34,211 nucleotides of DNA from a virus. The stretch spans positions 1 through 34,211 of IMG/VR virus record IMGVR_UViG_3300042507_006027. One strand, written 5' to 3'. A model generated the notes under the pieces. The model saw only the letters and a list, made by a program, of their open reading frames with translations, had not been told where the DNA came from and ran no database searches. Of the stretch, positions 1-34,211 are shown piece after piece (within the stretch, counting starts at the first letter, position 1; each line of letters begins with the position of its first letter). Both the position numbers and the translations under genes were made by a program.

Positions 1-187
1 AGGTGTGGACGTTACCGCGCCCGCGACTGCCCCGGCTGCCCCCGCCGCACCAGGCGCGCGGCCCGAATTTGTCCCGGAACAGTTTTGGGACCCGGCCACC
101 AACCAGCCGCGCATTGAAGCCATGGCCAAAAGCTGGCGGGATTTGCGCGCCAAGGTATCGCAAGGGATCGGCACCACCCCCGAAAAC
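1..187. repeat. Terminal direct repeat, left copy (circular junction)
   Basis: Bases 1-187 recur at 34025-34211 with a single difference, C127 versus G34151. This falls at the third position of an alanine codon in the scaffolding gene, so it is silent. The reading frame runs correctly across the joined ends, which supports a circular or circularly permuted molecule of about 34,024 bp. A true packaged terminal repeat cannot be excluded, but one lying inside an open structural gene would be unusual. Confidence 0.9.
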
Positions 188-769
188 CCGGACAGCTACG
201 CCTTTCCAAAAATTGAAGGGCTGACCGAAGAATTGGTAAAGCCCGACGATCCGCTTTGGAAGCAGGTGCGGGAAAGCGCGCATAAGGCTGGCGTCACACA
301 GCAGCAGCTGGAAGCCATCATTTCCCCCTACATCCAAGATGCGCTGCAACGGGGTAAGCAGCAGCCCGCCGCGTCCCCGGAAGAAGACGCCGCCGCGCGC
401 CAGGCTGCCCGCGCCGCCGAATTGGGCAAGCTTGGCCCCAATGGGGATTTGATGGTGCGCGATATCAAGGGCTGGATTACTGGCCTGCAAAGCCGTGGTG
501 GCCTGACGGACGCCGAAGCCCAAGCGCTGATGACCGCCGGAAACGCGGATGGCATTCGCGCCCTGGCCAAATTGCGGGCACTCGCCGGGGAAAAACCCAT
601 TCCGCTGGATAGCCTGGCCGGCGCCGATATGACCACAGCCGAGGCCCGCGCCCTGATGATCCAAGGCAATATCGAAAAAAGGGCTGGTCAAGCCAGCGGC
701 GAGGAAAAGATTTCCCGCGCCCTCCGCGCCCTGGAAGGGCTGGAAAAGCGCGGCTTGCTGAATGTGTGA
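2..769 (+). CDS. Scaffolding protein, C-terminal part (continues from 33906)
   Basis: This is the 3' portion of a capsid assembly scaffolding protein whose start lies at 33906, across the circular junction. The joined product is about 295 residues. It is rich in Ala, Pro, Glu and Gln in its N-terminal half and ends in predicted charged helices, with a C-terminal segment containing LRALEGLEKRGLLNV. That composition suits a T7 gp9-like scaffold. Scaffolds of this kind line the inside of the procapsid, guide polymerisation of the major capsid protein, and then leave. Its place between portal (31968-33602) and capsid (1037-1864) is the canonical T7-like order. A GTG at position 5 could look like a start but is only codon 42 of the full gene. 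The assignment rests on position and composition, because scaffolds diverge quickly in sequence. Confidence 0.8.
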   Translation, partial: GVDVTAPATAPAAPAAPGARPEFVPEQFWDPATNQPRIEAMAKSWRDLRAKVSQGIGTTPENPDSYAFPKIEGLTEELVKPDDPLWKQVRESAHKAGVTQQQLEAIISPYIQDALQRGKQQPAASPEEDAAARQAARAAELGKLGPNGDLMVRDIKGWITGLQSRGGLTDAEAQALMTAGNADGIRALAKLRALAGEKPIPLDSLAGADMTTAEARALMIQGNIEKRAGQASGEEKISRALRALEGLEKRGLLNV

Positions 770-837
770 CATAAAACCGCTTGACGCGGCGCGGACCCAA
801 TTGGTTGTTTGATCACGCGACTATTCTGCCTTTCCTC

Positions 838-979
838 CCATGTGGTGCACCCCGGCGCGGAACTCAAAAGCCCGCCGGGGAACATGGCAGGGTTCGGTAG
901 GATGGTCGCCGCAAAGCGGGCGGCGGCACAGCCCGAAGCGTAGGACCCGCTATCCAAAGGCCCATCCGCAAGGACCCTG
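838..979 (+). ncRNA. Candidate structured RNA in the capsid gene leader
   Basis: The 267 bases between scaffold and capsid have no convincing gene but show nested complementarity. CCATGT 838-843 pairs with ACATGG 882-887. Inside it, CCCCGGCG 850-857 pairs with CGCCGGGG 873-880 around an A-rich loop. Directly adjoining, CAGGGT 888-893 pairs with ACCCTG 974-979 and encloses GGATGG 900-905 paired with CCATCC 962-967. Several smaller GC hairpins are possible between 906 and 961. CCGAAGCG occurs twice (933-940 and 995-1002), as does CTATCC (950-955 and 991-996). The layout looks like a folded leader or processed RNA, but GC-rich DNA produces chance helices and no covariation could be checked. The rest of the gap (770-837, 980-1036) holds a CCAATTGG palindrome at 797-804 and the capsid ribosome site AAGGAG at 1024-1029. 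Confidence 0.35.
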
Positions 980-1036
980 AAGGCGCGGCTCTATCCGAAG
1001 CGAGCAGGTTTAGCTTTCTTCTGAAGGAGCATTGCA

Positions 1037-1864
1037 ATGGCCCAGGGCCTTAGCGCAATTGCACAAATTGAATTCGATGCGGCCGTAAAGGCTGCCTATC
1101 AATCCGCTGGCCTGCTGCGCAGCCATGTGCGGGTGAAGAACAATGTGATCGGCAGCACCACACGCTTCCGCCGCTATGCCCGTGGCGTAGCCCAGCAGCG
1201 CGTGCTGGGCAGTGACGTGACCGTGATGAATACGCAATACGCGGAAGCGACCGCCACGCTGACCGATTGGATTGCCGCTGAATATACGGACAAGCTGGAC
1301 CAGCTTTTGGTGAACTTCCAGGAACGCGACATTCTGGCCACCAATATCGCCGGCGCTTGCGGCAGGCGCTTGGACCAAATGATCATTGCGGCGCTGGACG
1401 CGGCCTATGGTTCGCCCAATATCGCGGCGGGTGGCACAGGCTTGACCGATGCCAAGCTGCGCCGTGCCATGGCCCTGTTTGATGCGCGCGCCGTGCCGGC
1501 TGGGCAGCGCAAAATGGTAATCAGCGCGCGCGGCAAAGAAGACCTGATTTCTGAGCAGCGCTTTACCAGCAAGGATTTTGTGGAAAATTATGTGGTCACC
1601 AAAGGCCAATTGCCTTCGCTGTACGGCTTTGATTTTGTGGTGATTGATGACCGCGACGAAGGTGGCCTGCCGCTGGTTTCCACCACGCGCACCTGCTTTG
1701 CTTTTGACATGCAGGCGGTGGGTTTGGCGATTGCGCATGAAGACCCGCTGGAAGTGAATTATGTGCCGGAAAAGACAAGCTGGCTTTCGGCGCAGCTGAT
1801 CAAGGCTGGCGCCGTGGCCATTGACATTGGCGGCATTGTCGAAATCGCAACGGTGGAGGCGTAA
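1037..1864 (+). CDS. Major capsid protein (T7-like podovirus type)
   Basis: This 275-residue protein fits a major capsid protein, the subunit that builds the icosahedral head. It begins MAQGLSAIAQIEFD and carries the features of short HK97-fold capsid proteins of T7-like phages: an extended N-arm with the positively charged HVRVKNNVIGSTTRFRRY segment, then a helical region around TDKLDQLLVNFQERD, and a C-terminal beta-rich region ending in VAIDIGGIVEIATVEA. The start is set by a strong ribosome site, AAGGAG, eight bases upstream. It follows the scaffold gene after an unusually long leader, and a head accessory gene follows two bases after its stop. T7 gp10 is longer (about 345 residues), so this is a compact version. 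Identification uses gene order plus overall family character. Confidence 0.85.
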   Translation: MAQGLSAIAQIEFDAAVKAAYQSAGLLRSHVRVKNNVIGSTTRFRRYARGVAQQRVLGSDVTVMNTQYAEATATLTDWIAAEYTDKLDQLLVNFQERDILATNIAGACGRRLDQMIIAALDAAYGSPNIAAGGTGLTDAKLRRAMALFDARAVPAGQRKMVISARGKEDLISEQRFTSKDFVENYVVTKGQLPSLYGFDFVVIDDRDEGGLPLVSTTRTCFAFDMQAVGLAIAHEDPLEVNYVPEKTSWLSAQLIKAGAVAIDIGGIVEIATVEA

Positions 1865-1866
1865 TC

Positions 1867-2184
1867 ATGCCCTTTATTCGCAGGAACCTTAGCCCGATTG
1901 GCGGGCAGTCCACCCCCATTCAGAACGGCACGGCTGAAACCGTGCCGGGCTGCCCGGCGATTTGGTCCTACCGCACCGCTGATGCCGCCGCCACAGTGGA
2001 TACCGCTGGCTATTTCAATGAAATGGCCAATGTCCTGAAGGTGGGCGATTTGATTTATCGCCTGACCATTGATGGCACCGGCGCCGTGACCGCCGCCGGC
2101 TTCCATGTGGTGCTGTCAGTCAGCGCTGCTGGCGTGGTGAATGTCAGCGATACGCTGGCGCTGACCATTACCAACACCGACTAA
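1867..2184 (+). CDS. Small head accessory protein (possible decoration protein)
   Basis: This 105-residue protein is encoded directly after the capsid gene, with a good ribosome site (GGTGGAGG at 1852-1859). The sequence is beta-rich and neutral, with a segment YFNEMANVLKVGDLIYRLT followed by alternating Val/Ala/Thr strands and a C-terminal TLALTITNTD. Short proteins of this kind next to the capsid gene in podoviruses are often head decoration or head-fibre base proteins, which bind the outside of the capsid. No catalytic motif, membrane segment or cysteine cluster is present. A hairpin that looks like a transcription terminator lies just behind its stop, so it would be the last gene of a strongly expressed capsid transcript. 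Structural role likely; exact function unknown. Confidence 0.6.
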   Translation: MPFIRRNLSPIGGQSTPIQNGTAETVPGCPAIWSYRTADAAATVDTAGYFNEMANVLKVGDLIYRLTIDGTGAVTAAGFHVVLSVSAAGVVNVSDTLALTITNTD

Positions 2185-2190
2185 GACCAG

Positions 2191-2212
2191 GCGCGGCCCT
2201 TCGGGGCCGCGC
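2191..2212 (+). terminator. UUCG-loop hairpin behind capsid/decoration genes
   Basis: A perfect nine-base-pair stem, GCGCGGCCC 2191-2199 with GGGCCGCGC 2204-2212, is closed by a C-UUCG-G tetraloop, one of the most stable RNA hairpins known. Only TGACCTTT follows, so the uridine tract is weak. It may be a leaky terminator, an mRNA 3' end stabiliser for the capsid transcript, or both. Confidence 0.6.
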
Positions 2213-2230
2213 TGACCTTTGGGGGACAGC

Positions 2231-2569
2231 ATGGGCCAATTACAAGCAGGCGACCGGGATTTGGCAAGCCGCCGCGTAGTCGCTTCCTTCACCGCCGCCA
2301 ACCAATCCACCGATCCGGTAGAAATGCCCGGCCCGTTCCTGATGATGGCAACGGGCGGCGTTGGCACTGTAGCGCTGGAATTCAGCGTGGATGGGGGCGC
2401 CACCTGGTTCAATGTGCAAATGCCCAATGGCAGCAGCAATGCTTGGACAGTGCCGGTGAACCAGGTTGTGCAGAACGCCAACCGCGAAGCGGGCGTGCTG
2501 TATCGGCTGACCTGCACCGCCTTCACTTCAGGCCCCATTGCCGCCCGGCTGTCCGGCGGGGGTATGTGA
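2231..2569 (+). CDS. Hypothetical virion protein
   Basis: This 112-residue protein is chosen to start at ATG 2231 (MGQLQAGDRDL), preceded by GGGGGA. An in-frame TTG at 2219 would add four residues but has no better ribosome site. The middle is beta-rich, with FSVDGGATWFNVQMPNGSS and VPVNQVVQNANREAGVLYRL resembling the small beta-sandwich domains of phage head or tail surface proteins. The last strands (TSGPIAARLSGGGM) end in a glycine-rich tail. The next gene begins immediately at its stop codon, so the two are translationally linked. A role as base or adaptor for the neighbouring head-spike-like protein is an inference from position only. Confidence 0.6.
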   Translation: MGQLQAGDRDLASRRVVASFTAANQSTDPVEMPGPFLMMATGGVGTVALEFSVDGGATWFNVQMPNGSSNAWTVPVNQVVQNANREAGVLYRLTCTAFTSGPIAARLSGGGM

Positions 2570-3901
2570 GTGAGCCTGTTTGCTCAAAACCAGTTCAGTA
2601 ATTTTTTCGGGTTTGGCCAATTCCCGCAGCCAGATCAATTCGTGGATTATTTCAATGTGGGGGGCAGCGCCCCAGAAGCGCAGCGCTTGCGGCCCCCTTT
2701 TACGCTGACCCGCGCGCAATTGGCGGGGGTGCGGGCGGCGGCGATCAGCAGCAATGGCGTGACCTGGCAGGAATACGCGGCGGACCTGGCGCGCTTCAAT
2801 GGTGCGGCGCAAGGGCTGGTGATTGAAGGGCAGCGCACAAACTTCATTCGCAATCCGCGCATGGAAGGCGCGGTGGTTGGCAACCCCGGCACCGCGCCGA
2901 CGCATATGCTTTTTTCAACGACGGGCGGGTTATCAACGCAGGTTGCTAGTATCGGTGTTGAGGACGGCATTTCATATGTGGATTTCCGCATTTCCGGCAC
3001 CACAACCAGCGGGCCTGTTTTCGCGCTGTCCGTTGAAGCCGCCAACGCAATAGCCGCAGCGGCGGGGCAGATTTGGACGGGATCGTTTCACTGGCGGGTT
3101 ATCAATGGCTCGGGTCCTTCGACATGGCAAATCAACTGGCAGGAACGTGACAGCGCCAATACCGCGTTCACCTCAGATGCTGATATTGCTGTAACCGCCG
3201 CAGAAAGCGCGCCGCTGGCCACACAACGCGTAATCAATACGCGCACCCTAATCGGTGTGGGCACTGGCTTTGTGCGGTTCCGCGTGAGAATGAACTTCAC
3301 GGCAGGTACGCATGATTTCACGATTCGCATCGGCCTGCCGCAGCTTGAACTTGGTGCCTTCGCCACCACGCCAGTTTTACACCCCATTGGCACGCCAGGC
3401 GCAGCCACACGCGGGCAGGATTTTGTGAGCGCGCCACTTTCGGCGCTAGGCATTTCGGCTAGCGGCGCCTGCACAGTGCTGATGCGTGCGGTGTTCGCTA
3501 ATTCGGTAAGCGCAGGCCAAGCCAGTCAAACCCTATTAACCTTGGACGATGGAACAATTGCCAACGCCTTTCGCCTCCGCGCCGCAGCGGGAAGTGATCA
3601 GATTGTCGCAGCCAGATTTCTTGCTGGTGCAATTCTCGGTTCCGCAGCGTCCGGTGCCTATACGCCCGGCGCAGTTTTTCGCACTGGCGCGACCTTTGAT
3701 GGCACGGGCGCCATGCGGCATTTCACGGCGGGCGGTTCTGTTCAAGGCGTCACAGGCGGGCCGACAAGCGGTTTAACCACGATGCGCCTGGGCATCGGCG
3801 GCTTGGGCGGCGGCGCCATGAACGGTGAAATCCTCACCATGCGCCTGCTGCCACAACCCCTTTCCGACACAGACCTTCAAGCCGCGGTGAATGCCCTATG
3901 A
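2570..3901 (+). CDS. Head-spike/fibre-like protein with lectin-type beta-sandwich
   Basis: This 443-residue protein uses a GTG start directly after the upstream stop (TGAGTG). It carries the pattern GLVIEGQRTNFIRNPRMEGAVVGNPGTAP (residues about 83-112), typical of the phage head spike fibre domain family, followed by a carbohydrate-binding-like beta-sandwich (SFHWRVINGSGPSTWQINWQ and FRVRMNFTAGTHDFTIRIGLPQLELG). The C-terminal half (about 300-443) resembles a concanavalin/LamG-like domain, including FTAGGSVQGVTGG and the final LPQPLSDTDLQAAVNAL. Such proteins decorate the head or neck and bind host surface glycans. It sits between capsid accessory genes and the lysis cassette. The stretch around 2890-3540 appears slightly less GC-biased than the surrounding genes, as is common for receptor-binding modules. 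Family call moderate, ligand unknown. Confidence 0.65.
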   Translation: MSLFAQNQFSNFFGFGQFPQPDQFVDYFNVGGSAPEAQRLRPPFTLTRAQLAGVRAAAISSNGVTWQEYAADLARFNGAAQGLVIEGQRTNFIRNPRMEGAVVGNPGTAPTHMLFSTTGGLSTQVASIGVEDGISYVDFRISGTTTSGPVFALSVEAANAIAAAAGQIWTGSFHWRVINGSGPSTWQINWQERDSANTAFTSDADIAVTAAESAPLATQRVINTRTLIGVGTGFVRFRVRMNFTAGTHDFTIRIGLPQLELGAFATTPVLHPIGTPGAATRGQDFVSAPLSALGISASGACTVLMRAVFANSVSAGQASQTLLTLDDGTIANAFRLRAAAGSDQIVAARFLAGAILGSAASGAYTPGAVFRTGATFDGTGAMRHFTAGGSVQGVTGGPTSGLTTMRLGIGGLGGGAMNGEILTMRLLPQPLSDTDLQAAVNAL

Positions 3902-4158
3902 ACCCAAAAGAAGCTGAATGGAATTGGCAAGGTTTTCTGGGAAAAATGGCAGACGCCATCGCCGGAAAACTGGAAGTGGATGACAGCCCGCTTGGCGGTG
4001 CATGGCTACCGCCGCGCGGCGATCCGCCAATGCCAGTAGATAGAAACGGCGAATGGGGCATGTTTGGCGTCATGGTTCGTAAAGGTGCAGAAATAACCGC
4101 GCCGCCGAACATGATGGAAGCAGATGCAGCGCTGGTTGGCCGGATGGTAGGCGGCTAA
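3898..4158 (+). CDS. Hypothetical small protein
   Basis: This protein of 86 residues starts at ATG 3898, overlapping the end of the spike-like gene by four bases (ATGA). It begins MNPKEAEWNWQGFLGKM and has a tryptophan- and proline-rich middle (GGAWLPPRGDPPMPVDRNGEWGMFG), then AEITAPPNMMEADAALVGRM. There is no membrane segment and no known motif. It lies between the spike-like protein and the holin, to which it is coupled by a one-base overlap (TAATG). It could be a small virion or assembly factor. I do not recognise the family. Confidence 0.55.
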   Translation: MNPKEAEWNWQGFLGKMADAIAGKLEVDDSPLGGAWLPPRGDPPMPVDRNGEWGMFGVMVRKGAEITAPPNMMEADAALVGRMVGG

Positions 4159-4469
4159 TGGACCGCGAACACATCATGCAAATTGCCGCCGCCATCTTCG
4201 CGGCTTGGCTGGCGGGCTTTGCCAAAATGCTGCGCCGCAGCGCAGGTGAACGCCGGAAGATCAATTGGCCTGATGTTATCCTGGAAACACCAAGCGCCAT
4301 TGTCGCTGGCCTGATCGGTGGCGGCTTGGCCATTTCCTTTGGCCACAACCATCCGCTGACCATTGCCGCCGCTGGCGCCATCGCGGGCCATCTTGGTGCG
4401 CCAGTGATTACCCAAATCGCCATTGCCTTTTGGCGCCGCTTTCTTGGAACCCCACAACAAAAGGATTGA
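4158..4469 (+). CDS. Putative holin (LydA-like, multi-span)
   Basis: The 103-residue product has three hydrophobic segments: about residues 7-26 (IMQIAAAIFAAWLAGFAKML), 48-63 (AIVAGLIGGGLAISFG) and 66-92. A basic stretch RRSAGERRKINWPD lies between the first two. This pattern, with GGGLA and the glycine-rich AIAGHLG, resembles LydA-type phage holins. Holins accumulate in the inner membrane and open holes that let the endolysin reach the cell wall. It is followed by a second holin-like gene and then the endolysin, which supports a lysis role. It starts at the ATG overlapping the upstream stop by one base. The exact holin family is inferred from pattern, not alignment. Confidence 0.75.
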   Translation: MDREHIMQIAAAIFAAWLAGFAKMLRRSAGERRKINWPDVILETPSAIVAGLIGGGLAISFGHNHPLTIAAAGAIAGHLGAPVITQIAIAFWRRFLGTPQQKD

Positions 4470-4472
4470 TCC

Positions 4473-4640
4473 ATGACGCAAGCAATGTGGCTTGGCATTT
4501 TCCGCCATGTTCTAACCGCCCTTGGCGGCCTTATGGTAGCCAAGGGCTATGCCGATGAAAGCACGGTGAATGCGGGCATTGGCGCCGCCGTGACGCTGGG
4601 CGGCGTGGCATGGTCCGTGATTGATAAGCGCGCGCGCTGA
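4473..4640 (+). CDS. Small holin-like protein (Pam3-gp28-like)
   Basis: This short gene encodes 55 residues. It begins MTQAMWLGIFRHVLTALGGL and continues through VAKGYADEST to GAAVTLGGVAWSVIDKRAR. The RH-LT-GG-G-DES-WSV-DKR pattern closely matches the small Pam3-gp28-type putative phage holins. It has two short hydrophobic segments separated by the polar loop, and a basic C-terminus. It lies three bases after the first holin-like gene and overlaps the endolysin start by one base (TGATG). It could be the main holin, an antiholin or a pinholin partner of the upstream protein. Which of the two forms the hole cannot be told from sequence. Confidence 0.75.
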   Translation: MTQAMWLGIFRHVLTALGGLMVAKGYADESTVNAGIGAAVTLGGVAWSVIDKRAR

Positions 4641-5191
4641 TGAATGACCCGCTGCCCCCGCAAGCGCGGCTGGATTTGACGCTGGCGGCGATTATCCGCC
4701 CGGTGCTTTCCAGCATGGCAGCGGCGGAACGGATCCCGCATAGCATGGCCGCCGAACGGATGCTGCTGGCAATCGGCTGGCAAGAAAGCCGGTTTCTGTA
4801 TCGGGACCAGGTGGATACCGGCCCGGCAGTGATGGGCCCGGCGACCGGCTTTTGGCAGTTTGAACGCGGCGGCGGGGTGCATGGCGTCATGCGCCACCAC
4901 GCCACGCGCGGCGCCGCCATGGACCGCGCGGCCATGGCAGGTGTAGCCTTTGATGCCCAGGCAATTTGGGCAGCCTTCACCAAACCGCGCCATGACCGCC
5001 TGGCAGCCGCCTTCGCGCGCTTGCTGCTATGGTCCGACCCGCGCCCGCTGCCTGATAGTGAAGCGGTGGCGTGGGATTACTACCTGCGCACTTGGCGGCC
5101 CGGAAAACCACATGCCAAGACCTGGCCCGAAGCTTGGCGGCGCGCCAATCAAGTGCTGGATCAAATGCCGTTGAGCGCGCCGCCACCATGA
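4640..5191 (+). CDS. Endolysin, lysozyme/transglycosylase-like
   Basis: This 183-residue protein would cleave the glycan strands of peptidoglycan at the end of infection. It has an N-terminal helical part and the motif LLAIGWQESRF (residues 42-52). Glu49 takes the position of the catalytic glutamate of lysozyme-like transglycosylases. It is followed by a GPATGFWQFERGGGV segment, the equivalent of the GxxQ/FWQ substrate-groove motif. The C-terminal half (AWDYYLRTWRPGKPHAKTWPEAWRRA) is rich in tryptophan and basic residues. No signal peptide or SAR segment is evident, so export should depend on the two holin-like proteins upstream. It is coupled to them by a one-base overlap, and it overlaps the tail tubular A gene by four bases. 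Confidence 0.75.
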   Translation: MNDPLPPQARLDLTLAAIIRPVLSSMAAAERIPHSMAAERMLLAIGWQESRFLYRDQVDTGPAVMGPATGFWQFERGGGVHGVMRHHATRGAAMDRAAMAGVAFDAQAIWAAFTKPRHDRLAAAFARLLLWSDPRPLPDSEAVAWDYYLRTWRPGKPHAKTWPEAWRRANQVLDQMPLSAPPP

Positions 5192-5796
5192 CCAGCGTTT
5201 CCGACATTGCCCTGACCAACCAGGCGCTGCGCCTATTGGGGGAATTTTCTGTCACCAGCTTTGAAGAAGGCACGGACCTTTCGGAAAGCTGCAACCAGAT
5301 TGTGCCCACCACACTATTGGCTGTGCTGGTGGCCTTCCCGTGGCGCTTCACGATGCGCAAAGCGCAGCTCGGCCGCATTGCCGAAGCGCCGCTGACCGAA
5401 TGGGCTTATCAGCACGCCAGGCCGCCAGAAGCCATCTTCATTCGTGCGGTGCGGCCCGCACCTTCCGCCCCTGCCGCCGATGCGTGGGAAATCTTTGAAA
5501 ACCGCATTCTGTCCAACCACGAAACGCTATATTGCGATTATCAAGTGCAGATTGATAGCGCGGGCTGGCCAGCCTGGTTCACCAATCTGGCACGCCACGC
5601 TTTGGCCGGCGACCTTGCCATTGCAGTTGGCGCCGGGACGGAGAAGGCGGAATACTTCTACCGCCGCGCTTTTGGCACGCCCATGGAAAATGGCGCCGGC
5701 GGCTTGATGCGCCAAGCGCGGCACCTGGACAGCCAGCAGCAGACGCCACAGACCCTTGGCGTCACGCCGCTTGTCACTGCCCGCTGGGGCCGCTGA
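5188..5796 (+). CDS. Tail tubular protein A-like (gp11-type adaptor)
   Basis: This 202-residue protein is chosen to start at ATG 5188 (MTSVSDIALTNQALRLLGEF), which overlaps the endolysin stop as ATGA. The frame extends further upstream but only in antiphase to the endolysin. The opening SVSDIALTNQALRLLGEFSVTSFEEGTDLSESCNQIVP and the later FPWRFTMRKAQL are the hallmark of T7 gp11-like tail tubular A proteins. These form a ring below the portal and join the tail nozzle to the head. The length agrees with T7 gp11 (196 residues). It is followed with a one-base overlap by tail tubular B, the usual order. Confidence 0.9.
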   Translation: MTSVSDIALTNQALRLLGEFSVTSFEEGTDLSESCNQIVPTTLLAVLVAFPWRFTMRKAQLGRIAEAPLTEWAYQHARPPEAIFIRAVRPAPSAPAADAWEIFENRILSNHETLYCDYQVQIDSAGWPAWFTNLARHALAGDLAIAVGAGTEKAEYFYRRAFGTPMENGAGGLMRQARHLDSQQQTPQTLGVTPLVTARWGR

Positions 5797-7502
5797 TGCC
5801 CAAGATTTACACGCAGCAAACCAGCTTCACCGCCGGCGAATTGACGCCCGCATTGAACGCGCGAACGGAAGTGGCGCGGTATTATAGCGGTGCTGCCCTG
5901 ATCAGAAACATGCTGGTGCGCCCCCAAGGCGGGCTGCGCCGCCGGCCCGGCATGCGCCATCAACGCAGCTTGGTGGCTGGCCTTGATGGGGTGCGGCTGA
6001 TCCCCTTTGCCTTCAATGTGGACCAGACCTATTGCATTGCGCTGCGCAGCGGCGCCTTTGATGTTTTCAGGGCCGATGGCACTTATTTGGCCACGGTCAC
6101 GGGCTGCCCATGGAATGCCGCCCAAGCCAGCCAAATGAACCGCGCCCAAAGCGCGGATACGCTGCTGTTGTTTCACCCGGATATGCAGCCCCAGCAAATC
6201 CAGCGCGGCGCCACGGAAACCACCTGGACGCGCAGCGCTATCACTTTCACCAATATTCCAACCTATAACTTCGGCAGCGGCGCCGAAGCGGTGATTTCCG
6301 CCACGCGCGGCTGGCCCGAATGCGGCACTTTTCATGATGGCCGCTTGTGGATTGGCGGGCTGAAATCACGCCCGGCCACCATGCTGGCCAGCAAGATTGG
6401 CGATTTCTTCAATTTGGACGTGGGCACCGGCCTGGATGACCAGGCCATCAACATCACCATAGACACGGACCAGCTAAACGCCGTGCATCAAATGGCGTCA
6501 GGCCGCGCGCTAATGATCTTTACCAGCGGCGCGGAACACACGATTGAAGGCGTGCCGATCACACCCAAAACCGTGGAACGCCGGGGCCAAACCCGGCGCG
6601 GCATGAAGCGCTTTACCACCGTGGCGGAAGTGGATGGGGCCACGCTATTCATCCAAAGGGGCGGCGCAGCGCTGCGCCAATTTCTGTATTCGGATACGGA
6701 AGCCGCCTGGCAATCCACCCTGGCCAGCTTGCTTGCCCCGCATTTGGTAAAATCACCTGTTGAAATTACCGCGCGCACCAGCGCCAGCAATGACGATGCA
6801 GACCATGTGCTTTTGGTAAATGCCGATGGCACCGTGACGGTAATGACCACCCTTCGCAGCCAGGAAGTGGTGGCCTTCACGCGCTGGGAAACCGATGGGC
6901 AGATTAAAAGCGCCGCCGCCTTGCTTTCGGGGCAAGTGTTTTTCGCCGTGCTGCGCAATGGCGCGATCCAAATTGAAACCTGGGATGAAACCGCCCTGAC
7001 CGATGCTGCGGTGCAACGCACCACAGGCGGGCCTTTCAATACCGTGACGGGGCTGGCCCATCTGGATGGCCTGGAAGCCCAGCGAATAGCCGATGGTGCT
7101 TACCTAAACATCACCACCGTTGCAGGCGGCGCAGTCACTTTGCCGCGAGCCGCCAATACGGCCGAAATCGGCTTGGGCTTTGAAACCCGCGCGCAGACAC
7201 TACCCATTGAACCGCGCGACCAAAGCGGGCCATTGACCGGGCGCCGCGCGCGTATTTCCGACATCACCGCCCGGGTGATCAATTCCGGCGTATTCGAATT
7301 GCGCGGCCAGCCCGTTGTGCTGCGCCAGGTGGGGGCCGCGCCCGCCGCGCCCCTGGATACGCCGCCGCCGATTTTCACCGGCGACATTAAGCTGCGCGGG
7401 ACGCTGGGTTATCGCGCGCAGCAGAACATCGAATTGTCGCAGACCATTCCCGCACCGCTGGAATTGCTGGCCTTGGCCTATACCGTGCAGGTGGATGAAT
7501 AA
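5796..7502 (+). CDS. Tail tubular protein B-like (gp12-type nozzle)
   Basis: This protein of 568 residues opens with MPKIYTQQTSFTAGELTPALNARTEVARYYSGAALIRNMLVRPQGGLRRRPGM. The combination SFTAGELTPAL followed by NMLVRPQGG-RRRPG marks tail nozzle proteins of T7-like podoviruses. Repeated beta-propeller-like strands follow (LIPFAFNVDQTYCIALRSG, FHDGRLWIGGLKSRP, INITIDTDQLNAVHQMASGR). It would form the tube that guides DNA and ejected proteins into the cell. T7 gp12 is longer (about 794 residues), so this nozzle is shorter but still contains the conserved N-terminus and propeller. Start at 5796 gives a one-base overlap with the upstream stop. Confidence 0.88.
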   Translation: MPKIYTQQTSFTAGELTPALNARTEVARYYSGAALIRNMLVRPQGGLRRRPGMRHQRSLVAGLDGVRLIPFAFNVDQTYCIALRSGAFDVFRADGTYLATVTGCPWNAAQASQMNRAQSADTLLLFHPDMQPQQIQRGATETTWTRSAITFTNIPTYNFGSGAEAVISATRGWPECGTFHDGRLWIGGLKSRPATMLASKIGDFFNLDVGTGLDDQAINITIDTDQLNAVHQMASGRALMIFTSGAEHTIEGVPITPKTVERRGQTRRGMKRFTTVAEVDGATLFIQRGGAALRQFLYSDTEAAWQSTLASLLAPHLVKSPVEITARTSASNDDADHVLLVNADGTVTVMTTLRSQEVVAFTRWETDGQIKSAAALLSGQVFFAVLRNGAIQIETWDETALTDAAVQRTTGGPFNTVTGLAHLDGLEAQRIADGAYLNITTVAGGAVTLPRAANTAEIGLGFETRAQTLPIEPRDQSGPLTGRRARISDITARVINSGVFELRGQPVVLRQVGAAPAAPLDTPPPIFTGDIKLRGTLGYRAQQNIELSQTIPAPLELLALAYTVQVDE

Positions 7503-8192
7503 ATGACCTTCATCGCTGATCTTTTGCCGGCAGCAGCCGCTGCCAGCACCACAGCCGCCAGCACTGCCGCCGCAGGAACGGCTGCCGCCAGCACTGCCGC
7601 CGCAGGAACGGCTGCCGCCAGCACCGCCGCAAGTGCGGGCGCAGCGGCCACAGCCACAGGCACTTCATGGGCGGCCCTGGCCAGCTATGCCAGCATAGCC
7701 GCTGCGCTTACTTCCGCAGGACTTGGCGTGGCAGGGGCGCAGCAAAGCGCATCCGCCCAGCGCATGCAGGCGCGCGTGCAGCAGGGCCAAGCGCAGCAGG
7801 GCCGCTTTGCCGCAGATCAGGAAGCCTTGCGGGGCTTGCAACAAAGCCTAGCCATGCGTGACCAGCTTTCCCGTGTATTGGCCGCCCAGAACGCACGATA
7901 TTCCGGCGCTGGCCTGACGCTGGATGGCACGCCGGAAACCGTGGCGGATGCCACCCGCACCGTGGCGGAACGCGAATTAGCCTTGGCCGAAGCCAATACC
8001 ACCATCCGCAGGGAACAGCTGCTGACGCAAGGCAACCTGCTTTCCAGCCAAGCAGACGCAACCGGCAGCGGCGCCGATTATACTAGCGTTGCTGGCACCG
8101 TAGGCGCTGGCGTGAACCTGTTTGACAATCTGGACCGGCAAGCCGCCCGCCGCGCGGGCCAAACAGTCAACATCAACCTCAGGCGCGAATAG
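7503..8192 (+). CDS. Internal virion protein, gp14-like
   Basis: This 229-residue protein has an extremely Ala/Thr/Ser-rich N-terminus (residues about 8-60) partly made by a 30-bp tandem repeat. A hydrophobic segment follows (SWAALASYASIAAALTSAGLGVAG), then a glutamine-rich coiled-coil region (QRMQARVQQGQAQQGRFAADQEALRGLQQ). The remainder has the NARYSGAGLTLDGTPETV motif typical of phage internal virion B-like proteins. In T7, gp14 is ejected first and makes the outer-membrane channel for DNA entry. A protein of similar size with a hydrophobic N-terminus in the same gene position fits that role. It starts directly after the stop of tail tubular B. Confidence 0.75.
   Translation: MTFIADLLPAAAAASTTAASTAAAGTAAASTAAAGTAAASTAASAGAAATATGTSWAALASYASIAAALTSAGLGVAGAQQSASAQRMQARVQQGQAQQGRFAADQEALRGLQQSLAMRDQLSRVLAAQNARYSGAGLTLDGTPETVADATRTVAERELALAEANTTIRREQLLTQGNLLSSQADATGSGADYTSVAGTVGAGVNLFDNLDRQAARRAGQTVNINLRRE
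7554..7630 (+). repeat. 30-bp in-frame tandem repeat
   Basis: Two exact 30-bp units (7554-7583 and 7584-7613) and a partial third ending near 7630, with one change (C7625), encode repeats of AASTAAAGTA. The repeat keeps the frame. It lengthens the flexible N-terminus of the gp14-like protein and is a likely site of copy-number change. Confidence 0.9.
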
Positions 8193-8194
8193 CC

Positions 8195-11100
8195 ATGCCG
8201 CCGCTAACCCCTGCCGCGCCGGAATTCACCGCCCGCGCCGCGATTGATCCCGCCGGCAATATGCCCCAGGCCAGTTATTCCCCCACGCAAACCGGCGGGC
8301 CGCAGCTGCTTTCCCTGGCAGACCGGATCAATGGCGTGCTGGCATCCCGCGCGCGCCGCGATGATCAGGAAGCGCAGGCCGCCGCCGCCGAGGCTGGCTT
8401 CAATGCGGGCAGCGCAGCACCAGGCGCGCAGATGCAGGATGGCGGCAGCCTATACCGCGCCGCCTTCAATCGCGCCGCGCTGGAAGCTTCAGGCCGGCGC
8501 CTGGAAATTGATGCGCGCGCCAATCTGGACCGCCTGGCCCGCGAACATGAAGCCGACCCCGGCGCGTTCAGCCAGGCATATCAGGCCTATACTCAGGGCA
8601 TGCTGGCGCCCATGCCGCAGCCCTTGCAGGACCGGCTGCGCCCCACGCTGGAATTGCTGGCCCAGCCCTATCAGCGGAACCTGACCGCCGCGCTGGAACG
8701 CCGCACACAAGACCAGCGTATTGCCACTTTCAATGAAGCCCTGCCCGGCCGCATCGCGGCCATTGAACGGGCCGCCGTGGCTGGCGCCACTGACCCGGCG
8801 GCAACGGGCGATATCGTCCGAGAACAGCTTGCGCTGCGCCAGGAACTGATTGCCCTTGGCCCGCGCCAAGCCTTCACGCTGAATGGCCAGGAAATCCCGG
8901 CGGACCCCACGCGCGCCGGTGCGCTTTCCGTCACGCAAATCACGGAACGCCTGCAAGGCGCGCAGGAAACCGAAGCGCTGGGCACCGCGCGCGGCCTGTT
9001 TGCCCAAGGCCCGCGCACCGAAGCCTGGGTGCAAGATTTTGAAGCGCGCGGCGAAAAGGGCGAAATCCCTGGCATCACGCCCCCCATGGCGCGGCGCATG
9101 GCTGGCGAATTTCGCCGCGACCTGGCCCAGCAGCGCGCGGTGGATACGGAAGCGCGCAATGCCGCGCGCACCGAAATTGCCGGGCTGATTGACGCCGACA
9201 AAAAGGCCATTGCGGATAGCGGCAAGCCGATCAGCGGCATCACCGATGAACAGCTTGCCCGCGCTGGGTATGACGTGCCGCGCTATCGCGCCGCCGAAGC
9301 CGCGCAGATTTCCGGCTGGCAGGCGCGGCAGGATTTGCTGGCGCTGACCAGCGCGCAGGATGCCACGGCCATTGCGGCACGCTTTGCCCCAGGCACCGCG
9401 CTTTTCGCCGCCGATCCCGCCACGGCCATGCAGGTGCGGGCCATGGCCCGCGAACGCGGCGCGCAGATTGAAAGCGCCGCGCTAGACCGCACCCTCGCAG
9501 ACCGCGTGACGGAAGCCGTAACCCGCACCACCGCCGCCGCCGGGCCATTCACGCTTGACCGGGCCATTGCCATGCTTGCGCGCCATGAAAGCGGCAACCG
9601 GCCAGATATTGGGCAGCACAATAATGGCGGCAGCGCGGGCGGCGTGCTGGGCATTACCGATGGCCTTTGGCGCGATTACGCCGCGCGCGCCGGCGTGCAG
9701 AACCTGGATAAAAACAACCCCGAAGCGCAGAAAGCCATCGCCCGCATTTTCCTGGATGATCAGGATAAATGGGCGCGCGATAACCTTGGCCGGGGCCTGA
9801 CCTATACGGATGCCCGCGCGGCCTGGTTCCTTGGCGCCGCAGGCTGGCGCGGCATGGTGCGGGCCGATCCCGGAGCCGATGCCTTCACTACCTATGCCGC
9901 CGCCGCTGGCCCTGCCCGCGCGGCGCAGGCATTCGACAATGCCGCCAATGCCACCTTGCTGCAACGCGGCGCCACGGTTGGGGAAGTAATGGGCCGGCTT
10001 GCGCGCCAGGCTGGTGAATTTGATCCGCGCCGCCCGGAACAATTCACCGTTGTTTCCCGCGAAGAAGCCGCCGCCGCTGGCCAGCGGCCCGAATGGGCAG
10101 ATGCCAAAAACGCCGAAGCCTTTGACCTTGTGCGGCGCGCGCAATTCGCTGCCATGGCCGCGACCGCCAGCCCGGAAGAACGCCGCGCCATCGAAGCCGA
10201 TTTGGCCGTGCTGGGGGACCAGGCGGCGGAGAACGCCCGCGCCATGGATGCGTGGCGCCGCGCCTTGGTGGACCGCGACCGCGCCTTGGCTGACGACGCC
10301 GCCGGTTTTGTGGTGGATAATTCCCCCACGCTGCGCGTGCTGGCAGGCGAAGTGCAGGCTGGTAATGTGCAGCGCCTGCCCGTTTTGCTGGACAGCATCG
10401 CAGCGGAACAGGAACGCCTTGGCGTGCCGCCGCAGCAGCGGAACATCCTGCCCAAGGCTTTTGCTAATGCCGTGGTCTATAGCCTTTCGCAGCAACAAAA
10501 TGATGCCGCCCGCGTGGCGCAGCTTTCGGCCATTACCGCCACCATCGCCGCGCCCGCCACCCGCGCACAATTCCTGGCCAGCCTAAAGGGTGCTGGCCTG
10601 CCGGATCACTTGGCGATCGGCGCCAGTGTGGCGCGCAATACCAGCGCCCCCATCGCCCAGCGCATCACCACGGAATTGGCAATCAAGGAACGCGACCTGC
10701 CGCTAGACGCGGCGCAGCGGCGCGGCGTTGTTACCGCAGTCAATGAAGAATTCGGCCTAAGCTCCGGCTGGTTTTCCGCCGGGGCTGACCGCTTGGGGGG
10801 CCTTCGCCGCGCCCAGGCGGAAGCCACCGGCAATGCCGCCTTTGTCGCGGCTGGCGAGCGTGAGCGTGAAATCTTGCAGCACATCGCCATGGTGCGTGCT
10901 GGCCAGGCAGGCAACACCAGCACCGGCGCAGTGCGTGAAGCCTATCAGCAGCTATTCGGCCACCGCCAGGTGATCAACCGGCCCGATGCTGGCGTGCTGG
11001 TGTCCGCCAGCGCCAGCGCCAATGCAGACCGGCTGACCAGCGGCCTAAGCGCCGTAGCCGATGCGCGGCTGACCGAGATATTGGCCGCCGCGCCAGACGC

Positions 11101-11434
11101 CCCGCAGGAAGTGCGCCGCGTATTGCGTGACCGCGTTGTATGGCTGGATGAAGGCGCGGGGAATTTCGCGCTGTATTTGCGCGGCAACCCGCAGCCGATC
11201 CAAGGCCGCGATGGCCAGCCCATTGTGGTGACGGAACAGGATGCCTTGCTGGCGGGCCTTGGCCCGGCGCCATCGCGCGGCATGTTCAGCGGCCAGCCCT
11301 TCACGGGCCGCACCGCCAGCCCGGAACCGATGGACGCCATGGATAGCCGCATGCGCCGCCAATTGCGCCGCAACCGGGAAGCCGCCCAAGGCCGCTGGCA
11401 AGACTTCCTGCAAACGGTGCCAGCCGATGAATGA
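8195..11434 (+). CDS. Large internal virion protein with lytic transglycosylase domain
   Basis: The 1079-residue product is mostly long charged and alanine-rich helices, as in ejected core proteins. Around residues 450-600 it holds a lysozyme-like domain: FTLDRAIAMLARHESGN, with Glu465 as the probable catalytic acid, then GGSAGGVLGITDGLW (the glycine-rich groove), and later AAWFLGAAGWRGM. In T7 the transglycosylase lies at the N-terminus of gp16, whereas here it lies mid-protein in the first of three large core proteins. The enzyme would open the cell wall locally during DNA injection. This is separate from the endolysin at 4640-5191. The gene is coupled to the next by an eight-base overlap. 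Confidence 0.8.
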   Translation: MPPLTPAAPEFTARAAIDPAGNMPQASYSPTQTGGPQLLSLADRINGVLASRARRDDQEAQAAAAEAGFNAGSAAPGAQMQDGGSLYRAAFNRAALEASGRRLEIDARANLDRLAREHEADPGAFSQAYQAYTQGMLAPMPQPLQDRLRPTLELLAQPYQRNLTAALERRTQDQRIATFNEALPGRIAAIERAAVAGATDPAATGDIVREQLALRQELIALGPRQAFTLNGQEIPADPTRAGALSVTQITERLQGAQETEALGTARGLFAQGPRTEAWVQDFEARGEKGEIPGITPPMARRMAGEFRRDLAQQRAVDTEARNAARTEIAGLIDADKKAIADSGKPISGITDEQLARAGYDVPRYRAAEAAQISGWQARQDLLALTSAQDATAIAARFAPGTALFAADPATAMQVRAMARERGAQIESAALDRTLADRVTEAVTRTTAAAGPFTLDRAIAMLARHESGNRPDIGQHNNGGSAGGVLGITDGLWRDYAARAGVQNLDKNNPEAQKAIARIFLDDQDKWARDNLGRGLTYTDARAAWFLGAAGWRGMVRADPGADAFTTYAAAAGPARAAQAFDNAANATLLQRGATVGEVMGRLARQAGEFDPRRPEQFTVVSREEAAAAGQRPEWADAKNAEAFDLVRRAQFAAMAATASPEERRAIEADLAVLGDQAAENARAMDAWRRALVDRDRALADDAAGFVVDNSPTLRVLAGEVQAGNVQRLPVLLDSIAAEQERLGVPPQQRNILPKAFANAVVYSLSQQQNDAARVAQLSAITATIAAPATRAQFLASLKGAGLPDHLAIGASVARNTSAPIAQRITTELAIKERDLPLDAAQRRGVVTAVNEEFGLSSGWFSAGADRLGGLRRAQAEATGNAAFVAAGEREREILQHIAMVRAGQAGNTSTGAVREAYQQLFGHRQVINRPDAGVLVSASASANADRLTSGLSAVADARLTEILAAAPDAPQEVRRVLRDRVVWLDEGAGNFALYLRGNPQPIQGRDGQPIVVTEQDALLAGLGPAPSRGMFSGQPFTGRTASPEPMDAMDSRMRRQLRRNREAAQGRWQDFLQTVPADE

Positions 11435-13940
11435 ACCGCTGATTGCCGCGCCCGCCGCCGGCGCCGGTGTCGCCATTGGGGAAGCTTTCCAGGCGCTGGA
11501 TACACGGCCCGGCCTTGGCGCCTTCCTTGGTGACATGGCCGCCAGCAGCTTTCAGGATGGCACCCTGGCAGGCCGCGCCACCTTGGCCGCCCGCGTGCGC
11601 CGCGCGGAAATTGACGCGCAGGATGCAGACCTGGCCAAGCTGACGCCGGAAGATTACGCCGCCAGCGAATTTGCGCGTGAAGGCTTGCCGTATCAGGCCA
11701 ACCTGACCATTGCCGCCGCCCGCGCCCGCGCAGAGATTTTCGACGAACGCAAGGCGCGGGAAGCGCGCATTGCCGCGCGCGATGCCTCGCCGCTGGATAT
11801 GGCGCTGGGCTTTGGTGCGGGCGTAGTGGGTGCGCTGCCCACGCCCGAAAACTTCCTGCCTTTCGCCGGGCCTGCCTTGGCGGCTGCCCGCAGCGCGCGC
11901 GAAGGGTCACGGCTTTACCGCCTGGCCCTGACTGCCGAAGCCGCACGCACCGGCGGCGTTGCAGCGCGGGCGGGCTTTGGTGCAGGCGCTGGCGCCATTG
12001 ATGCGCTGCTCGGCCAAACGCTTGCCGCGCCGCTGATCTACGCGGACCGGGCCAATTTTGGCGATGATGTAGGCTGGGCGGAAATTGTGCAGGATTTGAG
12101 CCTGGGCACCGCCGGCGGCGCCGTGCTGGGCGGCACCTTTGGCGCGGTGCTTGGCCGGCGGGGCGCAGCGGATCCGCTAGCGGAAAATCCTGGCCTGAAA
12201 TTCCGCACGCCAACCGAACAAGACAACGCCTTGCGCGCCCTGAATGCCGCAGCCGCCCAGCTTGCCGATGGTGGCGAGATTGACTTGCTGCAAATGCCGC
12301 CCGCCATTCGCAGCCAGGTGGAAGCGCTGATCAGGGAAAACCAGATTTTCCGCGCAGCGCAGCAGGCAACAGCAGATGAAGGCGCCGGCAAATCCGCCCG
12401 CGCCGCCGCGCGCCCCATTGGCGCCACGGAACCCGCCGCGCCAGGCGTGATCAATCGCGCCACCACGCCCGCCGGGCAGGAAGTGCAAAGCCAGTTTGAA
12501 GTGGTTGAAGCCGATAGCCTGATTGCATCGCACAGCCCGGATACCTTCAACGAAAACCCGGCCTTCCCGCAAGAATTGCAACCGCGTGACCGTAGCCAGG
12601 CCGAACGGCAAACCCAGGTGCGGGACATTGCCGTGATGCTGCGCCCGGAAGAAGTGGAAGCCAGCCCGCTGACCAGCAGCGGCGCCCCCATTGTGGGGCC
12701 TGATGGTGTGGTGGAAAGCGGCAATGGCCGCACCATGGCGGTGATGCTGGCCTATCAGCAGGGCCTGCCCACCGCGCAAACGTATCGCGCCTATCTGGTT
12801 CAGGCCGGGTTTGAAGACGCCGCCACCATGCGCCAGCCCGTGCTGATCCGCCGCCGCACTACGGAACTGACGCCGGAGCAGCGCCGCAGCCTGGTGGTGG
12901 ATAGCAATGTCACCACCATTGATGCGCTGACCGCCACCGAGCAGGCGCGCACCGATGCCGCCCGGCTGACGCCCGCCATACTGCGCTTGCTGCGATCCAA
13001 TGACCTGACGACTGAAACCAATGCCGATTTCATTCGCGCATTGGTGCAAGGGCTGACTGGCGCGGATGCCCGCAGCCTATCGGCCGGGGGCACGCTTACC
13101 GCGGATGGGGTGCGCCGCGTTGAGCGTGCCCTTTTGGCCCGCGCTTATGGCGACACGCCTTTGCTGGACCGCCTGATCAATTCCGTGGATGACGCGGAAG
13201 CCGGCATGGGACGCGGCCTGATGGCCGCCGCACCCGCCTTGGCCCGCTTGCGCGGCGCGATTGAAGCCGGGGATATTGCAGCGGAATTGAACGGCCTGCC
13301 TGCCTTGGTGCGGGCTGCCCAGCGCATTGCCGATGCGCGCGCCCAGAATAAACCGCTTGGCGCCATCATGGACCAGGCAGATGCCTTCGACCCGCTTAAC
13401 CCGATTGAACGCGCCTGGCTGGCCCTGTTGCTGCGCCAGCCGATCCGGGCAGAGCTTGGCCGCGTGGGGGCGGAAACCACCGCTGATCGGCTGAATGCCT
13501 TTGCCCGGCTGGCCAGCGAAGCACCGCGCGAACCAGATATGTTTGGCACGCCGCCGCCTGGCCTTGGTGACATTATGGCCGCCGCGCTGCGCCAAGCTGG
13601 GCTGGAAACAGACCCGGCCTTGCGTGGCCTTGCTACGGACAGCTACGCGCCGCCGCCGCGCGCCGCCACCCCGCCACCCGAAGCGCCATCAACCCCAGCA
13701 GCTGAAGCCGCCGCGCCGCGCGCCAGCAGCCTGGAAAGCCGCGCCGCTGCCATGGGCCTGGACATTGCCGATGATGGCAGCCTGACCCGCGCCGGCGTTT
13801 TGCTGGATGGCAATGCGCTGCCCGCCGAATTGCGCGCCGAATTGCGCGCGGCGCTGGATGAGGCCCGCGCCCTGCAAGACCAAACCGCGCGCATGGGTGA
13901 AGCCTATGACGCCGCCGCAACCTGCGTGATCCGAGGCTGA
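11427..13940 (+). CDS. Large internal virion protein with DdrB/ParB-like domain
   Basis: Start is placed at ATG 11427 (MNEPLIAAPAAGAG), giving 837 residues and an eight-base overlap with the preceding gene. An N-terminal Gly/Ala-rich helical part (residues about 95-235) may contact membranes. Residues about 355-520 contain ELQPRDRSQAERQTQVRDIA, GAPIVGPDGVVESGNGRTMAVMLAYQQG and RQPVLIRRRTTELTPEQRRSLV, the pattern of the DdrB-like ParB-superfamily domain found in phage polyvalent proteins. GNGRT (residues 432-436) matches the ParB-type GxxR nucleotide-binding signature. The protein is probably packaged and injected with the DNA. The domain may act on nucleotides or DNA inside the new host. That activity is an inference. 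Confidence 0.75.
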   Translation: MNEPLIAAPAAGAGVAIGEAFQALDTRPGLGAFLGDMAASSFQDGTLAGRATLAARVRRAEIDAQDADLAKLTPEDYAASEFAREGLPYQANLTIAAARARAEIFDERKAREARIAARDASPLDMALGFGAGVVGALPTPENFLPFAGPALAAARSAREGSRLYRLALTAEAARTGGVAARAGFGAGAGAIDALLGQTLAAPLIYADRANFGDDVGWAEIVQDLSLGTAGGAVLGGTFGAVLGRRGAADPLAENPGLKFRTPTEQDNALRALNAAAAQLADGGEIDLLQMPPAIRSQVEALIRENQIFRAAQQATADEGAGKSARAAARPIGATEPAAPGVINRATTPAGQEVQSQFEVVEADSLIASHSPDTFNENPAFPQELQPRDRSQAERQTQVRDIAVMLRPEEVEASPLTSSGAPIVGPDGVVESGNGRTMAVMLAYQQGLPTAQTYRAYLVQAGFEDAATMRQPVLIRRRTTELTPEQRRSLVVDSNVTTIDALTATEQARTDAARLTPAILRLLRSNDLTTETNADFIRALVQGLTGADARSLSAGGTLTADGVRRVERALLARAYGDTPLLDRLINSVDDAEAGMGRGLMAAAPALARLRGAIEAGDIAAELNGLPALVRAAQRIADARAQNKPLGAIMDQADAFDPLNPIERAWLALLLRQPIRAELGRVGAETTADRLNAFARLASEAPREPDMFGTPPPGLGDIMAAALRQAGLETDPALRGLATDSYAPPPRAATPPPEAPSTPAAEAAAPRASSLESRAAAMGLDIADDGSLTRAGVLLDGNALPAELRAELRAALDEARALQDQTARMGEAYDAAATCVIRG

Positions 13941-13941
13941 G

Positions 13942-16900
13942 ATGGGCGTTTCCCCCGATTGCATTGCCGCAGTGCGCAGCGCTTCAGGCGACAAGCTGAC
14001 AGATCAGGACGCCGCCGACCTGATCCGCAAGATGGAAGACTTGCGCAAGGCGGAAGAAGCGCGCGGGAACATTGACAATCTGGATGCGCGCTTGCGCGGG
14101 CTGGCAGCGGCGGAAGCGGAAAAGGCGCAGATTGCCGCCGCCTTGCGCGCCAAGCACGCCGCCATGCAGGTTATCGCCTATGACCAATCCCTGACCCATA
14201 TTCAGGGGCTGATTTCCGGCGGGCTGCGCCATGACAAGGCGTTTCTGGCCTTCCTGGAAGGCACCAGCCGCAATGTGGCAGGCGGGCGCCATTCGGTTGC
14301 GGCCACCATGCTGGCTTATCGCGCGCGCTATTTGCAGGAATTCAACCTGGCCATGGTGCGCAACCCGGAAATCGCGCGCCAGGTGCAGAATGGTGACAAA
14401 GCCTTTGCCGCTGACGTGGTGCGGGAAATGCAGGAATTGCGCGCGGGCGGTGAACCAGGCCGCACCGGCAACCAAGCCGCGCGGGAACTCGCCCAGCTTT
14501 ATGCCGGCATGGCGGAAAAAACGCGGCTGGATTTGAACAAGCTGGGGGCACCGATTGGGCGGCTTGATGGCTGGTCCCCCCAGGCCCATGCCACAGACCG
14601 CGTGGGGCGCGTGACCGCCGATGAATGGGTCACCTTTGTCTTGCCGCGCCTGGATGCGGAACGCACCTTTGGCACCATGGATGAAACCCTGCAACGCCAG
14701 ATGTTGCGGGATATCTATGACACCATTGTCAAAGGCGTGGACCGGAACGGCATGGCCGCCGAAGCCACGGGCCGCGTGGGGCCGGCCAACCTGGCCAATA
14801 GCCTAGCCCATGCGCGGGTGCTGCATTTTGCTGATGCTGATGCCTGGCTGACCTATGCGGACCGTTTCGGCAACGGGAATATTCACGATGCCATGCTGGC
14901 GCATTTCACCGCTGCATCCAAAGCCAGCGCGCAATTGGAACGGCTTGGCCCCAATCCGGTGATCACCTTGAACCGCTTGCGCGCCACGCTGATGCGTGAA
15001 GCGCCAGCCGGCATTTCAAAGGAACTAGACCCCAGCCTAAATCAAGGCGCCATTGCATCGGCCATGGCAGAAGTGCAGGGGCTAACCGCTGTGCCGGTGA
15101 ATAACCGCGCGGCGCAGATTTCCAGCGGCATCCGGCAATGGCAGGCACTCAGCAAGCTTGGCGGTGCGGTAATTTCCAGCATCACCGATTTGCCGGTGCG
15201 GGCTGCCGCGCTGACCTTTCAGGGCAAGCCCATCATGGCAGCTTGGGGGGAAAATTTGCGCCAGCTATTCCAGGGGCGCGGCGCGGGTGAACAGCGCGAA
15301 ATTGCCGCGATCCTGGATGCCAGCCTGGATGGGATCAAAAACCGCATCACCGCCGCCGGCATTGCCGATGACATGCCCATGGGCACCATGCACCGCATCA
15401 CAGAAACCTTCTACCGCTGGCAGGGCATGTCTTGGTGGTCCGATGCGATGAAGGCTGGCGCGGCGCGCGGGCTTTCGGTTGAGATGGGCTTGCATGCAGG
15501 CAAGGCGTGGGATGCCCTGCCGCCGCGCTATCGCACCGTATTGACCCAGCAGAATATCAGCCCCGCCCAATGGGAGGCCATTCGGGCCACCGCCTGGCAG
15601 GCGGAAGATGGCCGCACCTATATCACGCCGGACCGCATCGAAAGGCTGCCCCGCCAAACCCTGATTGACCTGGCCCGGCCTGATTTGGAAGCTATGCAAA
15701 AAGGCCTTGCGGACCGCCTGGCCAAGCGCCAGACCGCCGATGCCAAAGAAGCAGAATGGGTAGCGCGCCGCGCGCAAGCCTTCCGCAATAGCACTATGCT
15801 GATGGTGGCCCGCTTGCAGAAGCGCAACGCCGCCGGCGAAGCCGCCGCCGCTGACCGCGTGGCAGGCATGCGGGACCGCATGGAGGAATTGCAATTGCGC
15901 CTGGATGAATTGGCGGAATTCCAGGCGGCCATTGCCGAAGGCCGCGCTTGGGGTGAAGCCGCGCCAGACCCCGCCGCCCCGCGTAGCAGCAACACGATCC
16001 GCAGCACCACCGGCACGGAAGGCGCGCGCGTGTTTGACCCGCGCGCCGAACGCTATTTGGATGAAGGCGCACCCGCCACGCTTGCCGCCCGGGCGGAAGG
16101 CGAATTGCGCGCCCGGCTGGATGCGCTGCGCCGCACCATTGGCGGGATCAATCGCCAAGCCACGCAGGCGGAAAAAGCCCGGCTGCAAGATTTTGGCGAT
16201 TGGTGGAACCGCCGCCAGGTGGAGCTGGACCAATTCACCGCCCGCATGGAAGCCAATGCGGAAGCCCGCGCGGCCGCCACCAAGGCGGAAGGCGATAGCT
16301 ATGGCGACCAGGTGGACCGCATTTTGGAACGCACGCGCGATGCCTTGGAAGTCCGCTTGCGCGGGTTCTTTGCGGATGAAATGGGCTTTGCCTTTCTGGA
16401 ACAGGATATGCGCGCCCGCCGCTTCATGTTGCGGGGCACCAAAGGCGGCACCTTTGCGGGCGAAGTCCTGCGCTTCATTTTTCAATTCAAAGGCTTCCCC
16501 GTGGCCTTTACCCAGCGCGTATTGGGCCGCGCCTTGCAGGGCTATAACCCTGATGAACGGCTATTGCAGGCGCGCAACCTGGGCACGCTGATGGCCGGGC
16601 TTTTGGTGACGGGCTACCTTGCCATGAGCGCCAAGGATTTGATGCGTGGCTATGAACGGCGCGATTTAGACAAGCCCGGCACCTGGCTGGCAGCGCTGAT
16701 GCAATCGGGCGCCTTGGGCATTTATGGCGACTTCCTGTTTGCGCAGACCAATCGCTTTGGAAATGGAGCCCTGGAAACTCTTGCAGGCCCAACCGCCGGC
16801 ACCGCCGCCAGCGTGATAAACTTGGCCACCCGCGCCCGCGATGGTGAAGCCAAGGCAGCCGATGCGCTGAATATCGCGCTGCAAAATACACCCTTCCTAA

Positions 16901-17046
16901 GCCTTTGGTACGCGCGCCCCGCGCTTGATTTGCTGATCCTGAATTCGCTGCGCGAAAGCCTTTCCCCCGGCTTCATCCAGCGCCAGCAGCAAAGGCGCCG
17001 CGAAGACTTCGGCCAAGAACGCATCATACCCGCCACCGCTTTTTGA
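13942..17046 (+). CDS. Large internal virion protein (gp15/gp16-like position)
   Basis: This 1034-residue protein starts one base after the upstream stop. It begins with a cysteine-containing helix (MGVSPDCIAAVRSASGDKLTDQDA), followed by long charged helices. A tract of predicted coiled coil lies at about residues 580-800. The C-terminal 200 residues are more hydrophobic (LGTLMAGLLVTGYLAMSAKDL, GALGIYGDFLFAQTN, LAGPTAGTAASVINLATRA). That C-terminal region is the one most conserved among large core proteins of non-classical podoviruses and probably enters the membrane during ejection. No enzyme motif was recognised. With its two neighbours it would form the ejected core and trans-envelope DNA channel. 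Confidence 0.75.
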   Translation: MGVSPDCIAAVRSASGDKLTDQDAADLIRKMEDLRKAEEARGNIDNLDARLRGLAAAEAEKAQIAAALRAKHAAMQVIAYDQSLTHIQGLISGGLRHDKAFLAFLEGTSRNVAGGRHSVAATMLAYRARYLQEFNLAMVRNPEIARQVQNGDKAFAADVVREMQELRAGGEPGRTGNQAARELAQLYAGMAEKTRLDLNKLGAPIGRLDGWSPQAHATDRVGRVTADEWVTFVLPRLDAERTFGTMDETLQRQMLRDIYDTIVKGVDRNGMAAEATGRVGPANLANSLAHARVLHFADADAWLTYADRFGNGNIHDAMLAHFTAASKASAQLERLGPNPVITLNRLRATLMREAPAGISKELDPSLNQGAIASAMAEVQGLTAVPVNNRAAQISSGIRQWQALSKLGGAVISSITDLPVRAAALTFQGKPIMAAWGENLRQLFQGRGAGEQREIAAILDASLDGIKNRITAAGIADDMPMGTMHRITETFYRWQGMSWWSDAMKAGAARGLSVEMGLHAGKAWDALPPRYRTVLTQQNISPAQWEAIRATAWQAEDGRTYITPDRIERLPRQTLIDLARPDLEAMQKGLADRLAKRQTADAKEAEWVARRAQAFRNSTMLMVARLQKRNAAGEAAAADRVAGMRDRMEELQLRLDELAEFQAAIAEGRAWGEAAPDPAAPRSSNTIRSTTGTEGARVFDPRAERYLDEGAPATLAARAEGELRARLDALRRTIGGINRQATQAEKARLQDFGDWWNRRQVELDQFTARMEANAEARAAATKAEGDSYGDQVDRILERTRDALEVRLRGFFADEMGFAFLEQDMRARRFMLRGTKGGTFAGEVLRFIFQFKGFPVAFTQRVLGRALQGYNPDERLLQARNLGTLMAGLLVTGYLAMSAKDLMRGYERRDLDKPGTWLAALMQSGALGIYGDFLFAQTNRFGNGALETLAGPTAGTAASVINLATRARDGEAKAADALNIALQNTPFLSLWYARPALDLLILNSLRESLSPGFIQRQQQRRREDFGQERIIPATAF

Positions 17047-17057
17047 GGAATTGACCA

Positions 17058-18554
17058 ATGACGATTATCAGCATTCCAGAAAACGACCGCAAAGAGCGCT
17101 TCATTGCCATCGCCGGGCAAACCAGCTTCCCCTTTGATTTCCCGATCTATGATCAAACCGATTTGCAAGTGCTGCGTGAACGACCCGGCGTAGTCAGCAC
17201 CTTGACGCTTGGCACGGATTACACCGTGACCGGCGCCGGCAACCAGGCGGGCGGCAGCATTACGCTGACCACCGGCGCCACCGCGGGCGATATTCTGGTG
17301 CTGCTTTCGGCCATGCCTTCCGGGCGCAGCGCCCAATTCGTCAATGGCGGCGATTTGCCGGCCGTATCCCTGGAAGCGGAATTCAACCGGCTGGCCATCC
17401 TGTTCCAGCAGAACGCCCGCGATGCGCAAAATTCGCTGCTTTACCCCAGCACCGATGGCCCCATGCCCACATTGCCGCCCATTGCATCGCGCGCAGGCCG
17501 CTTCCTGGCCTTTGACATGCTGGGCCAGCCCTATGCCGCCGGCGCGCCAGGCACCGCGCTGGACGCTGTAGCCCGCGCCGGGGATACCATGACCGGGCCG
17601 CTGCGCATCACGCCAGGCAGCGCCGCCGCGCCAGGCCTGACGCCGGCGGGCGATGCCAACACAGGCTTGTTTGCGCCAGCAGCTGATGAAATTGGCATAT
17701 CATCGAACGGGCAAGAGGTTGCGCGCTTCAATTCAAACGGCCTGGTCGGGCGCTTGGTGCCAAGGACCTGGCTGGACGTGGCCAGCGCCGCCACAATTGA
17801 CCTTGGCGCGCAAAATGCAGATAGCCTTCGCATAACCGGAACCACAGGCATCACCAGCTTGGGCACCGCGCCAAGCGGCACCAGGCGCCGGCTGCGCTTT
17901 GCAGCCGTTTTGACCATCACGCATAGCGCCGCCCTGATTTGCCCAGGCGCGGCCAACATCATCACGGCGGCAGGCGATATCGCGGATGTGGAGAGCCTTG
18001 GTTCTGGGAATTGGGTATTGGTACAATACACGCCAGCCGCTATGTGGTCTTGGCAGCTTCTGGAACCGCCGCGTGTGTTGTCTTCTGTTGCGCAGGCGGA
18101 TTTCTCGCTAAATGTTGCATATCGCCGCTATCGGCTGACGGTGCAGGATGTCACTGTGAATACGTCCGGGCAAAATTTATTGATGCGATTTTCAAGTGAT
18201 GGTGGCGCTACTTTTTTGAATGCGGCCAGCTATCAGCAGATTGGAAACGTCACTGACGGATCTGCCGTTAATAATCCTTTCGCACCCGGCGCAAATACAA
18301 GTTTACTTCTTTCGGCTGGGCTGCCGGCAGCCTCAGCAAATGCGTGGGATGGAACATTTGAAATAAATCCAGGGTCGGCAAGTTTGGCGGCGCGCGTGCG
18401 CGGTTTGGCTATCGGTGTAAGTTCTGCGCCAGCGTGGCTACACGGTTATTATGGTGGCGCGTGGATTGGTGCTAGCGCCCGAATGAATGCGGTTCGATTG
18501 TTTGTGGCAAGCGGCACGTTTTCTGGCGCTGTTATTCTGGAAGGGATGCGTTAA
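17058..18554 (+). CDS. Tail fibre with T7-type N-terminal domain
   Basis: This 498-residue protein starts with MTIISIPENDRKERFIAIAGQTSFPFDFPIYDQTDLQVL. It continues through GTDYTVTGAGNQAGGSITLTTGATAGD and SLEAEFNRLAILFQQNARD, the classic T7 tail-fibre N-terminal attachment domain (residues about 1-140). A middle region (230-340) has beta repeats (ITGTTGITSLGTAPSGTRRRLRFAAVLTITH). The C-terminal receptor-binding region (about 345-498) carries YRRYRLTVQDV and MRFSSDGGATFLNAASY and ends in GAVILEGMR. Codon and base use change near 18050: the last 500 bases are visibly richer in A and T than the rest, which suggests a swapped host-range module. GAGG at 17045-17048 serves as ribosome site. Confidence 0.9.
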   Translation: MTIISIPENDRKERFIAIAGQTSFPFDFPIYDQTDLQVLRERPGVVSTLTLGTDYTVTGAGNQAGGSITLTTGATAGDILVLLSAMPSGRSAQFVNGGDLPAVSLEAEFNRLAILFQQNARDAQNSLLYPSTDGPMPTLPPIASRAGRFLAFDMLGQPYAAGAPGTALDAVARAGDTMTGPLRITPGSAAAPGLTPAGDANTGLFAPAADEIGISSNGQEVARFNSNGLVGRLVPRTWLDVASAATIDLGAQNADSLRITGTTGITSLGTAPSGTRRRLRFAAVLTITHSAALICPGAANIITAAGDIADVESLGSGNWVLVQYTPAAMWSWQLLEPPRVLSSVAQADFSLNVAYRRYRLTVQDVTVNTSGQNLLMRFSSDGGATFLNAASYQQIGNVTDGSAVNNPFAPGANTSLLLSAGLPAASANAWDGTFEINPGSASLAARVRGLAIGVSSAPAWLHGYYGGAWIGASARMNAVRLFVASGTFSGAVILEGMR

Positions 18555-18568
18555 GGGAAAAAACTTTT

Positions 18569-18949
18569 ATGAAATCCACAATTGAAGGGAAGTTGATTCC
18601 ATTGACGGAGCAGGAACTTATCGCTCGTCAAGAAGACCAAATGGCACCCGCCGCCCAAATTTCATCCACCATAACCAAAATCCGCCTGGTGGAAGCCCTG
18701 GCGGCGGCGGGTAAGCTGCGCCAGGCCTATCGGCTGTTGAAGCTTGAGGCGCCGCTGAATGACTTGACCGATGCGGAGCTTGCTTTGCGGGAACGCTGGA
18801 ACGCCGCGCATACGCTTGACCTGCAATCGGCTGAGGTTGCGCCATTTCTGGCTGCGCTTGATGTGGCGCCGGAAAGCCTGGTGCAGCAAGCAGCGCCTGC
18901 GCCAGCCGCGCTTTCAGGATTCAGGAACGGCTGTAACCCCAGCCTATAA
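18569..18949 (+). CDS. Small protein behind the tail fibre
   Basis: The 126-residue product begins MKSTIEGKLIPLTEQELIARQEDQ and has a helical centre (ITKIRLVEALAAAGKLRQAYRLL, then LNDLTDAELALRERWNAAHTLDL). It ends in an Ala/Pro-rich tail. Small genes directly after tail fibres often encode fibre assembly chaperones. The opening LTEQELIARQEDQ resembles such proteins, but no family was recognised with certainty. It is the last gene of the rightward structural run before attP. The tail fibre C-terminus and this gene may have moved together. Confidence 0.6.
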   Translation: MKSTIEGKLIPLTEQELIARQEDQMAPAAQISSTITKIRLVEALAAAGKLRQAYRLLKLEAPLNDLTDAELALRERWNAAHTLDLQSAEVAPFLAALDVAPESLVQQAAPAPAALSGFRNGCNPSL

Positions 18950-19031
18950 TCAGTTGAACCAGGCGCCGCCCGGCGGGGTTGGCTGCTGGTATTGGCCTTT
19001 GGCTGGGCGTTCTAGCGCGGCTGCGATAATC

Positions 19032-19049
19032 ATGGGTTTGACCACCCAT
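19032..19049. other. Inverted repeat next to attP
   Basis: ATGGGT 19032-19037 and ACCCAT 19044-19049 form a six-base-pair dyad with a six-base loop. No uridine run follows on either strand, so it is a poor terminator. It may be an integrase or accessory-factor site, or a weak transcript end for the structural operon. Confidence 0.35.
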
Positions 19050-19073
19050 TGAAAAGGCGACACACTTTGCATT

Positions 19074-19118
19074 CTCTTAATCAGCGGGTCCAAGGTTCGA
19101 ATCCTTGTGCGCCCACCA
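19074..19118 (+). other. attP: attP core: 3' half of tRNA-Lys(CTT)-like gene
   Basis: Read on the plus strand, the segment is the end of a tRNA. An anticodon loop CTCTTAA holds CTT (19076-19078), followed by the 3' anticodon strand TCAGC. The T arm is CAAGG-TTCGAAT-CCTTG (19091-19107), then acceptor strand TGCGCCC, discriminator A and encoded CCA (19116-19118). The sequence upstream does not complete the anticodon stem or D arm, so this is only the 3' half. That is the usual structure of a phage attachment site for integration into a tRNA gene, restoring the tRNA end on insertion. The integrase gene begins 95 bases away. Confidence 0.85.
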
Positions 19119-19163
19119 AGCAAATTCAAAGGGTTACAACCGAAAAATTAGCTGCCGGGCGGG

Positions 19164-19199
19164 CCGAGTTCAAACTCGGTTCAAACTAGAGTTCAAACT
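19164..19199. repeat. Three GTTCAAACT repeats (possible integrase arm sites)
   Basis: GTTCAAACT occurs at 19168-19176, 19179-19187 and 19191-19199, spaced 11 and 12 bases apart, close to one helical turn. The first lies in a 16-bp dyad, CCGAGTT-CA-AACTCGG (19164-19179). The repeats sit between attP and the end of the integrase gene, where arm-type integrase or excisionase sites are expected. Confidence 0.55.
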
Positions 19200-19212
19200 C
19201 CCCGCGTTCGGC

Positions 19213-20439
19213 CTATGTTCCGCTTTCGGTTTCCGCCGCCAAGCGGCGCTTGAAAGCGGCTTCCGCGCCGCGTTCTGTCCTAACCAAATAGTGCCGATCC
19301 AGGATGGCCCGCACGCTGCCAGGTGTGTGGCCCGTGATGGTGGCAATCCCCTGTTCATCCACGCCGGCTTCATGCAGGCGGGTGGCAGCGGTGTGGCGCA
19401 ACTCGGCAAAGCGCAGATCAGCGCAGGCCGGCATCGGCGCTACAGGTGCAAGGCCATTTTCAGGGTCCGCCGGCAGGCCCTTGGCTGCGGCTTCCCGAAT
19501 TGCTGCGAAGGTATGGCGGAAGGTGTGCTCATTCCAGGCAAAGCCGGTGCGGTCATGCACCAGCAGCCGCGCCAGGCCCTGGACCGCATCGGGCCGCGCC
19601 GCTTCGCCCTTCAAGCGCGCGACCAGGTGCGGCACCAGGTGCACCGGCAGCACCACGCGCCGTCCGGTTTTGCCTTGGCGCAGCACAATGGCGCCGCCTT
19701 CCTGTTGCCAGGGGGGCAGCGCCAGCACATCGGCTTCCCGCTGCCCGAGCCATTCATTCAGCAGGATGGCCGTGCCGATCGAACGCCAGCCCAGCCGATC
19801 CGCCACCGCCGCCATATGCTGGACGGCCGCCGGCGACCACAGCACCGGATCCCGCTGGCGCTTGACGATCAAGCCAGGATTGCGCGCTGGATTGGCGCCT
19901 GGCGCCAGGTAGCCAAGCCTTTCCCCCACACTCAGCAGCAGGCGCAGCACCCGCACCACAGCCGCCGCGCGCGCGGGGGTTTCCACCACCCGCCGCGCCT
20001 TGCCTGAGCCTTCCACGCGGCGCAGCTGCCCGGCATAAAACGCTTGCACCGCCGGGGCCGTGATGGCGCGCGCAGGCATATCCCCCGCCCAGGCCGCGAT
20101 CACATCTAGCGCCCAGCCGTATTCCTTGCGCGTGCGATCCGCCAGAGCCAGCCAGAACCGGCTGACCTTGTAATCCTGAATGAGAGCCTCGACACTGCCC
20201 GCAGCCGCGCGCCGGCCACGCTTCGCCGCCGCAGCCGGGGCATTCGGCGCCACTTCACCGCGGCGCCAAGCATCTACTTCCAGGTTCAGCGCTTCCGCCT
20301 TGGCCAGCGCTTGCGCGCGATCCCCTGGCAGCGCTTGCATGCGCCAGCCCGCCAGGCGCAGCGCTTGCGCTGGCTGCCAATAGAAATATTCCCGCCCGCC
20401 CTTCACCCTGATGACCAGGTGGCGCACTTTTGCTGCCAT
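19213..20439 (-). CDS. int: Tyrosine recombinase integrase
   Basis: The start is placed at ATG 20439 (MAAKVRHLVIRVKGG) because GGAAGG lies about ten bases upstream. The frame extends to 20544 without a better start. The 408-residue enzyme has an N-terminal arm/core-binding region (to about residue 190) and a catalytic domain. Visible active-site residues are Arg234 (GQREADVL), Lys257 (RQGKTGR), Arg348 (AELRHT), His371 (GHTPGS) and Tyr384 (DRHYLVRT). The usual first His of HxxR is Ala345 here, although a separate HTFRHT lies at 305-310. It would integrate the phage at the tRNA gene whose 3' half forms attP next door. Its 3' end faces attP. Confidence 0.93.
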   Translation of the reverse strand: MAAKVRHLVIRVKGGREYFYWQPAQALRLAGWRMQALPGDRAQALAKAEALNLEVDAWRRGEVAPNAPAAAAKRGRRAAAGSVEALIQDYKVSRFWLALADRTRKEYGWALDVIAAWAGDMPARAITAPAVQAFYAGQLRRVEGSGKARRVVETPARAAAVVRVLRLLLSVGERLGYLAPGANPARNPGLIVKRQRDPVLWSPAAVQHMAAVADRLGWRSIGTAILLNEWLGQREADVLALPPWQQEGGAIVLRQGKTGRRVVLPVHLVPHLVARLKGEAARPDAVQGLARLLVHDRTGFAWNEHTFRHTFAAIREAAAKGLPADPENGLAPVAPMPACADLRFAELRHTAATRLHEAGVDEQGIATITGHTPGSVRAILDRHYLVRTERGAEAAFKRRLAAETESGT

Positions 20440-20453
20440 TGCTTTGCCCTTCC

Positions 20454-20684
20454 CTATTCCTGCCCACCAGGCTGGCGCCCCCGGCTTTGCCAGCCTTGCG
20501 GCGCCGGGTTCATGGCGTGCCAGCGCGCCGCCTTGTCTAGCCATTCCGCCACCACAGGCGGAACCGGCAAAGACCCAGCCGCCCAGCGCCGCACCAGCCT
20601 ATCATCACAGCCCAGCGCTTCCGCCAGGCTGCGTTGCGACCAGCGCAGGCAGCCAAGGCATGCGCGCAATTGAAAGGGGGTCAT
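20454..20684 (-). CDS. Small helix-turn-helix protein
   Basis: This 76-residue protein begins MTPFQLRACLGCLRWSQRSLAEALGCDDRLVRRWAAGSLPVPP. The segment from RWSQRSLAEALG to VRRWAAG is a Cro/CI-type helix-turn-helix, followed by VVAEWLDKAARWHAMNP. It ends 15 bases before the chosen integrase start and overlaps the upstream gene by four bases (ATGA). It is therefore likely to be co-transcribed with int. A role as regulator of integrase or as a recombination directionality factor is plausible. Neither can be decided from sequence. Confidence 0.72.
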   Translation of the reverse strand: MTPFQLRACLGCLRWSQRSLAEALGCDDRLVRRWAAGSLPVPPVVAEWLDKAARWHAMNPAPQGWQSRGRQPGGQE

Positions 20685-20947
20685 GGTGCCCAGCCGAGCG
20701 CATCCGCCAGCGCTTGAAGGCGCGGATCATACATGGCCCCGCCGAATTTAAAGGACCGATCAGCCAAGCTTTCATTGCGGCACAGCAGCGCCGCGCCTAA
20801 ATTCGCCGCTTCTTCATCGCTGACCGCTTGCAGAACCGCCAGATAAATCCCCGGCATGGGGCCGATGTTTTCATCATCGCGAATGTCCGCCGCTTCCGCC
20901 TCGACATAAGCCCGCACCAGCTTCGCCGCCTTTGAAATGTCGCGCAT
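20681..20947 (-). CDS. Hypothetical protein upstream of the integrase operon HTH gene
   Basis: The 88-residue product starts MRDISKAAKLVRAYVEAEAADIRDDENIG and is acidic and helical. Its centre reads IYLAVLQAVSDEEAANLGAALLCRNES and its tail DPRLQALADALGWAP. There is no membrane segment or metal motif. The gene is joined by ATGA overlap to the small HTH gene. An 81-base untranslated stretch with a strong hairpin precedes it, with a purine-rich ribosome site (GGGAAAGGGTGG on the coding strand). I do not recognise the family. Confidence 0.6.
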   Translation of the reverse strand: MRDISKAAKLVRAYVEAEAADIRDDENIGPMPGIYLAVLQAVSDEEAANLGAALLCRNESLADRSFKFGGAMYDPRLQALADALGWAP

Positions 20948-20988
20948 CTTTCCACCCTTTCCCGTTTCAAGCCCTGATTGGCTTGGAT

Positions 20989-21010
20989 GATGGCAGCGCG
21001 TGCTGCCATC
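20989..21010 (-). other. Strong hairpin before the int operon genes
   Basis: GATGGCAGC 20989-20997 and GCTGCCATC 21002-21010 form a perfect nine-base-pair stem with a four-base loop. It lies in the short gap between the genes at 21029 and 20947. No uridine tract follows on the minus strand, so it may be an mRNA processing or attenuation element rather than a terminator. Confidence 0.5.
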
Positions 21011-21028
21011 GCCAAAGCCAGCCCTTAC

Positions 21029-21229
21029 CTATTCCGCCGCCTCAGCCTTGAAGGTAGCGCGCCCTTGGCTTACCGCGTGCCCGCCAAGGTGCCCGTCACG
21101 TTCGGCTTGCACTTTGGCAAACCTTATCGCCTGCGTCTTATTCATCGCGCGGATTGTGTAGCGGATGCCCGCTTTGTCATTCCATGCCGGAAAGCGAAAG
21201 CGCAAGGTGACAATAAATTCCTGGATCAT
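21029..21229 (-). CDS. Hypothetical small basic protein
   Basis: ATG 21229 (MIQEFIVTLRFRFPAW) is preferred because AAGGGGGG lies eight bases upstream. A GTG at 21247 overlapping the ardC stop would add six residues. The 66-residue product continues KAGIRYTIRAMNKTQAIRFAKVQAERDGHLG, with the look of a small alpha/beta domain whose helix (NKTQAIRFAKVQAERDG) is basic. Short proteins of this kind occur next to ArdC-type genes on plasmids and phages. Function unknown. Confidence 0.6.
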   Translation of the reverse strand: MIQEFIVTLRFRFPAWNDKAGIRYTIRAMNKTQAIRFAKVQAERDGHLGGHAVSQGRATFKAEAAE

Positions 21230-21243
21230 GACCGCGCCCCCCT

Positions 21244-22128
21244 TCACGCCGCCGCCGCCAGGCTGGAGCCTTCCTGCAAGCCGTGCAGGTAGCCCGCCGC
21301 CTTTTCGGCATAGCTTGCCGCGCGGAACAGGTTGCGCGGATCATCGCGCAGCGCCTTGAGCCAGCTGGCGATATAGCTGGCATGATCCTCGCGGGGTTCA
21401 CTGGTTATCGCCAGATCAGCGCAGAGATAGGCCGCGCCCAATTCCGCAACCAATTCCTCGAAGGCATAATCAGGCGACCCAAAGACGCTGCCCTTGATCC
21501 GATCCAGCCGCTTGGCAGCGCCCGACCAATGCACTAATTCATGCGCGGCCGTGCCGTAATATGCCTCGGGAGAATCAAAACTCCCAAACTCAGGCAGGCG
21601 GATTGTATCGCTTGAGGGAGCATAGAAGGCACGGCCGCCACCGTGCGCAATGCTGGCGCCCGTGCCCGCGATCCAGGCATCCACCGCCGCCAGGCGCTGC
21701 CCATCATCCAACCGCGCCACCACAGGCCGCGCATAATATTCCGCCGGCAGGCCTTCGATTTCATCCACATTGAAAACGCGATAGGTTTTCAGGAAGGGAA
21801 TGGTTGCCTCGATTTCTTCCCCGTTGCGTTCAGCAGTCCGCTTGATTGCGCCGACAAAAAACGCAGCCTCAGACTTGGCGCCTTTCTTCACTTGCGCGCC
21901 CAGCGCTTGCGCTTGCTGATAGGTCATCCACCGCGCCGCAGTGAAGCCACGCAGCGCCGCCGCCGCCCACAGGTTCAGCACATTCGCGCCCCGATAGGGG
22001 GTGCCATCATGGCGCAGCGGACGCCCGCCGCCTTGCGCCTGCCAGCCTTGCGCCCAGGGGCGCACGCCCGCTTCGAGCATGGTGCAGATGCGCGCGGTAA
22101 CTTCCTTGTAGATAGCTTGGTTTGACAT
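21244..22128 (-). CDS. ardC: ArdC-type antirestriction protein / zincin-like peptidase
   Basis: This 294-residue protein begins MSNQAIYKEVTARICTMLEAGVRPW and contains GTPYRGANVLNLW, the N-terminal ssDNA-binding domain of ArdC-like proteins. The C-terminal part carries a zinc peptidase motif HELVH (residues 196-200, Glu197 catalytic) in TAAHELVHWSGAAKRLDR, and a downstream YAFEELVAELGAAYL that can supply the third zinc ligand. ArdC-family proteins protect incoming DNA from restriction enzymes. A strong sigma70-like promoter lies directly upstream (22177-22204), independent of the repressor-linked operon. It could be expressed in the lysogen or soon after entry. Family call is firm; antirestriction activity is inferred from the family. 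Confidence 0.88.
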   Translation of the reverse strand: MSNQAIYKEVTARICTMLEAGVRPWAQGWQAQGGGRPLRHDGTPYRGANVLNLWAAAALRGFTAARWMTYQQAQALGAQVKKGAKSEAAFFVGAIKRTAERNGEEIEATIPFLKTYRVFNVDEIEGLPAEYYARPVVARLDDGQRLAAVDAWIAGTGASIAHGGGRAFYAPSSDTIRLPEFGSFDSPEAYYGTAAHELVHWSGAAKRLDRIKGSVFGSPDYAFEELVAELGAAYLCADLAITSEPREDHASYIASWLKALRDDPRNLFRAASYAEKAAGYLHGLQEGSSLAAAA

Positions 22129-22176
22129 GGGGTGATCCCTTCATGATGGCGGGGCCAATCCCTCGCCTAATCCGCA

Positions 22177-22204
22177 TTTATAGGGAATAAAAAAGGCTTG
22201 TCAA
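22177..22204 (-). promoter_or_regulatory. Sigma70-type promoter for ardC and int operon
   Basis: On the minus strand, TTGACA (22204-22199) and TATAAA (22182-22177) are separated by 16 bases. The first gene start is 22128. No copy of the GTTACC operator overlaps it, unlike the other two promoter regions. It sits immediately behind a terminator, so transcription is re-initiated here. Confidence 0.8.
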
Positions 22205-22205
22205 C

Positions 22206-22246
22206 AAAAAAAATGCAGCGCCCCGAAAATAATTTCAGGCCGCTGC
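22206..22246 (-). terminator. Rho-independent terminator, minus strand
   Basis: On the minus strand GCAGCG (22246-22241) pairs with CGCTGC (22220-22215), extended inside by GG/CC and by GAAA/TTTC pairing around a small AT loop. Eight uridines follow (22213-22206). The stop codon of the HTH gene at 22235 lies within the hairpin, so the signal ends that operon tightly. Confidence 0.8.
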
Positions 22247-22492
22247 CATTGCCCCGGCACGTTCGATCAGGCGCGCTTCATGGCCCGCCGGATCACCAGC
22301 ACCAGGCGCGCCGGATTGCGCCGAGAGCCACGCTTCCACCGCCTGGATATCCCAGCGCATCCCAAGCCCCGGCAGCGGCGCCGGAAAGCCCGCCGCTTCC
22401 AGCGCGCGCCGCCGCCGCGCGAAACCGCGCGGAGTGCAGCCCAGCATGGCCGCGATTTCATGGCCATGCGCTACGCGGCGCGGTGCGATCAT
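22235..22492 (-). CDS. Winged-helix/HTH protein, excisionase-like
   Basis: The 85-residue product starts MIAPRRVAHGHEIAAMLGCTPRGFARRRRALEAAGFPAPLPGLGMRWDIQAVEAWLSAQ. The pattern of HGHEIAAMLG, GFARRR, GFPAPL and RWD-VEAWL is that of AlpA/MerR-like DNA-binding proteins and phage excisionases. In this class a helix-turn-helix and wing precede a WxxxxVxxWL-like helix. It is the last gene of the leftward operon that begins at 23332, overlapping the upstream gene by four bases. It may be the excisionase working with the integrase, or a regulator. The terminator hairpin overlaps its last codons. Confidence 0.7.
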   Translation of the reverse strand: MIAPRRVAHGHEIAAMLGCTPRGFARRRRALEAAGFPAPLPGLGMRWDIQAVEAWLSAQSGAPGAGDPAGHEARLIERAGAMAAA

Positions 22493-22761
22493 GTCCCCGC
22501 CTTTCGGAAGGGCAGCACATCATCGGCAGCATCAAGCAGCAGCTGCCCAAGCGCGCGCGCCTCATGCGGTTTCAGGCAGGCGCCACGCGGCTTTTTGCCT
22601 TCGATTTCCCAAACAAGCCGAATGCCGTTTTGATGGTCGCTGAATAGGCGCACCCCTTCCAATTCATGCAGGGGACGCCGCCGCCGACCATCAAAATCGT
22701 CAAGCTCCCAGTCGGCCACATCGCGCGACAGCGGCGGGATTTCGAGTGCCTGGTTGATCAT
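22489..22761 (-). CDS. Hypothetical protein
   Basis: This protein of 90 residues begins MINQALEIPPLSRDVADWELDDFDGRRRRPLHELEGVRLF. It continues SDHQNGIRLVWEIEGKKPRGACLKPHEARALGQLLLDAADD. The acidic N-terminus is followed by a beta-hairpin-like part and a C-terminal helix. It is linked by ATGA overlaps to both neighbours, so the whole set is one transcript. No recognised domain. Confidence 0.6.
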   Translation of the reverse strand: MINQALEIPPLSRDVADWELDDFDGRRRRPLHELEGVRLFSDHQNGIRLVWEIEGKKPRGACLKPHEARALGQLLLDAADDVLPFRKAGT

Positions 22762-23084
22762 ATCGGCCCCACGCGCCGCACGACCGGCAAAGATCGCAGA
22801 TTGTCATAGGCGCCTGGCGCTTGCGCTTCGAAAATGACGCCCAGCGCGCGCAACTCGTTTTCAATCGTGGCGACCTGGCGCAATAATTCGCCTTCCACCA
22901 CCTGCCGCGGCACTTCCACCCGCAGCCGATCCACGGCGGACTGCCCGTCCCCGGTGCGGACTTCCACTGGCACAGGTTCAGGGCTGGTGCCTGCCCATTC
23001 GCGGAAACGGCGCAGCGCCTTGGTTGCGTTTTCGTGATCCTTGATAGCCCGCGCCGCGAGCGTGACTTGGCCGGCCGTAATCAT
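22758..23084 (-). CDS. Hypothetical coiled-coil protein
   Basis: The 108-residue product starts MITAGQVTLAARAIKDHENATKALRRFREW and has a C-terminal helix VEGELLRQVATIENELRALGVIFE with heptad-like spacing. It ends in a basic RRVGPI tail. It overlaps the genes on either side by four bases. Phages often carry small regulators or inhibitors in this position between repressor and recombination genes, but nothing in the sequence reveals the function. Confidence 0.6.
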   Translation of the reverse strand: MITAGQVTLAARAIKDHENATKALRRFREWAGTSPEPVPVEVRTGDGQSAVDRLRVEVPRQVVEGELLRQVATIENELRALGVIFEAQAPGAYDNLRSLPVVRRVGPI

Positions 23085-23332
23085 GCCGCACCCTTTGGCG
23101 CCAGGCGCGGCGCCCCCGCGTAATCGGAAAACCGCACGACATTGGGGGCCAATTCGCCGGCCATCGCGCCGGGGGGCACTGGCGCCCCCTCAAGCCCCGC
23201 CGCCTGATCGGCCAAGCCTTCGATCACCAGCGCCATGGTTAGCGCCTGGTCCCGCGTAAGCTGGATGTAACCCACGGGGCTGGCCCAACTTTTGAAGGTG
23301 GCGCTAAGATTTCTCAATTTCTGACTGATCAT
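23081..23332 (-). CDS. Hypothetical protein, first gene of a repressor-linked operon
   Basis: ATG 23332 (MISQKLRNLSATFKSWASPVG) is chosen because AGGAGG lies nine bases upstream on the minus strand. An upstream extension to 23374 would cross the predicted promoter. The 83-residue product has a helix YIQLTRDQALTMALVIEGLADQAA and a Pro/Gly-rich C-terminus. It is the first of four coupled genes (23332 to 22235). The promoter region before it contains sequences matching the switch operator, so it may be controlled by the repressor. Confidence 0.62.
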   Translation of the reverse strand: MISQKLRNLSATFKSWASPVGYIQLTRDQALTMALVIEGLADQAAGLEGAPVPPGAMAGELAPNVVRFSDYAGAPRLAPKGAA

Positions 23333-23362
23333 TGCCGCCCGCCTCCTATGCCGGGCAGGCGG

Positions 23363-23416
23363 ACCATACGTCACAAAAAGTTACCTAGGCAAGAAAAAAA
23401 ATCACCAATGGTTACC
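23363..23416 (-). promoter_or_regulatory. Leftward promoter with operator-like half-sites
   Basis: On the minus strand TTGCCT (23392-23387) and TATGGT (23368-23363) are 18 bases apart. AGGTAAC follows the -35 box directly, in the same place as in the cro promoter. A second site, GGTTACC, lies at 23410-23416. Both resemble half-sites of the 19-bp operator at 24139-24157, suggesting the same repressor or Cro acts here. Confidence 0.5.
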
Positions 23417-23418
23417 CA
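23393..23418 (-). terminator. Possible terminator after the membrane protein gene
   Basis: On the minus strand a short stem CC-ATGG / CCAT-T-GG with a GTAA loop is followed by TGA and eight uridines (23400-23393). The stem is only about six pairs with one bulge. It overlaps the GGTTACC operator-like site and the stop codon of the upstream gene. Moderate support. Confidence 0.45.
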
Positions 23419-23690
23419 TGGCCGCTGCCAGGCCAGAACCCATGCGCCGCGCGGAACCGTGCCGCGCGGCACGCCAGCCAAAAATCCACCCTGGCAAAGC
23501 CGGCCCAATACCAGGCCGGCAGCCATGGCATGCCCCAAACGCCAAAGAAAGCCAGCACCCAGAATGCCCATTCGTGCATCTGCGCCAGCTCAGCCGCAAA
23601 CCAAAGCCCAGCTATTGCCATCGGCCAAAACACCAAGCGCCAGATCCATGCCGCGCGATATTCCAGCGCGCGCGTGACACCCGCCGGCAT
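23412..23690 (-). CDS. Small membrane protein behind the repressor
   Basis: The 92-residue version starting at ATG 23690 (MPAGVTRALEYRAAWIW) has two or three hydrophobic stretches: WIWRLVFWPMAIAGLWFAAEL, then WAFWVLAFFGVWGMPWLPAWYWAGF. It is unusually rich in tryptophan. The frame is open to 23834 and could start there, adding residues with a CPWC motif. That would overlap the repressor gene by more than 100 bases, and neither start has a convincing ribosome site. A small membrane protein next to the CI-like repressor could be a superinfection-exclusion factor made in the lysogen. That is an inference from position. It could also be a chance open frame. Confidence 0.45.
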   Translation of the reverse strand: MPAGVTRALEYRAAWIWRLVFWPMAIAGLWFAAELAQMHEWAFWVLAFFGVWGMPWLPAWYWAGFARVDFWLACRAARFRAAHGFWPGSGHG

Positions 23691-23721
23691 GGTTTGCAGG
23701 TGGTGCAGAACTTCCGCTGAA

Positions 23722-24090
23722 TCAGGCCGCCACAAGCGGCACCATGGGCAGATCAGGTGCTGCGCCAGGTTCAGGTTCTTCAGCCAGCGCGGCAGCCAGC
23801 GCTTCGCGTTTTTCCCAGTCAAGCCCGCGATCATCGCCCAAATAAAGCCAATCCAAGGTAACGCGCAAAATGGGCAGAAGCATTGCCGCCTGGCTAATGC
23901 CCAGGCGCCTTGTTCCCGCTTCCCAATTGGTCACCGCGTTTGGCGTGGTAGCGCAAATCGCAGCCAGGTCACGCTGCCTTAGCCCGGCAGCGCGCCGCGC
24001 CGCGCGCACCCGCCGCCCAATGGCAGCCTGATCGGTTACCCGATCCATTAGCACGCGGCGGGTTCTGAGCTCGCTCATGCTCACAATCAT
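23722..24090 (-). CDS. CI-like repressor, XRE-family HTH
   Basis: The 122-residue protein is chosen to start at ATG 24090 (MIVSMSELRTRR), with GGAAGGGA upstream. The helix-turn-helix is GRRVRAARRAAGLRQRDLAAICATTPNAVTNWEAGTRRLG (residues about 25-65), a typical XRE/Cro-CI domain. LPILRVTLDWLYLGDDRGLDW follows, as in compact repressors. There is no S24-type peptidase domain, so it would not be inactivated by RecA-stimulated self-cleavage as lambda CI is. It is divergent from the Cro-like gene, and the 19-bp operator lies between them. It most likely maintains lysogeny. Confidence 0.85.
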   Translation of the reverse strand: MIVSMSELRTRRVLMDRVTDQAAIGRRVRAARRAAGLRQRDLAAICATTPNAVTNWEAGTRRLGISQAAMLLPILRVTLDWLYLGDDRGLDWEKREALAAALAEEPEPGAAPDLPMVPLVAA

Positions 24091-24132
24091 GCTTGTTTTC
24101 CCTTCCAAAAACACCTCAACAGATAGTGACGC

Positions 24133-24162
24133 TTGACGAGGTAACCACCTGTTACCTATTGT
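24133..24162 (+). promoter_or_regulatory. Rightward promoter with embedded 19-bp operator
   Basis: TTGACG (24133-24138) and TATTGT (24157-24162) are 18 bases apart. Between and touching them lies a perfect dyad AGGTAAC-CACCT-GTTACCT (24139-24157). A repressor bound there would block RNA polymerase directly. The predicted transcription start falls at about 24169-24170, the first base of the cro ATG. Confidence 0.75.
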
Positions 24163-24169
24163 GGCGCCT

Positions 24170-24418
24170 ATGACCGTTTCCGCGATCATCGCCGCCCTTG
24201 GCGGCCCCGCAGCCTTAGCGCGCCAGCTTGGCCTGGCCGCCGGAGCCGTGCGCATGTGGTCCCAGCGCGAACGCCTGCCCACCCGCCACGCCCTGGCCGT
24301 GTGGCGTTTGGCCCATGATGCCGGGCTTGATTGGCGCCCGCCTGGCTGCGAAGGGCTGGAACTTGCCCGCCGCGCCTCACCACCCGAACAGCTAGCCCAG
24401 CCCAGCGCCGCCGCATGA
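24170..24418 (+). CDS. Cro/YdaS-like HTH protein
   Basis: From ATG 24170 the product is 82 residues (MTVSAIIAALGGPAALARQLGLAAGAVRMWSQRERLPTRHALAVWRLAHDAGLDW). AALGGPAALARQLG-AAGAVRMWSQRERLP is the Cro/YdaS type of helix-turn-helix. It lies divergent to the repressor and would turn the switch toward lytic growth. No Shine-Dalgarno sequence precedes either ATG 24170 or the in-frame GTG 24161, and the GTG lies inside the -10 box. The natural reading is a leaderless transcript beginning at or next to the A of ATG. The C-terminal tail is Ala/Pro-rich. Confidence 0.78.
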   Translation: MTVSAIIAALGGPAALARQLGLAAGAVRMWSQRERLPTRHALAVWRLAHDAGLDWRPPGCEGLELARRASPPEQLAQPSAAA

Positions 24419-24541
24419 TTGCCCAAGCCCCTCGGGCCAGGCGCAGCCCGGCCTTGCTCGCCACCCTGGCCCCCAGGGCTGAAGGCGAACATGCCGCGCG
24501 GGCTTGGTGGAAGGGTAGGGCGTGCGGGGGCAGGGTGGGGC

Positions 24542-24817
24542 TGAAATCCTTTGATTTCAACGCTGTAACGCATGAAACGCAGTGCAACGCTCAGGTGTTT
24601 CATGGTTTTGGCAATGATTTCAAAGGCTTGGCGCGCATGAAACGCTTGAAACGGTTTTCCCGCGCGCATGTAATGAAATTTGGGTCAGGTGGCGCCCTGG
24701 GTGCGTTCTCTTACGCGCGCGCGTGCCGTTTCAACCGTTTCAAGCATAAAAAAGGGGATAAATTCCTTTATCTGTCTATGAAACATCTGAAACGCTTGGC
24801 CGTTTCATGGCGTTTCA
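24542..24817. repeat. Array of paired TGAAACGC octamers (candidate replication origin)
   Basis: The 430 bases between the Cro-like gene and the next gene hold no convincing gene but an ordered repeat set. A triplet lies in + orientation at 24564-24571, 24573-24580 and 24583-24590. Pairs follow at 24638/24647 (+), 24726/24735 (-), 24779/24788 (+) and 24800/24810 (-). Members are 9-10 bases apart. A dyad TGAAATC-CTTT-GATTTCA (24542-24559) starts the array. An AT-rich stretch with GATAAA-TTCC-TTTATC (24757-24772) lies between pairs, as an unwinding element would. The start of the array follows a GC-rich spacer with a CCCTGG/CCAGGG hairpin (24464-24478). It could alternatively be a regulator binding array, since TATAAA at 24828-24833 follows directly. 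Confidence 0.75.
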
Positions 24818-24848
24818 GACAGGTGAATATAAACTGGGGTATTCCGGC

Positions 24849-25346
24849 ATGACTGCCGAAAGCCCGAAGCAGCGCCACCGAGAGCGCCAGCGTGCGGAGC
24901 GCCGCGCGGTGAAGGAAGCCGCCGCGGCCGCCGCGCGGCCTGTGGTGGATCAGCCCGCCCTGGCGCCAGACCTGGCGCCGCCGCCGGCACGGATTGGACC
25001 AGGCCGCCCGGTAGGGGCTGGCAACCGCGCGACGCGCGAATGGGTGCGCGTGCTGATCGAGAAGCACGGAAGCCCCCTCGAACGGCTGCTCGAGATCGCC
25101 TCGAAGGACCTGGAAGCGCTGCGCGAGGAGCTGCGCTGCGACCGGCTGGAAGCCTTTGACCGGCAGATGACGTGCCTCAAGGAAGCGCTGCCCTACCTGC
25201 ACCAGCGCTTGCCGCAGTCAATCCAGGTGGATGGCGCGCCGCTGATGCCGGTGATGATCGCGGTTTCCGGGGCCATCGCCCAGCGCATCGGCGCGGCGGT
25301 TGAAAGCCAGCAAGATCAACGGGTTATCGAAGGTGATCCGGCATGA
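24849..25346 (+). CDS. DNA-binding protein, possible small terminase subunit
   Basis: ATG 24849 (MTAESPKQRHRERQRAERRAV) is preferred, with GGGG nine bases upstream. The frame is open to 24807 but would enter the octamer array. The 165-residue protein has a very basic N-terminus, then GRPVGAGNRATREWVRVLIEKHGSPLERLLEIAS (residues about 52-85) and LDRQ-LKEALPYLHQRLPQSIQVDG. The GRP-G-NRAT plus LPYLH-RLP pattern is shared by many putative phage small terminase subunits and related DNA-binding proteins. It precedes the primase genes rather than the large terminase (29375), so a replication role is also possible. Confidence 0.55.
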   Translation: MTAESPKQRHRERQRAERRAVKEAAAAAARPVVDQPALAPDLAPPPARIGPGRPVGAGNRATREWVRVLIEKHGSPLERLLEIASKDLEALREELRCDRLEAFDRQMTCLKEALPYLHQRLPQSIQVDGAPLMPVMIAVSGAIAQRIGAAVESQQDQRVIEGDPA

Positions 25347-25984
25347 GTTTGAACCGCAACAGTTTGAACCAGAAGCCCAAGGCCTTGAAGGCAAAGGGCT
25401 TTACGCCTGCCCGGCAGCTAATCGCCAATCAGCAGCCAAAGCCCACCCGCGCGCCCGCCCATGCCCGCCCGCCCGCACCCGCCCGCGCCCGCGCGACCCC
25501 CCCGGCCCCCCTCCCCCCCCCACCCCCCGCGCCCGCACGCGCGCCCCTGTCCGCCCCTCCGCACGGGGAGTATGGCGGAAAATCAGGTGCCCTTCGGGCG
25601 GGGGGTAGGGCGGAAAACTTCCCTGAACCTTCCCAGGGCAGGGGGCGGCAGGCCGAGCCGCTGCGCCGGCGGTGGACCGCGGAGGAAGACGCCGTAGTGC
25701 TGGCGGGGCGGCGGGCAGATCCGCCGATCAGCCTGCAAGCCATCGCGGAGCAGCTAGGCCGCAGTTCCAGCGTGGTGCGTCGGCAAGCCGTGCGGCTGGG
25801 CTGCGTGAACGGCCAGCCCGGCCTGGATACGCCCAAGCCCAACCCGCGCGTGAAGGAATGGCGCAAGCCAACCGAACCCGTTGCCGCCGTGCCGCCGCGC
25901 CGCTGCCTGCGGTGCCGCGCCGAATTCACCCCGCCCACCCGGTTTCATTTTCTGTGCGACACGCACCGGCGCGGTGACGAATGA
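25343..25984 (+). CDS. Myb/SANT-like DNA-binding protein with C-terminal zinc motif
   Basis: The 213-residue protein has a Pro/Ala-rich linker (about residues 30-75) encoded by long cytosine runs. A helix-turn-helix follows: RRRWTAEEDAVVLAGRRADPPISLQAIAEQLGRSSSVVRRQAVRLG (residues about 110-155), like Myb/SANT or GcrA-type domains. The C-terminus has CLRCRAEF-(...)-FLCDTH, a probable zinc-binding CxxC...CxxH. It overlaps genes on both sides by four bases and lies between the possible origin and the primase. It could recognise the octamers or help load the replication proteins. This is an inference from order. The low-complexity linker is prone to frameshift. Confidence 0.65.
   Translation: MSLNRNSLNQKPKALKAKGFTPARQLIANQQPKPTRAPAHARPPAPARARATPPAPLPPPPPAPARAPLSAPPHGEYGGKSGALRAGGRAENFPEPSQGRGRQAEPLRRRWTAEEDAVVLAGRRADPPISLQAIAEQLGRSSSVVRRQAVRLGCVNGQPGLDTPKPNPRVKEWRKPTEPVAAVPPRRCLRCRAEFTPPTRFHFLCDTHRRGDE
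25497..25528 (-). other. Strong G-quadruplex motif
   Basis: On the minus strand four guanine runs of 6, 9, 6 and 7 are separated by one or two bases (plus strand C7 25497-25503, C6 25506-25511, C9 25513-25521, C6 25523-25528). This meets the strictest quadruplex pattern. It lies on the template strand of the linker of the DNA-binding protein, about 480 bases before the primase. It could affect polymerase passage, and the runs are likely slippage sites. Confidence 0.7.
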
Positions 25985-27030
25985 CCCGCCGCCTGCACGA
26001 TATCCGCACCATCATTGACGGGCTGAATGCGCAGATCGAAGCGCTGTGCCGCGAATTGCTGCCCGGCGGCAAGCGCGATGGGGAGGAATGGCGCGCGGGC
26101 GATTTGGCAGGCGCACCTGGCCAAAGCGTAGGCGTGCGGCTTTCCGGCCAGCGCGTGGGGGTGTGGTGCGAATTCCATGGTGGCAGCGCCAAGGGCGATG
26201 CGCTGGACCTTGTGGCGCATTGCCGCTTTGGCGGTGACAAGTCCGAAGCGCTGCGCTGGGCGCGCGCCTGGCTTGGCCTTGGCGATGATGGCCGCGCCTT
26301 CCGCCAGGTGCGCCCGCATGTGCCGCCGCCCAAGCCACGCATGGCGGAATTGGACAATGAAGGCCGGTTGCTGAAGGCGCGGAAAATTTGGCTGGATGCC
26401 CTGCCCATCGAAGGCACGCCGGCGGCGGCCTATTTGGCCGGGCGCGGCATAGACCTGGCCAAGCTAGGCCGCGTGCCCGGCGCGCTGCGCTTTGCGCCGC
26501 GGTGCTGGAATGCGGAAGTGAACCGCGAGTTGCCGGCCATGGTGGCGGCCATCAATCGGCGCGGGGATCACGTTGCCACGCATCGCACCTGGCTGGCGGA
26601 AGTGGATGGCCGCTGGACCAAGGCCCCCTTGCGCGCGGCCAAAAAAGTGCTGGGCAGTTATCAGGGCGGCGCCATTGCGTGCTGGCGCGGTGCATCGGCC
26701 CGGCCATTGGCGCAGGCGCCAGCCGATGACCAGGTGGTGATTTGTGAGGGCATCGAAGATGCGCTGACGCTGGCGCTTCATGACCCCGCCTTGCGCGTGC
26801 TGGCAGCAATCAGCCTGAGCAACCTGGGCAATGTGCAACTGCCTGAGCAGCTTTCCGATTTGATCCTGGCCTTTGACCGGGACGGTGAAAACCCCGCCGC
26901 GCGTGCGGGCCGGGAAAGGGCAGTGCGCCAATACATGGAACAGGGCCGCAGCGTGCGTGAGGTGTTTCCGCCGCAGGGCCACAAGGATTTCAACGCCTGG
27001 CACCAGGCGCTTGGGGGGAAAGCAGCGTGA
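25981..27030 (+). CDS. Toprim primase
   Basis: The 349-residue protein would make RNA primers for phage replication. A Toprim domain is visible: VICEGIEDALTLAL with Glu256, then ILAFDRDGENPAARAGRE with Asp299 and Asp301, the metal-binding acidic residues. The N-terminal part (RLSGQRVGVWCEFHGGSAKGDALDLVAH) resembles a DUF7146-like or zinc-ribbon-derived primase domain without a complete cysteine set. It overlaps the DNA-binding gene and the helicase by four bases each. There is no DNA polymerase gene nearby, so host polymerase probably extends the primers. Confidence 0.85.
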   Translation: MTRRLHDIRTIIDGLNAQIEALCRELLPGGKRDGEEWRAGDLAGAPGQSVGVRLSGQRVGVWCEFHGGSAKGDALDLVAHCRFGGDKSEALRWARAWLGLGDDGRAFRQVRPHVPPPKPRMAELDNEGRLLKARKIWLDALPIEGTPAAAYLAGRGIDLAKLGRVPGALRFAPRCWNAEVNRELPAMVAAINRRGDHVATHRTWLAEVDGRWTKAPLRAAKKVLGSYQGGAIACWRGASARPLAQAPADDQVVICEGIEDALTLALHDPALRVLAAISLSNLGNVQLPEQLSDLILAFDRDGENPAARAGRERAVRQYMEQGRSVREVFPPQGHKDFNAWHQALGGKAA

Positions 27031-28838
27031 CAGAAGCAACACCGCGCGACGATAAGATTACGCCGATCCGCGCCGCCATGCGGAATGCGCCGGAAGCGCG
27101 GCGGAAGAATGGCGGCGGGCTATTGCCCGATGATTGCCAAGTGGTGGCCTTGGGCACTGATGGCCAGGTGAACTACTACCTGAACGCCGGCGGCATCTTC
27201 TGCGCGGTGCCGATCAAGCAGCATTCCAAGCATGTGGTGCGGGGATTATTTGCACCGAATGAAGCGTATCTGCGCAAGCACTGGCCAAAGACAAGCAAGG
27301 AAGGCACCACCACAGATTTCCGCCCGGATGATGTTGCCGGCGCGCTGATCAATGCTTGCGCGGTTGAAGGCGCCTGGTCCGGCGAAGACCGCTTGCGCGG
27401 CACGGGCGCTTGGGCCGGTGAAGATGACGACCTGGTTGTGCATCTTGGCGCCACGCTAATGACCGCAGGTGCGACGGAACGCCCCGGCGCGCGTGGCAGG
27501 TTCATCTATCCGGTGCGGCCTTCGCGGCCCGGCCCGGCGCGCGAATATCAGGCCGATGGCCCCGATGGGCCGGGCCAGGAGTTGCTGGGGTTACTCAGCC
27601 AATGGCATTGGCGCCGGCCAAACATAGACCCAATCTTGCTGACCGGCTGGATATCAGTGGCTTTTCTGTGCGGCGCGCTGCGCTGGCGCCCGCAGGGCTG
27701 GATTGCCGGGGAACGCGGCAGCGGTAAATCCACCCTCATGGGCGTGATTGCGGCGCTGCTGCATCGCGGGGATTACTGCAAGCTGGTTGCCGATGCCTCG
27801 GCCCCTTCCATCCGGGCAGCGTTGCAGCATGACGCGGTGCCGGTGCTGCATGATGAAGCCGAACCATCCGAGGAAATGGGCCGCCTGAATGCCAAGGTGG
27901 AATTGATGCGCCTGGCCGCCAGTGGCGGCTTGGTGATGCGCGCCACCACGGATCAGCAGGTGATCACGCAGGCGGCGCGCTTCATGGGCCTGTTTGCATC
28001 CGTGCTGCGCCCGCCGCTGAAAGCGCAAGACGCCAGCCGCATTGTGTTTTTGGACATGAAGCGCGTGACTTCGGGCCGCCCGCCCGTAATCAGTGAAGAC
28101 GAATTGGCGATGCTGGGGCGGCGCGTGTTCCGCCGCATGATGGACCGCTGGCACGCCTTTCAGGAAGAATTGCCGCAATGGCGGGAAGCGCTGATGGCCG
28201 CCGGCATGGATGCGCGCCAGGCTGACCAATACGGCACTTTGCTGACCGCGCAGGATGTTCTGCGCCATGACGCCAGCAGTGACAGCGACACGCGCGCGGA
28301 GCTGGTGGCGATGGTGGTGGATGCCACCCGCAGCGAACGCGCGGAAGAACGCCCGGAATGGCGCTGGTGCATTGACCACCTGACCAGCGTGTTGATGCCC
28401 GGCTACAAAAGCGGGGAACAGCGCAGCGTGGGCACGGTGATAGCCATTGCCGCCGGGCGCCAGGTGCTGGCCGATGCTGAAAGCGGAGAACCGCGCCGCC
28501 CCTTCCGTGGCGAACGCGATGACGCCAACCGCGTGCTGCAATCCATCGGGCTACGCTTTGAAGCCATGACAGTGAATGGCCGCGCCATGGATGATCCGGA
28601 CACGCATAACCCGCTGGGCTGGCTGGCCGTGGCCAATAGCCATGCAGGCCTAGCCAGCATTTTCCGGGACACGCATTGGAAGCCGCGATCCGGTGCCGCA
28701 GGCGGATGGAAAAGCGCGATTGAAAGTGCCGATGGCGCCATCCTCGGCAAGCCGCTGCGCTTCGGCGGCACCATGTCCCGCTGCACGAAAATTCCATTGG
28801 ATTTGGTTTTGGATGGGGAGAATGAAGGTGGAGAGTGA
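27027..28838 (+). CDS. Replicative ATPase/helicase-like protein
   Basis: This protein of 603 residues starts at GTG 27027 in a GTGA overlap with the primase, with GGGGGGA as ribosome site. Walker A is GERGSGKST (Gly228 to Thr236, Lys234). A downstream acidic LHDEAEPSEE is the probable Walker B region, and RIVFLDMKR may be a sensor. The N-terminal 200 residues (LPDDCQVVALGTDGQVNYYLN) resemble the domain that precedes ATPase cores in phage primase-helicase pairs. With the Toprim primase it would form the replication motor. Assignment as helicase is from motif and neighbours; a loader or other P-loop role is possible. Confidence 0.75.
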   Translation: MTEATPRDDKITPIRAAMRNAPEARRKNGGGLLPDDCQVVALGTDGQVNYYLNAGGIFCAVPIKQHSKHVVRGLFAPNEAYLRKHWPKTSKEGTTTDFRPDDVAGALINACAVEGAWSGEDRLRGTGAWAGEDDDLVVHLGATLMTAGATERPGARGRFIYPVRPSRPGPAREYQADGPDGPGQELLGLLSQWHWRRPNIDPILLTGWISVAFLCGALRWRPQGWIAGERGSGKSTLMGVIAALLHRGDYCKLVADASAPSIRAALQHDAVPVLHDEAEPSEEMGRLNAKVELMRLAASGGLVMRATTDQQVITQAARFMGLFASVLRPPLKAQDASRIVFLDMKRVTSGRPPVISEDELAMLGRRVFRRMMDRWHAFQEELPQWREALMAAGMDARQADQYGTLLTAQDVLRHDASSDSDTRAELVAMVVDATRSERAEERPEWRWCIDHLTSVLMPGYKSGEQRSVGTVIAIAAGRQVLADAESGEPRRPFRGERDDANRVLQSIGLRFEAMTVNGRAMDDPDTHNPLGWLAVANSHAGLASIFRDTHWKPRSGAAGGWKSAIESADGAILGKPLRFGGTMSRCTKIPLDLVLDGENEGGE

Positions 28839-29061
28839 AGAACACGCGCAGAGTGGCATTCAGCATGACGCGGCGCTTCACATGCGCAAGCTGAAATTCC
28901 GGCCGATCAACCCGCGCTTGCCGGTGCTGGATGCCCTGCCCCTGTTGAACCAAGCGGCGGCTATTGAAATGGAAGCCAAAGGCGCCAGCCCGTTTTGGTC
29001 CAGGATCAAGCAAGCGCACGCGATCCTGGAAGACGCCTTGGCCAAGGAAGCGGCGCAATGA
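28822..29061 (+). CDS. Hypothetical small protein
   Basis: ATG 28822 (MKVESEEHAQSGIQHDAALHMRKLKF) is preceded closely by GGGGAG and overlaps the helicase end by 17 bases. The open frame extends upstream to 28693 but only as antiphase helicase sequence. The 79-residue product is helical (LDALPLLNQAAAIEMEAKGASPFWSRIKQAHAILEDAL). It is coupled by ATGA to the next gene. No recognised family. Confidence 0.6.
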   Translation: MKVESEEHAQSGIQHDAALHMRKLKFRPINPRLPVLDALPLLNQAAAIEMEAKGASPFWSRIKQAHAILEDALAKEAAQ

Positions 29062-29195
29062 CTGAGGAAGCGCAATCCGAAATCCGCACGCTGCTTGTGG
29101 TGGCCAAAACCTACATTGCCACCAGCCAGCCGGGCAAAGCGGTGAAGGCGATAGATGAAGCGCTGGCAGTGTTGAAAGGCCGGGACGATGACTGA
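29058..29195 (+). CDS. Hypothetical small helical protein
   Basis: A 45-residue product from ATG 29058: MTEEAQSEIRTLLVVAKTYIATSQPGKAVKAIDEALAVLKGRDDD. The two helices around QPGKAVKAIDEALAVL look like a single TPR-type helical hairpin, which commonly binds other proteins. ATGA overlap with the upstream gene and an eight-base overlap with the next support translation. The family is unknown. Confidence 0.6.
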   Translation: MTEEAQSEIRTLLVVAKTYIATSQPGKAVKAIDEALAVLKGRDDD

Positions 29196-29373
29196 CCGCG
29201 CCCGCCCGCGCCAGCAACCGGCGCCAATCGCGCGCCAGCATGCCCAGGCCATCCTGGCACTATGCGCCGGGGTTTTGATGTTGATCGGCGCAGCGGCATG
29301 GTCAATGCGCAGTAGTCAAGCAATGCTTGACCGCTGCCACCATTTTTCTGACACCAGTAAAATGGTCCGCTGA
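29188..29373 (+). CDS. Small single-span membrane protein
   Basis: The 61-residue product has a basic N-terminus (MTDRARPRQQPAPIARQHAQ) and one hydrophobic helix (ILALCAGVLMLIGAAAWSM), then a polar tail with HHFSDTSKMVR. It overlaps the upstream gene by eight bases and ends two bases before the terminase start. A 17-bp palindrome lies inside the gene (29315-29331). It may be another holin-like or membrane accessory protein, but position before terminase gives no firm clue. Confidence 0.55.
   Translation: MTDRARPRQQPAPIARQHAQAILALCAGVLMLIGAAAWSMRSSQAMLDRCHHFSDTSKMVR
29315..29331. other. 17-bp perfect palindrome upstream of terminase
   Basis: GTCAAGCA-A-TGCTTGAC has eight-base arms around one base. 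It lies 44 bases before the large terminase start, inside the small membrane gene. GCTTGAC also occurs at the cro promoter (24131-24137) and before the capsid leader (779-785). It may be a regulatory site; no good -10 box was found at the usual distance. Confidence 0.5.
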
Positions 29374-29374
29374 C

Positions 29375-30838
29375 ATGAACGCCGCCCTGTGGGAACCGCC
29401 CGGCCCAATCGCCCAAGCCTTCTTGGAAAATGAGCATCCGATATCGGCGCTGATGGGGCCGGTTGGTTCTGGCAAAACCACCACGGGGCTGATGCGCGCG
29501 CATGTCATGTCCTACCTTTGGCCCGCCGCGCCAGATGGGGTGCGCAAGATCAAATTCGGCGTCATCCGCCGCCTGCAAAAAGACCTTGAGAAAACCACCA
29601 TGGCAAGCTGGAACCAATGGTTCCCGCGCAATATGGGCGTATGGCGCGGCGGTGCTGGGGACCCCGCCACGCATGAATTGGCGCTGACGCACCCCGGCGA
29701 TGGCCAGCCCATCCACATGACGGTGGAATTCATCGCGCTTGGCGATCAGCGCGTGGAAGAAGCCATGCGCGGCTGGGAAGGCAGCTTTGCCTATATTGAC
29801 GAAGTGGATTTGATGCTGCCTGAAACCCTGGCTTGGGTATGGTCCCGCTGCGGGCGCTTCCCGCGTGAAACCATTGGCATCAATCCCAAGCACGCCTGGG
29901 GCACCTGCAATGCCCCGGAATTCGATAATTGGATTTTGGCTGATTTCCTGGATCAGCCGCGCGATGGCCACAAGCTATTCCGCCAGCCAGGCGGCATGGA
30001 ACCAGGCGCGGAGAACATGCGCGTGCTGCCCGCAAATTTCTATGCGGAAATGCTGAAGGTGCTGAAACCGGATGAAGCCCGGCGGATGGTGCATAACAAG
30101 CCGGGTATCAGCAAAAGCGGCACGGCGGTTTATCAGGAATTCAATGATGATATCCACATGGCGCAGGAGCCTTTGGATATTTTGGACCGCCCGCTGATCA
30201 TCGGCATGGATGCTGGCGGCACGCCGGCAGCGGGCTTTTGGCAGCGCGCGGTCAATGGCCAGTGGCGCAAGCTGGCGGAGCTTTCCACGCATGAAAAGGC
30301 GGGCGGTTCCATTACCGGCCCCAACCGCTTTGGCGAAATGCTGGCAGAGCTATTGGCCGAACGCTTCCGGGGCCTTGCCATTCGCGCCCATGCCGACCCA
30401 TCCGCCGCGCATGGCGCCGATACGCGGGCGGGCGAAGCAAGCTGGATTGATACGGTGGCGCGCGTGGCGAATATCGCGGTGCTGCCCGCGCCCACAAATG
30501 ACCCAACGCCCCGGCAGGAAGCCATGCGCCTGCCCATGACCAGGCTGATTGATGGCCGCGTGCCGGGCCTGATCATTGACCCTTCATGCACGCTGACGCG
30601 CAAGGCGCTGTCGCGCGATTACTATTTTCCGCTGGTGCGATCCGCCGGCGTGGTGCGGCAGGAAACCAAGCCCGCCAAGAATTGGGCCAGCCACCTTGTT
30701 GAAGCGGATCAATACGCGCTGCTGGATGGTGGCGCCTATCACGAAGTCATTGGCCGGGGGCAGCGCCGCGCCCAGGCCATGCGCCCCATCATGCGCGCCC
30801 CGCGCATTGATGTTTTCACCCAAAGCATGAGGAACTGA
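29375..30838 (+). CDS. terL: Terminase large subunit
   Basis: The start is ATG 29375 (MNAALWEPPGPIAQAFLENEHP), giving 487 residues; the frame is open to 29327 but only through a TTG. The ATPase domain has Walker A GPVGSGKT (residues 28-35) and Walker B FAYIDEVD (Asp142, Glu143). The C-terminal nuclease has IIGMDAGG (Asp279) and HADPSAAHG (Asp341), as in RNase H-like terminase nucleases. It pumps DNA into the procapsid through the portal and cuts concatemers. The size is close to other podovirus TerL proteins. The portal gene follows after three small genes. Confidence 0.93.
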   Translation: MNAALWEPPGPIAQAFLENEHPISALMGPVGSGKTTTGLMRAHVMSYLWPAAPDGVRKIKFGVIRRLQKDLEKTTMASWNQWFPRNMGVWRGGAGDPATHELALTHPGDGQPIHMTVEFIALGDQRVEEAMRGWEGSFAYIDEVDLMLPETLAWVWSRCGRFPRETIGINPKHAWGTCNAPEFDNWILADFLDQPRDGHKLFRQPGGMEPGAENMRVLPANFYAEMLKVLKPDEARRMVHNKPGISKSGTAVYQEFNDDIHMAQEPLDILDRPLIIGMDAGGTPAAGFWQRAVNGQWRKLAELSTHEKAGGSITGPNRFGEMLAELLAERFRGLAIRAHADPSAAHGADTRAGEASWIDTVARVANIAVLPAPTNDPTPRQEAMRLPMTRLIDGRVPGLIIDPSCTLTRKALSRDYYFPLVRSAGVVRQETKPAKNWASHLVEADQYALLDGGAYHEVIGRGQRRAQAMRPIMRAPRIDVFTQSMRN

Positions 30839-30840
30839 AA

Positions 30841-31131
30841 ATGCCCCTGACCCTTACGCCTGACCATGAACCGGAAACCCCAGCGGCCCCAGCGGCACCG
30901 AAAACACAACCGGAACCCAATCTGGACACGGAAATCTTCGCGGTTGCCTTGCCGCTGCGCTATGCGTTTTGGCTGCGCCGCCGCGCCAGCCTGTATGGCG
31001 ATACGCCCGAAGGCCATGTGGAACGCATCTTGCGCGAATACAAAGCGCAGCATGATCAAAGCGCCGCCAGCATGGGCCGCCAGGCGCCGCCCGAAGTGGG
31101 CGAAAGCGCCGTGACCTTTCGCCCGCGGTGA
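30841..31131 (+). CDS. Hypothetical small protein after terminase
   Basis: The 96-residue product starts with a Pro/Glu-rich stretch (MPLTLTPDHEPETPAAPAAP). It continues FAVALPLRYAFWLRRRASLYGDTPEGHVERILREYKAQHDQS, a helical segment. Ribosome site is weak; the gene begins two bases after the terminase stop and overlaps the next by GTGA. It could be an assembly or DNA-binding accessory protein. Family not recognised. Confidence 0.6.
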   Translation: MPLTLTPDHEPETPAAPAAPKTQPEPNLDTEIFAVALPLRYAFWLRRRASLYGDTPEGHVERILREYKAQHDQSAASMGRQAPPEVGESAVTFRPR

Positions 31132-31571
31132 AGACTTTGCCGCCCATGCCGCCCGCCGCGCCTGATAGCCAATATTGGCTGGTGGCTTTTCCGGCGCAGA
31201 CCTTTGGCGCACCCCCGCCTTGGTATCTGCGCCGGCTGGATCCGCGCTGGCGCCATTGCTTGGCGCTGCGCATGGCCGGGCCAGACGCCACGCTTATTGC
31301 GGAACATCTTGGCAGTTTCACGCGGCTGGAAATTCAGCCGCGCAAGCTTGGTGATGCCTTGCGGGAATTGCAGCGCGCGAATGCTGCGCTGATCCTATTG
31401 GTGCCGGAACAGCGGCCAGTTGCGCAGTCTATGATGCGTGGCCCGCTTTCCTGCGTGGAATTTGTGAAGGCTTTGCTTGGCATCCGCCGCCCCTGGATTG
31501 TCACGCCCCGGCAGCTTTACCGGCACTTGCGCCGCCTTGGCGCAAGCCATGTTTTCCCAACCGCAGTTTAA
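31128..31571 (+). CDS. Possible permuted NlpC/P60-like (papain-fold) virion protein
   Basis: The 147-residue protein starts at GTG 31128 (MKTLPPMPPAAPDSQYWLVAFPAQTFG). It has His43 in DPRWRHCLALR and Cys109 in PLSCVEFVKALLGIRRPWIVTPRQLYRHLRRLG. Cysteine followed by VxxVKxxLGI and TPxxLYRxL is common in phage proteins of the papain/NlpC class. The His-before-Cys order would fit the circularly permuted branch. Such proteins cut peptide or amide bonds in cell wall or protein. The gene lies between terminase and portal, where structural or assembly genes are found. The assignment is tentative. Confidence 0.5.
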   Translation: MKTLPPMPPAAPDSQYWLVAFPAQTFGAPPPWYLRRLDPRWRHCLALRMAGPDATLIAEHLGSFTRLEIQPRKLGDALRELQRANAALILLVPEQRPVAQSMMRGPLSCVEFVKALLGIRRPWIVTPRQLYRHLRRLGASHVFPTAV

Positions 31572-31583
31572 GGAGCCATTGCC

Positions 31584-31964
31584 ATGGGCTGGAACCCGTT
31601 TCGACAAGCCGTGCGCTTTGTCAGTAATCCATTCGATTACATGGCAGACCGCGTTGAAAAGCAGTGGGAAAGGAATGTGCAAAATCCCTTTCGCGATGTA
31701 GGCAGCGCCATTGAACGCTGGAACCCCATGCCCAGCTTCGAAATGCCAAAAATCCCAGGCCCTTCGCCGGAACAGCTTGCCGCGCAGGCCGCCCAAGCGC
31801 GGCTATTGGCGGACCAGGAAAAATCCCAAAAGGCAACGGAGGAAGCCGCCGCTGCATCTTCACGCGCCAGGCGCGCCCGGATGGCCGGGCGCAATAGCCT
31901 GCTGCTGGATGAAGTGGGCATCATTGATGGCACGCGCCCCCTGCAAGCCACCATGGGGGCCTGA
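31584..31964 (+). CDS. Hypothetical structural-module protein
   Basis: The 126-residue product has a strong ribosome site (AAGGAG) before ATG 31584. It begins MGWNPFRQAVRFVSNPFDYMADRVEKQW, repeats an NPF motif, has a helical Ala/Gln/Lys-rich middle (SPEQLAAQAAQARLLADQEKSQKATEEAAAASSRARRARMAGRNS) and ends LLLDEVGIIDGTRPLQATMGA. The segment after AGRNSLLL is typical of short proteins next to portal genes in podoviruses. It may be a minor virion or portal-associated protein. Confidence 0.65.
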   Translation: MGWNPFRQAVRFVSNPFDYMADRVEKQWERNVQNPFRDVGSAIERWNPMPSFEMPKIPGPSPEQLAAQAAQARLLADQEKSQKATEEAAAASSRARRARMAGRNSLLLDEVGIIDGTRPLQATMGA

Positions 31965-31967
31965 CGC

Positions 31968-33602
31968 ATGGCCATGGAAATTGAAGCGCTGCTCAAGCGC
32001 GCCAAGAATGCAGAAATCAAGCGGGACGCCTTCGCCAATCTGATGCGCGACTGCTACCGCTACGCCATGCCGGAACGTGATGCCTGGTCAAGCTACGGTT
32101 ACGGCCAGCAGAAAATCACGGAAGTCTATGACAGCACGGCCATGCTCAGCACCGCGCGCTTCGCCACGCGGCTGACCAATGCGCTATTCCCGCCCGGCCA
32201 GCGCTGGGCAAGGTTGAACTTGCCGCCCGAAACGCCCAAGGGCCAAGACGCCAAAGAAATGCAGGAAGACCTGGACCAGATCACGGCCAAGCTTTTCGCG
32301 CATATCCATGCTTCCAATTTTGATCCCTGCATGCACGAAGCCGCGCATGACCTGGCCGCCGGGGTTTCCGCCATCCTGATTGAAAATGGCCGGCTGGCGA
32401 CTGACCGCGCGCGCGGGCCGTTGCTGCGCTTTACCAGCGTTCCAGCCGCCTTGGTGGCCTTTGATGAAGGCCCCTTTGGCAGCATCGAGGGCGTGTTCTA
32501 TCGCCAGCGAATGGCCGGGCGGAATTTGCTGCGCGTCTATGCCGATGCTTCCTTGCCTGCCGATTTGCGCCGCCAAATAGATGCCCAGCCCGAAGATGAA
32601 GTGGTGCTGCTGCAATGCACCACCTATGACGCCAAGCACGACGAATGGTGCTTCCAGGTTCTATTGCAGGACCAAAAGCATGAAATGGTGAAGCGCTATT
32701 ACCGCACCAATCCCTGGATCATCACGCGCTGGATGAAAGCACCAGGCGAAACTTACGGGCGCGGCCAGTTGACCATGGCGCTGCCTGATATCCGCACGCT
32801 CAATAAGCTGCGCGAATTGTCGCTGATTTCCGCCAGCTTCGCGGTCACGCCCATGTGGACCGTCTTGGACGACGGGGTGTTAAACCCCGATACCGTCAGG
32901 ATCACGCCCAATGCGCTGATCCCGGTGCGGTCCAATGGTGGCCCCATGGGCGCCAGCTTGAAGGCCGTGGAAATGCCAACGCGCTTCGACATTGCCCAGA
33001 CGCTGGAAGCGGAACTGAAAACCAGCATCCGCCAAATCATGTTCGACAATCCGCTGCCGCCGGAAGTGCAGGTGGGCTTGACCGCAACCGAAGTGATTGA
33101 ACGGGTGCGGCAATTCCAAAACGACACAGGCGCCTTTGGCCGGCTGGAAGTGGATGCGGTGCGGCCCATCATTACCCGCTGCCTGGATATTCTGGAAGAA
33201 GCCGGTGAATTTGCGGCGCCACGCATGCAGGGGGTGACGGATGCGCTGCGCCAGGACCTGGTGCGGATTGTGCCGACCAGCCCGCTTTCTGCGGCGCAGG
33301 AACGGGCAGACGTGCAAGCCGTAATGCAGCTTGCTATGGGCTTTGCCAATCTTGGCGAAATGGGCGCGGCCATGGCCAAGGCCGGGCTGGACCCGATGAA
33401 GGCGGGCCGGTTCATCGCGGAACGGTCCGGCGTGCCGGCGGACCTGATCCCCGATGAAGAAGAATTGGAAAATGCCGACGCCGCCGGCGCAGAGCAGCAG
33501 CAAATGATGCAGCTGATGCAAAGCCCGGTCATGGCCCAGGTAGCCGGCCAGGTTGCAAAGGCTGCCACCACCCCACCACCCCAACCGGAGCCAATGACAT
33601 GA
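31968..33602 (+). CDS. Portal (head-tail connector) protein, T7 gp8-like
   Basis: The 544-residue protein would form the ring at one head vertex through which DNA passes. It starts MAMEIEALLKRAKNAEIKRDAFANLMRDCYRYAMPERDAW and includes TARFATRLTNALFPPGQRWARL, the conserved N-terminal region of T7-like connectors. MKAPGETYGRGQLTMALPDIRTLNKLRELSL follows, then the crown/stem part with a glutamine/alanine-rich C-terminus (EQQQMMQLMQSPVMAQVAGQV). Length matches T7 gp8 (536). It overlaps the next gene by four bases, and scaffold and capsid follow. Confidence 0.92.
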   Translation: MAMEIEALLKRAKNAEIKRDAFANLMRDCYRYAMPERDAWSSYGYGQQKITEVYDSTAMLSTARFATRLTNALFPPGQRWARLNLPPETPKGQDAKEMQEDLDQITAKLFAHIHASNFDPCMHEAAHDLAAGVSAILIENGRLATDRARGPLLRFTSVPAALVAFDEGPFGSIEGVFYRQRMAGRNLLRVYADASLPADLRRQIDAQPEDEVVLLQCTTYDAKHDEWCFQVLLQDQKHEMVKRYYRTNPWIITRWMKAPGETYGRGQLTMALPDIRTLNKLRELSLISASFAVTPMWTVLDDGVLNPDTVRITPNALIPVRSNGGPMGASLKAVEMPTRFDIAQTLEAELKTSIRQIMFDNPLPPEVQVGLTATEVIERVRQFQNDTGAFGRLEVDAVRPIITRCLDILEEAGEFAAPRMQGVTDALRQDLVRIVPTSPLSAAQERADVQAVMQLAMGFANLGEMGAAMAKAGLDPMKAGRFIAERSGVPADLIPDEEELENADAAGAEQQQMMQLMQSPVMAQVAGQVAKAATTPPPQPEPMT

Positions 33603-33904
33603 CACCCGATGATTTTCTGGCGAAAAGCATTATGGCCAGCGCGCAAGCGCGAACGCCATTGAACGCGCTGGGCAGCCCTACCCCAGACAGGGCCGCCCAA
33701 GACCCAGCATGGCGCGAACAGCGGGACCGCTTGCGCGCGGCCTTGGGCAAAACGCCGCAAATCGCCGCGCTTCAGGAAGTGCTGGCCAATGAACGCCCAA
33801 GCTATTTCCCCGGCATGGATTTTGCCCAAACCGCCTATCACGAAGGCCGCAAAGCCGCCTTGCGTGATTTGCTGATCTTCCTGACCGCCCCGGAGAATGC
33901 GTGA
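33599..33904 (+). CDS. Hypothetical protein between portal and scaffold
   Basis: The 101-residue product starts MTPDDFLAKSIMASAQARTPLNALG, in an ATGA overlap with the portal gene. The core (RDRLRAALGKTPQIAALQEVLANERPSYFPGMDFAQTAYHEGRKAALRDLLIFL) resembles a short helical protein; the pattern YFPGxxxxxTAYxEGRRxxxxxLL is frequent in small podovirus genes at this position. It may act in head assembly. Function unknown. Confidence 0.65.
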   Translation: MTPDDFLAKSIMASAQARTPLNALGSPTPDRAAQDPAWREQRDRLRAALGKTPQIAALQEVLANERPSYFPGMDFAQTAYHEGRKAALRDLLIFLTAPENA

Positions 33905-33905
33905 T

Positions 33906-34211
33906 ATGCCGCCCGAAACCGCAACGGAAACCCCCGCCGCCGCGCCGGCCACGCCGCCCCAGGCCGCGCCAGCCGCGCCGCCCGCGCCCGCGCAAGGCGC
34001 CAGCAGCGACATAGACCTGTTCGAAGGTGTGGACGTTACCGCGCCCGCGACTGCCCCGGCTGCCCCCGCCGCACCAGGCGCGCGGCCCGAATTTGTCCCG
34101 GAACAGTTTTGGGACCCGGCCACCAACCAGCCGCGCATTGAAGCCATGGCGAAAAGCTGGCGGGATTTGCGCGCCAAGGTATCGCAAGGGATCGGCACCA
34201 CCCCCGAAAAC
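33906..34211 (+). CDS. Scaffolding protein, N-terminal part (continues at 2-769)
   Basis: Start at ATG 33906 is supported by GGAG ten bases upstream. The first 41 residues (MPPETATETPAAAPATPPQAAPAAPPAPAQGASSDIDLFEG) are almost all Ala, Pro and Thr, followed by the part that recurs at the left end of the window. The frame joins the left copy without change, giving about 295 residues. The Pro/Ala-rich head and acidic DIDLFEG motif fit scaffold proteins, which are flexible at the N-terminus. See the C-terminal entry for context. Confidence 0.8.
   Translation, partial: MPPETATETPAAAPATPPQAAPAAPPAPAQGASSDIDLFEGVDVTAPATAPAAPAAPGARPEFVPEQFWDPATNQPRIEAMAKSWRDLRAKVSQGIGTTPEN
34025..34211. repeat. Terminal direct repeat, right copy
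   Basis: This copy matches bases 1-187 except at G34151 (C127), a silent change. It shows that the contig closes into a circle inside the scaffolding gene. Confidence 0.9.

Follow-up and report, generated by a model that had tools for sequence, protein, structure and literature searches.

The window analysed here, a stretch of viral DNA of 34,211 nucleotides, carries a dense array of short repeats at positions 24542-24848, and the question raised by this locus is what the array is for and which phage protein reads it. The ends of the contig (1-187 and 34025-34211) match with one mismatch, which indicates a circularly closed molecule, either circular or circularly permuted. The initial annotation had considered a possible replication origin, and this is still the best-supported reading, the array being conserved in relatives with its spacing kept. 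With a probability of about 0.77, the comparisons described below point to an array that serves a temperate, podovirus-like phage as its replication origin and that the helicase gp4 recognises through its C-terminal domain, in a SaPI/SCCmec-like manner.

The Repeat Array and Its Gene Neighbourhood

The array of repeats (24542-24848) is confirmed and lies far beyond chance. Its best 7-mer is present in eight copies within 307 bp, against a maximum of five in 2000 dinucleotide shuffles and at most six copies of any 7-mer in other 307-bp stretches of the window; furthermore, eight of the ten TGAAACG copies of the whole window fall inside it. The eleven octamers previously described as one triplet and four pairs, with members 9-10 bp apart, are all present, namely the triplet 24564/24573/24583 (+) and the pairs 24638/24647 (+), 24726/24735 (-), 24779/24788 (+) and 24800/24810 (-). 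The exact octamer TGAAACGC occurs at only four of these sites, and TGAAACG is common to eight. A twelfth, inverted site at 24595-24602 (TGAAACAC), which belongs to the conserved layout, had been missed in that list.

The iteron-like array (plus strand) consists of four blocks, A to D, of a 7-bp word, here TGAAACG. Block A (24564-24602, +) comprises the three direct sites and the inverted one, and block B (24638-24654, +) is a direct pair, 9 bp apart. The following spacer (24655-24725) contains an alternating purine/pyrimidine CG tract (TACGCGCGCGCG), a feature found in addition to those first described, between the second and third pair if the triplet is counted as the first. Block C (24726-24742, -) is an inverted pair, again 9 bp apart, and block D (24779-24817) a direct pair followed by an inverted one. 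The AT-rich stretch noticed at the outset is real and lies between blocks C and D at about 24744-24778, where it is a candidate unwinding element.

To the left of the array lie an XRE-type repressor gene (-) and a Cro/YdaS-like gene (+). Between these divergent genes, a palindrome (AGGTAACCACCTGTTACCT, 24139-24157) is likely a repressor operator, separate from the array. Further away, an ArdC-like antirestriction protein (ArdcN and a zincin-like domain) is encoded at 21244-22128 (-). Directly downstream of the array, all on the plus strand, follow the small gene gp1 (24849-25346); gp2 (25343-25984), a Pro-rich protein with a helix-turn-helix and a Cys-rich tail, both absent from many relatives; gp3 (25981-27030), a Toprim primase (Pfam DUF7146 and Toprim_3, PHROG DNA primase); gp4 (27027-28838), a D5-like AAA+ helicase and the proposed initiator; and TerL (29327-30838, PHROG terminase large subunit). 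In the window and in relatives, gp2 contains a very C-rich, Pro-coding stretch (25490-25545 in the window).

Conserved Layout and Changing Words in Relatives

Relatives were collected by searches with the primase, the helicase and gp1, and the array was found in 120 loci, 88 of them non-redundant by gp1. The initial annotation had asked for conserved spacing in related phages, and both layout and spacing are indeed kept. In the nearest relatives (L002 and L003-L005) every block lies at the same place as in the window, and L003-L005 have TGTTACG at most sites where the window has TGAAACG. More distant relatives show the same layout with other words, while within each phage nearly all copies carry one and the same word. 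With register and strand allowed for, the 120 loci give about 43 word types; this is a low estimate, as the grouping merges some close words, and the number of words is at least about 40.

In a typical array, with block B taken as plus, block A (direct and inverted sites) is followed by B (+ +, 8-9 bp apart), the purine/pyrimidine spacer, C (- - or - - -), the AT-rich stretch, D (+ + then - -) and the start of gp1. Within the B-C interval, the longest run of alternating purines and pyrimidines has a mean length of 20 bp (85 loci); for other 70-bp stretches of these loci the mean is 6.4 bp.

Two gene orders occur. The window clade has array-gp1-gp2-primase-helicase-TerL, whereas most other relatives have primase-helicase-array-gp1-TerL; the array lies directly upstream of gp1 in both, and in all loci found. 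The earlier statement that the array precedes the primase and helicase genes consequently holds for the window clade and fails for most relatives, where the array follows both. In a third clade of three contigs, primase and helicase are present about 7 kb from the array.

The module is rare in Acetobacteraceae genomes (2/299). Loci L072 and L073 belong to prophages of Roseococcus thiosulfatophilus RB-3 and Neoroseomonas terrae LMG 31159, respectively. Among annotated phages, the searches gave no DNA match to the window and no match to gp1 of the window or of two relatives (L092 and L055); gp1 of a third, L039, gave one unannotated match. Several local variations were also seen: in L080 and L082, primase and helicase are separated by inserted genes that contain tandem repeats, each about 17 residues long (ARMSEASKRAKADPEVR-like), and an extra gene (L014:4373-4738) sits exactly between the two in one close relative only. 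A 40-kb phage-plasmid, pP18_f of Phaeobacter piscinae (L096), carries a distant relative of the primase-helicase pair, with no array in the part examined.

The Word Follows the C-Terminal Domain of gp4

When the letters of the word are set against the columns of the protein alignments in 32 loci, the association points to the helicase, and not to gp1, TerL or the primase. A natural experiment is offered by the near-identical phages L193 and L198, whose words are CACGACG and CACTACG throughout the array: identity amounts to 98% for the primase, 96% for gp1, 99% for TerL and 97% for the N-terminal part of gp4, and to 73% for its C-terminal part. In close pairs with the same word, identity of the gp4 C-terminal part is 0.93-0.99, even where that of gp1 is 0.88; in close pairs with different words it is 0.46-0.78 and always lower than in the N-terminal part. 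One pair listed as different, L208/L211, shares one word in another register, and some close pairs are copies of the same contigs, so the independent comparisons are few. The divergence is concentrated at window residues about 451-600, within the proposed DNA-reading domain (residues about 444-600; 28356-28826, +), which diverges when the word changes.

At the level of single residues, position 578 (Arg in the window, codon 28758-28760, +) gives the highest score of any gp4 column for the second letter of the word, with a z of 14.6; the next column, at 9.2, is its neighbour. Among 64 helicases, A as the second letter goes with Thr (13/13), G with Arg, Lys or His (36/39), and C mostly with Tyr or Trp. 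Because the register of the words was set partly by hand, chiefly for those outside the CACAACG-type group, this association is strong without being independent proof. A tree of the gp4 N-terminal part shows only eight countable independent changes of the second letter; in each of these contrasts residue 578 differs as well, and in five of them both ends fit the code. Shared ancestry contributes too, since high scores for word position 3 are also seen at some columns in the N-terminal part of gp4. A partial distance test on 18 divergent loci, in which word distance saturates, does not single out the C-terminal part, and the array is tied more strictly to gp1 than to gp4.

Collectively, the comparison of natural variants suggests that iteron specificity is set by the gp4 C-terminal domain. 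The covariation identifies the protein that the word follows, gp4, and does not reach to replication itself. The products of the genes at 24849 and 25343, initially proposed as binders, do not behave as the specificity factor, as the word tracks the C-terminal domain of the helicase. As a specificity factor gp1 is ruled out by L193/L198, two phages with different words. The helix-turn-helix of gp2 tracks the word in the nearest relatives, yet this domain is missing from many loci that retain the array.

These data also bear on whether the array could instead be a multi-site operator for early transcription of gp1 and the following genes, bound by a phage regulator. A gene on the same strand does start immediately after the array, and dense arrays of repressor sites occur in other phages. 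However, the covariation points to the helicase, the window has its separate repressor-type palindrome, and the word is not matched by the Cro-like protein, which differs between L003 and L005 despite their common word, all of which makes an operator very improbable.

On the origin reading, a broader picture emerges, and we regard it as fairly likely: a widespread origin module whose D5-like initiator helicase and multi-block origin would switch specificity together, frequently enough for at least 40 words to exist side by side under one fixed architecture, and with a partial recognition code (residue 578 to word position 2) readable from sequence alone.

Predicted Fold of gp4

The AlphaFold2 model of gp4, built from a 64-row alignment, has a mean pLDDT of 91.9. 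Its PDB matches include ASFV PrimPol, NrS-1, vaccinia and MPXV D5/E5 and the SaPI5 primase-helicase (7ola), with global TM values of about 0.3-0.5 that reflect the core fold only. On the basis of this model, gp4 is a predicted D5-like AAA+ helicase related to the SaPI5 primase-helicase. Residue 578 falls in a modelled beta-hairpin (strands 572-579 and 582-590), near the turn. A Pfam search (E 0.01) gave no DUF927 match in gp4, which does not place it by that domain in the SaPIbov1 Rep/Cch family.

gp1 and the Dyad That Follows It

Searches for a family or structure (Pfam, PHROG function, PDB) gave no match for gp1, and its predicted fold is of low confidence and lacks a structural match. Near its N-terminus, a fixed pattern detects a segment like EQLSLLP in 64 of the 89 proteins, compared with 3.5 expected from shuffling. 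The segment reads QLSLL or QLTFL in most relatives, and QPALA, a weak match, in the window. It resembles a beta-clamp-binding motif, as known from the plasmid initiator TrfA (PMC4980987).

This likeness to TrfA, together with the strict adjacency of array and gp1, would be consistent with an origin recognised sequence-specifically by an initiator gp1 (or gp2), which would then draw in gp4 by interaction, in the manner of lambda O and its helicase partners. Such an arrangement is nevertheless quite unlikely, since gp1 stays nearly constant across a change of word and differs between phages with a common word, and the gp2 helix-turn-helix is absent from many relatives.

The position of gp1 also has to be weighed against packaging, in which the array would be a pac or cosB-like site, gp1 a small terminase, and TerL would cut nearby, perhaps at a 15-bp dyad after gp1 (CTAATCGCCAATCAG, 25418-25432). 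In relatives the dyad has the form CTGAT-N5-ATCAG, with arms that change together (TTGAT/ATCAA, GTGAT/ATCAC, CAGAT/ATCTG), and in most loci it lies 4-100 bp downstream of gp1. In most relatives gp1 lies directly upstream of TerL, once overlapping its start; BcepC6B, the closest annotated TerL relative, has its small terminase at the place of gp1, and around TerL in the window the analysis recognised no other candidate for this role. In the window itself, however, primase and helicase separate gp1 from TerL, and the word changes while gp1 stays 96% and TerL 99% identical, a binding-site sequence that does not follow gp1. Furthermore, gp1 carries the clamp-binding-like motif and shows no detectable relation to four candidate small terminases in profile searches. 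Packaging, favoured by TerL adjacency, loses weight through L193/L198, the clamp-like motif and the lack of homology, and we consider it unlikely. Three contigs that begin 123-145 bp before the primase (L025, L026 and L029) were considered as cos ends; assembly breaks are likelier, because two of the three (L025 and L029) begin in or beside C/G-rich gp2 runs.

Proposed Course of Initiation

With the array as an origin read by gp4, the C-terminal domain of gp4 would bind the 7-bp words, and helicase rings would assemble at the two half-sites that lie on either side of the CG tract and face each other. Opening may then take place in the AT-rich stretch, with the Toprim primase gp3 priming at the presumed start of replication. 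The product of gp1, whose gene starts at the array edge, probably helps by binding the host sliding clamp. Across 32 co-oriented loci, GC skew, suggested in the initial annotation as a check for an origin, does not change at the array.

If this reading is correct, these phages offer dozens of naturally matched initiators and origins that share one architecture and differ in their words. It would become possible to test how an origin is read by a D5-like helicase, a member of the same family as poxvirus D5 and SaPI5 Rep, and whether word switching lets related phages and prophages avoid mutual interference. Across a large, uncharacterised group of phages of Acetobacteraceae and relatives, the array would mark the probable replication start, and its link to gp1 would suggest a function for an unannotated small protein.

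Comparison with Known Systems

In phage P4, the C-terminal part of the primase-helicase alpha reads short repeats, the ori/crr octamers; the P4 system differs from the present one in having one fused protein and two separate sites. The lambdoid phages, with O and its iterons, share lineage-specific iteron types with the phages described here. There, the protein encoded beside the iterons, the initiator O, sets their specificity, whereas here the small protein beside the repeats does not, gp1 being 96% identical between phages with different words. Geminivirus Rep offers a similar case of short iterons that differ between close relatives and are matched to Rep (PMC12548392), in an unrelated virus with a rolling-circle initiator.

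The closest parallels are found in staphylococcal elements. In SCCmec, the C-terminal domain of Cch2 is able, in isolation, to bind the direct repeats at the putative origin (PMC7581432); the Cch/Cch2 systems differ in having only three 5-bp iterons and another primase (CCPol-MP). The Rep proteins of SaPI5 and SaPIbov1 share with gp4 the AAA+ D5-like helicase fold, the SaPI5 structure 7ola having been found by fold search with gp4, and a C-terminal domain that recognises short repeats, a role proposed for gp4 from the covariation. The SaPI origin lies directly downstream of the helicase gene (PMC7581432), as does the array in most relatives; in the window, where it precedes gp1, it does not come after the helicase. 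In contrast to the SaPIs, the phages described here have a four-block layout with a conserved central purine/pyrimidine tract, a separate Toprim primase, a linked gp1 with a clamp-like motif, and very many words.
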